From contig NZ_CP061312.1 of the NCBI RefSeq assembly GCF_018688155.1, forward strand, positions 372,001 through 436,000: a stretch of 64,000 bases of DNA, given 5' to 3'. Of this stretch, positions 1-64,000 are shown piece after piece (position 1 is the stretch's first letter; each line of letters starts with the position of its first letter). The notes under the pieces were generated by a model. The model was not told where the DNA came from. It searched no databases and worked only from the letters and a program-made list of their open reading frames with translations. The position numbers were made by a program, and so were the translations under genes. This stretch comes from Polynucleobacter sp. AP-Sving-400A-A2. Its GTDB lineage: Bacteria; Pseudomonadota; Gammaproteobacteria; Burkholderiales; Burkholderiaceae.

Positions 1-1
1 T

Positions 2-631
2 CTGAATCTTGAGGAATCACTAAGTCATGTTGATGGAAAACATGGGTTTAAGTTCAACACTGCTGGGGCTAGCGTTGTAACCATCAGAGTGATGGTAATC
101 CTGTTTAGTTTTTCAGTAGTGACGGGTGCTATTTACGGTTTAAATGAACGGTTTAACCTCATCAATTTAGCTAATGGGCTGGTGAACCCCCCGCAGAAAG
201 CCATAGTAGCTAATGATGCTCAGGATGTAAAAGTTGATGAAGATTTAGCTCTCAAGCCTGAGAGTTCTGATACTACGGTTAAATCGCCAGAAACTCAGCC
301 AGCTCAAGCGCTTCTGAGCACTCCTAGTGAACAATGCCCATATAAACAGGAAGCACAATTACCTAGCTATCAATCTCCTAACCCCTCTAAACGGGGAGAT
401 ATTGTGAATATCAAATCTCTTATTAAACAAGCCATTTGTGTTGTAGATAATTCTGGAAAACAAACCGTTGTTAATCTGGAGTCAAATGCTTCTTACGCAT
501 TTCGTGGCACCTCCCCATTTGTGGTGATTACTCAGGATTTGGATAGTGTTGAAATGTATTTTCAGGGTTGGAGAGTACGCTCACCAGGCGCAGGTGCAAA
601 GCAGATTAAATTACTGGAAGTTTCCTTGTAA
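2..631 (+). CDS. RodZ-like membrane protein, 5' partial
   Basis: The reading frame is open from the window edge, so the true start is probably upstream; a GTG/ATG pair at 89/92 also exists but lies inside the frame just before the membrane segment. What is visible: a single hydrophobic segment around codons 27-47, a Pro/Ser/Lys-rich linker, and a C-terminal domain (last ~75 residues) with CVVDNSGK, a 'Y-FRG-PF' block and 'VEMYFQGWRV'. This pattern resembles the periplasmic DUF4115 domain of RodZ, which links MreB to the cell envelope. The cytoplasmic helix-turn-helix expected of RodZ would lie before the window. It sits 40 bases before a bactofilin gene, which fits a cell-shape or cytoskeletal role. 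The family call is from motif resemblance only. Confidence 0.6.
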   Translation: MNLEESLSHVDGKHGFKFNTAGASVVTIRVMVILFSFSVVTGAIYGLNERFNLINLANGLVNPPQKAIVANDAQDVKVDEDLALKPESSDTTVKSPETQPAQALLSTPSEQCPYKQEAQLPSYQSPNPSKRGDIVNIKSLIKQAICVVDNSGKQTVVNLESNASYAFRGTSPFVVITQDLDSVEMYFQGWRVRSPGAGAKQIKLLEVSL

Positions 632-671
632 ATTTTCCATAAGCTAAAAGAAACGAGATTAAGGCGTGTAA

Positions 672-1139
672 ATGTTTGAATTTTCTAAAAAAAGTAATCC
701 CAATACAGATGCTCAGCTGACGTATTTAACTACAGTTGGAGCCGGTTCCATTATGAAGGGTGACTTTATTCATAATGGAAACATGCTTTTATTAGGGCAT
801 TTAATTGGCGACATTTCCCAGACTGAGGACGAGGGCTCTGGTAATGGCCATACCGCCGTAATCGGATCCACCGGATTCTTATTGGGGAACATTTATAGCC
901 CACATGCGATCATTATTGGAAGAATCGAGGGTTCGGTATTTGCAAAAGGACGCGTTGAAATTTATCCCGGAGCTGTAGTGATTGGAGACGTTACTTATGC
1001 ACAGATTAATGTGCACCCAGATGCTAAGGTCAACGGTAATCTTAGGTGTTTATTACCAGATTCCGCTGAGCAAAAAAATCTCTCTTTAAGTAATGAGGAC
1101 ATACCAAGTAATGTTGTTCTATTGGCTAAAGCAGAGTGA
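672..1139 (+). CDS. Bactofilin family cytoskeletal protein
   Basis: A 155-residue protein whose centre (about residues 20-125) is a run of short beta-strand repeats rich in Gly, Ile and Val, with the alternating 'G-I-G-V-A-G-V-I-GDV' pattern of the bactofilin right-handed beta-helix. The tails are short and polar, as usual in the family. Bactofilins polymerise without nucleotide and scaffold local envelope or appendage machinery; several are linked to motility and cell shape. It follows the RodZ-like gene closely and probably shares its transcript. The start is ATG at 672; a purine-rich stretch (AAAGAAACGAGA) precedes it by about 15 bases. Confidence 0.85.
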   Translation: MFEFSKKSNPNTDAQLTYLTTVGAGSIMKGDFIHNGNMLLLGHLIGDISQTEDEGSGNGHTAVIGSTGFLLGNIYSPHAIIIGRIEGSVFAKGRVEIYPGAVVIGDVTYAQINVHPDAKVNGNLRCLLPDSAEQKNLSLSNEDIPSNVVLLAKAE

Positions 1140-1188
1140 TATGAAAAATCTACAAGATCGTTCGTGAGTTCATGGTATTGAAATAAGA

Positions 1189-1578
1189 ATGCCTGCCCCA
1201 ATAAAAATCCCTCCCCTTCTTCTGGGCCTTTTTGTTTTATTGCTAGCTTCTGGAGGGCTTTTTTATAGTTATTACACTCGGGATTTGCCTGAATGTAAGG
1301 ACGAATACATTCAAATATTATTAAACCAAGAGATTCGAAATCACGAGGCTTTGATTCAAGACTCACGTACATTGGCTTTTAATGATATTGCAGAATTGTC
1401 GCATCGCAATGGGGTGCGCATATGCTCTACTAATCTACTCACTAGCCAAGGCATCTATTCGATAGGCTATCAGGTAGTCAACCCAGAGATGGGGCGGGAA
1501 ACAATCTGGCAGCGCTTAATGGGCCCGACAGATTATTCAGTCAAGGTCGAATATGTCAGGAAAACAGAACGAGACTAG
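1189..1578 (+). CDS. Small signal-anchored protein, unknown function
   Basis: A 129-residue protein with an N-terminal hydrophobic segment (about residues 8-26) that ends in a polar 'YYTRD' boundary, so it is either an anchored or a secreted periplasmic protein. The remainder is soluble, with two cysteines (in 'LPECKDEY' and 'VRICSTN'). It follows the bactofilin gene by 50 bases on the same strand and could share its transcript. I do not recognise the family. Its stop directly abuts the converging minus-strand gene. Confidence 0.6.
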   Translation: MPAPIKIPPLLLGLFVLLLASGGLFYSYYTRDLPECKDEYIQILLNQEIRNHEALIQDSRTLAFNDIAELSHRNGVRICSTNLLTSQGIYSIGYQVVNPEMGRETIWQRLMGPTDYSVKVEYVRKTERD

Positions 1579-1953
1579 TTACTTGGGATAAGCAACGTTC
1601 TTTTGAAAATCTTCAGTTTTCCAGCTTTTACTTAAATCTCCCGTTGGGCCATAGACAACAAATGTGTATAAGACTCCGACGATTAATCCGGCAATCAAGC
1701 CTATTTTAAGGATTGAGTAATCACGTTTCTCCGGAACTATTTTGCTAGTAGGGGGCGGTTTATGTGAGGTGAAATATTCTGGAAATGCTGTTTCTAAAGT
1801 AGCGCGTGCTTTTTTAATATGCTGGTAAACATGCTCCTCACTCTCGCCTTGTTCTAAACCAAGCGCAGCATTCTCATAAGATTTGCTCGCAGAATCCAGA
1901 AGTTTTGCAATATGCGCGTAGCTTTTTTGGCGATTTGTTGTATCAGGCGTCAT
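1579..1953 (-). CDS. Unknown protein with one transmembrane helix
   Basis: A 124-residue protein. The N-terminal half looks helical and charged (about residues 8-60), followed by a Pro/Lys linker and one hydrophobic segment near residues 82-102 ('ILKIGLIAGLIVGVLYTFVV'). A short polar tail follows. Topology suggests a cytoplasmic helical domain tethered to the inner membrane. It is transcribed toward the preceding plus-strand gene and separated from the next minus-strand gene by 44 bases, so the two minus-strand genes likely form a pair. No family recognised. Confidence 0.55.
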   Translation of the reverse strand: MTPDTTNRQKSYAHIAKLLDSASKSYENAALGLEQGESEEHVYQHIKKARATLETAFPEYFTSHKPPPTSKIVPEKRDYSILKIGLIAGLIVGVLYTFVVYGPTGDLSKSWKTEDFQKNVAYPK

Positions 1954-1997
1954 GACGAGGTTTGATTTCTTTCATCTGAGTAGCTTATTACAAATAT

Positions 1998-2297
1998 TTA
2001 TAGAAAAAATCTGCCCACTATGTACAAAGTTATTCCCGCAGCAAATACATAGGCTATAGACTTAAGTAGTGTTTTTTCTATCGTGTTTTCTATAGTTTTT
2101 TCCATGCCATTTTGTAAACTTTTATTCTGGGCTACTTCCTCAGAAATAATATTTTTAATATTCCAAAGGTCCTTGCGGATGACATTTAAGCTCTCATCTA
2201 ATTTTTGATCTTTTTGTTGTAAGAGCGCGCCGATTGTCGATAGATGTTTATTAACTTCTTTAAGCTCATTAACAACGGATTCATCCAGATTACTCAT
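1998..2297 (-). CDS. Small tail-anchored coiled-coil protein
   Basis: A 99-residue protein with a long charged helical region (about residues 5-70; heptad-like spacing of Leu/Ile in 'VNELKEVNKHLSTIGALL') and a C-terminal hydrophobic segment ('SIAYVFAAGITLYIVGRFFL') that would act as a tail anchor. Nothing identifies a function. It lies just upstream of the 1579-1953 gene on the same strand and is probably co-transcribed with it. Confidence 0.55.
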   Translation of the reverse strand: MSNLDESVVNELKEVNKHLSTIGALLQQKDQKLDESLNVIRKDLWNIKNIISEEVAQNKSLQNGMEKTIENTIEKTLLKSIAYVFAAGITLYIVGRFFL

Positions 2298-2562
2298 ATT
2301 TACCCGACACTAGAGATAATTTATTTGTGGCATTTTTCTAATCGTAACTGATGACTAAGGCTATGGGGTGAATTAGACATTAATTTGAAAAATATGGTTT
2401 CATAGTAGGTGATTATTAGAAAAAAGTCGAATTTGCTTGGTGTTTGCTGAGCTCCATTGTGCTTTTCTGTCATCTTTAGGGGGGTTCAAAAGATTTGCTT
2501 TATAGTTAGTCAATAATAGCAAATTCAATTTGCAGGATGATCAACTAGATTTCGCCTGAACT
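2298..2562. other. Intergenic region with a 15-base palindrome
   Basis: This 265-base divergent spacer separates the minus-strand pair from the plus-strand gene at 2563, so it must hold promoters for both. The clearest element is a perfect 7-base-arm palindrome at 2519-2533 (GCAAATTCAATTTGC). It lies 30 bases before the plus-strand start, a position suited to an operator. No convincing sigma-54 or sigma-28 box was seen. Confidence 0.35.
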
Positions 2563-3123
2563 ATGCCCAAACAACCAATGTCCACAGCTGCAAAAATAAG
2601 GAAGTTGGTGATGAATGTCACCAAGTGGATTCTTTATGTATTGATCATCCTTGTTTTGGCCTACGCCTCTTTCAAAGTTTGGGAATACAAGGGCGAATAT
2701 GAGAAAGAAAAAACAGCAAAAATCCTTGCCAAAGAACAAGAAATAGAATTTGATGATTTGAGAAAAAACTTAGCAACTTACGCCCCTTTATTGGTTGGTA
2801 GTCCTTCCTCAGTATTGACAACGCGTGCGAATGGAAAATTCATTCTTGCTTATATGCTTGGGGCAGAGATTGAAGCATTTCAAAATGCACTTGAAGAAAG
2901 TGTGCCCATCATTTATGTAGGTAGCCAATTGCTAGGTGCTGGGTGTAAAAAGTCAGATTGTGATGAATCTAGCGCCGCTTTTGTAATTGAGCCTGCCAAT
3001 GGCAAAGTATATCTAGCCCTTAGAAAAAGTGGGGAGTTAACTTTTTACGGACTAGAGGATAGCAAAACTATCCCGCTAGCTTTTGAGAAGTGGCAAGGCT
3101 TCAAGAAAGCAGGAGTGCAATGA
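2563..3123 (+). CDS. Unknown single-pass membrane protein
   Basis: A 186-residue protein with one N-terminal transmembrane segment (about residues 22-42, 'WILYVLIILVLAYASFKVW') followed by a charged juxtamembrane helix (KGEYEKEKTAKILAKEQEIEF) and a soluble domain. The C-terminal half has a Cys pair in 'GAGCKKSDCDE', which may form a disulfide if periplasmic. The stop overlaps the start of the next gene (ATGATG/TGA), so the two are translationally coupled. No family recognised. Confidence 0.6.
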   Translation: MPKQPMSTAAKIRKLVMNVTKWILYVLIILVLAYASFKVWEYKGEYEKEKTAKILAKEQEIEFDDLRKNLATYAPLLVGSPSSVLTTRANGKFILAYMLGAEIEAFQNALEESVPIIYVGSQLLGAGCKKSDCDESSAAFVIEPANGKVYLALRKSGELTFYGLEDSKTIPLAFEKWQGFKKAGVQ

Positions 3124-3581
3124 TGAAGATTGTCATCAGCTTTTTACTCTTGTCACTTTGGGTGACGATCGTCCCTGCTAAATCTTCGCAAGAACCCCAA
3201 TCCCTTAAGTCCAATTTACAAAAACCTGAACCAAAGGCGGCAAACGATAAAGACGTTATTTTGAGTAAAAATACTCAAAGTACCCTGTATTTGTTGTCAG
3301 GCTGGGGAAAGGCAGAGGGACCTTATGTTTGGTTTACTGTTTCCGCACATTTTAATGAAAATCAAACTGCCCCAAATAGCCAAACTTTCAACTTATTTAG
3401 CGCAAGTGGTGCCCTGGATTGCAAGGACAACAGTACTTTCTATTATCTAATTTCTTATATGTATTTTGATGCCAAGACAAAAAAGCTGAACGAGATTTAC
3501 TCTGAGAAAAATAAATCTAATGTCATGAAAATTGAACCTACTACAACTGAGTCGGATATTAAGAAGATTGTTTGCAACTAA
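3120..3581 (+). CDS. Secreted protein, surface-adhesin-E-like pattern
   Basis: Starts at ATG 3120 (or 3123), overlapping the previous stop; the longer open frame from 3090 has no reason to be used. The first ~20 residues are a classical signal peptide ('KIVISFLLLSLWVTIVPAKS'). The mature part is about 130 residues with two cysteines (one in 'LDCKDN', one near the C-terminus 'KIVCN'). The Cys-then-Tyr pattern and terminal Cys resemble the short secreted protein at 6425-6847 and the surface-adhesin E-like family, but the match is weak. Coupled with the membrane protein upstream. Confidence 0.55.
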   Translation: MMKIVISFLLLSLWVTIVPAKSSQEPQSLKSNLQKPEPKAANDKDVILSKNTQSTLYLLSGWGKAEGPYVWFTVSAHFNENQTAPNSQTFNLFSASGALDCKDNSTFYYLISYMYFDAKTKKLNEIYSEKNKSNVMKIEPTTTESDIKKIVCN

Positions 3582-3665
3582 GCTAGGCATTCGTTCATCT
3601 AAGGTGAATATGCAGATCGCCCATCTTCTACCGTAACGCTTAGCCACTGACTACAGAGGATTCAA

Positions 3666-4394
3666 ATGGAAGAAAGCTTGAATCAGAATACTTCGAATGT
3701 AATCACAGGCTCTGCTGCTGATTCAATTCAAGCAGCTGAGCATTTTTCAAGCTTGGTCGCCAATTTGCAGCAGTTTATACAAACAGTAAATCAAAATGAT
3801 TTATTGAAATACTTTCATGAAGGTAGGAACACAACAGCTATCCAGCGTCGAGTGCTTGATCTGATGATTTATGGCGAGGAGTTTGGAGTAGAAACTAGAT
3901 ATGATCATTTAACTGGTTTATTGGACCGTACTAGTTTTTTGGAAAAACTCAAATTTACTTTATCGAAGACGCTTCAAGCACATCATTTAACAGCCATCAT
4001 ATTTGTTGACCTAGATGACTTTAAAGTAATTAATGATCAGTATGGCCATAGTACTGGAGATGAAGTGATATCAATTATCGGCAGAAGAATCACTGCGTCT
4101 ATTCGGGCGCAAGATTTAGCCTGTCGGTGGGGTGGTGATGAGTTCGTTTTGGTGTTGCAAGCCATCACAAGTAAAGATTTAGTCAGTCAATTAGTCAATC
4201 GATTACTAACGGTAATCTCACAACCTCTTCAGATTAAATCTCAAGAGCCATTGCAACTAATGCTTAGTGCAAGTGCGGGTATTGCAATCTTGGATGATGT
4301 GAGTCTCAATTCAATGGATCTGATTGAGAGAGCTGATAAAGCAATGTATCTTGCTAAAAAAGCTGGGAAGAACTGCGTCGAGTTTTACTCTTAG
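3666..4394 (+). CDS. Diguanylate cyclase (GGDEF domain)
   Basis: A 242-residue cytosolic protein that makes cyclic di-GMP from two GTP. The N-terminal ~80 residues are helical and unrecognised. The GGDEF domain follows: 'YDHLTGLLDRTSF' (around 79), 'FVDLDDFKVINDQYGH', and the catalytic GGDEF at residues 156-160. The allosteric inhibitory site is intact: RAQD at 147-150, exactly five residues before GGDEF, so product feedback inhibition is expected. No membrane segment or EAL domain is present. It converges on rpoN with 4 bases between the stops. A c-di-GMP source this close to a PilZ protein and the flagellar island is consistent with motility control, though that link is inferred. Confidence 0.9.
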   Translation: MEESLNQNTSNVITGSAADSIQAAEHFSSLVANLQQFIQTVNQNDLLKYFHEGRNTTAIQRRVLDLMIYGEEFGVETRYDHLTGLLDRTSFLEKLKFTLSKTLQAHHLTAIIFVDLDDFKVINDQYGHSTGDEVISIIGRRITASIRAQDLACRWGGDEFVLVLQAITSKDLVSQLVNRLLTVISQPLQIKSQEPLQLMLSASAGIAILDDVSLNSMDLIERADKAMYLAKKAGKNCVEFYS

Positions 4395-4398
4395 AGGT

Positions 4399-5793
4399 TT
4401 ATTTTTTTCGAAGATGCACTGCTGGAATGCGCATCCCTTCTCGATATTTGGCTACCGTTCGCCTAGCAATTTCATAGCCTTGATCGTCAAGTAACTTAGC
4501 AATCCTGCTATCAGAAATAGGTTTTACTACAGACTCTTCTTGAATAATTCGCTTAATCAGTTCTTGGATTGCGGTTGAGGATATTGCGACACCTGTATCA
4601 GAATTTAATTGACTACTGAAAAAGTATTTAAATTCAAAAATACCTAGTGGACAGGATAGATATTTTTGTGTCGTCACTCTCGAAATTGTTGATTCATGCA
4701 TTTCTAAAGTTTCTGCTATTTCACGAAGAACAAGTGGCTTCATTCCAATGGCACCCATGGAAAAAAATTTTTGTTGATGTTTGACTATTTCATTCGCAAC
4801 CCTGAGGATCGTATCCTCTCTTTGAGCAATATTTTTGATAAGCCAACTTGCTTCTAGAATTTTTTGCTTTAAGACTCCATCAGCTTTTCCTTGCCCGCTC
4901 TCTTTCAGTATTTTGGCGTACTCGCCATTGAGTGAGATTCGTGGTCTAGCATTGGGATTTGATTCGACAACCCATAAGTTGTTGATAGATTTGACCACGA
5001 CATCAGGCAAAATCCATTGATCGTTTTCACGGTCAAAGTAAGCGCCTGGATTATGTTGCAAACTGCGTATAAGCTCCACTGCTTTAAGGACTTCTGCTTC
5101 AGTTTTGCTACTCGCTTGTTTGATCTTAAGCCAATCTTTTGAGCCAACCTTATTTAAATGGTTATTGACAATATATTTGGCTAGTTCCCATGCTGATTGA
5201 TCGGGGGTAGGCTTTTCCAAAATACGATCAATTTGCAGGGAGAGGCATTCTGCTAAATTGCGTCCACCAATGCCGGGCGGATCAAGTGATTGCAGTTTTT
5301 TTAGTGCAGAATCTATTAGATGAAGCGAGCTTGATTCTGGACCATCAAGCTCATTTTTGATCTCAGCATGAATTGACTCGAGGTCATCAATTAGGTAGCC
5401 TCTATCATCCAGGCAGCCCGCCAGATAAGTAATGATCGACTGCTCTTGTGGGCTTACATGAAGGAGATGAATTTGTTCCTCGAGATACTCTAAAAGAGTT
5501 TGTTGATGAGCTATGCGTTCATAGCGCTCTGCCCAGTCATCGTCATCATCCTGAGAGGCTCTATTACTTGAGGTCCATGAGTTTTGGGTCTGCTCAACCC
5601 GTTCAGAAGATTGAGTGAGATTAAACTCAATTTCTGGATTAGGCTCAAATTCCAGCAAGGGATTATCTTCAGCGGCCTTTGCTAATTCCTGCTCTAGTTC
5701 ATTATTGGATAACTGCAATAGCCGGATTGTTTGTTGCAGTTGAGGTGTTAGGGTGACCTGCTGACTAACTCTAGTATTAAGCGAAATAGCCAT
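4399..5793 (-). CDS. rpoN: RNA polymerase sigma-54 factor RpoN
   Basis: A 464-residue sigma-54 factor. The glutamine- and leucine-rich Region I is at the N-terminus ('LTPQLQQTIRLLQLSNNEL'), followed by an acidic linker, the core-binding domain and the C-terminal DNA-binding part. The RpoN box ARRTVAKYRE is at residues 443-452, 12 residues before the end. It directs RNA polymerase to GG-N10-GC promoters, opened by AAA+ activators such as the FlrC-like protein encoded at 26819-28318. Two such promoters are visible in this window, ahead of fliD and flgB. The gene stands apart from the usual lptB/hpf neighbours, suggesting a flagellum-dedicated copy is possible. Confidence 0.97.
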   Translation of the reverse strand: MAISLNTRVSQQVTLTPQLQQTIRLLQLSNNELEQELAKAAEDNPLLEFEPNPEIEFNLTQSSERVEQTQNSWTSSNRASQDDDDDWAERYERIAHQQTLLEYLEEQIHLLHVSPQEQSIITYLAGCLDDRGYLIDDLESIHAEIKNELDGPESSSLHLIDSALKKLQSLDPPGIGGRNLAECLSLQIDRILEKPTPDQSAWELAKYIVNNHLNKVGSKDWLKIKQASSKTEAEVLKAVELIRSLQHNPGAYFDRENDQWILPDVVVKSINNLWVVESNPNARPRISLNGEYAKILKESGQGKADGVLKQKILEASWLIKNIAQREDTILRVANEIVKHQQKFFSMGAIGMKPLVLREIAETLEMHESTISRVTTQKYLSCPLGIFEFKYFFSSQLNSDTGVAISSTAIQELIKRIIQEESVVKPISDSRIAKLLDDQGYEIARRTVAKYREGMRIPAVHLRKK

Positions 5794-6104
5794 TTTTTAT
5801 ATTTTCTTGTGGTTCGCTAATGAAAATTCTATCGTTGCTGACCTAACTTGATACTGCAAAAGCGGGCTTTGGGGTGGGGCTTTCGGCTCATATCAGCTGT
5901 TTAAATTTGATCTATTGCTCGGTTATAAAAGTAGTGCAAGTTCAGTTGAGCTATTCTAACCATTTATAATAAAAAATCCATATAAATTAAAGGGTTAAGG
6001 AAACTTTTGGGTATTTTCAGAAACCTTAGTCTAAATTAAACTATGCAAACGTAGCAAACTGGCCGTAATAAAGAGTCAATAGACACTATAAAGCATTTCA
6101 TATT
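5794..6104. promoter_or_regulatory. 311-base divergent spacer with a sigma-70-like promoter
   Basis: Spacer between rpoN (minus) and a small plus-strand gene. A plausible plus-strand promoter is TTCAGT (5941-5946), 18 bases, TATAAT (5965-5970). The rest is AT-rich without a gene-like frame. No GG-N10-GC sigma-54 site was found on either strand, so rpoN is not obviously autoregulated. Confidence 0.4.
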
Positions 6105-6290
6105 ATGGAAAATCCTGTCATTACAGAGCACCGTATTCGCGGTGATCGCTTTTACGCCATAGAAAAAAACAACAAAATTGCTTTTTACACGACTAATATT
6201 GCGGCAGCACGCTATTGGGTCAAGAATGTGATCGACAAAGAGACTCTTGCTGTTGAGGAATCGTTAGACGTCAAGCCTGAAGGGCAGTGA
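6105..6290 (+). CDS. Small conserved-looking protein of unknown function
   Basis: A 61-residue protein with a balanced, protein-like composition ('EHRIRGDRFYAIEKNNKIAFY' region, then 'AARYWVKNVIDKETL'). It has no signal peptide or membrane segment. There is no good Shine-Dalgarno sequence ahead of the ATG, which lowers confidence. It stands alone between two spacers. Function unknown. Confidence 0.5.
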   Translation: MENPVITEHRIRGDRFYAIEKNNKIAFYTTNIAAARYWVKNVIDKETLAVEESLDVKPEGQ

Positions 6291-6372
6291 TAGCTTGATT
6301 TTGATGTTTATTTAGGGCTAATTCACCATATTTCAGCAAATGTCCTAAAAGTAGCAAAACCATCTTAAGCGG

Positions 6373-6400
6373 TTCAATTTAGACCATAAAATCGTATAAT
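6373..6400 (+). promoter_or_regulatory. Sigma-70-like promoter for the 6425 gene
   Basis: TTCAAT (6373-6378), 16-base spacer, and a perfect TATAAT (6395-6400), 24 bases before the ATG at 6425. The short leader would start almost at the gene. Confidence 0.5.
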
Positions 6401-6424
6401 CATCCATTAATTTGGATTATTAGC

Positions 6425-6847
6425 ATGATTTATTCTCGTCGCCTTTTTTTTACCTTTGTTTTGCTTTTGGGCTCTCATGAGTCGAGCTTTGCAATGGCTC
6501 AGGCCGAAAATGATATGGTGACTGTTGTGGATAAAAAAGGCTATTCCATTGCTTACTACAAAAGCTCTATTAAAGCATTGCCCCCAGAGTCAAAAAAAGT
6601 ATGGATTATTACCAATCGCCAAACAATAGACGAAGCCACGAAGCAACGCGTTGGATCTGTGCGCAGCAATATTCTCTTTAATTGCAAATATAAAACTTTT
6701 TCTACATTGGCTGCAGTTCAATACTCTGAACCAAATGCACTGGGTAAAAAGATTTTACAAACAGAGACCGGTTTCAATCTGGCGGATGATCCAGTGCCAG
6801 AGGACAGCGCTTTAGCAATAATACAAAAACAAGTTTGCAATTCTTAA
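6425..6847 (+). CDS. Secreted surface-adhesin E-like protein
   Basis: A 140-residue exported protein. The signal peptide covers about residues 1-25 ('RRLFFTFVLLLGSHESSFA' then MAQAE). The mature domain has 'VWIITNRQT', a Cys-Lys-Tyr block ('FNCKYKTFS') and a C-terminal 'QVCNS', the arrangement of the small surface-adhesin protein E-like family, in which the two cysteines form a disulfide. Role in this organism is unknown. It lies 16 bases ahead of the PilZ gene and could be co-transcribed with the operon that follows. Confidence 0.6.
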   Translation: MIYSRRLFFTFVLLLGSHESSFAMAQAENDMVTVVDKKGYSIAYYKSSIKALPPESKKVWIITNRQTIDEATKQRVGSVRSNILFNCKYKTFSTLAAVQYSEPNALGKKILQTETGFNLADDPVPEDSALAIIQKQVCNS

Positions 6848-6863
6848 TTCAATTTCAATTTAT

Positions 6864-7625
6864 ATGCCCATCATTACCTACCCCCCCGAATTAGCAGATA
6901 AAATAGATCCTAAATTTCATATAGAACACGCTGCTATAGCTAAAACTATGCTTCGAGAAATTAGTAAAACCCCCTTGGCAGGGGTGTATGCGATTGATGG
7001 ATCTGGTGCAGAGTTTGCAGCCACTGTTCTGGATATCTACAAGGGATTATTGGTCCTAAAGCCAGAGACCGAGCCTCCTAAGGGGTTCAGTAGCATTATT
7101 GGCACCAGTCAGATTGTTGTAGCTTGTAATGAAAACTCAAAAATGCAGTTTCTTTCGAGTGATTTTAGGATGCATGAAGATGGTAGTTTAATAACCTGCT
7201 CTCTCCCGCAAGAACTTACTGTGATCCAGCGCCGTAAAGAATTCAGGACCTTAGGGCCGAGTGATGAGCAGTTCAATTTCGTTCTTTCATTAGGGGCTGG
7301 TCAAGAATTATTGGCAAAAGTGGCCGATGTTTCTGATCATGGTATTTTGCTAGATATTCGTTTGGGCGCAGCTGAAGTTGAAGTGGGGCGCTATTGGCAT
7401 TCAGGATACTTTGAGCGCCAAAAATTTCGCTCAGGTGGTATTGACTTAATCATCCGCAATGTCCGCCCTGGTAAAGCGCTTGATCGAATTCGAGCGGGTT
7501 GCGAGCTATACAACCCTAGCAAAACCGCGCTCAAAGAATTTGAGTCTACTAGAAATGCCATTGAAAATGCCCGTGTACAAGGTCGCTTAAATCGTTGGTA
7601 TGCATCGGCTAGTTGGTGTGAATAA
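6864..7625 (+). CDS. YcgR-like PilZ protein (c-di-GMP flagellar brake type)
   Basis: A 253-residue cytosolic protein with the two-domain YcgR layout: an N-terminal split-barrel domain (about 20-115) and a C-terminal PilZ domain. Both c-di-GMP contact motifs are intact: RxxxR (R124 to R128 in RRKEFR) and D/NxSxxG (D155-V-S-D-H-G160). In enterobacteria YcgR with c-di-GMP binds the stator or switch and slows the motor. Here it heads an operon of chemosensory-derived proteins ending in flgA-flgM-flgN. The ATG at 6864 has no strong ribosome site. PilZ assignment is firm; the brake role is inferred from architecture and context. Confidence 0.85.
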   Translation: MPIITYPPELADKIDPKFHIEHAAIAKTMLREISKTPLAGVYAIDGSGAEFAATVLDIYKGLLVLKPETEPPKGFSSIIGTSQIVVACNENSKMQFLSSDFRMHEDGSLITCSLPQELTVIQRRKEFRTLGPSDEQFNFVLSLGAGQELLAKVADVSDHGILLDIRLGAAEVEVGRYWHSGYFERQKFRSGGIDLIIRNVRPGKALDRIRAGCELYNPSKTALKEFESTRNAIENARVQGRLNRWYASASWCE

Positions 7626-7663
7626 CCACAATGCTTACACCCTAAGATAATGAAGCTAAAGTC

Positions 7664-8479
7664 ATGAGCTTGTTTACTAACTTTACAAGTGGAAAATTGA
7701 TCATGATCCTCAGTGTGATCATGCTTATTCCACTGCTGTATTTTTTTATTCGTGATTTTTACAGCAAAGTGGTTGATGAGGTAAAAAATACTGGCCCATC
7801 TATCCCGGTTGAGCCCATTATGGTTACCAGCTTAAATAAAACAAATCAGCTTGAAGAAGTAATCAATCAAAAGATTGCTAACATGAAGTTAGATTTAATG
7901 GCTGAACGCTTGCGTATTACCTCTACGGCCGATGTATTAAAAAACCTAGCATTTGAACGACATCTTCCAGAAACTCTTTATCAGATTTATTTTGAGACGC
8001 GAGCCTTCCCCAGGAAAAATGTAGAAGCTCAGCAAACGGATTTGGAATGGCATGCCAAAGCTGGTATTACAGAGCTTAAGGTAGAGCCAATGCCATTAGA
8101 TGATGGCACTGTTATTCAATTTACTTTGCAGAATTACCCGTATACGCTTAGCGCTATCAATCATCGCTTTGCTAGAACCTATTTTGTTGAATTAACCCTA
8201 CGCGATGTTGATAACACTCGCTTATTTGTAGTGCGTATTAAGGCTAATGAATTAACCGGCAGAGAGATTTTGGAAACAGCCATAATTGAAATGAAATCTG
8301 GTGAGTGGATAGATGATCTTGCTAGTTGCCGCCTATTAATGGACAAGCGCAAGACTGAGGTTCAGTTAATGGCTGAGCATCGTGAAGTAGAGATGCTTAA
8401 AAAGCGTTTCATTTTAAATAATGCTAGCGATAGATTTGTGGCAAATAAAACTACTACTAAGTCGCGCAAGAGTGAATGA
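7664..8479 (+). CDS. Membrane-anchored protein, unknown, in the chemosensory-derived operon
   Basis: A 271-residue protein with one N-terminal membrane segment (about residues 10-28, 'GKLIMILSVIMLIPLLYFF') followed by coiled-coil-prone sequence (to ~80) and a soluble domain of mixed beta/alpha character (about 120-215). The C-terminal ~50 residues are highly charged and helical. It overlaps the following PDZ gene by 4 bases (ATGA). I do not recognise the family. Tight coupling to the PDZ, PilI-like, PilJ-like and CheA-like genes suggests it is a structural member of the same complex. Confidence 0.7.
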   Translation: MSLFTNFTSGKLIMILSVIMLIPLLYFFIRDFYSKVVDEVKNTGPSIPVEPIMVTSLNKTNQLEEVINQKIANMKLDLMAERLRITSTADVLKNLAFERHLPETLYQIYFETRAFPRKNVEAQQTDLEWHAKAGITELKVEPMPLDDGTVIQFTLQNYPYTLSAINHRFARTYFVELTLRDVDNTRLFVVRIKANELTGREILETAIIEMKSGEWIDDLASCRLLMDKRKTEVQLMAEHREVEMLKKRFILNNASDRFVANKTTTKSRKSE

Positions 8480-9504
8480 TCGTTGCGACTGAAAAAATGA
8501 CTTTCTACTCACAAAAAAATATCTATTTTTGGTTTTTAACCTTTTCTGGATTCCTGTTTGCGGTCTCCTTATTGGTGCTACTTGGGGCTGCAAACGATTT
8601 ATCAGAATCTTCTTCGGAGTTGAAGCAGCTTAGAGTTGCAATGCCGGTATTAGAGGATTTTGTTGCAACTCAAAAAATTGATGTTCGCCTCAATAAAAAT
8701 CAGCGCCGCTTAAAGCCTAGCGATATTCCAAAGTTAGTCGATGGTGCAATTATTCCAGTAAATACAGATGAGGCAGTGAATCGTGCTTTTCAATTTTTTT
8801 CTGAATTTGAAAACAAACGTTCTGCATCATTGCTTGGACTTGAATTGCCCGCTGTAGAGTCAATTGAGCTTGGCTCACCTGCTGAGGCGGCAGGCATAAA
8901 ACCGGGCGATTTAATCTTATCTGTTAATGCAACAAAGATTGAATCTGCCTTAGGTTTTTATCTTGCATTGAACGAAAAAAATTCCGCAGATGTAAACGTT
9001 AAATTATTGAGAAACAAAAGAGATAGCTTGACAGTTGTAATGCGTATGGCAAACAGGTCAACAATCACAGGAAGCAATTGTGGAATTAAATTTACCCTTC
9101 CTGGTGATGTTATCTACTTGACAGAATTTGAGACCAAGCGGCTTGCAGAGCTATATCGTCGGGATGTATTGTCAACGATCCCAGTAGATTGGCGGGCCGA
9201 AGTATCTAATGACCTAATGCAAATTTCTAGGCGCCTTAATGCTATTGCCAAAAACGTGATTGACCCAGCTGGTGTAAATCCAGTCAGATTACAAAGCAAA
9301 GATGTAGTTATCTGGCATGGCAAAAAGGTTGCAGAAAACATTGATATTTACTTTTCCCAGAGACGCAAGATTGAAGCTAAGAATGTTTCATATATGACGG
9401 GGATCGGAGATGCATTTGTTGGTTTTGTATGCAGCGTGCTCATTTTCGTTGTGGCACTTGCCATGTTTTGGTATCAAGGTCGTGAATCAGGAAAAAGGTC
9501 ATGA
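8476..9504 (+). CDS. Two-pass membrane protein with a periplasmic PDZ domain
   Basis: A 342-residue protein with a membrane segment at each end: about residues 17-36 ('FWFLTFSGFLFAVSLLVLLG') and 310-333. Between them lies a presumably periplasmic region with a PDZ domain (about 118-185) carrying the typical 'GSPAEAAGIKPGDLILSVN' core beginning at residue 133. PDZ domains bind C-terminal peptides; no protease catalytic triad is visible, so this is a binding or scaffold protein. Both ends overlap neighbours by 4 bases, so it is translationally coupled to the membrane protein before and the CheW-like protein after. Confidence 0.8.
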   Translation: MIVATEKMTFYSQKNIYFWFLTFSGFLFAVSLLVLLGAANDLSESSSELKQLRVAMPVLEDFVATQKIDVRLNKNQRRLKPSDIPKLVDGAIIPVNTDEAVNRAFQFFSEFENKRSASLLGLELPAVESIELGSPAEAAGIKPGDLILSVNATKIESALGFYLALNEKNSADVNVKLLRNKRDSLTVVMRMANRSTITGSNCGIKFTLPGDVIYLTEFETKRLAELYRRDVLSTIPVDWRAEVSNDLMQISRRLNAIAKNVIDPAGVNPVRLQSKDVVIWHGKKVAENIDIYFSQRRKIEAKNVSYMTGIGDAFVGFVCSVLIFVVALAMFWYQGRESGKRS

Positions 9505-9908
9505 CAACATTACAAATGCAAGATTACTGGTTAGGAATGCGGATTAATGGTGGCCGTTATGCAATTTCGACTAAATTCATACATGCCGTCTTTTTGCATC
9601 CGGAGCCTGAGCAGGGCATGAAAGATCTACGCATTAATGGCGTTGTAGTCTACAAGGGTGAACCCATTTGCTTGCGCAATCATTTTCAACTGCTGCGCTT
9701 TGATCAACACGGAGATAGTTTTGTGGATTGGCATCAGTCTCTAAAGCAGTCTAGCGCACCTTGGATCATTGTGTTGAGAAATGGCCCTCAAGAAGGCTTG
9801 GGTTTCAGGATTAATAATATTGTGGGACCTTTTTACGCTGAGACGATACCTGATTCTTCATTCTTTTATCACAACGGCGCTGATTATCATTTGGTAGGGG
9901 TCTCTTGA
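9501..9908 (+). CDS. PilI/CheW-like coupling protein
   Basis: A 135-residue single-domain protein following the CheW plan: 'LGMRINGGRYAISTKFIHAV' at the N-terminus, 'NGVVVYKGEPICLRNHFQLL' (equivalent to the 'G...RG..iPv.DL' block) and 'WIIVLRNGPQEGLGFRINNI' (equivalent to the 'gl.VD.V' block). CheW-type proteins join receptors to CheA. It is slightly short and divergent, closer in feel to PilI of the pilus chemosensory pathway. Its place directly before a PilJ-like gene and a CheA-like gene repeats the pilI-pilJ-chpA order, which supports the call. Confidence 0.7.
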   Translation: MTTLQMQDYWLGMRINGGRYAISTKFIHAVFLHPEPEQGMKDLRINGVVVYKGEPICLRNHFQLLRFDQHGDSFVDWHQSLKQSSAPWIIVLRNGPQEGLGFRINNIVGPFYAETIPDSSFFYHNGADYHLVGVS

Positions 9909-9955
9909 GACCGATATGCAGATCAGTCACTTAATCGCTAGTCGAGATCATTTAT

Positions 9956-11950
9956 ATGAATAAGAAAAATAATAGCCATATCTTTTCCCAGTACCCAATT
10001 CTTTTTTGGCAGTGGGTTTCATATGTCTCGTTTGCGCTTGTATTGGCTGCCAGTATCGGTGCTTTTCTCTCTGCGCGCTCTTGGGTATCCGAAGGTAAGT
10101 ATCTGCAATCAATTGATGGCGAACAGATTCAAGTGTTACGTTTGATTCCTTTCTTAAAAGAGTTACAGCAGCAAACAAATGGTCCCATTGCCTTAGAGCC
10201 TATTTTTTTTACAAACTTAAAAAAAGCTGAGATCTTCTTAAAGTCAGCAACTGCAGACTTGAAGAGCCAGCCCGAGCTAAGTCCTAATTCAGCATCTGCT
10301 GTGTCGACCAAGGGGATAAGTGAACCTACTGCATTGAAGTCTTCAGGTGGCGGAGTAGCAGCTCCAGCTATAAAAAATCCGAGCGCGACTAAAGAAGCAG
10401 AATCGTCTACTCCTTTGTTGCCACTATCCGATAATCCGGTAGTTGCTCTTTTTCAAAGGTTGGACTCTAAGGTAATGGCTGTCGTTTTCGGTAAGCCTGA
10501 GAAATATGCTATCAAGTCCGACAAAAAAAATGAGGATGAGAAATCTGAGCAGACAGAGCCAGCTGAAAATCTCAAGAAGAATCCAAAGCCTTCTACACCG
10601 CTTGAGGTGCTACTAAGCGCTAAAGATACTGAGCAGTCAATTGGAGTAATACTCGCACAAGAAAAAGGCTTAAATGATTTGGCTGTCTTAGCAAGGTCAG
10701 GTGAGGTATTAATTGGCTCTAAAGGACCGCTAGAGTTAGATAAATTACCCTCTGAATCTGCTGTAAAAAAATATGCAGAAAGTATAGGCAATTATGTCAA
10801 GGCACACAATGCTTGGCAAAAAAATGCTACTGATATTACGATAATTTTAGATCTTCAAAAAGCACTTGCCGCAGTTCTTGAGCAAAAGATGCTTTTGGAA
10901 ATTGATATCGGTAAAAAAACAGCTGGTAAGTCAAACCTCAAGCTAACAGATGTGGCGCCTAAGGTGCCGCAAAGTCCTTGGTATTCCAAGTTACCGCAAG
11001 AAAGTGCAGTAGTACTTAATACTTATATTTTGAATATGCGGGTAATCAAGGATTTCGCGAATGACTATGGGTCTTTGCGTCTTGCTGCGCAAAAAAAATC
11101 TCAATCAATTCAATATTTTGATTTTAAAGATGCTGGTGGATTTTTAGGTTTAATTTTAGTTTCGATCATTGCTGCTTTTGGAATCATCTTGGGTGCTTAT
11201 ATGGCGCTTGTGAATACTCGGCGTAATTCGCAAGATTTGCAGCGGGCATCTAAACAGACTAGGGCTGCCGGCCAACTATTAAAAACAATTGACTTAGGCT
11301 TTGCTAGTGCGCCAAGTAACAAAACATCCAAGGCTAATTCACAAAACAGTGATTCTGATCAATCGACAGACCAGCTCAATGTGAAGACAGTGATGAATGT
11401 CATTTCCGAGTTAAGTGATGATTTAAAAAATAAAATTAAAAAAATTGACACGCACTTTAAAGTGCTTGCCCAGCTCAATACTAAATTACGCCATTCTATT
11501 GATACCCTGCATGAGAAGAGTGGCCAGATTCGTACAAATGTATCTGATAAAAGTAGTAACTCACCTTACAGCCAAGAGATGGGTATCAGTAGAGGCGGAC
11601 CTTTAGACCAGCTTCAAGATGCTTTTTCTGCTTTAAAGCAACAGGGTGTACGTCTTTACTTGGCCATATTGGATAATCATTCTAGTAAACAGCTTGCCGT
11701 AGAAACAGAGCAGCTGAATTTATTAGTAGAGAGAGTCGAGGCTACTGTATCGAAGATGCGCTCGACGCTAGCTGTCGCACTAGAACAAGCAACGCCTATG
11801 GAAGTGCAGGCGCCACAGATTTCTTTAGAAGCCATTGAGCTTTTGAGTATGGATGCTAAACAGGTCATGCGCGATCTTCAGTTATGGCAGGGTGAATTTG
11901 ATGGGTTGAATAAAGCCTTTACTGAATTAAAACGAGAAGCAAGGGTCTAA
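9956..11950 (+). CDS. PilJ-like membrane protein without a methyl-accepting hairpin
   Basis: A 664-residue protein. A first membrane helix (about 14-40) is followed by a PilJ-type segment ('YLQSIDGEQIQVLRLIPFL', ~48-103), a Ser/Pro/Lys-rich linker with little order (~104-220), a second helical periplasmic region (~222-390) and a second membrane helix (~393-418). The cytoplasmic part (~420-664) is predicted coiled coil. It lacks the strictly conserved hairpin tip of methyl-accepting proteins, which normally contacts CheA and CheW. It looks like a PilJ relative that lost the canonical signalling end or replaced it. Followed by the CheA-like gene after 33 bases. Confidence 0.65.
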   Translation: MNKKNNSHIFSQYPILFWQWVSYVSFALVLAASIGAFLSARSWVSEGKYLQSIDGEQIQVLRLIPFLKELQQQTNGPIALEPIFFTNLKKAEIFLKSATADLKSQPELSPNSASAVSTKGISEPTALKSSGGGVAAPAIKNPSATKEAESSTPLLPLSDNPVVALFQRLDSKVMAVVFGKPEKYAIKSDKKNEDEKSEQTEPAENLKKNPKPSTPLEVLLSAKDTEQSIGVILAQEKGLNDLAVLARSGEVLIGSKGPLELDKLPSESAVKKYAESIGNYVKAHNAWQKNATDITIILDLQKALAAVLEQKMLLEIDIGKKTAGKSNLKLTDVAPKVPQSPWYSKLPQESAVVLNTYILNMRVIKDFANDYGSLRLAAQKKSQSIQYFDFKDAGGFLGLILVSIIAAFGIILGAYMALVNTRRNSQDLQRASKQTRAAGQLLKTIDLGFASAPSNKTSKANSQNSDSDQSTDQLNVKTVMNVISELSDDLKNKIKKIDTHFKVLAQLNTKLRHSIDTLHEKSGQIRTNVSDKSSNSPYSQEMGISRGGPLDQLQDAFSALKQQGVRLYLAILDNHSSKQLAVETEQLNLLVERVEATVSKMRSTLAVALEQATPMEVQAPQISLEAIELLSMDAKQVMRDLQLWQGEFDGLNKAFTELKREARV

Positions 11951-11983
11951 TGCAATCGATTTTTTATAAGGCGTAATTTAAGT

Positions 11984-13459
11984 ATGGCCGAAGAAAAACC
12001 CCTGTTTTTAATTGATATTGATCGTGCTATTGAAGGTCTGCAGACTGCTGCCCCCAAAAAAGGTTCGGTGTCAGCAGTATCGATTGAGCCATTAATCATG
12101 CATAGCGTTGATTTAGCTAATGCTCTAGATGGTGCTGGATTAGATGCTTTAAGTGAGATGACTAACGAGTTAGCACAGTATTTTAAGAAAAATGATGTGC
12201 AAGCCTTTTTGGTATTGGATGATCTGGTTAGTCTAGTGAGATCAGAAGTCGCCTTTACACATCCATCGGTAACGAGTGAAGTATCTTTAACTTTAGAGCA
12301 ATTAAATCAAGCAAAAGTGTTATTCGCTAGCAAGTTATCACAAATCAAAAATGGTTTGCCGATAAGCGAGAATCTTGATGCTATTTCAATAAGGGATCTG
12401 CCTGCTGAGTTAGTTCCTGAGGTGATTCAAGAGGCGATTGAGACTGTCAGTGGTGAAGAGGAAGAGCAGGTCCTTGCGAGGGCGTCAATTTCTGAGTTGC
12501 CTACTACCCCAACTGCACCCGAGGTATTCCCAGAGCCTTCTCTCGCAGAGCTGAGCGCTTTATTTGCGCCGCGTCTTCATGAAGAGTCTCCGGTAGTCTT
12601 TACTCCTCCAGAGCCCAAAGCATTTTCTTTTCCTGAGGGTCTCACTCGTCCTCTTGAGCGCGAAAATTCATTAGATTATTCAGGAAGTCAGCGTTACTTA
12701 GACAAGCACTTTTCCTTGGATCGCACCCATAATCTCAATCGCATGCAAATAGCGCGAAGCTTAGTCACGAAGGCTGACAACTGGAACGCTGTAGAGCTTG
12801 ATTTCTTACTTGGGCGTGAGCAAGATGAGCTCACTAAATCTGGCCAACAATCATTGCGTCATGTATTTGAGAATTTGACAGATGAGCTTTTGATTGATGA
12901 AGTGTATGCTGATCCTGAGATTGTTCAGCAACTGGTCACGATCATTAGTATCTTGCCACCTTGCCCCAGTATTTTTGCAGTTCAGCAAGATTTAATGATT
13001 TTTATTGATTTAGACCATATAGCCTTATCGGCTGAACATCTCTTGGCAGCAGGCAAAATGATGGCTGAAATTGGGGGGTCACTTGATATACATCATGAGG
13101 GAGTCCGCTTATCATGCCCATCAAGTTTATTAAGAATGCCCATGGTCTTTTTTGGACGGCATGGGCAAAACTATGCTGTTTCGGCAATTCAATATTTAGG
13201 GGAAGAGGCTCTCAATAAACCAGTGGATAGTAAGGTAGATGCATTAGGCGAGATTTTGCATCCTGCCAGAATGATTAATCTGCAAGTTGGCAACCAGCCT
13301 TACTCTATTTATGCCCATGAATTTTTAGGGGTTCAGAATATGAATATCCACCGCAATATCCCTAAATTGTTAGAGCGCCCTTATTGGTTGGCTGGTATGG
13401 CCTTAGATGGCATGAATAATGTGTACCCTTGGGTAGCCTTGGATCGGTTTACCAAATAA
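11984..13459 (+). CDS. Degenerate CheA/ChpA-like protein lacking kinase motifs
   Basis: A 491-residue protein. Its C-terminal ~110 residues (from ~383) follow the CheA regulatory (CheW-like) domain: 'FFGRHGQNYAVSAIQYLGE', then 'MINLQVGNQPYSIYAHEFLG' and a closing 'GMALDGMNNVYPWVALDRF'. Just before it, 'MAEIGGSLDIHHEGVRLSCP' (around 358-378) echoes the end of a CheA ATPase domain. The phosphoacceptor motif (H-x-x-K-G) is not present anywhere, and no N-box or GxG ATP-lid motif is visible. The N-terminal half is acidic and low in conserved motifs. It therefore looks like a scaffold rather than a kinase. The stop overlaps the flgA start (TAATG). Confidence 0.65.
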   Translation: MAEEKPLFLIDIDRAIEGLQTAAPKKGSVSAVSIEPLIMHSVDLANALDGAGLDALSEMTNELAQYFKKNDVQAFLVLDDLVSLVRSEVAFTHPSVTSEVSLTLEQLNQAKVLFASKLSQIKNGLPISENLDAISIRDLPAELVPEVIQEAIETVSGEEEEQVLARASISELPTTPTAPEVFPEPSLAELSALFAPRLHEESPVVFTPPEPKAFSFPEGLTRPLERENSLDYSGSQRYLDKHFSLDRTHNLNRMQIARSLVTKADNWNAVELDFLLGREQDELTKSGQQSLRHVFENLTDELLIDEVYADPEIVQQLVTIISILPPCPSIFAVQQDLMIFIDLDHIALSAEHLLAAGKMMAEIGGSLDIHHEGVRLSCPSSLLRMPMVFFGRHGQNYAVSAIQYLGEEALNKPVDSKVDALGEILHPARMINLQVGNQPYSIYAHEFLGVQNMNIHRNIPKLLERPYWLAGMALDGMNNVYPWVALDRFTK

Positions 13460-14145
13460 TGCCGCTTTTTCATCGCTTTTTGATATGGGGTGTATTTTGT
13501 TCGCTATCGCAAACCCTTTATGCTGCTTTACCTCCAGATCTTGAGCAAACCATTAAGCGATTTATACAAAAAAGTCCTACCGTTAATGGTTTGCGGGTGG
13601 AGACTGAATGGCTCGAGCCTAATCTCACGATTCCAGCTTGCTTGGGCGGTAGCATTGAAATTTTGACTCCCCCAGGTGCTCGTTTATGGGGTAGGTCCAT
13701 GATCCAATTGCGTTGCACCAAAGCTGCTTGGTTAATCAATGTACCGGTCAATATTCATGCTTATGGAGACTATGTTGTTGCCAGCCGCTACCTGCCTTTT
13801 GGTCAAAAGCTCGAAAGTGGGGATATTCGGGTAATAGAGGGTGATTTAACCGTCTTGCCAGATGACGTACTTCGAAACCCTAGGGCGGCTTATGAGCGGG
13901 TTTTGGGTAAATCTTTGCAAATGGGCATGCCAATTGGGTTAAACGATTTAAAAGAATCTGCCGTAATAAAGGTAGGAGATCCTGTTAGGATTCAATTGAC
14001 AGGAAAAGATTTTCAGGTTTCGGGGGAAGGTGTTGCCCAAACCACCGGAATGATTGGGGATATGGTTAGGGTGCGCTTATCGGACGGGCAGGTTTTACAA
14101 GGCAAGGTATTAAGGCCTGGAATTATTAGCGTAAATATGGAATAA
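13459..14145 (+). CDS. flgA: Flagellar P-ring assembly chaperone FlgA
   Basis: A 228-residue periplasmic protein with a signal peptide (first ~22 residues, ending 'SQTLYA'). The C-terminal SAF/FlgA domain shows 'ASRYLPFGQKLESGDIRVIE', a lysine-rich helix and the closing beta-strands 'GDMVRVRLSDGQVLQGKVL'. FlgA helps FlgI monomers form the P ring in the peptidoglycan layer. The start is the ATG at 13459 overlapping the CheA-like stop; the longer frame from 13429 lies inside that gene. Being the coupled last-but-two gene of the chemosensory-derived operon ties that operon to the flagellum. Confidence 0.9.
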   Translation: MPLFHRFLIWGVFCSLSQTLYAALPPDLEQTIKRFIQKSPTVNGLRVETEWLEPNLTIPACLGGSIEILTPPGARLWGRSMIQLRCTKAAWLINVPVNIHAYGDYVVASRYLPFGQKLESGDIRVIEGDLTVLPDDVLRNPRAAYERVLGKSLQMGMPIGLNDLKESAVIKVGDPVRIQLTGKDFQVSGEGVAQTTGMIGDMVRVRLSDGQVLQGKVLRPGIISVNME

Positions 14146-14213
14146 ATCGCTAATTTGCGGTAACATTAATAGGTAGATGTAATGTTTCACTAGGCAGCAC
14201 AAAGGAGAATGAG

Positions 14214-14558
14214 ATGAAGATTAACGAGAATGCACCACTAATTCCGCCAAATACTGGAACAGCTAAACCTGTGCCAGGCTCGAACTCGACTGCCAATACA
14301 ACTAATACAGCTTTAAATCAAACCTCAGCATCTTCGGTCAGTCGCCCTGCAGTCAATTTAGACATTGGTTTAGCAGCCAAGCTTGCTGAAGCGCACAGCA
14401 GTACTAGCGCTACCAATCAGGTCAGCGACGAACTCTTAATTAAAAAACTACGTGATAAGGTTGCTACTGGTCAGTTTGAGATTGATTACAACAAGATCTC
14501 CCAATCAATGCTTAAAGACGTGGTTGCAGCAATTGGGCAAAAACCAAGTCGTCCTTAA
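14214..14558 (+). CDS. flgM: Anti-sigma-28 factor FlgM
   Basis: A 114-residue protein with an unstructured Asn/Thr/Pro-rich N-terminal half and the conserved C-terminal sigma-binding helices ('DELLIKKLRDKVATGQFEID' followed by 'NKISQSMLKDVV'). FlgM holds FliA inactive until the hook is finished and is then exported through the flagellar channel. It follows flgA by 68 bases with a good ribosome site (AAAGGAGAATGAG) and precedes flgN. The target FliA is encoded nearby on the opposite strand (15092-15781). Confidence 0.92.
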   Translation: MKINENAPLIPPNTGTAKPVPGSNSTANTTNTALNQTSASSVSRPAVNLDIGLAAKLAEAHSSTSATNQVSDELLIKKLRDKVATGQFEIDYNKISQSMLKDVVAAIGQKPSRP

Positions 14559-14657
14559 TACGAAGACCCGCATTAATTAATTCGTTGTACTGTAACTTCT
14601 TGCTCACATTCTGAGCTCAATTAGCCCCCTTTTTACTTAGAAAAATCTACCCCTCAG

Positions 14658-15071
14658 ATGGTGATACCACATCCGTCCATGTCTTTTGATGATTTATTGG
14701 AGTTCTTAAAGGGTATTGCAAATGCTATTGAGGGTCTGCGTAAAGCCTTAGAGGCAAACGATATGGATAGACTCCCAGAATCGCTAGACAGCACTAATCA
14801 GGCTTTGGATGCTATTCAGAATTATCCAGGAGGTGCTGACAAGCTCAAGCAAGATATTCACCAGTTTGAGTCAGCACAAACTAAGCAATTATTAGCATTA
14901 CTAGATGAAGCCTCGGTTAATCATCAAATCAATGGCGACCTGATTCGCTTGGCCATGCAACGAAGCTCTGCTATGCAATCTTTTATCGCCCAGCAAGCCC
15001 CAAGCGCTACTTATGGAAGTGATGGGGGAGTGCCAGGATCAGTAGGCGGCGTTCTATCTCGCAAAGTATAG
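14658..15071 (+). CDS. flgN: Flagellar export chaperone FlgN
   Basis: A 137-residue helical protein, the expected length and place (directly after flgM) for FlgN, the cytosolic chaperone of hook-filament junction proteins FlgK and FlgL. Helical segments with many Leu/Gln ('LDDLL'-like start, 'LLDEASVNHQINGDLIRLAM') match the family pattern, and the C-terminus is Gly-rich and flexible. Sequence similarity in this family is low, so the call rests largely on size and context. It converges on fliA. Confidence 0.75.
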   Translation: MVIPHPSMSFDDLLEFLKGIANAIEGLRKALEANDMDRLPESLDSTNQALDAIQNYPGGADKLKQDIHQFESAQTKQLLALLDEASVNHQINGDLIRLAMQRSSAMQSFIAQQAPSATYGSDGGVPGSVGGVLSRKV

Positions 15072-15091
15072 AACAAAAAGCGTTTAATGAA

Positions 15092-15781
15092 CTAAGACTT
15101 TAGTTTTGCCCGAATACGGATCATGCCTTGCGTATGGATCTGGCTAATGCGCCCAGGGGTGATATTCATGACTTGGGCAATTTCTCGATAAGACAGATCT
15201 TCTTGATAATGCAAAGCCATGACTAATTTTTCATTATCAGGTAAGCCCGACAAGACAAGGGCTATCCGTTCTGCAAATTGACTCATGGCTACAGAGCGCA
15301 TTGGGTCAGATTCGTCAGTATCTGAAGGCATCAGATCATCCGATAAATCATCCAGCGGCATTAAATGCACCATATTTGTGATGATTGCGTGGTATGCCTC
15401 AATAGTCAAATCAGCACCATGAGCAATTTCTTTTTCAGACGGGTGACGTCCCAAGGTTTGCTCTAAACGGCGAGTCACTTTTTCGATGCCAACCAATTCA
15501 TCGCGCTGATTGCGCGGCAAGATATCATTTTTGCGGCAGGAGTCATAAATAGCGCCCCGTATGCGCGTTTTAGCATAGGCTTCAAAAGCTAAATTGGGTT
15601 GGGGTTCATAGCGCTTGAGAGCATCTAATAAACCCGTTAACCCTTCTTGGATGAGATCATCTACCTCAACATTCGGCGGTAAGCGAGAGCAAATTTGATG
15701 GGCGATCCGCTTTACCAAAGGTAAATGAGTGCGGATGGCTTCATCAACATCAAGAGACGCAAAATAACTAGAAGGCTTCAA
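15092..15781 (-). CDS. fliA: Flagellar sigma-28 factor FliA
   Basis: A 229-residue sigma factor with regions 2, 3 and 4: 'HLPLVKRIAHQICSRLPPNV' and 'DDLIQEGLTGLLDALKRYEP' (region 2), and a C-terminal helix-turn-helix ('YREIAQVMNITPGRISQIHT'). It directs RNA polymerase to late flagellar genes such as flagellin. It is the last gene of the flhA-flhF-flhG-fliA block. In many polar flagellates cheY-cheZ-cheA-cheB follow fliA; here the next genes are the convergent flgN and flgM, and no che genes appear. Confidence 0.96.
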   Translation of the reverse strand: MKPSSYFASLDVDEAIRTHLPLVKRIAHQICSRLPPNVEVDDLIQEGLTGLLDALKRYEPQPNLAFEAYAKTRIRGAIYDSCRKNDILPRNQRDELVGIEKVTRRLEQTLGRHPSEKEIAHGADLTIEAYHAIITNMVHLMPLDDLSDDLMPSDTDESDPMRSVAMSQFAERIALVLSGLPDNEKLVMALHYQEDLSYREIAQVMNITPGRISQIHTQGMIRIRAKLKS

Positions 15782-15817
15782 TGACAGATCGCTTAATCGG
15801 TTAAAGGTAAATAACTG

Positions 15818-16630
15818 TTAACTGCTAATTTTCGCAGAAATTGCTTTGAAAAAGCCCATCGGTAAAACAAATTCTTCTCGCGGGCCCTCGCTGGATGGAT
15901 TCCAACTCAGGTCATCTGGATCTAATGTGACTCGCTGCGCAGTTACTGCAGCGATCCAGCCAATCAATTCAATTTCCTCGTGCAAGGCAGATCTGGCTGC
16001 AAGTTGTAGTCGTTCGAAGGCAGCGGTACCAGCAGCTTCATCTTCCCCGCCAACGATGATGACCGCTAATGGTTCATCGACCTGAAAAATAGCCATTTGG
16101 CGTAACATTACCAGGGCCCTAGTAAGTGATGCTTGATCACCCGCGGTGACTAAAATCCGCTGAATATTACTGCCATAGAACGCCACAATTTGCGCTTGTG
16201 GATCAGTTGTAGGAAAGATGACATAGTCAATGCCCATCTCTTCTTGAACAAGTCGCACATCTAACTGGGGATATTTTGCAAAGCGATGCTCAACTTCAGA
16301 TCGCAGCTTGGTACTGGTGGCATACCAAAGATATTCATCAATCTGACGAATACTACGCGCTAGAGGCACTGCATTATTAAAAACTTGGCCCAAATCATAG
16401 CGTGTGGGATATAAAAATCCAGACATCGTTTTGCGTTGCGCAAGGGGAATTTCATCGACGAGCAAGACATGGTTATTGTGCTGCTTCAGGCTTTGTGCGG
16501 TACCGTGGCCTAAGTGAATTGTGCTATCCGCATCAAGGGTGCTTGCAATACAAATGACGCGACACAGTTCTGCGCCAAAGATATTGCGTAACCCTTCAGC
16601 CTGATCGTTACCACTTACTACCGTGCTCAT
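15818..16630 (-). CDS. flhG: FlhG-like (FleN) protein with a lost ATP-binding loop
   Basis: A 270-residue MinD/ParA-fold protein in the usual place after flhF (4-base overlap). The N-terminal helix carries DQAEGLR at residues 9-15, an exact match to the DQAxxLR motif by which FlhG stimulates the FlhF GTPase. In contrast, the stretch where KGGVGKT should be reads 'ASTLDADSTIHLGHG', with no P-loop lysine or glycine pattern, so ATP binding looks lost. The following 'HVLLVDE' strand is kept. FlhG limits flagellar number in polar flagellates; this version may keep only the FlhF-activating function. No frameshift is visible. Confidence 0.8.
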   Translation of the reverse strand: MSTVVSGNDQAEGLRNIFGAELCRVICIASTLDADSTIHLGHGTAQSLKQHNNHVLLVDEIPLAQRKTMSGFLYPTRYDLGQVFNNAVPLARSIRQIDEYLWYATSTKLRSEVEHRFAKYPQLDVRLVQEEMGIDYVIFPTTDPQAQIVAFYGSNIQRILVTAGDQASLTRALVMLRQMAIFQVDEPLAVIIVGGEDEAAGTAAFERLQLAARSALHEEIELIGWIAAVTAQRVTLDPDDLSWNPSSEGPREEFVLPMGFFKAISAKISS

Positions 16631-18339
16631 GAATTGACTTTGCGAATCCAGTCGCCCAGGTGATCAGACAAAATAGCGGGAACCTGTTCGTCGGTAATAG
16701 AAAACGTTTCAGAAAAAGCGCGCATTGCCATCGCGCGATGACTTAGATAGTTAATATCAGGCAAACTTAAGTCTTCAGGCACTCGCTGACCATTTGAAAC
16801 AAACAAAATTGATAAATCGTGACGAATGACACTATCAATGACTGGCGCTAAGTGGGCTGCCTCATCAATTTTAGTAATGATGACAGAGTCTAATTTATTG
16901 TTGTGACTATTTTGCATTGCTTGGTTGTGCAAATTAATCACCTCTTCTTGGGTACGTAAATCCGTAGTAGAGCTCATTACCAAAATCCGTTTTGCACGAT
17001 CTGATCCATTCTGGAGAAGTTGGCATTGCTCAACCATCAGAGTATCTCGCTGACTCACACCAGCGGTATCTAACAAAATAATTTTGCGATTAGAGAACTC
17101 TTTAATTTTGCTTGCTAAATCCTCACTATCGCGCAGCGCTGTAACAGACAGGCCTAAAATTTTTGCATAAGTCTTGAGTTGTTCTTGAGCCCCAATTCGG
17201 TAGGTATCGGTGGTGAGCAGTGCCACTTGATTACGACCATAGCGCAGAACACAGCGCGCTGCAATCTTAGCAACAGTGGTAGTTTTACCGACACCGGTTG
17301 GACCAATAAAGGCAAAGACACCACCGCGATCAAATAGATCAAACGCCTGAGAAGTTTTGATTAAGCATTTGACTTGCTCACGCGCATTTTTAATGAGCTG
17401 TTGGGTATTAAAATCATCAGGTAAATTGCGCGCAATTTGAGCGCACAATTTCGGAGAAAACCCACTATTGAGTAAGTGCTTCACAATTTCCGTTACGTGG
17501 GAGCTTTCTTGCTGTATGTTACCCCATAAGTTGCCAGCCACATGTGATTGCAGTAGATACTTCACTTCGCTAATTTCAGCGAGTAATTGCTCTACTTTTG
17601 GAGCGCTTGCAGCTGCAGGTAATGATAGGGTGCTGACTGTGGATATGGAATCAGTGTTGATGCTTGTCAAAGTTGAGGACGTAGCAGTAGCGCTGGAAAC
17701 TGGGATTTCATTAGCAATCGAAGCCGGATTGAGCGCTGCTTTAGCATCTGCTTTTGCTTCTGCAAAGGCAATCGCATCTTGTTTCTTTTTGGCGCTGACG
17801 GCGGCGCTAGCACTAGCACTAAAGAAGGCGTCATTATTCGATGGATTAATGACACTTGCATCCCCGCGACGGATACGTTCAGCGCCATTAAAAGAAGTGG
17901 GTGTAAAAGTTTCTGATCCCGGAGCCCTAACGGAGCGCTCTGTGCGATCAGCACGTTCAACTCTAGCGGGATTACGGCGCAAAGACCCTAAGGGTAAGTC
18001 TGCGCTAAAAGGATTGCGAGCACTGGGAGGCGCAATGGCGCGATCAAAGCTAGAGCCAAAGTTGCTACCTGAGTTACTGCCTGAGTTACTCCCTAAGTTG
18101 CTGCGTCCAATCGGTCTGTTTGAGGTGTAATTTGGGGAGTAGCTAGCCGGTTTTTTTGCCATGCTATTGGCAAGCGTAGGATCTGAAAGTGAAGCAAGGT
18201 CTTTAGAACTAATGGCAACGATTTCTACGCCATGGTCGATATCTGTAGTGGAGATCACCATGGCATCGGGGCCCATACGGGTGCGTATCAGCTTTAAGGC
18301 TTCTGCTGAACTTGGGGCGGTAAATTTTTGGGGGCCCAT
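16627..18339 (-). CDS. flhF: Flagellar SRP-like GTPase FlhF
   Basis: A 570-residue protein with the SRP-type GTPase at the C-terminus: the G1 loop GPTGVGKTTT (about residues 345-354), 'LLTTDTYRIGAQEQLKTYAK' (G2 region), 'ILLDTAGVSQRD' (G3) and 'VIITKIDEA' (G4). A long, Ser/Asn/Ala-rich, low-complexity linker (~70-240) separates it from the N-terminal B domain. FlhF places the flagellum at the cell pole. The linker shows short repeats of 'SNSGSN' type. Start ATG at 18339 lies 33 bases downstream of the flhA stop. Confidence 0.95.
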   Translation of the reverse strand: MGPQKFTAPSSAEALKLIRTRMGPDAMVISTTDIDHGVEIVAISSKDLASLSDPTLANSMAKKPASYSPNYTSNRPIGRSNLGSNSGSNSGSNFGSSFDRAIAPPSARNPFSADLPLGSLRRNPARVERADRTERSVRAPGSETFTPTSFNGAERIRRGDASVINPSNNDAFFSASASAAVSAKKKQDAIAFAEAKADAKAALNPASIANEIPVSSATATSSTLTSINTDSISTVSTLSLPAAASAPKVEQLLAEISEVKYLLQSHVAGNLWGNIQQESSHVTEIVKHLLNSGFSPKLCAQIARNLPDDFNTQQLIKNAREQVKCLIKTSQAFDLFDRGGVFAFIGPTGVGKTTTVAKIAARCVLRYGRNQVALLTTDTYRIGAQEQLKTYAKILGLSVTALRDSEDLASKIKEFSNRKIILLDTAGVSQRDTLMVEQCQLLQNGSDRAKRILVMSSTTDLRTQEEVINLHNQAMQNSHNNKLDSVIITKIDEAAHLAPVIDSVIRHDLSILFVSNGQRVPEDLSLPDINYLSHRAMAMRAFSETFSITDEQVPAILSDHLGDWIRKVNS

Positions 18340-18372
18340 GGCGTTGCTCCAAATAGGGTGGCTCGTGATATT

Positions 18373-20463
18373 TTAAGGGGTTTTGCCCGTTTGGGAGCAA
18401 AGTACTTTATAGAATTCAAGGTTGGATGTCGGTGGTAACTCACTTAGGGCCAAAACAATCGCTTGGGGGCAAACTCTTCTAGCAATCCGAGATAGCGTCA
18501 TGCGGGTGCGGGTGCCACTGACAATGACTGGCGGCAGATTTTGACTCTCTAATTCTTGAACTCCGCTAATGACTTCTTCGCCAAACATCCGGGCCAAAGA
18601 TGGCTCAATCAGACCATCGGGTGCAATAGCCCCTTGACCAATCGATTGCTCAATTAAGCGTTCAAACTCTGGCTGAATGCCTAGCACTTGGTAGGAGTTA
18701 CCTTCGCCTAGCGAATCCTGAACAATGGTGCGTCTTAGCGCATAGCGAATGTGGGGCAATACCTCTAGTGGATCACCAAGCTTAGCGGCAAACTCACTAG
18801 CGACCTCTAAGATGGTGCGCATATCCTTAATTGGAATGCTTTCATCAAGCAATAACTGTAAGAGGCGTTGCAACTGTGCAAGACTCACAATTTTTGGAAT
18901 CACATCTTCTACTAACTTGGGATAACTCATCTTAAAGTGATCTACCAAATCTTGCGTTTCTTGGCGACCCAACAACTCACCGGCATATTGATGAATTAAA
19001 TGATCTAAATGGGTGGTAATCACGACGGCTGGCTCAACTACGGTATAACCTTTAGCAATCGCTTCGTCTCGCAGACTGCGCTCAATCCATACTGCCGGCA
19101 TACCGAAAGTAGGATCTTTTACTTCTAGTCCCGGCAAGGTTTCATTACCGCTTTGCTGGATAGCAAGCAAGCGATCAGGTAGGCATTGACCACGACCGAC
19201 CTCAGCACCATAAAGCAAGATGCGGTAAGTTTCTGCATTAAGTTGCAAGTTATCGCGAATATGTACTGACGGAATTAAAAAACCCACCTGAGTCACAAAC
19301 TTGCGCCGGATCGCCCGAATGCGCTTGATCAAATCGCTCTCATCACCTTTATCTACGAGTGGAATGAGTCGATAGGCAAGTTCCAAAGACAGGGGCTCGA
19401 CAATCGGAACATCTTTCCATTCAAGCTCTTGGTTTACCTCGGGAGGCTGTGAGGCCGCAAGTTCGGCCGCCTTAGCATTACGATCGATCTTTTGATAAGC
19501 TAAATAGGCCAAGCCGCCAAAAAGGCAAGCAAAGCCTAAAAAGATAAAGTGGGGCATCCCGGGCAGAACACCCAAAATCCCCAGTACCGCTGCCACCACG
19601 CCCAGGGCGCTACTGTTTGCTTCAAATTGCTTAGAGACCTGCCCAGAAAAGTCATCTTCAGTAGCAACCCGGGTAACCAAAATACCGGCCGCAGTAGAAA
19701 TAATGAGCGCAGGGATTTGCGCAACTAGGCCGTCACCAATGGTCAGAGCAGCAAAGGTAGCTAAGGCTTTGCCAAAATCCATATTGTGTTGCAAGACCCC
19801 AATGAGCAAACCACCAATGAGGTTAATGACCAAAATCATGATTCCGGCCATGGCATCACCTCGAACAAACTTCGAGGCACCATCCATGGAGCCAAAAAAG
19901 TCTGCTTCTTGAGCCACATCGGCGCGCCGCGATTTTGCCTCTTCTTGTTGAATTAGACCTGCATTGAGATCCGCGTCAATCGCCATTTGTTTGCCAGGCA
20001 TTGAATCTAAGGCAAAACGGGCAGAAACTTCGGCAACTCGGCCTGAACCCTTGGTGATCACCACGAAGTTAATGATGGTGATCACAATAAAGATCACAAT
20101 ACCGACCGCAAAATTACCGCCAATTAAGAACACCCCAAAGGCTTCAATCACTTTTCCCGCTGCATCTGTTCCTTTATAGCCCTCCATCAGTACGATTCTG
20201 GTCGAGGCTACATTTAATGAAAGGCGCAACAAGGTGGTGAGCAGCAAGACCGTTGGGAAAGCAACAAAGTCTTTAAAGGTCTTAATATTGATCGCCGTAA
20301 ATAGAACAATGATCGATAGCGCAATATTGAAAGTAAATAGAACATCGAGCAAGATAGCTGGCAGCGGCACCAGCATCATCACTAAGACGAGCAAGACTAA
20401 GATCGGGATAGCGCCTTGCGCTGATGGCCTTACTTTGCTGAGGTCAACACCTAAGATCTTCAT
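18373..20463 (-). CDS. flhA: Flagellar export gate protein FlhA
   Basis: A 696-residue inner membrane protein. The N-terminal ~320 residues contain about eight membrane helices with the conserved FHIPEP-type region ('GFAVGIVIF...' and 'FALDSMPGKQMAIDADLNAG'), and the C-terminal half is the cytosolic export-platform domain ('FGMPAVWIERSLRDEAIAKG', 'SQTGKTP' end). FlhA forms the nonameric export gate that docks substrates and chaperones. It is first in the minus-strand block with flhF, flhG and fliA. A 271-base leader separates it from the upstream Sel1 gene. Confidence 0.97.
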   Translation of the reverse strand: MKILGVDLSKVRPSAQGAIPILVLLVLVMMLVPLPAILLDVLFTFNIALSIIVLFTAINIKTFKDFVAFPTVLLLTTLLRLSLNVASTRIVLMEGYKGTDAAGKVIEAFGVFLIGGNFAVGIVIFIVITIINFVVITKGSGRVAEVSARFALDSMPGKQMAIDADLNAGLIQQEEAKSRRADVAQEADFFGSMDGASKFVRGDAMAGIMILVINLIGGLLIGVLQHNMDFGKALATFAALTIGDGLVAQIPALIISTAAGILVTRVATEDDFSGQVSKQFEANSSALGVVAAVLGILGVLPGMPHFIFLGFACLFGGLAYLAYQKIDRNAKAAELAASQPPEVNQELEWKDVPIVEPLSLELAYRLIPLVDKGDESDLIKRIRAIRRKFVTQVGFLIPSVHIRDNLQLNAETYRILLYGAEVGRGQCLPDRLLAIQQSGNETLPGLEVKDPTFGMPAVWIERSLRDEAIAKGYTVVEPAVVITTHLDHLIHQYAGELLGRQETQDLVDHFKMSYPKLVEDVIPKIVSLAQLQRLLQLLLDESIPIKDMRTILEVASEFAAKLGDPLEVLPHIRYALRRTIVQDSLGEGNSYQVLGIQPEFERLIEQSIGQGAIAPDGLIEPSLARMFGEEVISGVQELESQNLPPVIVSGTRTRMTLSRIARRVCPQAIVLALSELPPTSNLEFYKVLCSQTGKTP

Positions 20464-20734
20464 ATCTTAATTAGGTAGAGATAAACAGGAGTAAAAGAAG
20501 CCTTCAAAAATTACCTTAAGAATAATAAAAACACTACAAAACTTATAAAAACACTATATATGGTAGAAAAGGAAATATTTGCCACTAAATATACCCCATT
20601 CACACTAAAAATAGGGGTAAAAAAAAGCCCCAAAAGTGTGAAAAAGGCAAAAATTTCCGCATGAGCAGAAGTCATGCGCAAGGATGGGCTAAATTGAGCT
20701 TCTAAAGCGCTTGGCGCTCAAAAAATAAGAACAA
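20464..20734. other. Spacer upstream of flhA with a nested hairpin
   Basis: This 271-base AT-rich spacer lies between the Sel1 gene and flhA (both minus strand). At 20601-20640 is a nested stem-loop: outer arms CACACT (20601-20606) and AGTGTG (20635-20640), inner GGGG (20614-20617) and CCCC (20628-20631). A smaller stem AGCGC/GCGCT at about 20709-20722 could end the Sel1 transcript. No sigma-54 promoter could be found for flhA. Confidence 0.35.
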
Positions 20735-21418
20735 TTAAAGTGCGCGATAGAGTTTGCGCATATTTTGAATTTTCCAGAATTGTTGTTCTGCAGCATCATA
20801 GGCTTTGGTGAAATCGCCCTTGATCGCTTTTTCAAAAATAATCAGGCAGCGGTGCGCATGCACGTGTTTTTGCAAGGTGGCCAGCGTTAAAAAATAGAAT
20901 GCTTTGTCATAATCTTGGGTGATAGCGGTGCCTTTTTCGTATAAAGTGCCTAAATTGTAGGCGGCTACTCGGCTGCCCCCATTGGCTCCCACAGTGAGCA
21001 ATTCAACACCTCTAGGGATATCTTTTGGCACCCCATGGTCAGCGCCTGAACCGAATACGTATATATTCCCTAGATTGCAATAGGCATCCAAAACCTCATC
21101 TTTGATGGCTTTTTCATAATAATGAACCGCTGTCTTGATATTACGAGCGATGTCGCCTATACCCAATTCATATAACAGGCCTACATTGAAGTTGGCATAG
21201 CCATTACTCTCACGGCTATTGGAATTGAGCCATTCAAATAGCTTATTTACCTGTTCAGGGTTTAATTGCCCATCAAAGCACATTCTGGTCAGGGCAAAAG
21301 AAGCCTCTTCGTCGGCCTCGTTGACTGCAATGTCAAAAAAAACCTCAAAAGCAGCCTCGTAGCGACCGCGCTCCAGGTTAGAAACACCAGCTTGTAAACG
21401 GGGATTGTCAAATTGCAT
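20735..21418 (-). CDS. Sel1-like repeat protein
   Basis: A 227-residue soluble protein with no signal peptide. It contains several Sel1/TPR-like helical repeats, with recognisable 'NVGLLYELGIG', 'NLGNIYVFGSG' and 'NLGTLYEKGTA' blocks about 36-44 residues apart. Such repeats form scaffolds for protein contacts. It is divergent from the flagellin gene and upstream of flhA on the same strand, so a flagellar assembly or regulatory role is plausible, but nothing specific can be assigned. Confidence 0.8.
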   Translation of the reverse strand: MQFDNPRLQAGVSNLERGRYEAAFEVFFDIAVNEADEEASFALTRMCFDGQLNPEQVNKLFEWLNSNSRESNGYANFNVGLLYELGIGDIARNIKTAVHYYEKAIKDEVLDAYCNLGNIYVFGSGADHGVPKDIPRGVELLTVGANGGSRVAAYNLGTLYEKGTAITQDYDKAFYFLTLATLQKHVHAHRCLIIFEKAIKGDFTKAYDAAEQQFWKIQNMRKLYRAL

Positions 21419-21749
21419 GGCAAAAACACTTTCAAAAACAGAGGGAAATTGGCTCTAGAGCGAATATAAGCAAATACTATTTTAGGGTCTAAATTGCCGA
21501 TTCACAGCAACTTTTTCATGCCAGTTTGTATTGAGTTTGCATCAACCCATGGCAAATGGGGGTGGTATTTGGGTGATAGGGCACTTTTTAATTTATAAAT
21601 TTATATCAATAAAATCAATGACTTATATTTTTTAATCTGGCAAAAGGAATTCAAAGTAAAGTTTATCTAAACGCTTAGGTAGGCATCTCCGTAATAGGTT
21701 AGGCAAGGGGCGCTAATGTTAATAGCCCTGAAAATTTTAGGAGAAAACG
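21419..21749. promoter_or_regulatory. 331-base spacer upstream of flagellin
   Basis: Divergent spacer between the Sel1 gene and fliC. A TAAAGTTT octamer at 21657-21664 equals the -35 box of the enteric sigma-28 consensus, but no GCCGATAA-like -10 follows at 11 bases. A second TAAA (21668-21671) with CCGTAA 17 bases later is also weak. A GCCGATTC octamer at about 21496 lacks a -35. The ribosome site AGGAGAAAACG precedes the ATG. So a sigma-28 promoter is likely here but its exact position is unclear. Confidence 0.35.
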
Positions 21750-22532
21750 ATGTCAACCGTTATCAATACAAACATGGCTTCTGTGTATGCCCAAAACAAT
21801 TTGAGCGCTGCTCAATCTAAATTGGCTACATCTGTGCAACGACTCTCATCTGGTGTGCGTATCAACAGCGCAAAAGACGACTCTGCTGGTTTAGCAATTA
21901 GTATGGGTATGTCTTCACAAATCGCCGGTCTTGAGCAAGCGAACCACAATTTAAGTGACATCATCGGTATGGCGCAGGTAGCTGAGACCGCGTTATCCAC
22001 GATTCAAGATATGCTGTTGCGTATGAAAACTTTGGGCACTGAGTTCGGTAACAACGCCCTTAGCACAGATCAAAAAACAGCGATCACTACAGAAGCACAA
22101 TCCATTAAAGATCAAGTTGATTTGACGATTCGTGAAGCGGTTTATAACGGCGTTAACCTACTCGATACCAGCGGTTCTACTACCTACGATATTCAGTCTG
22201 GCGTTGATGTTGGTACCACTATTTCATTTACTGTAGCCAACGCTACTGTTGACACTACTGCTACAGACTTCTCAGTAGTTGATGCTGATCTATTGCGTAT
22301 CTCTAACGAGCGTGCAAAGATGGGTGCTCTAGTAGGTCGTGCTACTTATTCTTCACAAAACCTCATGGCTCAAAGTGCCAATATGCAAAATGCGCGTTCA
22401 GCGATTGTGGATACTGACTTTGCTTCTGAGACAGCACAATTGACTAAGGGTCAGATCATGCAACAGGCCGCTACAGCGATGTTGGCCCAAGCAAATCAAA
22501 TGCCTAACGTCATCTTGTCATTATTGAAATAA
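21750..22532 (+). CDS. fliC: Flagellin FliC
   Basis: A 260-residue flagellin, short for the family. The N-terminal D0/D1 part ('INTNMASVYAQNNLSAAQSK', 'QRLSSGVRINSAKDDSAGLA') and C-terminal D1/D0 part ('SAIVDTDFASETAQLTKGQI', 'QANQMPNVILSLL') are intact. Almost no variable D2/D3 region lies between them (about residues 140-175), so the filament surface would be smooth and minimal. Ser/Thr-rich stretches in that middle are possible glycosylation sites. It leads the filament operon, followed by a hairpin and then flaG. Confidence 0.97.
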   Translation: MSTVINTNMASVYAQNNLSAAQSKLATSVQRLSSGVRINSAKDDSAGLAISMGMSSQIAGLEQANHNLSDIIGMAQVAETALSTIQDMLLRMKTLGTEFGNNALSTDQKTAITTEAQSIKDQVDLTIREAVYNGVNLLDTSGSTTYDIQSGVDVGTTISFTVANATVDTTATDFSVVDADLLRISNERAKMGALVGRATYSSQNLMAQSANMQNARSAIVDTDFASETAQLTKGQIMQQAATAMLAQANQMPNVILSLLK

Positions 22533-22552
22533 GCGGTTATCTTAAGTAGAAG

Positions 22553-22571
22553 TCGGCCCATCGGCCGATTT
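22553..22571 (+). terminator. Hairpin between fliC and flaG (attenuator-like)
   Basis: A perfect 6-base stem TCGGCC (22553-22558) / GGCCGA (22563-22568) with a CATC loop, followed by TTT. It lies 20 bases after the fliC stop. It could end most transcripts after flagellin and so keep flagellin more abundant than FlaG and FliD, or protect the fliC mRNA 3' end. Confidence 0.5.
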
Positions 22572-22597
22572 CTGACTTTAGATTAAGGGAGTAGGAA

Positions 22598-22999
22598 ATG
22601 GGAGAAATTACTAGTAAATCTGCTGCATCAGTCATTCCATCTGGCTCTGCACAACTTAATCAACCTCCAGGTATGGGTACGGTAGTAAGTGCTCGCACTA
22701 ATACAGATGCTCAAGCCGTTTCTGCTGCCGCTAGCGTAGAGTTCAAACCTTCCAATATTCAACAAATCACTCAGCAATCCCGTCAAGCAGTCGAAGCCGC
22801 TGCCCAGCAAATGCAAAGTTTTGTTAGTTCTATGGGACGCAATTTAGATTTTTCGATTGACGGCTCTACCGGCTACCATGTGGTCCGCGTAACCAATCCG
22901 AGTACTGGTGAAGTGATCAGGCAGATGCCCTCTGAAGAGGTCTTGAGATTGGCACATAGTTTTGATCAGATTTCAGCTCTGATTCATCAAAAGGCCTAA
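22598..22999 (+). CDS. flaG: FlaG family protein
   Basis: A 133-residue protein with a disordered N-terminal half and the compact C-terminal FlaG domain (about 75-130): 'LDFSIDGSTGYHVVRVTNPS' and 'GEVIRQMPSEEVLRLAHSF'. FlaG proteins lie next to flagellin and cap genes and affect filament length. The position between fliC and fliD is the standard one. Start ATG follows a GGGAGTAGGAA ribosome site. Confidence 0.9.
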   Translation: MGEITSKSAASVIPSGSAQLNQPPGMGTVVSARTNTDAQAVSAAASVEFKPSNIQQITQQSRQAVEAAAQQMQSFVSSMGRNLDFSIDGSTGYHVVRVTNPSTGEVIRQMPSEEVLRLAHSFDQISALIHQKA

Positions 23000-23020
23000 A
23001 TCTAGCCAAAGCTTCTAAGT

Positions 23021-23036
23021 TGGCATGAAAATTGCT
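23021..23036 (+). promoter_or_regulatory. Sigma-54 promoter ahead of fliD
   Basis: TGGCAT (23021-23026), five bases, TTGCT (23032-23036). GG and GC are separated by exactly 10 bases as sigma-54 requires, and the fit to the TGGCAC-N5-TTGCA consensus is near complete. It lies 52 bases before the fliD start, so fliD-fliS and following genes can be transcribed without the flagellin promoter. Confidence 0.8.
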
Positions 23037-23087
23037 TTCTTAATAATGCAGTTCGTCTTAAGAAACGCATTTTTTAAATAGGCATTT

Positions 23088-24584
23088 ATGGCGATTTCCT
23101 CCACATCCTCAAGCACTAGCTCCGGTACTGCCAGCATCGATGTGGCTAGTATTGTCTCGCAGTTGATGGCGACTGAAAATAAGCCGATGACAGCGCTGAA
23201 GGATAAAATCGCTAGCAAGACTACGCTCATTAGCGATTTAGGCACATTAAAGAGTAAGGTAGCTAGTTTCCAAACAGCACTAGAAAGCTTACAGGACCCA
23301 ACTGCTATGTCATCAGCGGTTGCCTCTAGTTCAGACGAAACCATCGTCAAGATTACGAATTCAACTGGTGCAATTCAAGGGCGGCATGACATTTTGGTGA
23401 GTCAAGTAGCTCAGCCTGCTCAGATGACCTTTGATCAGTTTGGATCTAGTACGGCCAATGCGGGATTGGCTGCGGGTGATGCATTTTCGATCACCATTGG
23501 TTCAAGGTCATATACCTACACGCCACCAACAGGCGTAACGTTGGCCACCACCACGATTGATAATCTGAAAAATTGGGTCAACGCCCTTGGTGATAATCTA
23601 AGTGCCAGCATTGTTCCAACATCAGGAAGCAATTACGCCCTAAAAATTCAGGGAACCCAGCCGGGTACTGATAATGCAATCTCTTATTCCCATACATCCT
23701 CGGGGGTGGCGGTCAATGGTCTAGGATCCCCAGTTGTTGCCCCTACCATTGTGGCTGCTCAAAATGCCGCCTTTACGCTAGACGGCGTTTCGTACACCAG
23801 ACGTACAAACACCATTACCGATGCCCTATCAGGCGTCACCATTAATCTAGTTAAGGCTGATACGGCACATCAAAGTATTAGCGTGGATAAGGGGGAAGAT
23901 CAAGCCCCTCAAGTGATGCAAGGTCTTGTGGATGCCTTTAATGACTTGGTCACCACCGCTAAAAAATTAAGCGTAAGAGCAAGCTCTGCTAATGGCGTCA
24001 AAACTGATGGCTCCTTAGCTGGTTCACCAACGGCTTTAAATTTTTTAAATCAAATTAAGTCGATGTTGAATGGCGATATTCATTACACTTTGGCTGGCAA
24101 TCCAGGCACGATTAGTATGGGTGAGCTAGGTTTTGAAATGAAATACGATGGCACGGCAAAATTTAATGCAACAACTTTTAAAGAAGTGAGTAACGCGCCA
24201 GCAATTTTAGCCTCGGGAATTAAGGTTGGTTATCAAACCTATGTAGTAAGGGATCCTGAGACTGGGTTAGAAATCAGTAAAAACACCACTAACGTTACTT
24301 TAAATTCTTATCTCACCTCTTTATTGAAGGTCACTACATCAACTACTGATGCAGGCACCCAGACATTAGCCGGCGCTTTTGATCAGATGATTAAGAACGA
24401 GCAAAGTAATATAGATAATATGAACAAAAAAGAACGTGCCTTGCAACTTCAATTAGATCAAAAGCAGAGAAGCTACATTAGCCAATACTCCGCTTTAAAT
24501 GAATTATTGTTTAAATTAAGTAATACTAGTAACTCGCTAACAAATGCATTAAGCGGTTTAACAAACGGTCAAAATAATAATTGA
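23088..24584 (+). CDS. fliD: Flagellar filament cap FliD
   Basis: A 498-residue FliD (HAP2). The N-terminal motif 'ASIDVASIVSQLMATENKPM' and helical D0 region, a central beta-rich part ('GRHDILVSQVAQPAQMTFDQ'), and the C-terminal coiled coil ('NIDNMNKKERALQLQLDQKQ') match the family. FliD sits at the growing filament tip and guides flagellin folding. The sigma-54 promoter at 23021-23036 is placed to drive it. The gene is followed by fliS. Confidence 0.95.
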   Translation: MAISSTSSSTSSGTASIDVASIVSQLMATENKPMTALKDKIASKTTLISDLGTLKSKVASFQTALESLQDPTAMSSAVASSSDETIVKITNSTGAIQGRHDILVSQVAQPAQMTFDQFGSSTANAGLAAGDAFSITIGSRSYTYTPPTGVTLATTTIDNLKNWVNALGDNLSASIVPTSGSNYALKIQGTQPGTDNAISYSHTSSGVAVNGLGSPVVAPTIVAAQNAAFTLDGVSYTRRTNTITDALSGVTINLVKADTAHQSISVDKGEDQAPQVMQGLVDAFNDLVTTAKKLSVRASSANGVKTDGSLAGSPTALNFLNQIKSMLNGDIHYTLAGNPGTISMGELGFEMKYDGTAKFNATTFKEVSNAPAILASGIKVGYQTYVVRDPETGLEISKNTTNVTLNSYLTSLLKVTTSTTDAGTQTLAGAFDQMIKNEQSNIDNMNKKERALQLQLDQKQRSYISQYSALNELLFKLSNTSNSLTNALSGLTNGQNNN

Positions 24585-24618
24585 TGACTTTTAATAACTT
24601 AGTTTGGATACCTGAATA

Positions 24619-25020
24619 ATGTCAAGAAAAGCAGCCTATAGATACGCAGAAAACGAGACGATGACTGCAGTCTTGGGTGGCGACGCTCGTGAACTCATTG
24701 TATTAATTCATCAACGGATTTTTGATCATTTAAAACTCGCTAAGCAAGACCTTGAAAAAGGCAAATTAGGGATTGAGTACTTTATTAAAGCAAGTGATTT
24801 GATTCAGCAGGGCTTGCTGGGTTGCTTGGATTATGAAAAAGGCAAAGATGTTGCCCATAATCTGAGTGCTATATACGTATGGTCTATGCAAGAGCTATTA
24901 AACGCTAGAGTGGGTCGTTCACCAGAGAAGGTGCAAGACGTCATTAATACGCTGACCCCACTATATGAAGCTTGGATTGAGCTATCCCCAAATAGTGTCA
25001 GCCTCAGTCAAGCGGGTTAA
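24619..25020 (+). CDS. fliS: Flagellin chaperone FliS
   Basis: A 133-residue all-helical protein with 'LIVLIHQRIFDHLKLAKQDL' and 'YIWSMQELLNARVGRSPEKV'-like helices, typical of FliS, which binds the flagellin C-terminus in the cytoplasm until export. Position straight after fliD is standard. It is followed by a short spacer with a TAGGCA/TGCCTA inverted repeat (about 25029-25060). Confidence 0.9.
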   Translation: MSRKAAYRYAENETMTAVLGGDARELIVLIHQRIFDHLKLAKQDLEKGKLGIEYFIKASDLIQQGLLGCLDYEKGKDVAHNLSAIYVWSMQELLNARVGRSPEKVQDVINTLTPLYEAWIELSPNSVSLSQAG

Positions 25021-25110
25021 AATTGAGTTAGGCATTTTTATATAGAAATGTTTGCCTAGCAAGCTCTTAGGCGTTGATCTCTAAATAGTGTATTTAGCAA
25101 TGGAGGTAGC

Positions 25111-26172
25111 GTGCCAATACCAATTCCTTCAAACCTATCCATCAGCCCAATGGTGGATGTTCGTAAAAACGACCTAGTTACCCCACCCACTGCCCCATCA
25201 GTTATTGAAAGTCTGAGCGCGATAGACCCGCGGATTGCGCTGAATATGCCAATGCCCGTTGGGGATTCTGCAGCAGGAAATGCAGTCAGAACTGCTTTGC
25301 AAAATGGGAACCTGGCAGAATTAAAAACCTTACTTGAGTCAGGAGAGCCCAGTGTTCAGCAAGCGGTTTTACTAGAAATATCGAATCTTGCTTCAGGAAA
25401 GTCTAGTTTGCCAACTCAGCTCTCACAGGCAAATTTAACCAATCTCGTATCCGAGAATCTAAGCAAGATCGATAGTTTAGGAAGCGCTGCTTTGGGTCAA
25501 TTGCTTTCTGACGTGTTGGTTGCTGATGTGCCTGAAGTAGCGCTTAGTTCACGCCAACAAGCAAGCTTAAACCCGTCTAATAATGTAGTGGTGAGTTGGC
25601 CAGCAATCGACATGGGTCATCTAAGTACTCAAGATCCTAAGGTGGTGATGGGGGCCCTATACCAAAGCTTGCAAGCTTCTGGCATTTTTGCTGCTGATCA
25701 GTTAAAGAGGGTCCTGTTTCCTGCGGGCAACTCTGATGACGTCAGCAATGCTTTTGCGCCAAGCGGTGATCACCAACAGGCTAGCGATCTCATGGCTCAA
25801 TTATCAAATAATGCGCCGGTGGTTCAAGATTCAGTACGCTTACTTTTGCGTGGCGATTTGTTGTGGCAAGGTCAATTGATGCCAAATGTACAAGGTCGTT
25901 TATACCGTGAGGATGCTTGGCGATCGGACCCTAATCAGCCAAATCAATTAGAAAAAGGCTCTCGTATTACCTTAGAAGTGGGCCTACCAAATCTTGGCCC
26001 TTTAAAAATTATTGGCACTCAGTTTGGAGAAAGCCTACAGTTGGCCATTCAGGCAGATTCTTCGGCCCAAGCAAGTCTGTCAAAGGCCTTTCCGAATTTA
26101 GAGGAACAGTTGCATGCGCATATTGATCCCGAAACTCGGGTTAGTCTGGGTCAAATCGAGGCATCAATCTGA
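25111..26172 (+). CDS. FliK C-terminal-domain-like protein (second hook-length-control-like gene)
   Basis: A 353-residue protein starting with GTG after a strong GGAGGTAGC ribosome site. The N-terminal ~200 residues are low in order. The C-terminal part ('DLLWQGQLMPNVQGRLYRED' followed by 'GSRITLEVGLPNLGPLKIIG') resembles the FliK-like domain that interacts with FlhB, as in YlqG-type proteins. The stop overlaps the start of the small FlhB-like gene, giving a paired FliK-like/FlhB-like module in addition to fliK (35458) and flhB (59930). Confidence 0.7.
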   Translation: MPIPIPSNLSISPMVDVRKNDLVTPPTAPSVIESLSAIDPRIALNMPMPVGDSAAGNAVRTALQNGNLAELKTLLESGEPSVQQAVLLEISNLASGKSSLPTQLSQANLTNLVSENLSKIDSLGSAALGQLLSDVLVADVPEVALSSRQQASLNPSNNVVVSWPAIDMGHLSTQDPKVVMGALYQSLQASGIFAADQLKRVLFPAGNSDDVSNAFAPSGDHQQASDLMAQLSNNAPVVQDSVRLLLRGDLLWQGQLMPNVQGRLYREDAWRSDPNQPNQLEKGSRITLEVGLPNLGPLKIIGTQFGESLQLAIQADSSAQASLSKAFPNLEEQLHAHIDPETRVSLGQIEASI

Positions 26173-26456
26173 TGGAAGAAAAGAAAACACTGAAGGCAGT
26201 TGCACTCAAGTATGAGATGAATAGTGCTGCACCCCGTATTACAGGGCAAGGCGAAGGTTTCATTGCGGAAGCTATTTTGGCCAAAGCAAAAGAAATGGGA
26301 ATTCCGACCAAAATAGAGCCTGAATTAGTAGAGTTCTTAATGCAGCTCAAATTAAATGAACTAGTGCCACCAAAACTTTACGCTGCAGTAGCGGAAGTAC
26401 TTGCCTGGGCTTATGAGTTAGATGGTAAAACGCTCGAAAGACCTGTAAAAGATTAA
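26172..26456 (+). CDS. FlhB C-terminal-like protein (FhlB/YlqH type)
   Basis: A 94-residue cytosolic protein equal to the C-terminal export-switch part of FlhB, with 'AVALKYEMNSAAPRITGQGE' and 'PPKLYAAVAEVLAWAYELDG'. It lacks the membrane domain and the NPTH cleavage loop. Such FhlB proteins can partly replace the FlhB C-terminal domain in substrate switching. Its start overlaps the FliK-like stop by one base, so the pair is translationally coupled. Confidence 0.85.
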   Translation: MEEKKTLKAVALKYEMNSAAPRITGQGEGFIAEAILAKAKEMGIPTKIEPELVEFLMQLKLNELVPPKLYAAVAEVLAWAYELDGKTLERPVKD

Positions 26457-26474
26457 ACGCTATGTAGCGAAATC

Positions 26475-26822
26475 TTAGACTTGTAGATTGGTGACTTCTT
26501 TGTAGGCGTCAACTAGTTTATTTCGAACTGCAATCATGCCTTGCAGCGAAAGGTTGGCTTTTTGCAAAGAGACGATCACATCTTCCAATGAAGTATCGGA
26601 TGCGCCGGTAGAAAATGATTGGGCTTTTGCTTGGGCGCTATTTTGAGCTGTATTGACGTTCTCAATGGCATTTTTCAAAATAGCAGAGAAGTCAACTCCA
26701 TTGGCGCCTTGAGTATCTGCAGCGACAGGTTTACCACTAGCTGCAGCAGCAAGCGCTTGCATCCGGGTAATCATGGCATCTACGTTTGGAGTACTCATAG
26801 TCATATTATCCAACAAAATCAA
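26475..26822 (-). CDS. fliE: Hook-basal body protein FliE
   Basis: A 115-residue rod component, exported early and joining the MS ring to the proximal rod. The C-terminal family pattern is present ('LEDVIVSLQKANLSLQGMIA' then 'RNKLVDAYKEVTNLQV'). Position 26822 overlaps the flrC stop by 4 bases, so fliE is the third gene of the minus-strand flrB-flrC-fliE operon. This is unusual, as fliE normally leads fliF on the same strand; here fliF diverges on the other side of flrB. Confidence 0.93.
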   Translation of the reverse strand: MILLDNMTMSTPNVDAMITRMQALAAAASGKPVAADTQGANGVDFSAILKNAIENVNTAQNSAQAKAQSFSTGASDTSLEDVIVSLQKANLSLQGMIAVRNKLVDAYKEVTNLQV

Positions 26823-28318
26823 TCATTAATAAAGCCAGCTTCTTTGTAGTATTTTAGTTTGTAGCGCAGTGCTCTTGCTGAAATCCCCAATATTTCTACT
26901 GCCTTGGTTCTATTGCCATCCACTTTGGCCAAAACTTTCAGAATGTGCTCACGTTCTACTGAATCAATATCTTGTCCAATTTCATCATTAATAGATGCAA
27001 TATTTGTGCCACTTTTTGGGGCATCTATAGCGCTATCCAAAGCTGCATTTAAAGCCTCATGGGCCACTGGTGGCGTATCTATAGGGGCACTTTTTGCCTT
27101 TTCTAAAGAATGAATACTCATATCTTCTAGCTCTAAGTCTTCTGCCAAGATTTGGTCGCCATCTGCTAGTAATACGGCTCTTTGGACAATATTCTCTAGT
27201 TCCCGAACATTTCCTGGCCAAGAATAGGTTTGCAGCAGTTTTTTTGCCCCCTCGCTGAAGCTAAGTTGATCTCGACCAATATTGAGGCGATAGCGGGATA
27301 AAAAGAAATCAGCCAGCGGCAAGATATCCAGTGGGCGCTTAGAAAGCTCGGCTACATGGATGGGGAATACGGCTAATCGAAAGTAAAGGTCTTCCCGAAA
27401 CTTGCCACTCTTAACTTGCTCTTGGAGGTTGCGATTGGTGGCCGCAATCACCCTGACATCCGCTTGAATCAATTCGGTAGAACCAATCCGTTCTACCATT
27501 TTGTCTTGTAACACCCGCAAAAGCTTCGCTTGTAAAGAGGCTGGCATTTCACCAATCTCATCTAAAAAAAGCGTGCCTTTATGGGCTTGCTCAAATTTAC
27601 CAGTTTGAGCTTTGGTGGCACCAGTAAAGGAGCCTTTTTCATGCCCAAACAAAATAGATTCAAGTAAGGCATCAGGAATCGCTGCGCAGTTAATCGCTAC
27701 GTACGGGCCTTTTATTCTTTTTGAATGCAGATGGATGTGACGCGCGACTAACTCTTTGCCAACTCCAGACTGACCAGTAACCAAGACGCTTGTATCTGTT
27801 GCCGCCACTCTCTCGCAGCGAGCAAACGTAGCAATGGTTTCAGGATCAGCGGCAATTAATTGATGCTCGGGCACGAGTATTTCAGAGCCAACTAGTGGCG
27901 CGTCCTTAGCAGGAGCTACCAAGGTATTTACCTTAATTGATTCTGGTTGATAGCGCGCAATGATGTCAATGAGTTGTTGTGGCACAAAGGGCTTAATTAA
28001 AAAATCTCTTGCTCCAGCACGCAAAGCTTCTACAGCCAACTTGGCGTCCGCAAAAGCAGTCATGATTACTACTGGAAGATCAGGACATTCTTTTTGAGCT
28101 ATCTTGAGTAAATCCAATCCTGTCATTCCAGGTAATTTGTAATCCGTTACTAAAACTGTTTTCAGATCTGGGCGTAATAAGGGAATGACTGTTTCTGCTC
28201 TTTGGTGAGTCACAAAGTCGATCATATTCATCCGCAAAGTAACGGCAATCGCCTCTCTGAGGTCATCATCATCTTCGATCAAAATCACGGGAAATGGCTG
28301 TGGGTCGCTGGCACGCAT
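26819..28318 (-). CDS. flrC: Sigma-54-dependent response regulator, FlrC/FleR type
   Basis: A 499-residue activator. The receiver domain (1-120) has acidic residues around D16-D19, the phosphoacceptor D59 ('VTDYKLPGMTG') and the conserved Lys in 'DFLIKPF'. The AAA+ domain (~155-385) has Walker A (GQSGVGKE, near residue 178), Walker B 'GTLFLDEIGEMP', and the sigma-54-contact loop GSFTGA (near 228) rather than the common GAFTGA. A Fis-type helix-turn-helix closes the protein ('TKAVEILGISARALRYKLKY'). It should open sigma-54 promoters of hook-basal-body genes when phosphorylated by the adjacent kinase. Confidence 0.92.
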   Translation of the reverse strand: MRASDPQPFPVILIEDDDDLREAIAVTLRMNMIDFVTHQRAETVIPLLRPDLKTVLVTDYKLPGMTGLDLLKIAQKECPDLPVVIMTAFADAKLAVEALRAGARDFLIKPFVPQQLIDIIARYQPESIKVNTLVAPAKDAPLVGSEILVPEHQLIAADPETIATFARCERVAATDTSVLVTGQSGVGKELVARHIHLHSKRIKGPYVAINCAAIPDALLESILFGHEKGSFTGATKAQTGKFEQAHKGTLFLDEIGEMPASLQAKLLRVLQDKMVERIGSTELIQADVRVIAATNRNLQEQVKSGKFREDLYFRLAVFPIHVAELSKRPLDILPLADFFLSRYRLNIGRDQLSFSEGAKKLLQTYSWPGNVRELENIVQRAVLLADGDQILAEDLELEDMSIHSLEKAKSAPIDTPPVAHEALNAALDSAIDAPKSGTNIASINDEIGQDIDSVEREHILKVLAKVDGNRTKAVEILGISARALRYKLKYYKEAGFIND

Positions 28319-28332
28319 AAGGGTTTTCTGAC

Positions 28333-29487
28333 TTAATGATTTAAAGAGGGTTGGGCATAAGGTAGATTGATCTGGAAGATGGCACCTTGTTTAGAGTTCT
28401 CAGCGCTGATACTGCCTCGAAAGCTCTCAATGGTATTTTTTGCAATCGAAAGACCAAGTCCAGTGCCATTAGCGCTGGTGGTAGAAAAGGGTTCAAATAA
28501 GGATTTGAGCATTTCTTTGGCGATGCCTGGACCTTGGTCAGAAATCGTAATGGTTAGTATGTGTTGATCACTTGTCGCTTGCATTCTGACTGTTTGATTG
28601 GCTTTAGAAACAGCTAAAGCATTTTCGAGAATGGCAACAATGGCATTGGAGATTGCTTTAGGCTCTACCAATAAATTTCCGTTATTGACATTGTTAGCAG
28701 TGACAGATAGTTTGACTTGCTTGGCTTCAAAAAGAAACTGAATGCTAGCTTGAGCGTCTTCAATAATTTGGACCGCATTTACTAGCGTAGTCTTATTGGG
28801 TTTATTGGAAATAAAGCGCAGCATATCTTGCGAGAGCTTTTCTAAATCCAATAATTGTTTACGCAGGCGATCAGCAAATTCCTTTGAAGTATCAGCGTTG
28901 ATCTGCCCGTCACAAAGATGCGATGCATATAGCAGGGCAGTTGCCAGAGGCGTTCTAAATTGATGAGCTATACCAGCAGCCATACGACCCATTGCCGCCA
29001 ATCGATTTTCTCGCTGCGTTTCCTCGTGACGCAAAATATTGGTGGTGATATCTTGGATCTGAATAAAGCTACGCGGGCCTTCGTTAATACGAGCGACTTG
29101 CACAGTTTTTTGGATGCGTTTTTGGGCACCCTTTTGGGTAATGAGATATTCCCCTGGCGTGATGGAAGCTTGCCAATCGCTTGGAATTTCAAAAGTGGCC
29201 CCAGGTTTTAATTGGGGCAGAAAGATCAGCACAGCAGGGTTATGTAATAAAACGACTTCATTTTCCAGCAAGATAACCCCTGCTGGAATGGCATTTAAGA
29301 GAATCGCCAAGCGTTGGTTGGATTTTTGGAGTTCACTACTGAGTTGATTGATCTTTTCCTGAAGCGCAGTTTGTTGAGCTTCCAGTTTTTGAGATTCCGC
29401 ATAAAAAATCGCAAAAGCCTCCTCGAGATGTTTGGTAGCATCTAATGAATCTTGCGGAGAAGGTAATTTGCCGGTTTTTGTACTCAA
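28333..29487 (-). CDS. flrB: Sensor histidine kinase, FlrB/FleS type
   Basis: A 384-residue soluble kinase without membrane helices. The N-terminus is coiled coil (~30-65), followed by a PAS-like domain ('RLAILLNAIPAGVILLENEV'), the H box 'AAGIAHQFRTPLATALLYAS' (phosphoacceptor His near residue 173) and an ATPase domain with 'ISDQGPGIAKEMLKSLFEPF' and 'GTGLGLSIAKNTIESF'. It phosphorylates the neighbouring FlrC-like regulator. The cytosolic, PAS-containing form is typical of flagellar kinases that sense basal-body assembly state. Confidence 0.92.
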   Translation of the reverse strand: MSTKTGKLPSPQDSLDATKHLEEAFAIFYAESQKLEAQQTALQEKINQLSSELQKSNQRLAILLNAIPAGVILLENEVVLLHNPAVLIFLPQLKPGATFEIPSDWQASITPGEYLITQKGAQKRIQKTVQVARINEGPRSFIQIQDITTNILRHEETQRENRLAAMGRMAAGIAHQFRTPLATALLYASHLCDGQINADTSKEFADRLRKQLLDLEKLSQDMLRFISNKPNKTTLVNAVQIIEDAQASIQFLFEAKQVKLSVTANNVNNGNLLVEPKAISNAIVAILENALAVSKANQTVRMQATSDQHILTITISDQGPGIAKEMLKSLFEPFSTTSANGTGLGLSIAKNTIESFRGSISAENSKQGAIFQINLPYAQPSLNH

Positions 29488-29649
29488 GTAACGATTTTTT
29501 AAGGGATGTGGTTTAGAGGCAATATTTGCCTCTTTTTGGTAAATATGGCTTTAGGATATCAACATTTAGGCAAAATAGGCAAAAATGTTCTATATATAGT
29601 GATATTATTATTTTTAGAATTTTCCCTGACAAGACGGAATTGATCAAAA
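29488..29649. promoter_or_regulatory. Divergent flrB/fliF control region with a 17-base palindrome
   Basis: This 162-base spacer must hold promoters for flrB-flrC-fliE and for fliF-fliR. At 29516-29532 is GAGGCAATATTTGCCTC, a perfect 7-base-arm palindrome followed by TTTTT. Close by are further AGGCAAAA motifs (29568-29587). No gene on the plus strand ends here, so an operator is likelier than a terminator. Sigma-54-like GG/GC pairs are seen only at the wrong (8-base) spacing. Confidence 0.4.
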
Positions 29650-31602
29650 TTGAGTGAAGAAACGCAACCGGGAATACAGGAAAGCGAGCGAGATGCGGCA
29701 GTAGTCAATATTGGCTCTGTTGGCGCCTCCACCTCAGCAACTACTGTTAAAAGTCCTAGCGGTGGCGGTACAGCACTCCCCCAAAGTTTAGTAGGCCTAC
29801 AAAATCGTTTTAAAGCGCTAAACGCTCAGCAGCGCCTGATTTTGTTCGCCGCAGTGTTTTTGGTGGTTGCCGTAATGGTGTTTGTTTCGGTCTCTGGAAG
29901 AAGTAAAGACGACTATCGAATCTTGTTCTCGAGTATCAATGAGCGTGACGGGGCTGCCATCGTAGCGGCATTGCAGCAGATGAACGTGCCTTACAAGTTT
30001 ACTGAAGGCGGGGCAGCAATCTTAGTGCCTGAATCCGCTGTTTATGAGACCCGCCTTCGTTTAGCGGGTCAAGGGCTGCCAAAGGCCGGTAATGTTGGCT
30101 TTGAGCTGCTGGAAAACCAGAAAATGGGAACCAGCCAGTTTGTCGAGCAAGTGAATTACCAGCGTGGCCTAGAGGGTGAGTTAGCTCGTAGCATTAGCTC
30201 CTTAGCGCAAGTTAAATCCGCAAGGGTGATGCTGGCGATTCCAAAGCAAACCGCTTTTATGCGCGAGCAGGAAAAGCCCACCGCTTCCGTCATTGTGACG
30301 ATGCATCCTGGAAGATTTTTAGATCCCCAGCAAGTAGCAGCTATCACGAATTTAGTGGGGTCTTCGGTTCCAAATCTGGGTCCTGCCAATGTCACTATAG
30401 TCGACTCGGAAGGCAGTTTGCTTGCGCCCAATGCTCAGCGCCTAGCCGGTTTAGACAGCACGCAACTGAAGTATGTTGCTGAGCTCGAAGGCGCACTTTC
30501 AAAGCGGGTGCAAGCGATTTTGGAACCGGTTACTGGTAAAGAAAATGTTCGAGCCCAGGTAACGGTCGATATGGATTTTGGTGAGTTAGAGAGAACCGAA
30601 GAAACCTTTGGCCGTAATTCACCACCGAATCAATCTTCGATTCGTAGCCAGCAAACCAATGAGGCTGCCACGCCAAGCTCGACAACATCAGGTGTGCCTG
30701 GCGCTCTGACAAATCAAGCGCCTGGTGCTGGGCAAGCACCGATTAATACTCAAGCGGCTGGCGGTGCAGCAGGGCCGCAAAACCTCAATGCACCCCCTAC
30801 AAGTTCGGGTTCGAGTGCCAGTAATATTAAAAAAGACGCAACAATTAACTATGAGCTTGACCGAGCGATTCAGAGAATTAAGTCTGAAAAAGGGCAAGTT
30901 AGAAGAGTATCTGCTGGCGTGGTGGTGAACTATAAACAGCCCCTTGGCTTGGATAAGGATGGTAATCCTCGAAAGCCGATTCCCTACAACACTAAAGAGC
31001 TTGATCAAATCAATAACTTGGTCAGGGATGCCGTCGGTTTTTCAGAGAAGCGCGGAGACAGTGTCAGCGTTGCCAATATTCCGTTTAAGGTTGAGGTAAG
31101 TGATGAGCCCCCTTTCTATAAGCAAGCTGGGATCATTGAACTAAGCAAAGAGTTCTTCAAGTTCGCCATTATTCTAGGTTCACTCAGCCTCATGTTTTTT
31201 GGAGTTGTGCGTCCATTGCTCTTTCCTCCGAAAAAGGACGAAGTTTTGGAAGAGCAGCGTATTGAGGAAGAGTTTGACGAGAAGATTAAAGCGGAGATGG
31301 CACAAATGGATCCTCGGGCGCGTGAAAAGCGTCGTATGGAAGTTGAGTTGTTGCGTGAACGCCAGCGTGCTGCGGAAGAAGAAGAGCGGGCTAGGGCTGA
31401 GGAAGAGAAAAAACGGTCTGAGGAAGAGAAAAAACGGATCGATGAAGAGAAGAAACAAGAGTACGAGGACCTGCTTCAGTACGCTAAGGACTTTGTGGAA
31501 AATAATCCTCGAGCAGTTTCTGCTATTTTCAAAGAGTGGCTGTCTGAGGATGCGGCTAAGCAAAATGCAGGCGCAGCTGAAGCTGCCGCACCTGCCGGTT
31601 AA
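29650..31602 (+). CDS. fliF: Flagellar MS-ring protein FliF
   Basis: A 650-residue protein with two membrane helices (about 62-82 and 504-526) enclosing the large periplasmic ring-building domains ('YRILFSSINERDGAAIVAAL', 'ILVPESAVYETRLRLAGQGL'), and a C-terminal cytosolic tail that binds FliG. The tail holds an unusual highly charged Glu/Arg/Lys helix (~545-615). The start is TTG at 29650 giving MSEE; no in-frame ATG lies nearby upstream. It is first in the long fliF-fliR operon. Confidence 0.96.
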   Translation: MSEETQPGIQESERDAAVVNIGSVGASTSATTVKSPSGGGTALPQSLVGLQNRFKALNAQQRLILFAAVFLVVAVMVFVSVSGRSKDDYRILFSSINERDGAAIVAALQQMNVPYKFTEGGAAILVPESAVYETRLRLAGQGLPKAGNVGFELLENQKMGTSQFVEQVNYQRGLEGELARSISSLAQVKSARVMLAIPKQTAFMREQEKPTASVIVTMHPGRFLDPQQVAAITNLVGSSVPNLGPANVTIVDSEGSLLAPNAQRLAGLDSTQLKYVAELEGALSKRVQAILEPVTGKENVRAQVTVDMDFGELERTEETFGRNSPPNQSSIRSQQTNEAATPSSTTSGVPGALTNQAPGAGQAPINTQAAGGAAGPQNLNAPPTSSGSSASNIKKDATINYELDRAIQRIKSEKGQVRRVSAGVVVNYKQPLGLDKDGNPRKPIPYNTKELDQINNLVRDAVGFSEKRGDSVSVANIPFKVEVSDEPPFYKQAGIIELSKEFFKFAIILGSLSLMFFGVVRPLLFPPKKDEVLEEQRIEEEFDEKIKAEMAQMDPRAREKRRMEVELLRERQRAAEEEERARAEEEKKRSEEEKKRIDEEKKQEYEDLLQYAKDFVENNPRAVSAIFKEWLSEDAAKQNAGAAEAAAPAG

Positions 31603-31619
31603 TATGAGGAGAATCTGTT

Positions 31620-32714
31620 TTGGCTGATGAAGCTCCCGTAGAAAAAACGCTATCCATAGCAGATGCTCTGAAAGAGGGGGTCAAATCTGCCCCTGCTGGT
31701 GGCACGATCTCTTTCGATGATTTGGATGGTGCTTCACGTGCTGCGGTTGTCCTTTTGGCTGTTGGCGCTGAGTCTGCAGCGAATGTGATGAGGGGCATGA
31801 CGCCTTTTGAGGTGCAAAGACTCTCAGGAAAGATGGCTGTAGTGCGCTCCCTAAGTAGAGACTTAGTGCTGGAGGTATTGCGGCAATTTAAGGATGTCAC
31901 CGCCAACAATACGCAAGTTGCATTTGATACCGATGACTTCATGCAGAACATGCTTACCAAGGCAATGGGTGCAGAAGGCGCTTCAGATCTATTAGGCCGT
32001 CTTGAAAATACGCTTGATATGTCTGGTATCGAAACCCTCAAGCGCATGGAATCCGACGTGCTTTACGAGCTCATCAAAAATGAGCATCCACAAATTATTG
32101 CAACGGTGATGGTCTTCTTGGATCCTACTCAGGCTTCTGCCTTGCTCAAGTTATTTGCTGATGAATTACGAAACGAACTCATCTTACGTATTGCTCTATT
32201 GGAAAAAGTTCAACCTGCAGCTCTGAAAGAGTTAAACGAGGTGATGTCTCGTTCAGCAGGCCCAGACTCAGACTTCCGTCGCAGCAGCGTGGGTGGTGTA
32301 GTTCCTACCGCCGAGATTTTGAACAACCTCTCTGGTGGCTTGGATAAACAAGCCTTGGAAAACATCCGAAAATATAGCGGTGAGTTGGCCGATGCTATTC
32401 AAGAAAAGATGTTTGTCTTCGAAGACTTCTTGGAGCTTGAAGATCGTTCATTACAGACTTTAATGACAGAGGTTCCGCAGGAAACATTGATCATTGCATT
32501 AAAAGGCGCAAGTCCGAAGTTGCGCGAAAAAATCTTCAAAAATATGGCGAAGCGCTCTGCCGATACTGTGCGTGAAGATCTTGAAACAAGACCGCCTGTG
32601 AAGGTCATTGAAGTTGAGACAGCCCAAAAAGATGTCATTGCAATCGCTCGCGCCTTGAGTGAAGAAGGTCGAGTCAATATGGAGAGAGGTAAGTCCGCTG
32701 ATGCCTTCCTCTGA
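31620..32714 (+). CDS. fliG: Flagellar motor switch protein FliG
   Basis: A 364-residue rotor protein with the N, middle and C domains: 'AAVVLLAVGAESAANVMRGM' (N), 'EHPQIIATVMVFLDPTQASA' (middle, with the EHPQ motif) and the C-terminal torque helix 'DLLELEDRSLQ-like' region ('VFEDFLELEDRSLQTLMTEV'). FliG engages the stator MotA and links to FliM. Start is TTG at 31620, preceded by a good AGGAGAAT ribosome site. Its 3' end overlaps fliH by 14 bases. Confidence 0.96.
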   Translation: MADEAPVEKTLSIADALKEGVKSAPAGGTISFDDLDGASRAAVVLLAVGAESAANVMRGMTPFEVQRLSGKMAVVRSLSRDLVLEVLRQFKDVTANNTQVAFDTDDFMQNMLTKAMGAEGASDLLGRLENTLDMSGIETLKRMESDVLYELIKNEHPQIIATVMVFLDPTQASALLKLFADELRNELILRIALLEKVQPAALKELNEVMSRSAGPDSDFRRSSVGGVVPTAEILNNLSGGLDKQALENIRKYSGELADAIQEKMFVFEDFLELEDRSLQTLMTEVPQETLIIALKGASPKLREKIFKNMAKRSADTVREDLETRPPVKVIEVETAQKDVIAIARALSEEGRVNMERGKSADAFL

Positions 32715-33594
32715 TGAGGACTCCTTGCTAACGCGATGGGAGCCACCTTCTTTTGATCCTCCTAAACCTCCTAAGCCACCTAAGGTGGCCCCGATTCATT
32801 ACCCCACCGTTGAAGAAGTTGAAGCGATTCGACATGACGCTTATGAAGAAGCCTACGAGCTCGGCTCTAATGAAGGTTTTGTAGAGGGACGCACAGCTGG
32901 TTACGATGAGGGCAAGACAACTGGTTACGACGAGGGATATAAAGCAGGGTATCAAGATGCTGAACAAGAGACGCTGCGCTTGCAAAATGCTTTGGGGCAA
33001 CTTTTAGAGTCGCTTGTTGGAATGCCCGAGGCAATTGCAGCACCTTTAACTCAGTTTAGTTTTGAAATTGCCTCTCGTTTGAGTGCAAACAGTTCAATGG
33101 AGCGCGCCCCCTTTGTGATGGCGGTACAAGAAGCTTTGATGCGTTTGCCGCGACCTGGTGAGAATCTCTATTTGCGTTTGCGCTCTGAAGAAGTGGATAC
33201 ATGGAGAAAGATTGTTGAAGACCCAGGTTTGCCATTTAATTGCACGATCTTAGTAGATGCCGATGTACGTCCTGGGCATGCTTATGTCGAGGTGAGTGGC
33301 GCTCGTATTGATGTTGGAGTTGAGGCACGCATGGCATTAGTGAGGACAGCCTTGGGTTTGGACAGCCCAGTTGCGCAAGATGACAAAGTCGTTGATCAAA
33401 AAATCACACCAAAACTTTTAGAAGATGAGTCTATTGGTGAAGCGCAGAGTACCGATGCATCCCATGCTGAAGAAGATGATCATGATGTTGTAGATGGCAC
33501 CTATAGCGATTCTGAAGTGGATGTTGAAACAGATTCCAAAATAGAACCTGACGCTGATCATCCAATCAATCCTGATGATCAGGTGCAGTCATAG
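32701..33594 (+). CDS. fliH: Flagellar export ATPase regulator FliH
   Basis: A 297-residue protein from the ATG at 32701, inside the end of fliG; the open frame from 32659 is longer but starts deeper in fliG. A Pro/Lys-rich N-terminus is followed by the FliH glycine repeat helix ('GSNEGFVEGRTAGYDEG', spacing GxxxG) and the FliH/YscL domain (~90-215). The last ~75 residues are an acidic Asp/Glu/Ser-rich tail not typical of FliH. It regulates the ATPase FliI encoded next and delivers it to the export gate. Confidence 0.9.
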   Translation: MPSSDEDSLLTRWEPPSFDPPKPPKPPKVAPIHYPTVEEVEAIRHDAYEEAYELGSNEGFVEGRTAGYDEGKTTGYDEGYKAGYQDAEQETLRLQNALGQLLESLVGMPEAIAAPLTQFSFEIASRLSANSSMERAPFVMAVQEALMRLPRPGENLYLRLRSEEVDTWRKIVEDPGLPFNCTILVDADVRPGHAYVEVSGARIDVGVEARMALVRTALGLDSPVAQDDKVVDQKITPKLLEDESIGEAQSTDASHAEEDDHDVVDGTYSDSEVDVETDSKIEPDADHPINPDDQVQS

Positions 33595-34979
33595 TGAGTG
33601 TTTTACAACCTCAGGAATTGGTAAGTCAGTTAGAGTTGCGTCGCCAACACTTGATGCAAACACCTTACTCCATTCGAGAAGGAAAACTAAAGCGCGTCTC
33701 TGGAATTGTCTTGGAGGTTGAAGGCCTGCCAATGAGTATCGGATCAGGCGCTACCATCCTGTCCGAACTAGGCGGCAAGACTTATGATGCAGAGTGCATT
33801 GGCTTTAATGGCGCAATCACTTATTTAATGCCGATTGATGCGATGGAAAATATTTCACCAGGCGCATTGGTGTATCCAGCAAATACGCCATTTAATTCTG
33901 GGGCAGGTTACATCTCCAGTAGTGTCGGTGAACCTTTGACGATTGGCGAGAGTTTGCTGGGTAGAGTAGTCGATGGCTTGGGCCGACCTATCGATGGCAA
34001 AGGATATGGTGAAAAACAATTTTCACCCATTATTCAAAGAATGTTAAATCCCTTGGATCGAACGCCCATTCATGAACCTTTGGATGTGGGTATTCAAGCG
34101 GTGAATGGTTTGTTAACAGTGGGTCGTGGTCAGCGCGTTGGAATATTTGCGGGATCTGGAGTCGGTAAAAGTGTTTTATTAGGAATGCTTGCGCGTAATT
34201 GCGTTGCTGATGTGATTGTGATTGGCCTAGTTGGTGAACGCGGTCGCGAAGTGCGCGAGTTTTGTGAAGACACCTTGGGCCCAGAATCATTTCAGCGCGC
34301 GGTGGTTGTTGCAGCGCCTGCAGATGCTTCTCCATTGGCGCGCTCAAAAGGAGCGTCGTACGCAACCGATGTGGCGATCTGGTTTCGAGATCAAGGTAAG
34401 CACGTGGTTTTGATTGTCGACTCACTCACTCGTTACGCAATGGCATTGCGTGAAATTGGCCTAAGCTTAGGAGAGGCTCCAGTAGCAAGAGGCTACCCTC
34501 CCAGCGTATTTGCACGCATGCCAGAGTTAGTTGAGCGCGTTGGAAATGGCGCCAATCCTGATGGTTCAATTACTGCTTTTTATACCGTATTACTAGAAGG
34601 TGATGACACCAATGATCCAGTTGCTGATACCGCCCGCGGTATTTTGGACGGACACTTCTTCCTTTCTAGAGAATTGGCTGATAGTGGCCACTACCCAGCC
34701 ATAGATGTGGAGAAATCGATTTCTCGGGTGATGCCAAAAGTGGTATCAAAAGAGCATTTACTTTCTGCTAGAAGAATGAAGCAGTTATACAGTCGGTATA
34801 TGCGGGGAAGGGACTTGGTCTCGATGGGTGCTTACATCGCAGGGAGCGATCCAGAATTGGATGCTGCTTTACAAGCTTGGCCAAAAATTCAGGCTTTCTT
34901 GCAACAAGACGCTGATGTAGCCGTTCCAATAGACCAAACAGAGATTTTGCTAGCTGAAATTAGCCCGCCCAACCTATAA
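33594..34979 (+). CDS. fliI: Flagellar export ATPase FliI
   Basis: A 461-residue F1-beta-like ATPase. Walker A is GSGVGKS (near residues 185-191, 'GIFAGSGVGKSVLLGMLARN'), Walker B 'VVLIVDSLTRYAMA', and 'SLGEAPVARGYPPSVFARMP' is typical of the family. It energises unfolding and delivery of export substrates with FliH and FliJ. Start is GTG overlapping the fliH stop. Confidence 0.97.
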   Translation: MSVLQPQELVSQLELRRQHLMQTPYSIREGKLKRVSGIVLEVEGLPMSIGSGATILSELGGKTYDAECIGFNGAITYLMPIDAMENISPGALVYPANTPFNSGAGYISSSVGEPLTIGESLLGRVVDGLGRPIDGKGYGEKQFSPIIQRMLNPLDRTPIHEPLDVGIQAVNGLLTVGRGQRVGIFAGSGVGKSVLLGMLARNCVADVIVIGLVGERGREVREFCEDTLGPESFQRAVVVAAPADASPLARSKGASYATDVAIWFRDQGKHVVLIVDSLTRYAMALREIGLSLGEAPVARGYPPSVFARMPELVERVGNGANPDGSITAFYTVLLEGDDTNDPVADTARGILDGHFFLSRELADSGHYPAIDVEKSISRVMPKVVSKEHLLSARRMKQLYSRYMRGRDLVSMGAYIAGSDPELDAALQAWPKIQAFLQQDADVAVPIDQTEILLAEISPPNL

Positions 34980-34984
34980 AGTTT

Positions 34985-35431
34985 ATGAATGCCATAGAAC
35001 TCCTGCATCGCTTAGCCAAAATACGAGAAGATCAGGCTATGGCACGGGCAAAGCGAGTTGCTAGTCAGGTAAATCAGCAAAAAGCCTTTAAAGATCAAGT
35101 ACTTGACTATGCGAAAGATTATGAAGCTCAATTACTTGCTGGTGGCAAAGGCGGATCTTCAGTGGCATTCATTCAGGATGCCAATGCCTTTAGAGAGAAG
35201 CTGCTGCATAGCGCTATAGAGATGGATGGTCAAATTCAAGGTATGACAAAGGCCTCTGAGGAAACCTTAAAAGTAGCTACTTTAGCCAGAATGCGCACTC
35301 GGGGGCTATCTAAATTAGTAGACAAAATGCACCTCGAGGCCAAAAGAAAGCAGGCTAAAGCAGAACTTAGCCAATTTGAAGATAACTTCTCAGCAAGGCT
35401 GAGTTTCAAATCTGGCACGAAAGATGCATAG
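34985..35431 (+). CDS. fliJ: Flagellar export chaperone FliJ
   Basis: A 148-residue, almost entirely coiled-coil protein rich in Lys, Gln and Ala, right after fliI; size and place match FliJ, the stalk-like part of the export ATPase complex that also escorts chaperones. Sequence conservation in this family is weak, so context carries much of the call. Confidence 0.85.
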   Translation: MNAIELLHRLAKIREDQAMARAKRVASQVNQQKAFKDQVLDYAKDYEAQLLAGGKGGSSVAFIQDANAFREKLLHSAIEMDGQIQGMTKASEETLKVATLARMRTRGLSKLVDKMHLEAKRKQAKAELSQFEDNFSARLSFKSGTKDA

Positions 35432-35457
35432 TTGGTAGTGTTCCTTTTGGAGAATGC

Positions 35458-37705
35458 ATGCCAACAGTTAGTCAAATACAGATGCGAGCATTAAATAGCC
35501 CCACTACTGAGGCTATTGCGCAACCGGGTAGTCTTGCCGGTGGCGCTACTGTGCCTGCTGGTTTTGATACTTTCTTAGCATCCTTGAACCAAAAGATGGT
35601 GGCGCGCTTGGATGGACGATCAAATTCTGATAAATCAGCGAGCCCTAAAGCGGATTTAGGCATTCTAAATATGCAAAATTTGCCACGTTTTGCAAGTCAA
35701 ACAAAAGAATCTGCAAAATTTACCGATCCTATGCAGTTATTGGCCGCTCAGCTAGCTGCACAGGGCCTCATTAATCCTGCCTTAGCCCAGCCTGCGGTTG
35801 CCAGCCCATTGCTCAATGGCGGTAACGGCGTGAATGCAATAGATTCAACTACTTCGTTGTCAGGTCTAAATGTACTTAACGGACTGGGTTTAAATGGTCA
35901 AAATATCGATCCACAGCAAAGCCGATTAATTACCCAATCGCTTGCTAAAGCGATCAAAGACGCAGGCCAAGCCAACAACTTAAGCACTCAAAATTCACAA
36001 GTAACGCAATTAATGCAAATGTTGCAACAAGCTAAACCAGTGAACGCCGCTCAGGCGGGTGCCTTAGAGCAGCTAAAGGGTCTAGTAACTCAGGTAGCTC
36101 AAGCAGCCCCTCAGCAAGTAACTACCATCACGCTGACCCAAGACCAAGTCAATGCGATTCGTGATCTGGCCCAGCAAAGTAATTTGCCGTTAGCACCCCA
36201 ATTGGCTAGCCTGGTGAACCCAGCAACCCAAGCAGCCTCTAACCAAGCACCGATCATCACGCTCACCCCAGAGATCGCTAGTGCGCTTCGGGACTTACAG
36301 CAACAAGCTAAACCAGTGAACGCTGCTCAGGCCGGTGCCTTAGAGCAGCTAAAGGGTCTAGTAACTCAGGTAGCTCAAGCAGCCCCTCAGCAAGTAACTA
36401 CCATCACGCTGACCCAAGACCAAGTCAATGCGATTCGTGATCTGGCCCAGCAAAGTAATTTGCCGTTAGCACCCCAATTGGGCTAGCCTGGTGAACCCAG
36501 CAACCCAAGCAGCCTCTAACCAAGCACCGATCATCACGCTCACCCCAGAGATCGCTAGTGCGCTTCGGGACTTACAGCAACAAGCTAAACCAGTGAACGC
36601 TGCTCAGGCCGGTGCCTTAGAGCAGCTAAAGGGTCTAGTAACTCAGGTAGCTCAAGCAGCCCCTCAGCAAGTAACTACCATCACGCTGACCCAAGACCAA
36701 GTCAATGCGATTCGTGATCTGGCCCAGCAAAGTAATTTGCCGTTAGCACCCCAATTGGCTAGCCTGGTGAACCCAGCAACCCAAGCAGCCTCTAACCAAG
36801 CACCGATCATCACGCTCACCCCAGAGATCGCTAGTGCGCTTCGGGACTTACAGCAACAAGCTAAACCAGTGAACGCTGCTCAGGAAATGCCAAAAGCATC
36901 AACAGCAGAGCTTAATCTTGTCAATTCGACTGTTGCTACAACTCAAGCTGTAGTTGAAAAGCTCGCCACGAAGGCCCCTTCAGACAGCGGCATTCGAGCT
37001 GATAGTAAAAATGTTTCAGCTCTCAGCGCTCAAAATTCTAAAAATTCTGATAACGCTCTGACCCCCTTGTTTGCTGGCCAGATATCCAAAGAAAACATCG
37101 GCGTTGATAATTCCATTCGTCCAAGGCCAGAGTCTGACTATCAGACCAGCGAACAAGAAAAAGTGGCTGATTTAAGCGTCCAGGATGCTAATACTCTAAG
37201 CACCCCAAATAGCGGTCTTGCACGTTTAGATAATCACACACCAGAAGCTATACAAAAGTTTCAAATCAAGCAAACAGAGACCTCTCTAGTGAGTGGTCCC
37301 TTACATAGCGAGATTATGAGTGCTGCTAAGTCAGGTGGCGGTCGCATTATGTTTGAGTTAACGCCGCCAGAGCAGGGCACGATTCGGATCGACTTACGCA
37401 TTAATCAAAGTGGCCAGGCCCACCTGATAGTCGAAGGTGCGAGCGACGCTACAAAATCTCGCTTAGATCAGGGCGGCCAAAATCTGAAGCAAGAGTTTGC
37501 TCAGATGGGTTTAAATCTCTCGCTAGATCTCAGGCAGGGCAATCAGTCACAACAGGCCTCAGGACAGTCCTTTGCCAATGCTCGTCAGGAATACTATGCT
37601 AAGCAGCAGAATATTGATCCGACTCCTAAAACCATGACAAGCACTGGTTTTATTGGTTCAGGTCATAATAGGAGCGCTAGCGGTACAGTGCATCTGTTCG
37701 CTTAA
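35458..37705 (+). pseudogene. fliK: fliK, hook-length control protein, split by a one-base frameshift
   Basis: Two adjoining frames (35458-36486 and 36491-37705) together make one FliK of about 748 residues. The N-terminal part is disordered and Gln/Ala/Asn-rich, the middle is a tandem 92-residue repeat, and the C-terminal domain (nt ~37330-37520) carries 'IMFELTPPEQGTIRIDLRIN', the FlhB-interacting switch domain. At 36479-36482 the second repeat reads TTGGGC where the other copies read TTGGC; the extra G brings an immediate TAG. If real, the secreted N-terminus is cut from the switch domain and polyhooks are expected. It may instead be an assembly or read error in near-identical repeats, or a phase-variable or recoded site. 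Confidence 0.85.
36031..36883 (+). repeat. Three 276-base tandem repeats (plus partial copy) inside fliK
   Basis: Units begin at 36031, 36307, 36584 and 36860 (partial, ending near 36883). Copies 2 and 3 are identical except for the extra G in copy 2, which makes it 277 bases; copy 1 differs at two positions near its start. Each 92-residue unit is itself a degenerate double: 'TITLTQDQVNAIRDLAQQ' and 'IITLTPEIASALRDLQQQ' share the pattern ITLT-A-RDL-QQ about 46 residues apart. The near identity points to recent duplication. Confidence 0.95.
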
Positions 37706-37731
37706 TATCATGAAGAATAAAGGGAATAAGC

Positions 37732-38469
37732 ATGGCTGATGAAGAACGCGTAGAGCCTACCTTAGATGTCAATGGCGGGATACCACCCCCACCTGTCGTA
37801 GAGCATGTCGAGGTTGAAGAAGAAAAGCCTAAAAGCAAAAAGATGCTATTTTTGATCATCGGATTGATAGTAGTGTTGGCTGGAGCAGTTGGCGGCTACT
37901 TTTATATGCAACATAATGCTGAGCTCAAAAGACAGCAAGAAGCTGAAGATAAACGCCCTGAAAATATTCTGAAGAAGCAATTAATGGAGCGCAAAGATAA
38001 TGCCGCTCCCATTTACATTGCTCTAGACGAAATGATCGTAAACCTCCCTGGCAGAGGGGGGGAGCATTACTTGCAGACGAAGATGGTCCTCAGGACAAAT
38101 GATGGATCCACTGAAGATAAAATCAAGAAGTTCATGCCCGTCATCAGAGATAAGGTGATTACGGTTTTATCCTCACGCCAAATGCAAGAGTTAGCAACAG
38201 TAGAGGGCAAAACAATGATGGCGCGTGAGGTCGCACTAGTCATTAATTCCATTATTGCGCCCCAACTCACTGCTATTTATATACTCCAGCAACAACCATC
38301 AACAGCTGATATTCAAAATCTAGAGAGAATTGGTGCTGTGCCAAAAGAAACCTCTTCAGGTCAGAAGATTACTGGTGAGGCTGCTAGGGCTGCAGCAGAA
38401 TTTTGGAATGTTACGGAGATGGATCTTCCTGTTCAGGCCGTACTATTCAATACTTTTGTAATGCAGTAA
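37732..38469 (+). CDS. fliL: Flagellar basal-body-associated protein FliL
   Basis: A 245-residue protein with a Pro/Glu-rich cytosolic N-terminus, one membrane helix (about 43-62, 'MLFLIIGLIVVLAGAVGGYF') and a periplasmic domain with 'YIALDEMIVNLPGRGGEHYL' and 'KVITVLSSRQMQELATVEGK'. FliL surrounds stators and supports torque. The C-terminal ~75 residues ('DIQNLERIGAVPKETSSG' onward) are longer than the usual FliL (~160 residues), an extension of unknown role. Confidence 0.92.
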   Translation: MADEERVEPTLDVNGGIPPPPVVEHVEVEEEKPKSKKMLFLIIGLIVVLAGAVGGYFYMQHNAELKRQQEAEDKRPENILKKQLMERKDNAAPIYIALDEMIVNLPGRGGEHYLQTKMVLRTNDGSTEDKIKKFMPVIRDKVITVLSSRQMQELATVEGKTMMAREVALVINSIIAPQLTAIYILQQQPSTADIQNLERIGAVPKETSSGQKITGEAARAAAEFWNVTEMDLPVQAVLFNTFVMQ

Positions 38470-38500
38470 AATAGCAGTTAGACAGTCCACTTAGGAAGAT

Positions 38501-39640
38501 ATGGCGACAGGAGCAATCAATGTCGAGATGAACATTGCCGCTGAAGATCAGCAGTCAATGTTCGACAAATCGAAGATTATTGCTCGTCGGCGCATGCCGA
38601 CATTGGAGCTCATACACGAACGCTTTTGTCGGGCGGTACGTTTATCTCTGTTTAATATGATCCGCGCACCGATTGAGGTGCAGATGCATATGCCGAGCGT
38701 CAAAAGCTATGAGCAATTTGTGTCCGAATTTCCTGAGCGTACCAATATCAATATCGTAGGCATCCGTCCACTGCGTGGCGTAGGCTGCTGGATTGTTGAT
38801 CCTGGTGTTGTGTATATCGCGATTGATAATATGTTTGGTGGTGAGGGTCGGTTGGCACCAAGGCTGGCATTACGCGAATACACACCGACGGAGTTGCGTA
38901 TTATTCGTCGCCTAGTCGATGCACTGCTCAACGACTATGAGAAAGCTTGGAAAGCAGTATATGAAATTAAGTTTGACTTCATGCGCCAAGAGACTAATTT
39001 TGGGTTTGCCAAAATAACTTCACCTAGCGAGATGGTGCTGCATTCAAAATTTACTATTGAGATTAATGGCAGACCAGGTGATGTTGACCTCTGTATTCCA
39101 TTCTGGGTAATGGAGCCAATCAAAGCAATCTTGTATAACAATATGCAAGGCTTTGCAAGTGAGCCAGATGAACATTGGACGAACTTATTAAACGACCAGG
39201 TTCATGAAGCCCCAGTGACTGCTGTAGCTGTATTGGCCCGTAAGCAGATGCTCTTGCGTGAAATTACCTCCTTATCAGTGGGGGATATCATCCCTATAGA
39301 AATTAATGATCCGGTTACCGTTTATGTGGATGGTTTACCAGTGATCAAGGGGCAATATGGTGTAAAAGAAGGGCGCTATTCAGTTAAAGTAAGTACGATT
39401 CAGCACCCTGCAGAATTCCTAAAGAGCCCTCTAGAGAAGGCGCGCCTTGGACCCAGCATGATGCGAAGTGCTGAAAAAGGTGAGTTATATGAGCAACTTG
39501 CTGAAAACCCTCATGTGCCTGCCACAATGCGGGCTCCTGAACCCAATCAACGAGATGTCTCAAGCGATACAATGGACCAAGTTGCGGATACACTTGAGCC
39601 CAATGAATCCATTGATCAAACAGGCTCAGCACAAGAATAA
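38501..39640 (+). CDS. fliM: Flagellar motor switch protein FliM, lacking the CheY-binding N-terminus
   Basis: A 379-residue FliM with a normal middle domain ('LELIHERFCRAVRLSLFNMI', 'IAIDNMFGGEGR', 'EYTPTELRIIRRLVDALLND') and a C-terminal SpoA domain ('GDIIPIEINDPVTVYVDGLP'). The N-terminal peptide that normally binds phospho-CheY (LSQxEIDALL) is absent: the protein starts 'MATGAINVEMNIAAEDQQ'. An in-frame TAG three codons before the ATG rules out a longer form. The motor would thus not respond to CheY by the classical docking step. The C-terminal ~60 residues are a polar tail. Confidence 0.94.
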   Translation: MATGAINVEMNIAAEDQQSMFDKSKIIARRRMPTLELIHERFCRAVRLSLFNMIRAPIEVQMHMPSVKSYEQFVSEFPERTNINIVGIRPLRGVGCWIVDPGVVYIAIDNMFGGEGRLAPRLALREYTPTELRIIRRLVDALLNDYEKAWKAVYEIKFDFMRQETNFGFAKITSPSEMVLHSKFTIEINGRPGDVDLCIPFWVMEPIKAILYNNMQGFASEPDEHWTNLLNDQVHEAPVTAVAVLARKQMLLREITSLSVGDIIPIEINDPVTVYVDGLPVIKGQYGVKEGRYSVKVSTIQHPAEFLKSPLEKARLGPSMMRSAEKGELYEQLAENPHVPATMRAPEPNQRDVSSDTMDQVADTLEPNESIDQTGSAQE

Positions 39641-39652
39641 AAGAGGATCAAG

Positions 39653-40030
39653 ATGGCTGAAAACGATAATGATTTAGCAAAAACACTGACTAGTGCTGAT
39701 GTTTCTGGATCTCTTCGCAAGGCGACATTTAACAACCTAGAAGATGGCGCTAAAGCTGGCGCAGACTTTAACGATATTGATTTGGTGATGGATGTGCCGG
39801 TTCAAGTCACAGTTGAACTTGGACGTGCCAAGATGCAAATTCGCAATCTACTGAATCTAACTTATGGATCAGTGATCGAGCTAGATATCTTGGCTGGAGA
39901 GCCTCTAGAAGTCGTGGTGAATGGTTGCCTAGTGGCTCAAGGTGAGGTAGTGATTGTGAATGATCGCTATGGTATTCGCTTGACTGATATTGTGACTCCC
40001 GCAGAGCGTCTGCGTAAAATTAATCGCTGA
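39653..40030 (+). CDS. fliN: Flagellar motor switch protein FliN
   Basis: A 125-residue protein: a flexible N-terminal 45 residues, then the SpoA domain ('VMDVPVQVTVELGRAKMQIR', 'GSVIELDILAGEPLEVVVNG', 'YGIRLTDIV'). FliN builds the lower C ring with FliM and helps recruit the export ATPase complex. Ordinary length and a good AAGAGGATCAAG ribosome site. Confidence 0.95.
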   Translation: MAENDNDLAKTLTSADVSGSLRKATFNNLEDGAKAGADFNDIDLVMDVPVQVTVELGRAKMQIRNLLNLTYGSVIELDILAGEPLEVVVNGCLVAQGEVVIVNDRYGIRLTDIVTPAERLRKINR

Positions 40031-40036
40031 TCCTAA

Positions 40037-40375
40037 ATGGGTACCTCAGTTGGAGGCATGTTGCTTTTTTCATTCATTTGGCTGGCACTAGCGGCCGCAC
40101 TTATTTGGGTTGTTGCGTATTTAGTTAAGCGGGACTCCGCAGTCCGTGCAAGCAATCCCCACGTCATGATTTTGGCTCAACAGGCTTTAGGCCCAAGAGA
40201 GCGAGTGATCATTGTGAATGTACTCAATCGCATCTTGGTGATTGGCCATACACCTACTCAAATTAATCTGTTGACCGAACTAGACCCAGAAGATGTGGCC
40301 CATTTAAAGCCGCAGCCTAGTAATGTTGATTTTGCAAATCAGTTAAGGCAGCTGGTTAAGAGGAATATCGGTTGA
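40037..40375 (+). CDS. fliO: Flagellar export protein FliO
   Basis: A 112-residue protein with one membrane helix (about 7-29) and a short cytosolic domain ('LAQQALGPRERVIIVNVLNR', 'LVIGHTPTQINLL'), matching FliO, which stabilises FliP during gate assembly. It sits between fliN and fliP. Its stop overlaps the TTG start of fliP. Confidence 0.9.
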   Translation: MGTSVGGMLLFSFIWLALAAALIWVVAYLVKRDSAVRASNPHVMILAQQALGPRERVIIVNVLNRILVIGHTPTQINLLTELDPEDVAHLKPQPSNVDFANQLRQLVKRNIG

Positions 40376-41118
40376 AAAATAGAATCACCTTCCTCATGAG
40401 CGGAGTGATAGGGCTTTTGGGACTGTTCCCATTAATAGCATGGAGTCAGACTCTACCCCTCGTAACCGCTAAGCAGGCTGGTAGTGGCACACTATATTCC
40501 GTACCAGTTGAAACAGTATTAGCTATTACTGCACTCAGTTTTCTGCCAGCCGCCCTAGTACTAATGACCAGCTTTACAAGAATCATCATTGTATTTTCTT
40601 TATTACGCCAAGCTCTAGGTTTAACGACGATGCCACCTAATATTGTTTTAATTGGGCTCTCACTGTTTCTGACTTTATTCATTATGAATCCCGTCTTTGA
40701 CTCGATTTATAAAACTGCATATCAGCCTTACTCAACAGGAAAGATGGGATTTCCTCAAGCGGTTGAGGTTGGCGCAAAGCCCTTAAAAGAGTTTATGTTG
40801 AAGCAAACTCGTAAGGATGACTTGAACTTATTCATGAAGATGTACGGTAAAGAAATCCAAGCACGCGAAGATGTTCCGTTCACTGTCTTAATTCCAGCGT
40901 TTGCGATTTCAGAAATAAAGACTGGTTTTTTAATTGGCTTTGTAATCTTCCTACCCTTTTTGGTAATTGATTTTGCAGTGGCTAGTATCCTGACCTCCCT
41001 CGGTATGGTGATGGTTTCGCCGATGATGTTTTCTTTGCCGATCAAATTAATTGTGTTTACCTTGGCAGATGGATGGGCCTTGCTCTCTACCTCATTAGTA
41101 CAAAGCTACATTAATTAA
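40372..41118 (+). CDS. fliP: Flagellar export gate protein FliP
   Basis: A 248-residue membrane protein with a cleavable signal peptide (to 'LIAWSQ'), then the FliP helices with 'FLPAALVLMTSFTRIIIVFS', 'QALGLTTMPPNIVLIGLSLF' and 'PFLVIDFAVASILTSLGMVM'. FliP with FliQ and FliR forms the export pore. The start is TTG at 40372 (TTGA overlap with fliO). Confidence 0.97.
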   Translation: MKNRITFLMSGVIGLLGLFPLIAWSQTLPLVTAKQAGSGTLYSVPVETVLAITALSFLPAALVLMTSFTRIIIVFSLLRQALGLTTMPPNIVLIGLSLFLTLFIMNPVFDSIYKTAYQPYSTGKMGFPQAVEVGAKPLKEFMLKQTRKDDLNLFMKMYGKEIQAREDVPFTVLIPAFAISEIKTGFLIGFVIFLPFLVIDFAVASILTSLGMVMVSPMMFSLPIKLIVFTLADGWALLSTSLVQSYIN

Positions 41119-41123
41119 TTACC

Positions 41124-41393
41124 ATGGAGAGCGGAGTCATTCTCGATTTGGTATATCAGGCATTGAGAATGGCAGCAGTGTTAGCAGGACCTGTACTAAT
41201 GGCATTACTGGTAGTTGGATTAATTATTGGCATTTTGCAAGCAGCCACCTCTGTTAATGAATCTACTGTTGCATTCGTTCCAAAACTCATTGTGTTTGCT
41301 GCCGTCATTGTCATCATCGGGCCGGTTAGTCTATCTTTATTTACAGACTACATTAAAGAACTCTTTGCCCGCATACCAGGTTTAGTGAATTAA
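41124..41393 (+). CDS. fliQ: Flagellar export gate protein FliQ
   Basis: An 89-residue protein with two membrane helices, of ordinary length. Family patterns include 'VLAGPVLMALLVVGLIIGIL' followed by 'QAATSVNESTVAFVPKLIVF'. It follows fliP by 5 bases and precedes fliR by 3. Confidence 0.97.
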   Translation: MESGVILDLVYQALRMAAVLAGPVLMALLVVGLIIGILQAATSVNESTVAFVPKLIVFAAVIVIIGPVSLSLFTDYIKELFARIPGLVN

Positions 41394-41396
41394 TTT

Positions 41397-42179
41397 ATGT
41401 TGACCATTACCGGTCTTCAAATTGAGCAATATATGGCAATCTTTATGTTTGCCTCGCTAAGGGTTTTTGGGTTGTTTTTAACGTCTCCCATGTTTGCGAT
41501 GCGGTCAGTACCGATGCAGTTTCGTTTATTTATTGCTTTAGCATTTGGTATTTATGTGATGCCAATACTGGGGACCGATAAAATTCCTTACCCAGGTGAA
41601 ATTACTTTTTTTGCTTCTGCAATTGAGTTGGCGATTGGCGCCTTCATTGGCTTTGCGGTCCGTGTAGCATTTATGGTGATAGATATAGCAGCAGAGGTGC
41701 TCTCTTTTTTATCGGGCTTTAGCTTTGCCTCCTCTAGCTTTCGGGATCCCACATTAGATTCAGGCTTAGTTGCCCAGTTTATGGGTTTAGTCGTATTAGC
41801 GCTGGCTTTTTCGCTCAATGTTCATTTAGTGTTAATTGATATTGTGTTGACCAGCTTTAAGACAGTACCATTAGGTGTATGGCCTCAATCCTGGACATCT
41901 AAAGGATTGGTGGATTTATTTTCTGCCTCATTTCGATTGGGCTTAATTTTATCAATGCCAGTACTATTGGTTTATACAATGTTTAATTTAACGCAAGCAT
42001 TTTTGGGAAGAACTAGCCCACAGATGAATTTATTTTCAATCGGTTTTGCAGTAAGCATACCGCTAGCCTTTTTGGTCTTCTTCATGATTTTGCCTGATCT
42101 ACAAATTATTTTGGAGCGTTCGCTTGAGAACCCTTTACAACTTATTCGACAAGGTGTGGAGCTGCCTAATGCACAATAA
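41397..42179 (+). CDS. fliR: Flagellar export gate protein FliR
   Basis: A 260-residue membrane protein with about six helices; conserved parts include 'RVFGLFLTSPMFAMRSVPMQ', 'GFSFASSSFRDPTLDSGLVA' and 'TSPQMNLFSIGFAVSIPLAF'. It completes the FliPQR pore. It is the last clear flagellar gene of the fliF operon; a secreted unknown overlaps its end by 11 bases. Confidence 0.97.
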   Translation: MLTITGLQIEQYMAIFMFASLRVFGLFLTSPMFAMRSVPMQFRLFIALAFGIYVMPILGTDKIPYPGEITFFASAIELAIGAFIGFAVRVAFMVIDIAAEVLSFLSGFSFASSSFRDPTLDSGLVAQFMGLVVLALAFSLNVHLVLIDIVLTSFKTVPLGVWPQSWTSKGLVDLFSASFRLGLILSMPVLLVYTMFNLTQAFLGRTSPQMNLFSIGFAVSIPLAFLVFFMILPDLQIILERSLENPLQLIRQGVELPNAQ

Positions 42180-42948
42180 GTTCAATATGAAATCCTTGAT
42201 GCATTTTGCAGGCCCTACTTTATTGATTATTGCTAGCTTTTCTGCGGGTGGTCAGAGTATTAATGTATCCGATCAAGCAACATCACAAGCAGGCTCAATT
42301 GAAATAGTCATTAGTCCAAAAGAACAGATTGCCATACAGCAGAATTCGCTGAATCAATCCCTCGATCCTTTGGATGATTGCGATAGAAAATTTCCTTTTC
42401 CAGTTACTGCAGAGAAGAGCAACCCATACAGTGACAAGGGTGCTGATGTATGCAAGAAGCTAAAAATTCGCGGGCAGCGCATGCAATGTGAAGTGGATGC
42501 ACTACTAGAAGAAAAGCCTGTATCCAACACCACGGGTGCCAAAATTGAGCTAGCTGCTTGGTCTCGTTGCAACAGTAAGGTGGCTAATTTGCTAATTGAG
42601 GGCTATTACTTGCCTGCTAGCGAAATTGAAAGAAGATTACAAATTTGTAGCTCAAACTACTATGCTGATCCCGGTAAGCTTCCCAAGCTTGGATGGTATC
42701 AGCGCTTTTTAAGGTGGTATACCAGTAATGATTTGACACCACCACCAACCGATGCGGCTCTTGAGGTGGCATTAAAACAATCAACACCGCTAGATAGCCG
42801 ACAAGATAGTGCGGGCTTAATGAAGTGTGAGTGGATGTTTGATATTAGTCGTACCCCTCAGGTGGATCCCTTGCCAATCACTAGCAATAGTAGTGTTGAG
42901 TCTAGGCCTACCCCAAAAGCTCCGGCTAAAAAGTCTACCAAGAAGTAA
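42169..42948 (+). CDS. Secreted cysteine-containing protein of unknown function
   Basis: From the ATG at 42169, preceded by GTGGAG seven bases earlier and overlapping fliR (an ATG at 42187 is an alternative). About 259 residues. The N-terminus is a signal peptide ('LMHFAGPTLLIIASFSAGGQ'). The mature part has about six cysteines ('DDCDRKFPF', 'DVCKKL', 'MQCEVD', 'SRCNSK', 'QICSSN', 'MKCEWM'), suggesting disulfides, and a Pro/Lys tail. Not recognised. Coupling to fliR suggests an envelope role linked to the flagellum. Confidence 0.65.
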   Translation: MHNKFNMKSLMHFAGPTLLIIASFSAGGQSINVSDQATSQAGSIEIVISPKEQIAIQQNSLNQSLDPLDDCDRKFPFPVTAEKSNPYSDKGADVCKKLKIRGQRMQCEVDALLEEKPVSNTTGAKIELAAWSRCNSKVANLLIEGYYLPASEIERRLQICSSNYYADPGKLPKLGWYQRFLRWYTSNDLTPPPTDAALEVALKQSTPLDSRQDSAGLMKCEWMFDISRTPQVDPLPITSNSSVESRPTPKAPAKKSTKK

Positions 42949-43088
42949 GCCCCTTTTTTATTGCGGGCTAAGTAGCCTTTTAGTGCCCTGAAGAGGCAAA
43001 GTAGGGCAATATTCCGCCTTTTAAGGTCGACCATTAAGGTTAGCCGATAAAGCGGCTGAATATATATTTATCCATTTTCTTAAACGAA
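42949..43088. promoter_or_regulatory. Spacer with hairpins and a sigma-28-like -10 ahead of the carbonic anhydrase
   Basis: A hairpin AGCCC/GGGCT (42951-42972) follows the preceding stop. At 43043-43050 is GCCGATAA, identical to the sigma-28 -10 box; a TAAG at 43022-43025 is 17 bases upstream rather than the usual TAAA at 15. The same bases form an AGCCG/CGGCT inverted repeat (43042-43057), so the match could be chance. A start from here would give a leader of ~30 bases. Confidence 0.35.
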
Positions 43089-44180
43089 ATGGCAAATGTT
43101 TCCGTAAGCGGACTCATGATGAATAGAATCTTCAACCCTATTGCTATGGCAACTTCTGCCATCTTCCTTTTGTTGCTTAGTCAGCCAGTAATGGCGTCTG
43201 ACCAAGCTCCAGCAGCTACGCCTGCGGAAAAGTCAGCTGATAAAGCCAAGGTGACAGTCTCCCCAGGCCCATCCAGTGATGAAGAGATGAGCAAGGCCCT
43301 GACTAATAAAATTAGCAAAGGATCTGGTGATATTGTGATTCGTAGCAGCGATCTTTCTGTTGCAGGTAATGCACCGCTCTCTCCAGAAGTTAAACCTAAA
43401 CCTGCAGCTAAAGCACCCGCCAAGCCTTCCGTAAAAGAAGCGCATAGCCATCATTGGTCATATTTTGATGGGCCTGGCGGTCCAGATGACTGGGGTAATT
43501 TAGGTAAAGAAAACTTGGCCTGCCTAAAGGGTAAGACGCAATCACCAATCAATATTAATATTGACAGAGCAGTCAAAGCCGAATTAAACCCTCTAGAATT
43601 TCTTTACAGAGCATCGCCCTTATCCATTCTCGATAATGGACATACCATTATGGTGAACTACGGCGAGGGTAGTAATCTGATGGTCGATGATAGGCAATAT
43701 CGATTGATTCAGTTCCACTTTCATAAGCCAAGTGAAGAGGCGATTAATGGTGAGCGCACCGATATGGTGGCGCACTTGGTGCATCAACACCACGACGGTA
43801 GCTTGGCGGTTGTTGCCGTGTTAATGAGTACTGTAAAACCAGCGGCACTCAAAAAATATTGGTGGGGTGACGATTCTACTCAAGAGAATGCTTTAATTAA
43901 CACTCTCTGGAATAAGGTTCCATTAGTCAAAGGCAAGACTGAGAATCCTGGGGTCATGATTGACATCAATCAAATGTTGCCAGCGGACAAAAGCTATTTC
44001 ACCTATATGGGATCTTTGACAACGCCACCATGTAGTGAAAACGTGCTTTGGCTTGTTCTAAAAAATCCTATTTATGTAAGTGAGGCACAAGTAAAGAATT
44101 TTGACCGTATGTACCCTATGAATGCGCGACCGTTGCAGCCTAAAGGTGATCGTTTGGTTAAAGAAACTAAAGACCGTTAA
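43089..44180 (+). CDS. Periplasmic alpha-carbonic anhydrase
   Basis: A 363-residue secreted enzyme that interconverts CO2 and bicarbonate. A signal peptide (hydrophobic core about 19-33, ending 'QPVMASD') is followed by a Lys/Pro/Ala-rich linker to ~115 and the alpha-type domain: 'WSYFDGPGGPDDWGNL', 'QSPININ', the zinc ligands H210 and H212 ('QFHFHKPSEE') and H229 ('MVAHLVHQH'), and 'MGSLTTPPCSENVLWLVL'. An ATG at 43119 (before 'NRIF') is an alternative start. Zinc ligands are complete, so it should be active. Its place between two flagellar operons is unusual. Confidence 0.93.
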   Translation: MANVSVSGLMMNRIFNPIAMATSAIFLLLLSQPVMASDQAPAATPAEKSADKAKVTVSPGPSSDEEMSKALTNKISKGSGDIVIRSSDLSVAGNAPLSPEVKPKPAAKAPAKPSVKEAHSHHWSYFDGPGGPDDWGNLGKENLACLKGKTQSPININIDRAVKAELNPLEFLYRASPLSILDNGHTIMVNYGEGSNLMVDDRQYRLIQFHFHKPSEEAINGERTDMVAHLVHQHHDGSLAVVAVLMSTVKPAALKKYWWGDDSTQENALINTLWNKVPLVKGKTENPGVMIDINQMLPADKSYFTYMGSLTTPPCSENVLWLVLKNPIYVSEAQVKNFDRMYPMNARPLQPKGDRLVKETKDR

Positions 44181-44222
44181 TTTAGCTACGCACTCATAGC
44201 CAATCATATAAAGAGCCTGTTA

Positions 44223-46061
44223 ATGCGCACTAATAATCAAAAATCTACAAAAGCGGGGGGCAATTTGAGTTTGGTTTCTAGCCAAGCTCAGGCTCCTGAG
44301 CAAGTAGCGCAGATCCAAGATTTGTTTGAGCAAGGTATTGTTTGTCATCGCACTGGTAGGCTAAAAGAGGCTCAAGATTTATATGAGCAAACATTATTAG
44401 CTCAACCTGATCACGTTGATGCGATGCATTTACTTGGTTTGATTGCTTATGAAACGGCTAATTTTGATCTTGCAGAGCATTTGATGCAAGGGGCGATTAC
44501 GCTCAATCCTAATAACTCTTCATATCATTCGAATTTAGGGAATGTCTTAAAAGCAAAGCAAAAATACGATGCTGCTATTGTTAGTTACGATAGCGCAATT
44601 CAATTAACGCCAAACTCTACCTATACTTACTACAACCGTGGTAATACCCTGCATATTCAGAAGAGACTAGAAGATGCGGTAGCTAGTTTTGACCAAGCGA
44701 TTGCTATTTCCACTGATTTTGCAGAGGCCTACAACAATCGTGGCAATGCTTTAAAAGATCTCAAGAAATTTGATCAGGCGATTGCAAGCTATATTGCAGC
44801 TATTCAGATCAAACCAGAATATGCCGAAGCCTATAATAATCTTGGCAATGCTTTAAAAGATATCAAAAAATTTGATGAAGCAATTGGAAGTTACTCCACG
44901 GCTATACAAATCAAACCAGACTATGCCGAAGCCTATAACAATCTTGGTAATGCTTTAAAAGAGCAAAGACAAATCGATAAAGCAATCCAGAGCTATAGTC
45001 GAGCGATTGATTTAAAGCCTGATTGTTTCGAGGCATTTAACAATCGTGGTAATGGCTTAAAAGAATTAAAGCAATTAAGCGGTGCTATCGCAAGCTATGA
45101 CAAAGCCATTGAAATCAATCCTAGCTTTGCTGAAGCCTATTGGAATAAGAGTTTAGCGTTATTGCTCGGCGGTGATTACATTAATGGTTGGAAATTTTAC
45201 GAGTGGCGTTGGCAAAGAGATGTATTTGTTCCGCTTAAAAGAGATTTTCCTCAACCGTTGTGGCTTGGCACTCCCTCTTTATTAAATAAGTCGATCTTAT
45301 TGTATGGAGAGCAAGGTTTAGGAGATACGATTCAATTTATTCGTTATGCCAAGTTAGTTTCTGATTTGGGCGCAAATGTGATTGTAGAAGTTCAAAAGCC
45401 CCTCATTACCTTGCTGGCAGATTTGGATGGTATTGCATTAGCCACTTACAAAGGTGAAAAACTTCCTGAGTTTGATTTCCAGTGCCCCCTCATGAGTTTG
45501 CCATTTGCATTTAAAACCACTGTCGATACAATCCCCACGCGCAATCCTTATCTCTTTGGCGATATAGCTAAAATTGCGTTTTGGGAAGCCAAGTTGGGAC
45601 CTAAAATTAAGCCGCGTGTTGGGCTGGCTTGGAGTGGTAACCGTAGTCATAAAAATGACCATAATCGCAGCATTTCTTTAAAACAGTTGTTGTTATATCT
45701 GCCAGATAATTGCCAATACATTAGCCTGCAAAAAGGCGCCACTTTCGATGATGGCAGAACATTACAGGCTAATCCCCAAGTTTTGAATTTTGCCGATGAA
45801 TTGCACGACTTTAGTGACACAGCCGCTTTAACTGAGTTATTGGATTGCGTGGTCACTGTAGATACCAGCGTGGCACACCTTGCAGCCGCTTTGGGCAGGA
45901 AAACTTGGATACTTCTCCCCAATGATCCGGATTGGCGTTGGCTGCTAAATCGAGAAGATAGTCCTTGGTATCCAACGGTCAAGCTCTTCAGACAGCCAGT
46001 TCCTGGCGATTGGTTTACTGTATTCACTAGAGTCCGAGAAGATTTATTGACTTTAAAGTGA
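44223..46061 (+). CDS. TPR protein with a C-terminal glycosyltransferase-like domain
   Basis: A 612-residue cytosolic protein. Residues ~30-310 hold about eight 34-residue TPR units ('AEAYNNLGNALKDIKKFDEA' type); the central ones are nearly identical at DNA level with a 102-base period. The C-terminal ~290 residues resemble GT9/GT41-like transferases ('LLYGEQGLGDTIQFIRYAKL', 'RVGLAWSGN', 'CVVTVDTSVAHLAAALGRKT', 'PNDPDWRWLL'). TPR-transferases next to flagellar genes often modify flagellin, so a flagellin O-glycosyltransferase is a reasonable inference, not proven here. Confidence 0.75.
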   Translation: MRTNNQKSTKAGGNLSLVSSQAQAPEQVAQIQDLFEQGIVCHRTGRLKEAQDLYEQTLLAQPDHVDAMHLLGLIAYETANFDLAEHLMQGAITLNPNNSSYHSNLGNVLKAKQKYDAAIVSYDSAIQLTPNSTYTYYNRGNTLHIQKRLEDAVASFDQAIAISTDFAEAYNNRGNALKDLKKFDQAIASYIAAIQIKPEYAEAYNNLGNALKDIKKFDEAIGSYSTAIQIKPDYAEAYNNLGNALKEQRQIDKAIQSYSRAIDLKPDCFEAFNNRGNGLKELKQLSGAIASYDKAIEINPSFAEAYWNKSLALLLGGDYINGWKFYEWRWQRDVFVPLKRDFPQPLWLGTPSLLNKSILLYGEQGLGDTIQFIRYAKLVSDLGANVIVEVQKPLITLLADLDGIALATYKGEKLPEFDFQCPLMSLPFAFKTTVDTIPTRNPYLFGDIAKIAFWEAKLGPKIKPRVGLAWSGNRSHKNDHNRSISLKQLLLYLPDNCQYISLQKGATFDDGRTLQANPQVLNFADELHDFSDTAALTELLDCVVTVDTSVAHLAAALGRKTWILLPNDPDWRWLLNREDSPWYPTVKLFRQPVPGDWFTVFTRVREDLLTLK

Positions 46062-46292
46062 GTAGCTGCTCACTAAGTCTCGACTCAGCATGGATTGAGC
46101 GAGCACTCAAAGCTTAAAATCATATAGCGGTATCACTAAGGGCAGGGATTACCTACTGCACTGCATCAATACCGGCAAAAATTGCCTCTATCTGTCCTAA
46201 CTATGCATTTTTAATCAAAAAATAGTCTTTTGGGATCAATGGAGCGGTAAATGAACGCCGGACATTTCAAATTCCTAGCAATACTCTAAAAC

Positions 46293-46308
46293 TGGCACGC
46301 TCTTTGCA
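46293..46308 (+). promoter_or_regulatory. Sigma-54 promoter of the flgB operon
   Basis: TGGCAC (46293-46298), five bases, TTGCA (46304-46308): a full match to the sigma-54 consensus with the exact GG-N10-GC spacing. It lies 60 bases before flgB and is expected to be opened by the FlrC-like activator. Transcription should begin about 46318. Confidence 0.92.
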
Positions 46309-46317
46309 TATCAATTA

Positions 46318-46336
46318 CTGAGGATTTTCCCCTCAG
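46318..46336 (+). other. Hairpin at the predicted 5' end of the flgB mRNA
   Basis: A 6-base stem CTGAGG (46318-46323) / CCTCAG (46331-46336) with a 7-base loop, starting where the sigma-54 transcript should begin. A structured 5' end can protect long mRNAs from decay; the operon behind it is over 14 kb. Confidence 0.5.
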
Positions 46337-46367
46337 GTATGTCATTCCCAATTAGGGAGGAGCAGAA

Positions 46368-46784
46368 ATGAATGCAGTGCCGCAATACGACCCATTAAGT
46401 TTTGGCGAAACCGCGCTGAAGTTGCGCACCTTTCGCCAACAAATTTTGGGTAACAATTTGGCAAACTCGGATACCCCTGGCTTTAAGGCTAGAGATATTC
46501 GCTTTGCAGACGTATTGAAGGCTCAGATGGAAGGTGCATCACCATCAATGGACGTATCTATGGTGAGAACACATGCAGGACATATTGAAGGAATAATTAC
46601 AAAAGAAGACCCGCGTTTACTGTATCGCGTGCCAAATCAGCCATCTAAAGATGGCAATACAGTCGATGGTGACGTTGAGCTTAGCGAATTTACAAAAAAC
46701 TCAGTATTTACTGAGTCAGCATTAAGTCTATTAAGTAGTACATTGCGCTCACGAATGTCTGCTATTACTGGTCAAGCATCATGA
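46368..46784 (+). CDS. flgB: Proximal rod protein FlgB
   Basis: A 138-residue rod protein with the N-terminal 'LRTFRQQILGNNLANSDTPG' motif and C-terminal 'LSLLSSTLRSRMSAITGQ' helix common to the family. First gene of the sigma-54 driven rod, hook and motor operon. A strong ribosome site (GGGAGGAGCAG) precedes the ATG. Confidence 0.96.
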   Translation: MNAVPQYDPLSFGETALKLRTFRQQILGNNLANSDTPGFKARDIRFADVLKAQMEGASPSMDVSMVRTHAGHIEGIITKEDPRLLYRVPNQPSKDGNTVDGDVELSEFTKNSVFTESALSLLSSTLRSRMSAITGQAS

Positions 46785-47185
46785 GTTTATTAGCCACCTT
46801 TAATATTGGCTCTTCGGCATTGACGGCGCAAGCAATGCGTCTGAATACTACCGCCTCCAATATTGCCAACGCGGAGAGTATGTCTGGTCCAGATGGACGC
46901 CCCTATCGCGCACGCCAGGTGGAATTTAATGCGATTACTAGTCCCAATTCACCGGGTGCTGGTGTTGCCGTTAGCAAAATTATTGAAAGTGACGCCCCAC
47001 TACGGATGGAATATCGTCCAGGCCATCCCAAGGCTAACGGTGCAGGCTATGTAGAGATGCCTAACGTGAATCCGGTTGAAGAGATGGTCAACATGATTTC
47101 AGCATCTCGTTCTTACCAAATGAATATTGAAGCCATGAATGTTACGCGTCAGTTGATGTTAAAGACCTTAGATTTAGGTCGCTAG
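46781..47185 (+). CDS. flgC: Proximal rod protein FlgC
   Basis: A 134-residue rod protein with 'ALTAQAMRLNTTASNIANAE' at the N-terminus and the C-terminal 'NPVEEMVNMISASRSYQMNI' motif. Its start overlaps the flgB stop by 4 bases. Confidence 0.97.
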   Translation: MSLLATFNIGSSALTAQAMRLNTTASNIANAESMSGPDGRPYRARQVEFNAITSPNSPGAGVAVSKIIESDAPLRMEYRPGHPKANGAGYVEMPNVNPVEEMVNMISASRSYQMNIEAMNVTRQLMLKTLDLGR

Positions 47186-47219
47186 AATTTTTTGAAATAA
47201 ATAAAGAGCCGAGGAAGAT

Positions 47220-47912
47220 ATGACAACGACAGGACCAATGAGTAATATCCCTGTTTACGATCCAAACGTAGCAGCAAGTGCTGCTGCTAGTTCGTCTACT
47301 GGAACTTCTGCAACGGATCAAACTCAGAACTTTTTAAAGTTATTAATAGCGCAAATCAAAAATCAAGATCCAATGGCACCGATGGATGCCTCAACCATGA
47401 CAGCGCAAATGTCTCAGCTCAATATGGTGACGAGCATGAGCAATATGAACACCTCCATGACAGCCATGCTCAATCAAATGCAAAGCGTGAATTTTATGAA
47501 TCAGGCTGCACTAATTGGCCATAGTCCAGTTGTAGCAGGAAATGGTATTGCCTTTGATGGAGCAAGCGAAGTCATTTTGGGAGCTAATTCAGCAAATCCT
47601 TTGACTTCTGTAATGGCAACTATTACAGATGCTAGTGGCAACGTAATTAATAGCACTAGCCTTGGCAACATAGTTGCAGGAATGAAAAATTTTGCATGGG
47701 ATGGTGTGGACGCAGATGGTAACCGAGTTGCCGCAGGAAGCTACAGCATCAGTATTAGTGGTACCAATGCTGCGGGAGCAACAGAGTCTCCAACAGTATA
47801 TGTAGCATCACCTGTAGCAGCTGTCAGTAAGGGCACTAATGGCGACTCACTACTCACTTTAGTCGATGGAAGACAGATAAACGCATCAACAGTCCAGCAG
47901 TGGATCAGTTAA
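47220..47912 (+). CDS. flgD: Hook cap and assembly protein FlgD
   Basis: A 230-residue scaffold that caps the growing hook. N-terminal 'QNFLKLLIAQIKNQDPMAPM' with 'STMTAQMSQLNMV' is the family signature, followed by the FlgD tudor/Ig-like region with 'FAWDGVDADGNRVAAGSYSI'. Ordinary length and place. Confidence 0.96.
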   Translation: MTTTGPMSNIPVYDPNVAASAAASSSTGTSATDQTQNFLKLLIAQIKNQDPMAPMDASTMTAQMSQLNMVTSMSNMNTSMTAMLNQMQSVNFMNQAALIGHSPVVAGNGIAFDGASEVILGANSANPLTSVMATITDASGNVINSTSLGNIVAGMKNFAWDGVDADGNRVAAGSYSISISGTNAAGATESPTVYVASPVAAVSKGTNGDSLLTLVDGRQINASTVQQWIS

Positions 47913-47944
47913 CTCAATTAAAAAATTAAGCTAGGGAGCAAAAA

Positions 47945-49762
47945 ATGGGATATGGAATCGGATTAGCAGGTTTAAACTCAACAGCACAAGCTATTGACGT
48001 GGTTAGTAATGACATCGCAAACGCACAAACCGTCGGCTTTAAATCCGCACAGTTTGTCTTTGCAGATATGTATTTCCAGGCAAATGATGCTCAGGCGAAA
48101 GATCGTGTAGGCATGGGATCTCAGCAACAGGCTATCAGAAGAGACCAGTCCTATGGAACACTGCAAACTACACAAAATCCACTTGACTTAGCAATTACTG
48201 GCCCAGGTATGTTTATGCTGGCTAAAAATGTAATCGGAACGGTTCCAACCGAAAGTCCAAGTAAGTTTGAATATACCCGTAACGGTCAATTTGGAACCGA
48301 TAGCCAAAATCGAATCGTGAATCAAAGCGGTTTATTACTGGTGGGTTATCCAGCTGATACGGCCGGTAATATCATCGCTGGCGCAAAGTCAACGATGATA
48401 TTAGATCCACAACCTCTTCCATCACAGCCAACGATCAATTCAAAGCTAGATCTGAACTTGGATACGAGAAATCCAGCAATGGATATTCGCTTTGATCCAA
48501 CCAATAGCATTACTTATAGTCAAGCAACATCACAAACGATTTATGACCAAAATGGTAATGGTCATATTTTAAGTTTATTCTACAAGCGAATTTCATCTCA
48601 GCCTTTGAATTTAACTCTGGGGCTAGACGGCGCATATAGTTACAACCCAACACAGCAGTTAGAGGCTCCCGTTTCTGGTACGCCAGCTGCAAGTTTTGAT
48701 GCGACAACCCAGCGGCCTAAGAATGAGCAGATGAGTGTGATCGCTAGTACTTATAAAGGTGAAGATAGTAAATATACAGTGGCTACTACTGGCGCAACTG
48801 CTGGAGTAAAAACACTTACGGTTGGTTCAGCTAATACGGAAAAAGTATCCGTCGTAGGAGCTCAAAAAACTTTGACTGGGGGTACCTTAGGAGCAGTAGG
48901 CTCAACCTATGATTTGAGGTTAGCGGATGGTACTCATATTCCAATTAAGCAAACTGTAGCTTATGTGGCACCTCAACCTGCACCTGCAAACCCAGTAGTT
49001 GCAGAAGTACTGGAGGTATTTCAGGCAACTACTGATCGATTTGAAGTCTACTCAACGATTGATGGTAACAAAGTTGGCCACAATCCAGATGCAAACAAGG
49101 ATGGCGATGTAAGTTTTAGAAAGGCAAGTGATGGCGCTCTGAATACACAGCAAATGTCAATTGGTACAATGGCCTTCTTAGGTGGTGTAAATATCGATAC
49201 CCTCGCAACAGGCGCTGATGGGAAACCTGCAAATTTTGCAGCAAGCAGTTTTAAGCTCAATGCATTAAGTGCTTCTCCATCAGCTGCATATGGACGAACA
49301 AATCAAAACGGAATTATGCAATTCACGATTGAGAGTAACATCTCGACAGCGTTAACTGCGCCTACCCAAACGTATGCTAATTCCCAAGATGGACATACCG
49401 TATCGAATCTATCTGGTTATTCAATTGATGGTTCTGGTAAGTTAATAGCAACTTATGACAACGGTGTACAGGCAGTTAAAGGTCAGCTCATTTTGGCCCA
49501 ATTTAAAAACCTAGATGGTTTGATGCCAAATGGTAGCAATACCTTTGCTGCAACAAGTGCATCAGGTGATCCGATTTTAAGTGCTCCTGGTACTGGATTA
49601 TTAGGTCAGGTGCGCTCGAAATCATTGGAAGCTTCAAACGTAGACTTGACTGCAGAGTTGGTCCAATTGATGGTATTACAAAGACAATACTCCGCTACTT
49701 CTCAGGCATTAAAACTCCAAGCAGCGACTATTGTTGATGATGCTATCAATATGAGCCGATAA
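47945..49762 (+). CDS. flgE: Flagellar hook protein FlgE
   Basis: A 605-residue hook protein, longer than the ~400 residues of enteric FlgE. N-terminal 'GLAGLNSTAQAIDVVSNDIA' and C-terminal 'VDLTAELVQLMVLQRQYSAT' (with 'QALKLQAATIVDDAINMSR' end) form the D0 coiled core. The extra length is in the surface-exposed middle domains, which are Thr/Ala/Gly-rich (~250-480). Hook rise per subunit is set by the core, so the extra domain thickens the hook rather than lengthening it. Confidence 0.96.
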   Translation: MGYGIGLAGLNSTAQAIDVVSNDIANAQTVGFKSAQFVFADMYFQANDAQAKDRVGMGSQQQAIRRDQSYGTLQTTQNPLDLAITGPGMFMLAKNVIGTVPTESPSKFEYTRNGQFGTDSQNRIVNQSGLLLVGYPADTAGNIIAGAKSTMILDPQPLPSQPTINSKLDLNLDTRNPAMDIRFDPTNSITYSQATSQTIYDQNGNGHILSLFYKRISSQPLNLTLGLDGAYSYNPTQQLEAPVSGTPAASFDATTQRPKNEQMSVIASTYKGEDSKYTVATTGATAGVKTLTVGSANTEKVSVVGAQKTLTGGTLGAVGSTYDLRLADGTHIPIKQTVAYVAPQPAPANPVVAEVLEVFQATTDRFEVYSTIDGNKVGHNPDANKDGDVSFRKASDGALNTQQMSIGTMAFLGGVNIDTLATGADGKPANFAASSFKLNALSASPSAAYGRTNQNGIMQFTIESNISTALTAPTQTYANSQDGHTVSNLSGYSIDGSGKLIATYDNGVQAVKGQLILAQFKNLDGLMPNGSNTFAATSASGDPILSAPGTGLLGQVRSKSLEASNVDLTAELVQLMVLQRQYSATSQALKLQAATIVDDAINMSR

Positions 49763-49779
49763 GCAGTAAGCACTAATCT

Positions 49780-50541
49780 ATGATTAACCGATACGCTTAC
49801 ACTTCAATGACAGGGGCAACAGCCGCAACGCAACAGTTGGCTGTTACCTCTAACAATCTGGCTAATGGTTTGACGCCAGGTTTCAGAGAAGTCATCAGCG
49901 CTTTTCGGGCTGTACCGTTAAAGGGTGATGGTGAGCCCTTTACCGGTAATGGTGCAGATACTAGAGTATTTACAGTTGAAACTACGCCAGCAAGTAACTT
50001 TACCGGCGGACAAATACAAACAACCTCCAATCCTTTAGATGTAGCGATTAAAGGCGATGGATTTTTTGCAGTACGTCGTCCGGATGGAAAAGAAGCATAT
50101 ACCCGCGCCGGTAAGTTCATGGTTAATGATCAAGGAATTTTGAGTGTTGGCAAGGAAATACCAGTAGTGGGTGAGGGCGGGAGTATCACCATTCCAACTG
50201 GCTCTACATTGCAAATTGCAGAGGATGGCTCTGTTTACACTCAATTACCAGGAACACAGTATCTCAATCAAGTTGGCAAATTAAAGCTAGTGAATCCTAA
50301 TACTAATAATTTGGTACGCGGAGAAGATGGTTTGTTTGATCTGCCAGGTGAACAGGCAGCTGCTGATCAACGCGTTAAGGTAGTGCAAGGCGCCTTTGAA
50401 TTGAGTAACGTGAATCCAACGATGGCAATGGTACAGATGATCACTCAAAATCGACTATTTGATTTAAATACTCGATCAATTACCTTAGCTGATCAAAACT
50501 CTAGATCAGCAACAACACTATTATCACTATCACGTAGCTAA
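49780..50541 (+). CDS. flgF: Rod protein FlgF
   Basis: A 253-residue proximal rod protein. 'MTGATAATQQLAVTSNNLAN' and 'TSNPLDVAIKGDGFFAVRRP' are the typical N-terminal blocks; the C-terminus has 'FELSNVNPTMAMVQMITQNR' and a short Arg/Ser tail. It is between flgE and flgG as expected. Confidence 0.95.
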   Translation: MINRYAYTSMTGATAATQQLAVTSNNLANGLTPGFREVISAFRAVPLKGDGEPFTGNGADTRVFTVETTPASNFTGGQIQTTSNPLDVAIKGDGFFAVRRPDGKEAYTRAGKFMVNDQGILSVGKEIPVVGEGGSITIPTGSTLQIAEDGSVYTQLPGTQYLNQVGKLKLVNPNTNNLVRGEDGLFDLPGEQAAADQRVKVVQGAFELSNVNPTMAMVQMITQNRLFDLNTRSITLADQNSRSATTLLSLSRS

Positions 50542-50559
50542 TAGAAAGAAAGATAAAAA

Positions 50560-51345
50560 ATGTTACGTTCACTATGGATTGCTAAGACTGGCATGGATGC
50601 CCAGCAGATGAATTTAGATACGATATCTAACAATCTGGCTAACGCGTCTACTACAGCATTTAAGCGAATCCAGCCATTATTTCAGGATTTGCTCTACACC
50701 ACTATTCGCGCTTCTGGTTCTGCAGCCAATGCACAAAACCTATTACCTACCGGTCTTCAGGTTGGATCAGGATCAGCGATTACTTCGACCGAAAGAAATA
50801 ATTTACAAGGCACCTTGTACCAAACAGGCAATCAATTAGATATTGCGATTAACGGAAATGGTTTCTTCCAAATTGCGCTTGCCGATGGAACAACTGCATA
50901 TACTCGAAATGGCCAATTTAGCAAAAGTGCTACTGGACAAATTGTGACCTCATCTGGAAATGTCGTTTCACCTGGTCTAACTGTTCCGATTAATGCTGTC
51001 AATATTACGATTAGCCTATCAGGTCAAGTACAAGCTCTTGATCAGACAGGAAATGTAACGCAAGTGGGTCAATTATCGATGGCCAACTTTATTAACCCGG
51101 CAGGTTTGGTTGCTCTTGGTGGTGGCAACTATATTGCGTCACCAGCTTCCGGTAATGCAACGAACGGTCTGCCTGGGCTCAATGGTATGGGTACGATGAA
51201 TCAGTACTACATTGAGCAGTCCAATGTGAACGTTGCTGAAGAATTAGTTAATCTAATTGCAGCGCAGCGCGCCTATGAAATTAATACCAGAGCAGTTACT
51301 GCTTCTGATCAAATTTTGCAGCGTGTCAGTAATTTGGGTCAATGA
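50560..51345 (+). CDS. flgG: Distal rod protein FlgG
   Basis: A 261-residue rod protein matching FlgG in length and motifs: 'WIAKTGMDAQQMNLDTISNN', 'GNQLDIAINGNGFFQIALAD' and the C-terminal 'QSNVNVAEELVNLIAAQRAY'. The start of flgH overlaps its stop. Confidence 0.97.
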   Translation: MLRSLWIAKTGMDAQQMNLDTISNNLANASTTAFKRIQPLFQDLLYTTIRASGSAANAQNLLPTGLQVGSGSAITSTERNNLQGTLYQTGNQLDIAINGNGFFQIALADGTTAYTRNGQFSKSATGQIVTSSGNVVSPGLTVPINAVNITISLSGQVQALDQTGNVTQVGQLSMANFINPAGLVALGGGNYIASPASGNATNGLPGLNGMGTMNQYYIEQSNVNVAEELVNLIAAQRAYEINTRAVTASDQILQRVSNLGQ

Positions 51346-52067
51346 TGATTGATCAGCTAAGACTTTTTCGTTTAGGTTTAATAAGCGCAATGAGCGTCAT
51401 TTTGTTGGCCGCTTGCGCTAGTGCTGATCGCCCTTCATTATTATCTACCCCAACGACTGCCAGACCACGACCTATTCAAGAAACATCTGCGAATATGGGC
51501 AGTTTGTATCCAGCTAATTCAGGTGGGCCTTATATAAATGCGGTGAGTCATCGACCACTGTTTGAGGATCGGCGCGCTAGAAACGTTGGCGACACTCTAA
51601 CGGTCCTGCTTAATGAAACAACGAGTGCAGCAAAAAACTCTGGAATGGCAGCAGCTCGCAAAGCAAACGGCACATCCACTTTTGGTAACAATAGCCCAAC
51701 ATTTAATGGAGCAATGTTTAGCCTTGCGAATGCAGCCAATTTTTCAGGTACCGGAGATATTAAGAGTGAGGGTTCAGGCTCGAGTGCTGCAAGCAATACC
51801 TTTGCTGGAACAATTACGGTCACTGTTGTGGAGATTCTATCAAACGGTAATTTAGTGGTTGCCGGTGAAAAGCAAGTTGCTGTTAGTAACGAAGAAGAAA
51901 TTATTCGCTTTGGTGGCATTGTTAACCCGAATACCTTGGTATTTAATCAGGTCTCATCGCAGCAAGTTGCAGACGCCCGTATTGAGTATCGTGGTCGCGG
52001 AGCGACAGACGATACTCAGGGAACTGGATGGTTTACACGTTTGATGCTAAAGCTGGCGCCATTCTGA
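51342..52067 (+). CDS. flgH: L-ring lipoprotein FlgH
   Basis: A 241-residue outer-membrane ring protein. A lipoprotein signal peptide ends in the lipobox LLAAC (Cys near residue 22). The mature protein shows 'LFEDRRARNVGDTLTVLLNE' and the C-terminal 'NGNLVVAGEKQVAVSNEEEI', 'GIVNPNTL' blocks. Translationally coupled to flgG before and flgI after. Confidence 0.97.
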   Translation: MMIDQLRLFRLGLISAMSVILLAACASADRPSLLSTPTTARPRPIQETSANMGSLYPANSGGPYINAVSHRPLFEDRRARNVGDTLTVLLNETTSAAKNSGMAAARKANGTSTFGNNSPTFNGAMFSLANAANFSGTGDIKSEGSGSSAASNTFAGTITVTVVEILSNGNLVVAGEKQVAVSNEEEIIRFGGIVNPNTLVFNQVSSQQVADARIEYRGRGATDDTQGTGWFTRLMLKLAPF

Positions 52068-53197
52068 TGAAGATTAACTATTTCTTCTCTTGGTGCACCA
52101 AAGGCTTACTAGTTTTAGTAAGCCTAAGTTGCTTTAGTAGTATCTGCTTTGCTGATCGTATTAAGGATATTGCAGATACCGCAGGTCAAAGATCAAACCA
52201 GCTTGTGGGTTACGGCTTAGTTGTGGGTTTAGATGGTACAGGTGACCAAACAACTCAGACACCATTTACTTTGCAAAGTGTGTTGCAGATGATTGGGGTA
52301 TTAGGCGTTACTTTGCCATCCACTGGTAATCAAACACAGCTTCGCAATACAGCAGCAGTGATGGTAACTGCAGAATTCCCAGCGCTCTCTAGACCTGGTC
52401 AGCAGATCGACGTGACTGTTTCCTCTTTAGGAAATTCAACTAGCCTAAAAGGCGGTACCTTAGTAATGACACCGCTGAAGGCTGCTGATGGTCAAGTGTA
52501 TGCACAAGCTCAAGGAAACGTGGTTATTGGTGGTTCACGAGCTGCAACGGGTGGCGCAGCAACTTCCGTTAACCATTTATCTGCCGGCAGAATACCTTCA
52601 GGCGGTATTGTCGAAAGAGCGGTCCCAGCGCTGCTGGTAGACGAGTTCGTGCAATTGGATTTACGTCAGGCTGATTTTTCTTTAATGCAAAGAACGGCAG
52701 AGACCATTGGTCGTCGTTTTGGTATTGGAACAGCATTGCCTATTGATGCTAGATCACTGAATGTGCGCGTTCCAACAGAGCCGTTAAAAAGAACGGCATT
52801 CATGGCAGCACTGCAAGATTTAGACGTACCAATGGGTAGTCAACCAGCAAGGGTAATATTAAATTCTCGTACAGGTTCAGTGGTAATGAACCAAGCGGTA
52901 AGGCTTTCTCCGTCTGCTGTGGCGCACGGTAATTTAACAATCAAAATTCAGCAATCCCCCACGGTAAGTCAGCCATTACCATTTAGTCGTGGACAGACCA
53001 CTACCGCCACAGAAGATACTGCAACTATTACTGATAGCGGTAAGGAAAATAGTCTAATCGCTGTACCCGGCGGAGCCTCTCTGGATCAAGTGGTTAAGGC
53101 TCTCAATATGATGGGCGCTACCCCACAAGACCTCATCTCTATTTTGCAATCACTTAGAGCTGCCGGTGCTTTGCGTGCAGAATTAGAGGTCATTTAA
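52067..53197 (+). CDS. flgI: P-ring protein FlgI
   Basis: A 376-residue periplasmic P-ring subunit from the ATG at 52067, overlapping the flgH stop (TGATG). A signal peptide ends near 'SSICFA'. Mature blocks include 'RIKDIADTAGQRSNQLVGYG', 'GLDGTGDQTTQTPFTLQSVL' and C-terminal 'LDQVVKALNMMGATPQDLIS'. Assembled with the help of FlgA (13459-14145). Confidence 0.97.
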   Translation: MKINYFFSWCTKGLLVLVSLSCFSSICFADRIKDIADTAGQRSNQLVGYGLVVGLDGTGDQTTQTPFTLQSVLQMIGVLGVTLPSTGNQTQLRNTAAVMVTAEFPALSRPGQQIDVTVSSLGNSTSLKGGTLVMTPLKAADGQVYAQAQGNVVIGGSRAATGGAATSVNHLSAGRIPSGGIVERAVPALLVDEFVQLDLRQADFSLMQRTAETIGRRFGIGTALPIDARSLNVRVPTEPLKRTAFMAALQDLDVPMGSQPARVILNSRTGSVVMNQAVRLSPSAVAHGNLTIKIQQSPTVSQPLPFSRGQTTTATEDTATITDSGKENSLIAVPGGASLDQVVKALNMMGATPQDLISILQSLRAAGALRAELEVI

Positions 53198-53649
53198 TGG
53201 ATGTTAATCAACTAACACCTTCAATTGATCCTAATAGCGCCAGAATGCTTCAGGGTACTGCCGTTAAAACATCAACTTCTGCATCAACTAATGAAGCCAA
53301 ATTAAAGCAGGCTGCACAGGGATTTGAACGTACTTTATTGAGACAGATGCTTAGTTCAGCAAGAAATACGAATTTGAATGGCATGGATGGGCAAAGTAGT
53401 GCTTCCAAGTCTTATCTAGAAATAATGGACGATCATGTAGCTGACTTGCTCTCACAAGGGCGAGGCGTTGGCTTTGGAAAGCAAATTGCTGAACAGTTGA
53501 TTGCACAGTCCAATGCAGCAAAACTAAGCGGAATTCAAGAAGTAGCCGTAAAACCATTAAATACTCCTCGTTCCGCACCTACTTCTGCAGAAACTTTGCA
53601 GTCACTGCAAAGACCAAATGGTTTTGAGAGTACTCCTACACTAAGGTAA
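53197..53649 (+). CDS. flgJ: FlgJ, rod-binding domain only
   Basis: A 150-residue protein holding only the N-terminal rod-binding domain ('QAAQGFERTLLRQMLSSARN', 'MDDHVADLLSQGRGVGFGKQ'). The C-terminal glucosaminidase domain found in enteric FlgJ is missing, so a separate peptidoglycan hydrolase must open the wall for the rod. The last ~40 residues are a Pro/Ser/Thr tail. The short form is common outside gammaproteobacteria. Confidence 0.93.
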   Translation: MDVNQLTPSIDPNSARMLQGTAVKTSTSASTNEAKLKQAAQGFERTLLRQMLSSARNTNLNGMDGQSSASKSYLEIMDDHVADLLSQGRGVGFGKQIAEQLIAQSNAAKLSGIQEVAVKPLNTPRSAPTSAETLQSLQRPNGFESTPTLR

Positions 53650-53653
53650 ATAT

Positions 53654-55183
53654 ATGGGCGTCTACTCCATCACCGATTCTGCAATGTCTGCGTTAAATAT
53701 CGCGCAGGCAGGCATTCTGACAACTTCACAAAACGTGGCTGGTGCATCGGTAGATGGCTTCACGCGTCGAACTGCAGATGCCACGATTAATGCGCTCGCA
53801 CCGAATTCTTTGATGCTCAATGGCACGAGTTTTGCCGTTGAGGGTTTTACGCGCCAATACTCTTCATTACTCAATGCTCAGGTTTTGAACCAACAAGCAA
53901 AATCGAGTTACTCTGAGACCTTGGTACAGTACACCCAAGGAATTGATACCTTGGTTGCGGATCAGTCCACAGGCTTAAATACTGCGATTAGTAATTTCTT
54001 TAATGCACTCGGTACCTATGCAGCAGATCCAACCAGTAAGCCGCAGGCCGCTGCCATTACAGGTTCAGCAAACGAGGTAGCAAGACGTATTGTTGGTATG
54101 AGCGGCTTAACCGCACAAATTGCAAGTGATGCTAAAAAAGGTTTGGCTGATACTGCTTCCCAGGTTAATACTTTGTTGCCTGAATTGGCGCAAATTAATG
54201 CGCAAATTATCAAAGGCACTACTTCTGGTAATTCTTACCCTTCGGCAGATCTATTGGATGAGCGTGATCGCCTACTATCTCAACTACAAAAGCTGGTCGG
54301 TGGACAATCGTTGATTAATGGCGATGGTACAGCTACCCATTTAATTGCAGGCATGCCCTTAGTCGATCGAACAGTGGCCAATAAGCTGGTAATGAATGGT
54401 GGGCAAGACATGCATACTGCAGTCTATTCATTAAAGAGTGGGACTGGCAACAATACCATTACGAGTATTCAGCGTCTTGATGGTGGCCAAGCAGGCGCAT
54501 TACTTGAATTGGTAAATACTTTTGTACCCAAAATTGATCAGCGTTTAGATACGATTGCCCTAGGCCTAGTCTCTGCTGCCAATACAGCTAGCCAAACAGA
54601 AAATAATGTATTTACTCAGACTAACCCCTTGCTCGCCATTTTTGGTTTTCAAGTAGGCTCACAAAAATTGCCTAGTCTAGAAGGGGACATCACTGCGGAT
54701 ATCAATAGCGTCTCAGATTCCTTTGGGCAGTTGGTATCAGGCATTAATTCAGAAGAGAATATGAATCGTCTCTATGATTATTTATCCAACCCAAGTAATA
54801 GCCTAACGGGATCAGGTTTTAAGGCTGCTAATTTTATTTCTCTGGCCCCAACAGATACAGCTGCATATTTTGATGTGATGGGCGATCCAATTATTACTTC
54901 AGATGCTGCTAATTTTTTGCAAAAACAAAGCTCGATATTTATTGTTAGTTCCGCTAGTTTAGTTAGTGATGTCGGCGTTCAGGTAGCCACTTGGAAAAGC
55001 ACCCAAAAAGCTGATATCGCCGTAATGACTAATTTGAAAAGTCAAAAGGATTCTATTTCAGGAGTGAATCTTGATGAGGAGGCTGCGAACTTATTGAAGT
55101 ATCAGCAGTTATATACCGCTTCTACTAAGGTATTGCAGACTGGTAATCAAATGTTTAATGCACTTCTATCAATCATGAATTGA
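53654..55183 (+). CDS. flgK: Hook-filament junction protein FlgK
   Basis: A 509-residue HAP1. N-terminal 'ALNIAQAGILTTSQNVAGAS' and 'VEGFTRQYSSLLNAQVLNQQ', middle 'LDERDRLLSQLQKLVGGQSL' and C-terminal 'SGVNLDEEAANLLKYQQLYT' are the family marks. It follows flgJ by 4 bases and is chaperoned by FlgN (14658-15071). Confidence 0.96.
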   Translation: MGVYSITDSAMSALNIAQAGILTTSQNVAGASVDGFTRRTADATINALAPNSLMLNGTSFAVEGFTRQYSSLLNAQVLNQQAKSSYSETLVQYTQGIDTLVADQSTGLNTAISNFFNALGTYAADPTSKPQAAAITGSANEVARRIVGMSGLTAQIASDAKKGLADTASQVNTLLPELAQINAQIIKGTTSGNSYPSADLLDERDRLLSQLQKLVGGQSLINGDGTATHLIAGMPLVDRTVANKLVMNGGQDMHTAVYSLKSGTGNNTITSIQRLDGGQAGALLELVNTFVPKIDQRLDTIALGLVSAANTASQTENNVFTQTNPLLAIFGFQVGSQKLPSLEGDITADINSVSDSFGQLVSGINSEENMNRLYDYLSNPSNSLTGSGFKAANFISLAPTDTAAYFDVMGDPIITSDAANFLQKQSSIFIVSSASLVSDVGVQVATWKSTQKADIAVMTNLKSQKDSISGVNLDEEAANLLKYQQLYTASTKVLQTGNQMFNALLSIMN

Positions 55184-55192
55184 GGGTAGATT

Positions 55193-56062
55193 ATGAGTAT
55201 CCGAATTAGTACCAACCAAGTATTAGATGCCGGTGTCGATTCTATGAATAATAGTTTGATCGATGCTACCGCTTGGCAACAAAAAATTAACACAGGCAAA
55301 AACTATAGTAAGGCCTCAGATAGTATTTATGCTGTATCTAGAGGTGTAGAGCTTGATTTTGATATATCACGCCTCAAGATGTTCAAGAATAACCAAGACA
55401 TGGTGGCGAGTTTGCATGATAGTGCGCAAACCCAGATGGATAGCATGTTGAATCAAATGATTACCTTAAAGCAATTATTTGTTCAGTCTCAAAATACAGC
55501 CTTAAGCCCAGCGAATTATGGTGCCTTAAAAATCCAAGCTGAGTCAATCCGCGACACAATTATGAGTCAAATGACTGCCAAAGATGCTAGTGGCCATGCA
55601 ATCTTTTCTAGCGTAGTCAATCAGGTCCAAATTGAGCCTAATGTGATGGTCGACTCTGGGATTCAGTTTAATTTGGCATTTGGAGTTGGCGGTACTGCTA
55701 CCGAACCACAATCCTCAGAGCTCTATACCAGTATCGATAGTTTTGTTAGCTATCTTGATGGGCGCGCTAATGGTGCTCAAGCTATTTCAGGTGATGCGGT
55801 GGTCATTTCAACTAGCCTAAACGCATCCTATGAGCAATTAATGACCGCCCAGCAAACTAGTGGTGCAATATCAAGCCAGTTAGACGTCTCAAAAAGCGTC
55901 ATAACCGCCCTGGGAACTGAGTTTGCGGCTGCCTCCTCAGCTATTTTGGATACTGATATGGCTGCGGCTACGGCGGCTTACACTAAAGCCCAAACCTTAT
56001 TAAACGCTGCACAGGCGATGTTTGCTAAACTTCAGCAGAGTAATTTATTTTCCAAACTTTAA
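55193..56062 (+). CDS. flgL: Hook-filament junction protein FlgL
   Basis: A 289-residue HAP3 with flagellin-like ends: 'LIDATAWQQKINTGKNYSKA' and 'DTDMAAATAAYTKAQTLLNA'. It follows flgK by 9 bases. Ordinary length. Confidence 0.95.
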   Translation: MSIRISTNQVLDAGVDSMNNSLIDATAWQQKINTGKNYSKASDSIYAVSRGVELDFDISRLKMFKNNQDMVASLHDSAQTQMDSMLNQMITLKQLFVQSQNTALSPANYGALKIQAESIRDTIMSQMTAKDASGHAIFSSVVNQVQIEPNVMVDSGIQFNLAFGVGGTATEPQSSELYTSIDSFVSYLDGRANGAQAISGDAVVISTSLNASYEQLMTAQQTSGAISSQLDVSKSVITALGTEFAAASSAILDTDMAAATAAYTKAQTLLNAAQAMFAKLQQSNLFSKL

Positions 56063-56079
56063 ACTGAGTAAATAGAAGT

Positions 56080-56940
56080 ATGAATATTCCATTAGGCTGG
56101 ATTATTGCGATGGGTTGTGCCCTAGGGGGCTACGCCTTGCATGGCGGACACTTAGCGGTGTTGTGGCAGCCTACAGAAGTTTTGACCATTGTCGGGGCGG
56201 CCGTTGGTACTATGATCGCCTCCAATACAATCATCAATCTGAAGAAAACCTTAGGTGCCTTAGGCGGTGCTTTTAAAGGCGCTGGTAACCAAAAGAAAAA
56301 GCACTTAGATTTACTGTGCCTCATGTTTGAGATTTTGCAAAAAGTAAAACGTGATGGCTTGATGTCTTTAGAGGGTGATATTGAGGATCCGGAAACAAGC
56401 CCACTTTTTGAAGCTTATCCAGACATCCTAAAGGATCACCATTTGGTCGATTTTATTACTGACTATTTGCGGATGATGCTCGGCGGCTCACTAGATCTGA
56501 TTCAAATTGAAAGCTTGATGGAGCAAGAGCTAGACGTCCATCACCAAGAGAGTCATATCCCCGTAGCATCGGTGACGATGGTGGGTGATGGTCTACCGGC
56601 ATTTGGTATTGTGGCGGCGGTGATGGGCGTGGTTCACACCATGGGCTCAATTGGTTTACCCCCAGCAGAGTTGGGTAAGCTCATCGGTGCTGCGCTAGTG
56701 GGTACCTTCTTAGGTATTTTGTTAGCCTACGCTTTTGTGCAACCAGTCGCTAAGGTTCTAGAGCAGCAAGCTGAATCTGAAACGAGAGCCTTTATGGCAA
56801 TCAAAGCAATTTTGCTTGCAAGCCTAAATAATTTTCCCCCTGCAGCAGCTGTAGAATTTGGACGTAAAGTGCTCTTTACTTATCAACGTCCAACATTTAC
56901 TGAGCTGGATGAAGGTACAAAAGCTGCTAAAGGGAAGTAA
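56080..56940 (+). CDS. motA: Stator protein MotA
   Basis: A 286-residue stator subunit with four membrane helices; 'GWIIAMGCALGGYALHGGHL' (helix 1), 'TEVLTIVGAAVGTMIASNT', 'PAFGIVAAVMGVVHTMGSIG' and 'LIGAALVGTFLGILLAYAFV' (helices 3-4) are diagnostic. The cytosolic loop contains charged residues expected to touch FliG. It forms a proton channel with MotB, encoded 5 bases later. Confidence 0.96.
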   Translation: MNIPLGWIIAMGCALGGYALHGGHLAVLWQPTEVLTIVGAAVGTMIASNTIINLKKTLGALGGAFKGAGNQKKKHLDLLCLMFEILQKVKRDGLMSLEGDIEDPETSPLFEAYPDILKDHHLVDFITDYLRMMLGGSLDLIQIESLMEQELDVHHQESHIPVASVTMVGDGLPAFGIVAAVMGVVHTMGSIGLPPAELGKLIGAALVGTFLGILLAYAFVQPVAKVLEQQAESETRAFMAIKAILLASLNNFPPAAAVEFGRKVLFTYQRPTFTELDEGTKAAKGK

Positions 56941-56945
56941 GCACC

Positions 56946-57974
56946 ATGGCTAAGTCCGACGCGCCAATTATTGTCGTTAAGCGCGTTAAAAAAGGTGGTC
57001 ATGGTCATCATGGCGGAGCCTGGAAAATTGCCTACGCCGACTTCGTGACGGCGATGATGGCCTTCTTCTTGTTGATGTGGGTTTTAGGATCCACCACAGC
57101 AGGTGATTTGGCTGGTATCTCCTCTTACTTTCAAAATCCGATGCGCGTTTCTATGAGTGGCGGCCAAGGGTCGGGCGAGACTACTCGAATTATCAAGGGT
57201 GGTGGCGACAATATTTCTAAGGTGGCTGGAGTGGAGGCCAAGGCTGATGCTGATACTGAGCAACGCCGTATCAGTGACTCATCAGTCACTGATGTTGAAA
57301 ATGCCCGTAAAGACAGAACAAAAAATGAAGCAGTCAAATCCGATATTGAAAAAAGTGTTGAGTCTGATGCTGAATTAAAGAATATCAAAGGGCAACTCTT
57401 TATGGACATTACATCCGAGGGTCTGCGTATTCAGGTGGTGGATGAAAAAGGGAAGCCGCTATTTAATAGTGGTGGCGTTGTACCTACCGTGTCAGCAAGG
57501 CGTTTACTGCGGGTCATTGGAAAGTCATTAAATGACAATTCTGGCAAGATTCGTATTGAGGGTCATACAGACGCTGCAAAATTCTCTAATGGCGAGGCGG
57601 GTTATACCAACTGGGAGCTTTCTAGTGAGCGTGCTAATGTGGCTCGCCGAGAAATGATTGCTGGAGGTTTAGCGCCTTCTAATGTTGCCCAAGTGATCGG
57701 TTTCGCAGATACGATCCCCTTAAATCCTGCTGATTTGAGTGATCCCTTAAATCGACGTATCTCGATTACGCTCTTAAATAAGAAGCCTAAGAAAGAAGAA
57801 AAGCCGGTACAAAGGCCAATTGAGAGGCAGAAAGAGGAATTGCCAAAAGGTGCGCAAGAGATTCCAGCTAATTTAAGAGCGCCGGCTCAATTTTTATCTA
57901 AGGATGCTCCTATAGCGCCTGCAATGGATACCTCTAAAGTAGATAAACCAGCTACAGGCAAGCCTGCGAGGTAA
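56946..57974 (+). CDS. motB: Stator protein MotB
   Basis: A 342-residue protein. A short basic N-terminus, then the membrane helix with the essential proton-carrying aspartate D32 ('WKIAYADFVTAMMAFFLLMW'), a charged linker, and a peptidoglycan-binding OmpA-like domain ('IRIEGHTDAAKFSNGEAGYT', 'NRRISITLLNKK'). The last ~60 residues are a Pro/Lys-rich tail. The helix lacks sodium-type markers, but ion type cannot be settled by eye. Confidence 0.96.
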   Translation: MAKSDAPIIVVKRVKKGGHGHHGGAWKIAYADFVTAMMAFFLLMWVLGSTTAGDLAGISSYFQNPMRVSMSGGQGSGETTRIIKGGGDNISKVAGVEAKADADTEQRRISDSSVTDVENARKDRTKNEAVKSDIEKSVESDAELKNIKGQLFMDITSEGLRIQVVDEKGKPLFNSGGVVPTVSARRLLRVIGKSLNDNSGKIRIEGHTDAAKFSNGEAGYTNWELSSERANVARREMIAGGLAPSNVAQVIGFADTIPLNPADLSDPLNRRISITLLNKKPKKEEKPVQRPIERQKEELPKGAQEIPANLRAPAQFLSKDAPIAPAMDTSKVDKPATGKPAR

Positions 57975-57978
57975 AGCC

Positions 57979-58773
57979 TTGTCACCGCTCTTTAGAATCC
58001 TTCTTGCCTTCATGATGCTTGTACCCATAGTGGGTACAGCTTCAGACCCTAAGGTTCAAGACAAGAATGTACAAAAAAAGAGTAGCTCTGAGTCTAAAAC
58101 TTCTACCGAGCCTTTTGTAGGTCCTGCGACTGAAGCAAAAAAACTCTACAAACGCTACAAGCGTAGCTTTGATAAAACTATTGTTGCTATTGCTTGTGTT
58201 AAGAACCCTAAATGTATTGAGCCTGAGGATGAGGTGCTGCGTTACAGCAAAGAGGCATTGGGGGTCTTAGAAAAACTTGATATCCTAGCAGCAGAGGGGG
58301 ATGTGCAGGCAAATTATTATCGGGGTTTAATTGCCTTTGAACGTATGAAATACTACGATCGTCAAGCGGAGATCGTGACTCATCCTGATTTCATCCTCAC
58401 CAATACCGTTTTTCGTCGCTATGCTAAAAAACAATATTTATTAGCAGAAAAGTACTTTTCTGTACCTGCTAAAATTCAGAATCCCAGTGCATGCGAATAT
58501 TTAGGCAATCTGTATCTAACAAATATTGTTGGCTACCCGCAACAAGAAAAGGCAGCCGGTTATTTTTATAATGCTGCAAATGCCTATATTGAGCAGGGCA
58601 ACCAAATTGCTGGTGCAAGGATGTATAACGCAATGAAAGAAAATCTGAATCCTGCAGATCCTAGAATCATTCAAGTCTATGCAAAGTTGCATAATAAGGA
58701 GCCTATTGCGAATTGGCGAAAGTTACCAAGTGATTTGGTACAAAGTGCCCCCAAGAAGGTTGAGCAACATTGA
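57979..58773 (+). CDS. Periplasmic helical-repeat protein following motB
   Basis: A 264-residue protein starting with TTG 5 bases after motB, with a signal peptide ('RILLAFMMLVPIVGTASDP'). The mature part is helical with Sel1/TPR-like units ('ILAAEGDVQANYYRGLIAFE', 'NPSACEYLGNLYL'). A Cys pair lies in 'AIACVKNPKCIEP'. Position and fold class recall periplasmic stator-associated proteins such as the Sel1-repeat protein MotX of Vibrio, but this is inference. Confidence 0.65.
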   Translation: MSPLFRILLAFMMLVPIVGTASDPKVQDKNVQKKSSSESKTSTEPFVGPATEAKKLYKRYKRSFDKTIVAIACVKNPKCIEPEDEVLRYSKEALGVLEKLDILAAEGDVQANYYRGLIAFERMKYYDRQAEIVTHPDFILTNTVFRRYAKKQYLLAEKYFSVPAKIQNPSACEYLGNLYLTNIVGYPQQEKAAGYFYNAANAYIEQGNQIAGARMYNAMKENLNPADPRIIQVYAKLHNKEPIANWRKLPSDLVQSAPKKVEQH

Positions 58774-58800
58774 TATGCTATTAATCGGAAAGTAACAGTG

Positions 58801-59187
58801 ATGAATGAAAAGCTTGCTTCTTTAATACAGTTGGGTAAGAAACTCCTGATTTGGCTCATTCTGCCCTTGGTCATTCTGATATCTGGCTTTTTCTTGGGCG
58901 AGCAATTTGAGGTGGGTCGATTATCAGCCATCGCTAGTTGTGAGGGTAGCGTGAACAATAGCGCATGCATTCGTTCGAAGGGTTACTTAGCCAGTTCCCC
59001 TTACTATCCTGACCTAGGACGCCGTTATTTTGGCGCCTTTGCCAGAATGATTGGTGGGGATTTAGGTGCAAGCTACTATGTTGAGCCTGCCTTACCGGTG
59101 AATTTGCCTAAGGCTGGTGATACCCCGCCAGATGAGGATGTGGAAGAGCCTGAAGAGAAGAAGCCGGCGCCGCCAAGCAAAAAGTAA
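58801..59187 (+). CDS. Single-pass membrane protein, unknown, in the motor operon
   Basis: A 129-residue protein (GTG at 58798 or, more likely, ATG at 58801). One membrane helix at about 17-35 ('LLIWLILPLVILISGFFLGE'), then a periplasmic part with two Cys ('IASCEGSVNNSACIRSKGYL') and an Asp/Glu/Pro/Lys tail. Not recognised. It lies between two Sel1-like genes in the motB-flhB interval. Confidence 0.6.
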   Translation: MNEKLASLIQLGKKLLIWLILPLVILISGFFLGEQFEVGRLSAIASCEGSVNNSACIRSKGYLASSPYYPDLGRRYFGAFARMIGGDLGASYYVEPALPVNLPKAGDTPPDEDVEEPEEKKPAPPSKK

Positions 59188-59224
59188 GTATCAGGCGTAA
59201 CTAAGGCAATTATCTGAGCTAGCT

Positions 59225-59818
59225 ATGCCCCAGCTAAATTGGTGCGCTTTCTTACGTATGCCAATGCTAGCTGCTTTTGCTAGCATCTTGTTGGGCTGCT
59301 CAGATTATCAGCAGGCAAGGTCTGCTTATGCTGCCGGCGATTACACCAAGGCATATCAATTATTTCAGGGACTCGCAGAATCTGGAGATACTAAGGCTCA
59401 GTACGATTTATCTTTGATGTACATCCAAGGAATTGGTACTAAACAAAATATTGAGCAGGGCTTAGTTTGGTTAAATCGTGCGGCTGAAAAGGGCAATATT
59501 GAGGCCATGCTCGAATTGGGGGTCCTGTATCAAAAGATCGACGCCTTGGAGAATGCTCCCCAATTAGCCCTCTATTGGTTTGAAAAAGCAGCTATGGCTG
59601 GGAGCGCAGTGGGGCAATACAACTTAGCCCATATTTATATGGATGGCGGCCAAATAGCGGTAGATTTACCAAAAGCCTATATCTGGATGTCCTTATCGGA
59701 TGCCACTGGTAATCCAGTAGCCGGCGCAGAGCTAGCAAAGCTCAAGGCATCCTTAAGCCCCCAAGAGCTAATTTCAGCCAAAGAAAAACTCGCCGCCCTC
59801 AAAAAGACCTTGCCTTAG
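59225..59818 (+). CDS. Sel1-repeat lipoprotein
   Basis: A 197-residue protein with a lipoprotein signal (lipobox LLGC, Cys near residue 24) and three to four Sel1 repeats ('AQYDLSLMYIQGIGTKQNIE', 'AMLELGVLYQ', 'GQYNLAHIYMDGG', 'AYIWMSLSDATGN'). It would sit on the periplasmic face of a membrane. With the 57979 gene it makes a second Sel1-like envelope protein next to motAB. Confidence 0.8.
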   Translation: MPQLNWCAFLRMPMLAAFASILLGCSDYQQARSAYAAGDYTKAYQLFQGLAESGDTKAQYDLSLMYIQGIGTKQNIEQGLVWLNRAAEKGNIEAMLELGVLYQKIDALENAPQLALYWFEKAAMAGSAVGQYNLAHIYMDGGQIAVDLPKAYIWMSLSDATGNPVAGAELAKLKASLSPQELISAKEKLAALKKTLP

Positions 59819-59929
59819 TTAAACCTTGACCCAAATTCCAGACCCATAGTGACTATCGGGAATTCAGGAATAATGGACTTGCTGGGTGTAAGCTTAGGCC
59901 ATAGCTAAAATTATGGATGGGGTAATAGG

Positions 59930-61060
59930 GTGGCTGAAGGTGGAGATAACTCCCAAGAAAAGGAACTGGAACCGAGTGAGCGGCGCATTCTGCGTGCCCG
60001 TGAACAAGGGCAACTACCCCAATCACGCGATCTAGCGACCTTTGCCACACTAGTAGTAGTAGTCATTTTTTTATCAGCTGTTGGCCCCCTGCTACTAAAA
60101 CAGATGGTCTTAATGACCCAGGCAATTTTTCAGTTTTCAGAACCTGCCAAACTGATGGATCATATGCAAGAGTGGGTAGGAGGGGCATTCTTGGTCGTGC
60201 TGATCCTTTTGGCTTTGATCTTCATCCCACTGTGGATTATTGGCATCTTAGCGCCCTTATCTTTAGTGAACTTCCGCGCTTATTTTGCCCCCCAGTTTAA
60301 TTTAGGTAGGCTCGATATCATTGCCGGGCTAGGGCGGATGTTTTCTATTAATGCCTTAAGCGAGCTATTAAAGAACTTAGTGAAAACAACCCTCATGTTA
60401 GGTGTGGGTATAGCCTATTTATTCGGCTTGTTTGCCTACGTTCGGATGATTGTTAATCAGAATTTTGATGCAGCGCTCGTACAGACCTCATCTTTTATTC
60501 TTGATGGTTTCATGCTTCTGATGTTGCCACTGTTATTGATTGCGGTTGGCGACTCCTGGCTGCAATGGTTTAACTTTCGCAAGCAAATTCGGATGAGCCC
60601 CGAAGAAATGAAGCAGGAGATGAAAGAGTCGGATGGCTCGCCAGAGATCAAGCAGCGCTTGCGGCAAATGCAAAGACAGATCTCCGCATCACGGATGATG
60701 GCAGCGATTGAGAGGGCAGACGTAGTACTAGCCAACCCAGAGCACTATTCTGTGGCGCTACGCTATGACATGGAAAAGATGGCAGCACCAATTGTGGTGG
60801 CTAAAGGGGCAGACCAGATCGCTTTGCGGATACAGGAGGTAGCCAAAGACTTTAATGTGCCTATTGCCCAAATTCCTCCATTGGCACGCTATTTATATAG
60901 TCAGCTAGAGATCGGGGAAACCATACCCTTGCCCCTATTTGAGGCTATTGCCCAAATCTTGGCCTGGGCTTATGACACCAAGGAAACCGGTCTTGCTGGA
61001 GATGTTCCCCAAGTGGATTTCATCCCCACCCAGCTTAAACCTAACAAGCCCTTACTTTAA
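59930..61060 (+). CDS. flhB: Flagellar export switch protein FlhB (NPEH variant)
   Basis: A 376-residue protein: cytosolic 'EKELEPSERRILRAREQGQL' start, four membrane helices (to ~215), and a cytosolic switch domain. The self-cleavage loop normally NPTH is NPEH here (N269 to H272, 'VVLANPEHYSVALRYDMEKM'); the scissile Asn-Pro pair is kept. FlhB changes export from hook to filament proteins when FliK signals. Start GTG at 59930 without a clear ribosome site. A 111-base spacer separates it from the previous gene. Confidence 0.95.
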   Translation: MAEGGDNSQEKELEPSERRILRAREQGQLPQSRDLATFATLVVVVIFLSAVGPLLLKQMVLMTQAIFQFSEPAKLMDHMQEWVGGAFLVVLILLALIFIPLWIIGILAPLSLVNFRAYFAPQFNLGRLDIIAGLGRMFSINALSELLKNLVKTTLMLGVGIAYLFGLFAYVRMIVNQNFDAALVQTSSFILDGFMLLMLPLLLIAVGDSWLQWFNFRKQIRMSPEEMKQEMKESDGSPEIKQRLRQMQRQISASRMMAAIERADVVLANPEHYSVALRYDMEKMAAPIVVAKGADQIALRIQEVAKDFNVPIAQIPPLARYLYSQLEIGETIPLPLFEAIAQILAWAYDTKETGLAGDVPQVDFIPTQLKPNKPLL

Positions 61061-61104
61061 TTAACCCAAACCAAACCAAGTAGGGCTATAGGAAAAAGAC
61101 CTAC

Positions 61105-61659
61105 CTAGTTCATGACGCTTTTGGCGAAGGTAGCCCCAACATCCTCTGGGAAAAAGTACACCAGCATCAGTTCATTGCGGTTATTTAGGCTTCTGCCAAT
61201 CTGAAAGGCAACTTGCCCGCCCCCAAAAACATAGCTTTTGGTCTTACGAACCCCAGAAGCAAAAGCGCTTTCTTGACCCTCGGAAGGACTGTAATCTAGG
61301 CCATATTTGATGGTCAGGCGCTCAATAATGGCATCTGCCACATCTTTCTTAAAGTAGCCCAACTCCTTTTTCATCAGCACCATGCGGCCAGCTTCGTTGT
61401 AGATTAGCCAAATATCCTCATCTTTTTCCCCATTTTTGACCTTGCAGCTATAGGTGAGGTCATATTGGGTGCACTTAAATTTGTCAACCGCCTCTTGCCC
61501 GCTGGTATTAAACGGAATACCAGCATATTCCTCCATGGGTAGTTTGACTACCGCCGTATCTGGTAGCCAAACCTCTACCTGAGGGGGGGTCTCATTATTA
61601 CCGCAGGCAAAGAGGGTCGCGCATAGCGCTAGAGCTGAAAGAGTCTGAATCCTAGTCAC
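61105..61659 (-). CDS. Lipoprotein of unknown function
   Basis: A 184-residue protein with a lipoprotein signal peptide (lipobox LFAC, Cys near residue 19). The mature part has two Cys ('FKCTQYDLTYSCKVKNGEKD'), likely disulfide-bonded, and a mixed alpha/beta pattern. No family recognised. It converges on flhB; a GTAGG/CCTAC stem in the 44-base gap could serve as a shared weak terminator. Confidence 0.7.
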   Translation of the reverse strand: MTRIQTLSALALCATLFACGNNETPPQVEVWLPDTAVVKLPMEEYAGIPFNTSGQEAVDKFKCTQYDLTYSCKVKNGEKDEDIWLIYNEAGRMVLMKKELGYFKKDVADAIIERLTIKYGLDYSPSEGQESAFASGVRKTKSYVFGGGQVAFQIGRSLNNRNELMLVYFFPEDVGATFAKSVMN

Positions 61660-61703
61660 AGTTAGTTCACAGTCTTAAGTAGTTATTTGAGGCAGGAGAT
61701 TGC

Positions 61704-62051
61704 TTAGGGTTGGCTAATTATTGGTTTAGGCATGAAAGCTTGGCATAAAACACTGCATTTATCTGTCATTAAAAGGTACTTTACCCTAGAATCCGTGCTC
61801 GATTTAAGGGTTTGAAGGTATCCAGCGGCACATAGCGCATCTACAAACTTCTTCACTGTGAGGTGGCTACAGGAAAAATAGCTATATAACCCCTTCAAAG
61901 AGAGTTCTTCACCTTGGTTTTGCTTGTCCAAAACAATCAAAACGATCCCCAAGGGAATATTCGAATATTGACCCTGGAGTTCTTTTTCCGGAAAAAACCG
62001 CCAAAGAGACTCTGCAGGCACTAAATAGGGGCTTGAGAAGACATATTTCAT
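61704..62051 (-). CDS. Small winged-helix DNA-binding protein
   Basis: A 115-residue protein with a MarR/winged-helix-like centre: 'LSLKGLYSYFSCSHLTVKKF' (helix-turn-helix) followed by 'VDALCAAGYLQTLKSSTDSR' and 'VKYLLMT' (wing and strand). This suggests a transcription regulator. It is divergent from the large surface-protein gene at 62392 and shares with it a 340-base spacer holding a large palindrome, so it is a candidate regulator of that gene. Confidence 0.6.
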   Translation of the reverse strand: MKYVFSSPYLVPAESLWRFFPEKELQGQYSNIPLGIVLIVLDKQNQGEELSLKGLYSYFSCSHLTVKKFVDALCAAGYLQTLKSSTDSRVKYLLMTDKCSVLCQAFMPKPIISQP

Positions 62052-62391
62052 AAGTAAGGAGAAATAAGGTCCATAAAACCCGATTGTATATCTAATTTAT
62101 AGATATAAAAAATTAATATAAGTAAATCAGGAATACTTAATTGGCAAATAAAGCTAAACAAAGTAGAGGAAAAAGCCGATATAAAAGTAGGAGATCAGTT
62201 CAAGACTCAAAGATTACATATGAAATCTGGAGCTTTAAGAGATGCAGATGCCAGATAGCTTAAAAAAGTGTAATTGAGGGTCCCGCAAAAATATATAAAA
62301 TATATACCTATATATTTTATATATTTTTACTAATCAGATCGAAGTGTTTATCCGTTTAAGTAAGTAAGTGATTAATTAATAGGAGTACAAG
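62052..62391. promoter_or_regulatory. 340-base divergent spacer with a 42-base perfect palindrome
   Basis: At 62287-62306 and 62309-62328 are two 20-base arms, perfect inverted copies made only of A and T, around a CC centre. The right arm ends in TTTTT. It could be an operator, a cruciform-prone element, or a strong hairpin in the leader of the surface-protein mRNA. A ribosome site AGGAG (62381-62385) precedes the ATG at 62392. The rest is AT-rich with no gene-like frame. Confidence 0.7.
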
Positions 62392-64000
62392 ATGACTTTA
62401 GCAATCAAAATTGGCGCAAGTTCAAACGTTTATGACAATATTGCCCTTGCCAACTCAATGAGGGGAAATCAAAAACTCTCCATTACTGGCACAGGTGCAG
62501 AAATTTATAGCAGCCTTTCTACTCTACTGAGCAATGTAGACGGGATTGGCGCAATAAAGTCGACTAGCGATATAGTTGTGACCGCCGCTGAAGTTGCTAC
62601 TAATAAAGCTGTACTCTTAAAGCTAGGAACTAAAAGCCTTGTTTTACAAGGAACTTCAGCAGGTCCTGGTGGTGGTGCAGCAGGTGGTGTGGAGACAAAT
62701 ACCAACGTAGCGACCAACTTTACTGCCCTAGATTCTGTGTATACGAAATTTAAGTCATTAAATATCTCTGGCGATACAACGATTGACGTATCTAAATTAA
62801 GTACAGCAGTGAATTTAGGTGGCATGGGAATTTTATCCGGAAAAACATTTAATATTTCTGGCACTGGGGCAGACTTGAAGACTTATATGTCTTCTATCCT
62901 GAAAAACATTAACAAGATCGGCACTATAGAAATAGCGGCTTTATCAACAGCGGAGTTTACTGCTGACCAGCTAAAGATTGTTGGGGATAAGCTGACTAAA
63001 GCAAATGCGGCCACTTCTACTGTTTTGTTGAAAGATACGGCTGATAGATTACTAACAACAGATGGATTGGCCTTAATCAGTAAGTACAACAATACCAACA
63101 TCAACCCATTACCAACGACAACTACCGTTGCTAGCTTTGTTGACGCTACAGATGTGATCACTGCCACAGCTAACCATAAGCTAAATACAGGTGATGTAGT
63201 TTCATTTAACGGGACAGCCAACGGTGACCTGGTTGATGGCGATAGCTATTATGTTAGAAAACTTTCTGACAGTTCTTTTGCCCTTTATGACACATATGCA
63301 CATGCAGTAGCTACGAGTTCTGTAGTCGGCAAACGTGCTGTAACCACTGGTCTTGCGGGGACATTTAGTAACCAAGTAGGAATTCCACCTACTAGGGTTA
63401 CCACATTAAATGATGTTCAGGTGACTAATGCCTCAGTAGCTCAAGCAGACCGATTTGTTACTTTAACTACTTTAGTAGGTAGCCCTGCAGAAGGTGCAAA
63501 TATTCGCCCCTTAGCAAATATTGTTAGCAAGGTTGATATTGCTGATACCGTTGCCAAGTTAAATGCTGGTACAGATTCAGTTGCTACTTTAGCTAGCTCC
63601 ACTAACGGTGCTACATCAGCTACTAACGGAATTATTACGACAGGTGTACATGGATTTACAACAGGTGATAGAGTTACCTACAGCAGTACAGGTACTGCAT
63701 TATCCGGCCTAGTTAGTGGAGCCAACTACTATGTTGGCGTATTAAGTTCCACTCAATTTGTTTTATATTCAACAAAAGCAGATGCACTAGCTGCTGATAC
63801 TAGTACCCCTGCAAATGCATATGCTACAAGTCCCTGGATAGTGCAAACTACGGCAGGAGCTGGTACTCAAACATTTACTGCTAGTGCATTAGATAAAACA
63901 ATGAGCAATATCGGTAGATTAAAAGATGGTGCTGGCTCTGTAGGGAGAGTGACAATTTTAGGCTCTGGCTCGATTACATCAACAAGCTTAAGTGCAATTA
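62392..64000 (+). CDS. Very large repetitive surface protein, 3' partial
   Basis: Open for 536 codons to the window end with no stop. Composition is Thr/Ser/Ala/Asn/Gly-rich with few Cys, Trp or Met, as in giant surface adhesins. Two kinds of repeat are visible: 'ISGTGAEIYSSLSTLLSNVD' recurs as 'ISGTGADLKTYMSSILKNIN'; and 'HKLNTGDVVSFNG' with 'YYVRKLSDSSFALYDTYAHA' recurs as 'HGFTTGDRVTYSSTG' with 'YYVGVLSSTQFVLYSTKADA'. The second pattern is seen in large extracellular repeat proteins. No N-terminal signal peptide is present, so export by a type I system through a C-terminal signal outside the window is likely. Start ATG with AGGAG. Confidence 0.8.
   Translation, partial: MTLAIKIGASSNVYDNIALANSMRGNQKLSITGTGAEIYSSLSTLLSNVDGIGAIKSTSDIVVTAAEVATNKAVLLKLGTKSLVLQGTSAGPGGGAAGGVETNTNVATNFTALDSVYTKFKSLNISGDTTIDVSKLSTAVNLGGMGILSGKTFNISGTGADLKTYMSSILKNINKIGTIEIAALSTAEFTADQLKIVGDKLTKANAATSTVLLKDTADRLLTTDGLALISKYNNTNINPLPTTTTVASFVDATDVITATANHKLNTGDVVSFNGTANGDLVDGDSYYVRKLSDSSFALYDTYAHAVATSSVVGKRAVTTGLAGTFSNQVGIPPTRVTTLNDVQVTNASVAQADRFVTLTTLVGSPAEGANIRPLANIVSKVDIADTVAKLNAGTDSVATLASSTNGATSATNGIITTGVHGFTTGDRVTYSSTGTALSGLVSGANYYVGVLSSTQFVLYSTKADALAADTSTPANAYATSPWIVQTTAGAGTQTFTASALDKTMSNIGRLKDGAGSVGRVTILGSGSITSTSLSAI

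Follow-up and report, generated by a model that had tools for sequence, protein, structure and literature searches.

A three-gene module encoding a very divergent CheW-like protein (W), a membrane protein of receptor-like topology (J) and a predicted degenerate CheA (A) lies in a flagellar operon of Polynucleobacter and of a second Burkholderiales family, and accompanies a flagellum whose FliM is without the CheY-docking peptide. Textbook flagellar control runs from CheA through CheY to FliM. In this case the three ends of the chain have changed together, with a kinase without its catalytic motifs, no CheY found and a FliM without its docking peptide, and selection nonetheless maintains the scaffold genes in aquatic bacteria, of which some are cultured. 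We consider it somewhat probable that W, J and A form a phosphorelay-free membrane scaffold that acts on this CheY-blind flagellum by contact.

Gene order, distribution and selection

We analysed a 64-kb window (the whole stretch of DNA under study) from a Polynucleobacter genome that is a single contig of 2.03 Mb. Its list of open reading frames contains the six module genes exactly where an earlier note on this DNA had placed them, all on the forward strand: a PilZ/YcgR-like protein of 253 aa (6864..7625), a 271-aa protein of no known family, TM271 (7664..8479), a 342-aa protein whose two transmembrane (TM) helices flank a PDZ domain at about 8851–9027 (8476..9504), W (135 aa, 9501..9908), J (664 aa, 9956..11950) and A (491 aa, 11984..13459). 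The same note had described 4-base overlaps, of which there are two among the six genes, and an operon ending in flgA-flgM-flgN. Pfam matches bear out the latter for flgA (13459..14145, E 9.5e-21; the longest open reading frame starts at 13429), flgM (14214..14558, E 5.3e-5, its 23.8 bits just below the cut-off of 25) and flgN (14658..15071, E 3.4e-7), also on the forward strand. With genes named by eye, the remainder of the window is mostly flagellar and no chemotaxis gene was recognised in its list of open reading frames. Directly 5′ of the PilZ gene, at 6425–6847, a small protein matches Adhesin_E (PF16747, E 1.6e-11), and it has the same position in many Polynucleobacter loci. Within the flagellar cluster, 26819–29487 holds two genes that by eye resemble a response regulator and a sensor, the first with a Response_reg match; they are perhaps NtrC-type flagellar regulators.

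The survey of gene order in relatives that the note had proposed as a check covered 27 distinct loci, namely retrieved stretches of at least 3,900 bases holding A, counted once per distinct A and with genes labelled by family profiles. Among the labelled genes W, J and A are adjacent and in that order in all 27. TM271 and the PDZ protein are present in 23 of the loci and PilZ lies upstream in 15, a count that could be too low for L033, L024 and L046, where a contig end may conceal the gene; in L037 and L118 it lies across a gap of ~1.3 kb. Four genomes (L052–L055) carry a minimal form, W-J-A with flgA-flgM-flgN, in which TM271 occurs nowhere in the genome and neither PDZ nor PilZ stands beside W-J-A. 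The core of the module is the three genes W-J-A.

Within Polynucleobacter, TM271 occurs in 36 of 151 genomes, and FlhA exceeds its cut-off in 49 of the 151, including 31 of the 36; the other five TM271 genomes are assemblies of at least 100 contigs. TM271 was also found in 7 of 399 Burkholderiales genomes, the same seven that have A, and in 3 of 398 genomes across the phylum, one of them doubtful. The second family includes the isolate LSUCC0115 (L048), whose A is identical to that of L013 and which is reported to possess flagellar assembly genes (PMC6952679); none of this family's members has PilZ beside the module. A is a discrete protein family, returned by searches with 201 matches (120 listed) and 68 matches that may overlap, and among the matches listed its relatives have no Pfam domain and are named, if at all, ‘hypothetical protein’. 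A contig labelled as a Thermoflexus hugenholtzii MAG (L051, 3,750 bases) holds a TM271 piece of 37% identity and is probably mis-binned.

Position within the operon bears on what the module might do. In all 26 loci whose contig continues, flgA is the next labelled gene after A; in the window, the TAA stop of A (13457–13459) and an ATG in the flgA frame (13459–13461) have one base in common, which suggests coupled translation; and in many loci fliA-flhG-flhF adjoin the module convergently. All of this would fit W-J-A being a checkpoint on flagellar assembly or gene expression, working with FlgA, FlgM, FlgN or FlhF/FlhG placement and not on motor control. We rate such a checkpoint as possible but rather unlikely, as the flgA-flgM-flgN linkage could be mere operon membership and neither the kept coupler–receptor–kinase order nor the loss of the FliM CheY peptide in the same genomes is explained by it.

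Selection on the module was estimated from stop-to-stop frames by comparison with L036, the closest of the five relatives used. The dN/dS ratio was about 0.03 for W, 0.13 for A, 0.16 for J, 0.08 for the PDZ protein and 0.05 for both TM271 and PilZ; for the adjoining genes it was 0.07 (flgA), 0.23 (flgM), 0.05 (flgN), 0.04 (fliA) and 0.03 (flhG). The constant W-J-A order in 27 loci, together with ratios of 0.03–0.16 across the six genes, places the module beyond chance. A and J have higher ratios than four of their five flagellar neighbours, a faster evolution that is nonetheless not decay. That the module is a functionless relic, a chemotaxis operon losing parts after its lineage abandoned taxis, is very unlikely. 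Such a relic would suit the lost catalytic motifs, the small genome, the faster A and J, the splitting of A into two open reading frames in 2 of 27 loci and the behaviour of P. duraquae MWH-MoK4, type strain of a related species, whose A protein is 87% identical to that of the window; its description reports flagellar genes, possible slow colony spread on soft agar and one spinning cell, with motility usually not seen (PMC5018217). Opposed to it are dN/dS ratios far under 1, an unbroken gene order and 27 invariant columns in A over 42 sequences from two families. The two split A genes, each a pair of overlapping frames (L029:13297–14785 and L037:6139–7652), could stem from a sequencing error or from decay, or could encode a protein made in two pieces.

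Predicted folds of the module proteins

The predicted structure model of A keeps the P1, P3, P4 and P5 folds in CheA order, and all 11 of its PDB matches at E ≤ 0.001 (Foldseek) are CheA or CheW chains. The P1 (Hpt) fold covers residues 1–126 (11984..12361) and is followed by a low-confidence linker at the place of P2 (residues 130–243), a P3-like segment of two helices (residues 246–286, 12719..12841), a reduced P4 (HATPase) fold (residues 287–381, 12842..13126) and a CheW-like P5 domain (residues 382–490, 13127..13453). In all 42 aligned sequences the P1 phosphoacceptor motif H-x-x-K-G is replaced by H/Y-x-x-D-(L/I/M), with Asp in place of Lys throughout, and the acceptor position is His in 28, the window included, and Tyr in the other 14. 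The P4 part is short, 94 of its residues aligning to the 189-residue P4 of CheA with the lid region gone, and structurally it resembles other histidine kinases as closely as CheA. No Asn (N) box or glycine (G1, G2) boxes occur in the alignment columns read for P4, a placement that is approximate because it was read from a sequence alignment. Profile comparison of A with CheA (hhalign) gave a match at the P4/P5 junction; the pieces taken singly were not significant (P1 0.1%, P4 8.5%, P5 1.1%), and Pfam returned no family in the window copy at E ≤ 1. A is a degenerate CheA of 491 aa with a linker at the place of P2, and it is without the motifs required for phosphorelay.

W is recognisable as a CheW relative mainly at the family level. 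Pfam CheW (PF01584) matches 9 of 19 family members at E ≤ 0.1, the best at 1.4e-4, with no match in the window's own W, and hhalign of W against CheW was not significant (0.5%). A six-frame search of the 151 Polynucleobacter genomes found weak CheW matches in nine TM271 genomes, that of G856 just at the family cut-off. When positions were compared by hand (and for G010 also against its open reading frames), the match in eight of the nine began ~1.9 kb from the TM271 start, which is the position of W; in G894 it lies on another contig.

J has, by hydropathy, two TM helices (residues about 21–39 and 396–414) flanking a periplasmic stretch and then a long cytoplasmic tail, which is the layout of PilJ and MCPs, whose periplasmic stretch is of ~250 residues. 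The stretch measures about 355 residues in the window and about 242–255 in the four shorter relatives read (L015, L052, L025 and L013). No match of J to the MCP signalling hairpin (PF00015) was found, hhalign of J against three MCPs gave 1–2%, the PilJ domain (PF13675) is not found in window J at E ≤ 1, and PilJ is absent from the 25 families listed, out of 27 with a match to at least one of 18 J members at E ≤ 0.1.

Outside the core, TM271 is predicted to have one N-terminal TM helix and a coiled coil, followed by a domain of six strands and a helix at the C-terminus, with no PDB match above noise. The 342-aa protein matches PDZ_2 (Pfam E 6e-8). The protein at 6864 matches Pfam PilZ under its cut-off (E 0.01) and NCBIfam YcgR at E 2.9e-5, scoring 23.7 bits where the cut-off is 400, and carries both c-di-GMP motifs, RKEFR (RxxxR, by eye) and DVSDHG ([D/N]xSxxG); the second is present in eight of nine PilZ proteins read and missing from that of L014. 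Three loci have a second PilZ protein 3′ of flgN (L016:10306–11001, L032:16409–17230 and L033:7507–8298).

These results sort the identities proposed in the earlier note. It had given A no H-x-x-K-G or ATP-site motif and a retained C-terminal CheW-like domain, and had described the assembly as apparently lacking its kinase; the first two hold, and for the third it is motifs that are lost, the Hpt and ATPase folds being kept in degenerate form. The YcgR-like PilZ protein, the membrane protein with a PDZ domain and the missing methyl-accepting hairpin of J are confirmed. The PilI/CheW-like assignment of W stands for its relatives and finds no match in the window copy, and the PilJ-like identity of J, with PilJ-type periplasmic segments, is not borne out, topology and gene order being all that fits.

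CheY and its docking site on FliM

Genome-wide profile searches of the window genome gave no CheW-family match, no MCP domain and no CheY-sized response regulator. Across five module genomes (G000, G003, G005, G018 and G053), none of 41 response-regulator matches is CheY-sized, all lying in open frames of at least 206 aa, whereas four response regulators of 129–154 aa occur in G034, the chemotactic control. CheW was found in none of four module genomes of the second family and in 2 of 26 genomes of that family, and strong CheW or CheA matches elsewhere in the genome occur in 3 of 36 TM271 genomes. It is highly improbable that a cryptic phosphorelay persists in which another kinase phosphorylates the P1 His and passes the signal to a response regulator, for although the P1 fold is kept and 28 of the 42 sequences have the His, the other 14 have Tyr, all 42 have Asp for Lys, and the five genomes have no CheY-sized regulator.

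We take the CheY-docking motif of FliM to be LSQxExDxLL. That the FliM N-terminus is the target of CheY is established (PMC7355467). In the window fliM lies at 38501..39640 on the forward strand, and its product is without the N-terminal docking peptide. FliM was searched for in 30 genomes, found in 28 and readable at its N-terminus in 27. None of the 19 module genomes with a readable N-terminus has the motif. They come from 21 tried (G142 gave fragments only and G845 none), in which the module was called by gene order in 17 and by a TM271 match alone in G853, G885, G893 and G907. Some form of the motif is present in 8 of 8 readable flagellate Polynucleobacter without TM271, out of nine tried (G837 gave none): LSQDEADALL in two, LSQNEMDTLL in two and looser forms such as LTEGELNELL in four. 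In four of these nine, the 72–100 kb retrieved around the flagellar genes gave no match to W, J, A, TM271, PDZ or PilZ, and the remaining five are classed by TM271 alone. What is new here is that FliM of module genomes is without the CheY-docking peptide, whereas other flagellate Polynucleobacter have kept a form of it.

In a wider search, for which 120 of 542 matches were listed, all 53 more distant proteins have the motif and none of the 67 nearer ones does, 11 of the latter being fragments without an N-terminus. A FliM tree of 134 sequences, which leaves out 13 fragments, places the 73 without the motif in one clade (support 0.95). The clade is wider than the module's known range and includes a MAG named Aquabacterium (P0232). 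Read most simply, these sequences point to a single loss of CheY docking in a group whose range equals or exceeds that of the module. Because the clade is wider than the module's known range, the link between the module and the FliM change is not known to run in both directions.

Neither a CheY-sized response regulator nor a FliM docking peptide, as a functional CheA–CheY–FliM pathway would have, was found in the module genomes searched for each, and this conjunction strengthens the reading that phosphorelay has been lost.

Near the module-bearing flagellar cluster of G402, whose FliM is CheY-blind, L058:3804–11584 holds by eye an ordinary MCP-CheA-CheW-CheB-CheR set, followed by a receiver domain fused to a putative nucleotide cyclase, not CheY. 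A second, distantly related flagellar gene set occurs in the genus (G007, G014, G034, G848 and others), with FlhA at 870–902 bits compared with 816–837 for the complete ones and flhF at about 190–230 bits; the module is absent from four genomes with this set that were examined.

A proposed scaffold acting by contact, and comparable known systems

The scaffold reading would have the divergent CheW, the receptor-topology membrane protein and the pseudokinase CheA still assembling as a membrane-anchored structure that resembles a chemosensory core unit, partnered with a flagellum whose FliM is without the docking peptide and acting on it through direct contact or conformational change, not phospho-CheY. 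We infer the assembly of the three proteins, their location, their target (the motor or flagellar assembly) and the signal. In most loci TM271 and the PDZ protein would extend the scaffold into the envelope, and in many Polynucleobacter only, a PilZ protein with c-di-GMP motifs might add a c-di-GMP input. With PilZ in 15 of 27 loci and a minimal form of W-J-A plus flgA-flgM-flgN, c-di-GMP gating is not the core idea and is at most an add-on. The earlier note's proposal of an array repurposed from phosphorelay survives in its chemosensory origin, lost phosphorelay motifs and flagellar operon, and not in the PilJ identity or in c-di-GMP gating as the core; its structural role, envelope sensing and action on the flagellum are conjectural. 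Weighing against the scaffold are the absence of MCP or PilJ similarity in J, a window W missed by Pfam and not significant against CheW by profile, A pieces that are not significant singly, a P4 part no closer to CheA than to other histidine kinases, a CheY-blind FliM clade that extends beyond the module's known range, ordinary CheA/CheW in 3 of 36 TM271 genomes and a P. duraquae that is usually not seen to swim (PMC5018217). A bolder version, offered tentatively and as rather doubtful, has a core unit that has given up phosphorylation entirely steering the CheY-blind flagellum by mechanical or conformational contact with information from the envelope and, in some lineages, from c-di-GMP; the CheY-blind FliM clade as a whole may descend from an ancestor that had such a unit. 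If true, this would mean that flagella can be controlled without any kinase. The module would make testable the role of a chemosensory scaffold unable to phosphorylate, and one genus offers the comparison, as other flagella in it keep the FliM docking peptide and some of its genomes have ordinary chemotaxis genes.

Pil–Chp genes run in the order PilI, PilJ, ChpA. The module follows the same sequence, a coupler resembling CheW coming first, then a receptor-like protein with two TM helices and last a CheA-like protein; it differs from this type IV pilus system, whose parts are described in PMC12632253, in that no MCP domain, PilJ match or CheY-like partner was found, kinase activity is not expected and the operon is flagellar. 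In Pseudomonas aeruginosa, FimL derives from the ChpA N-terminus, has lost the phosphoacceptor His and is polar (PMC3019171). It sets a precedent for polar regulators that descend from CheA and cannot be phosphorylated: A too is CheA-derived and is without the phosphoacceptor motif, but FimL consists of Hpt-like domains alone and works for the type IV pilus and cAMP, whereas A adds P3-P4-P5 and has flagellar neighbours. The 6864 protein shares with the flagellar brake YcgR a PilZ domain that carries c-di-GMP motifs, and it also has a stretch resembling YcgR; it differs in the weakness of the match and in being linked to the module in part of the family only.
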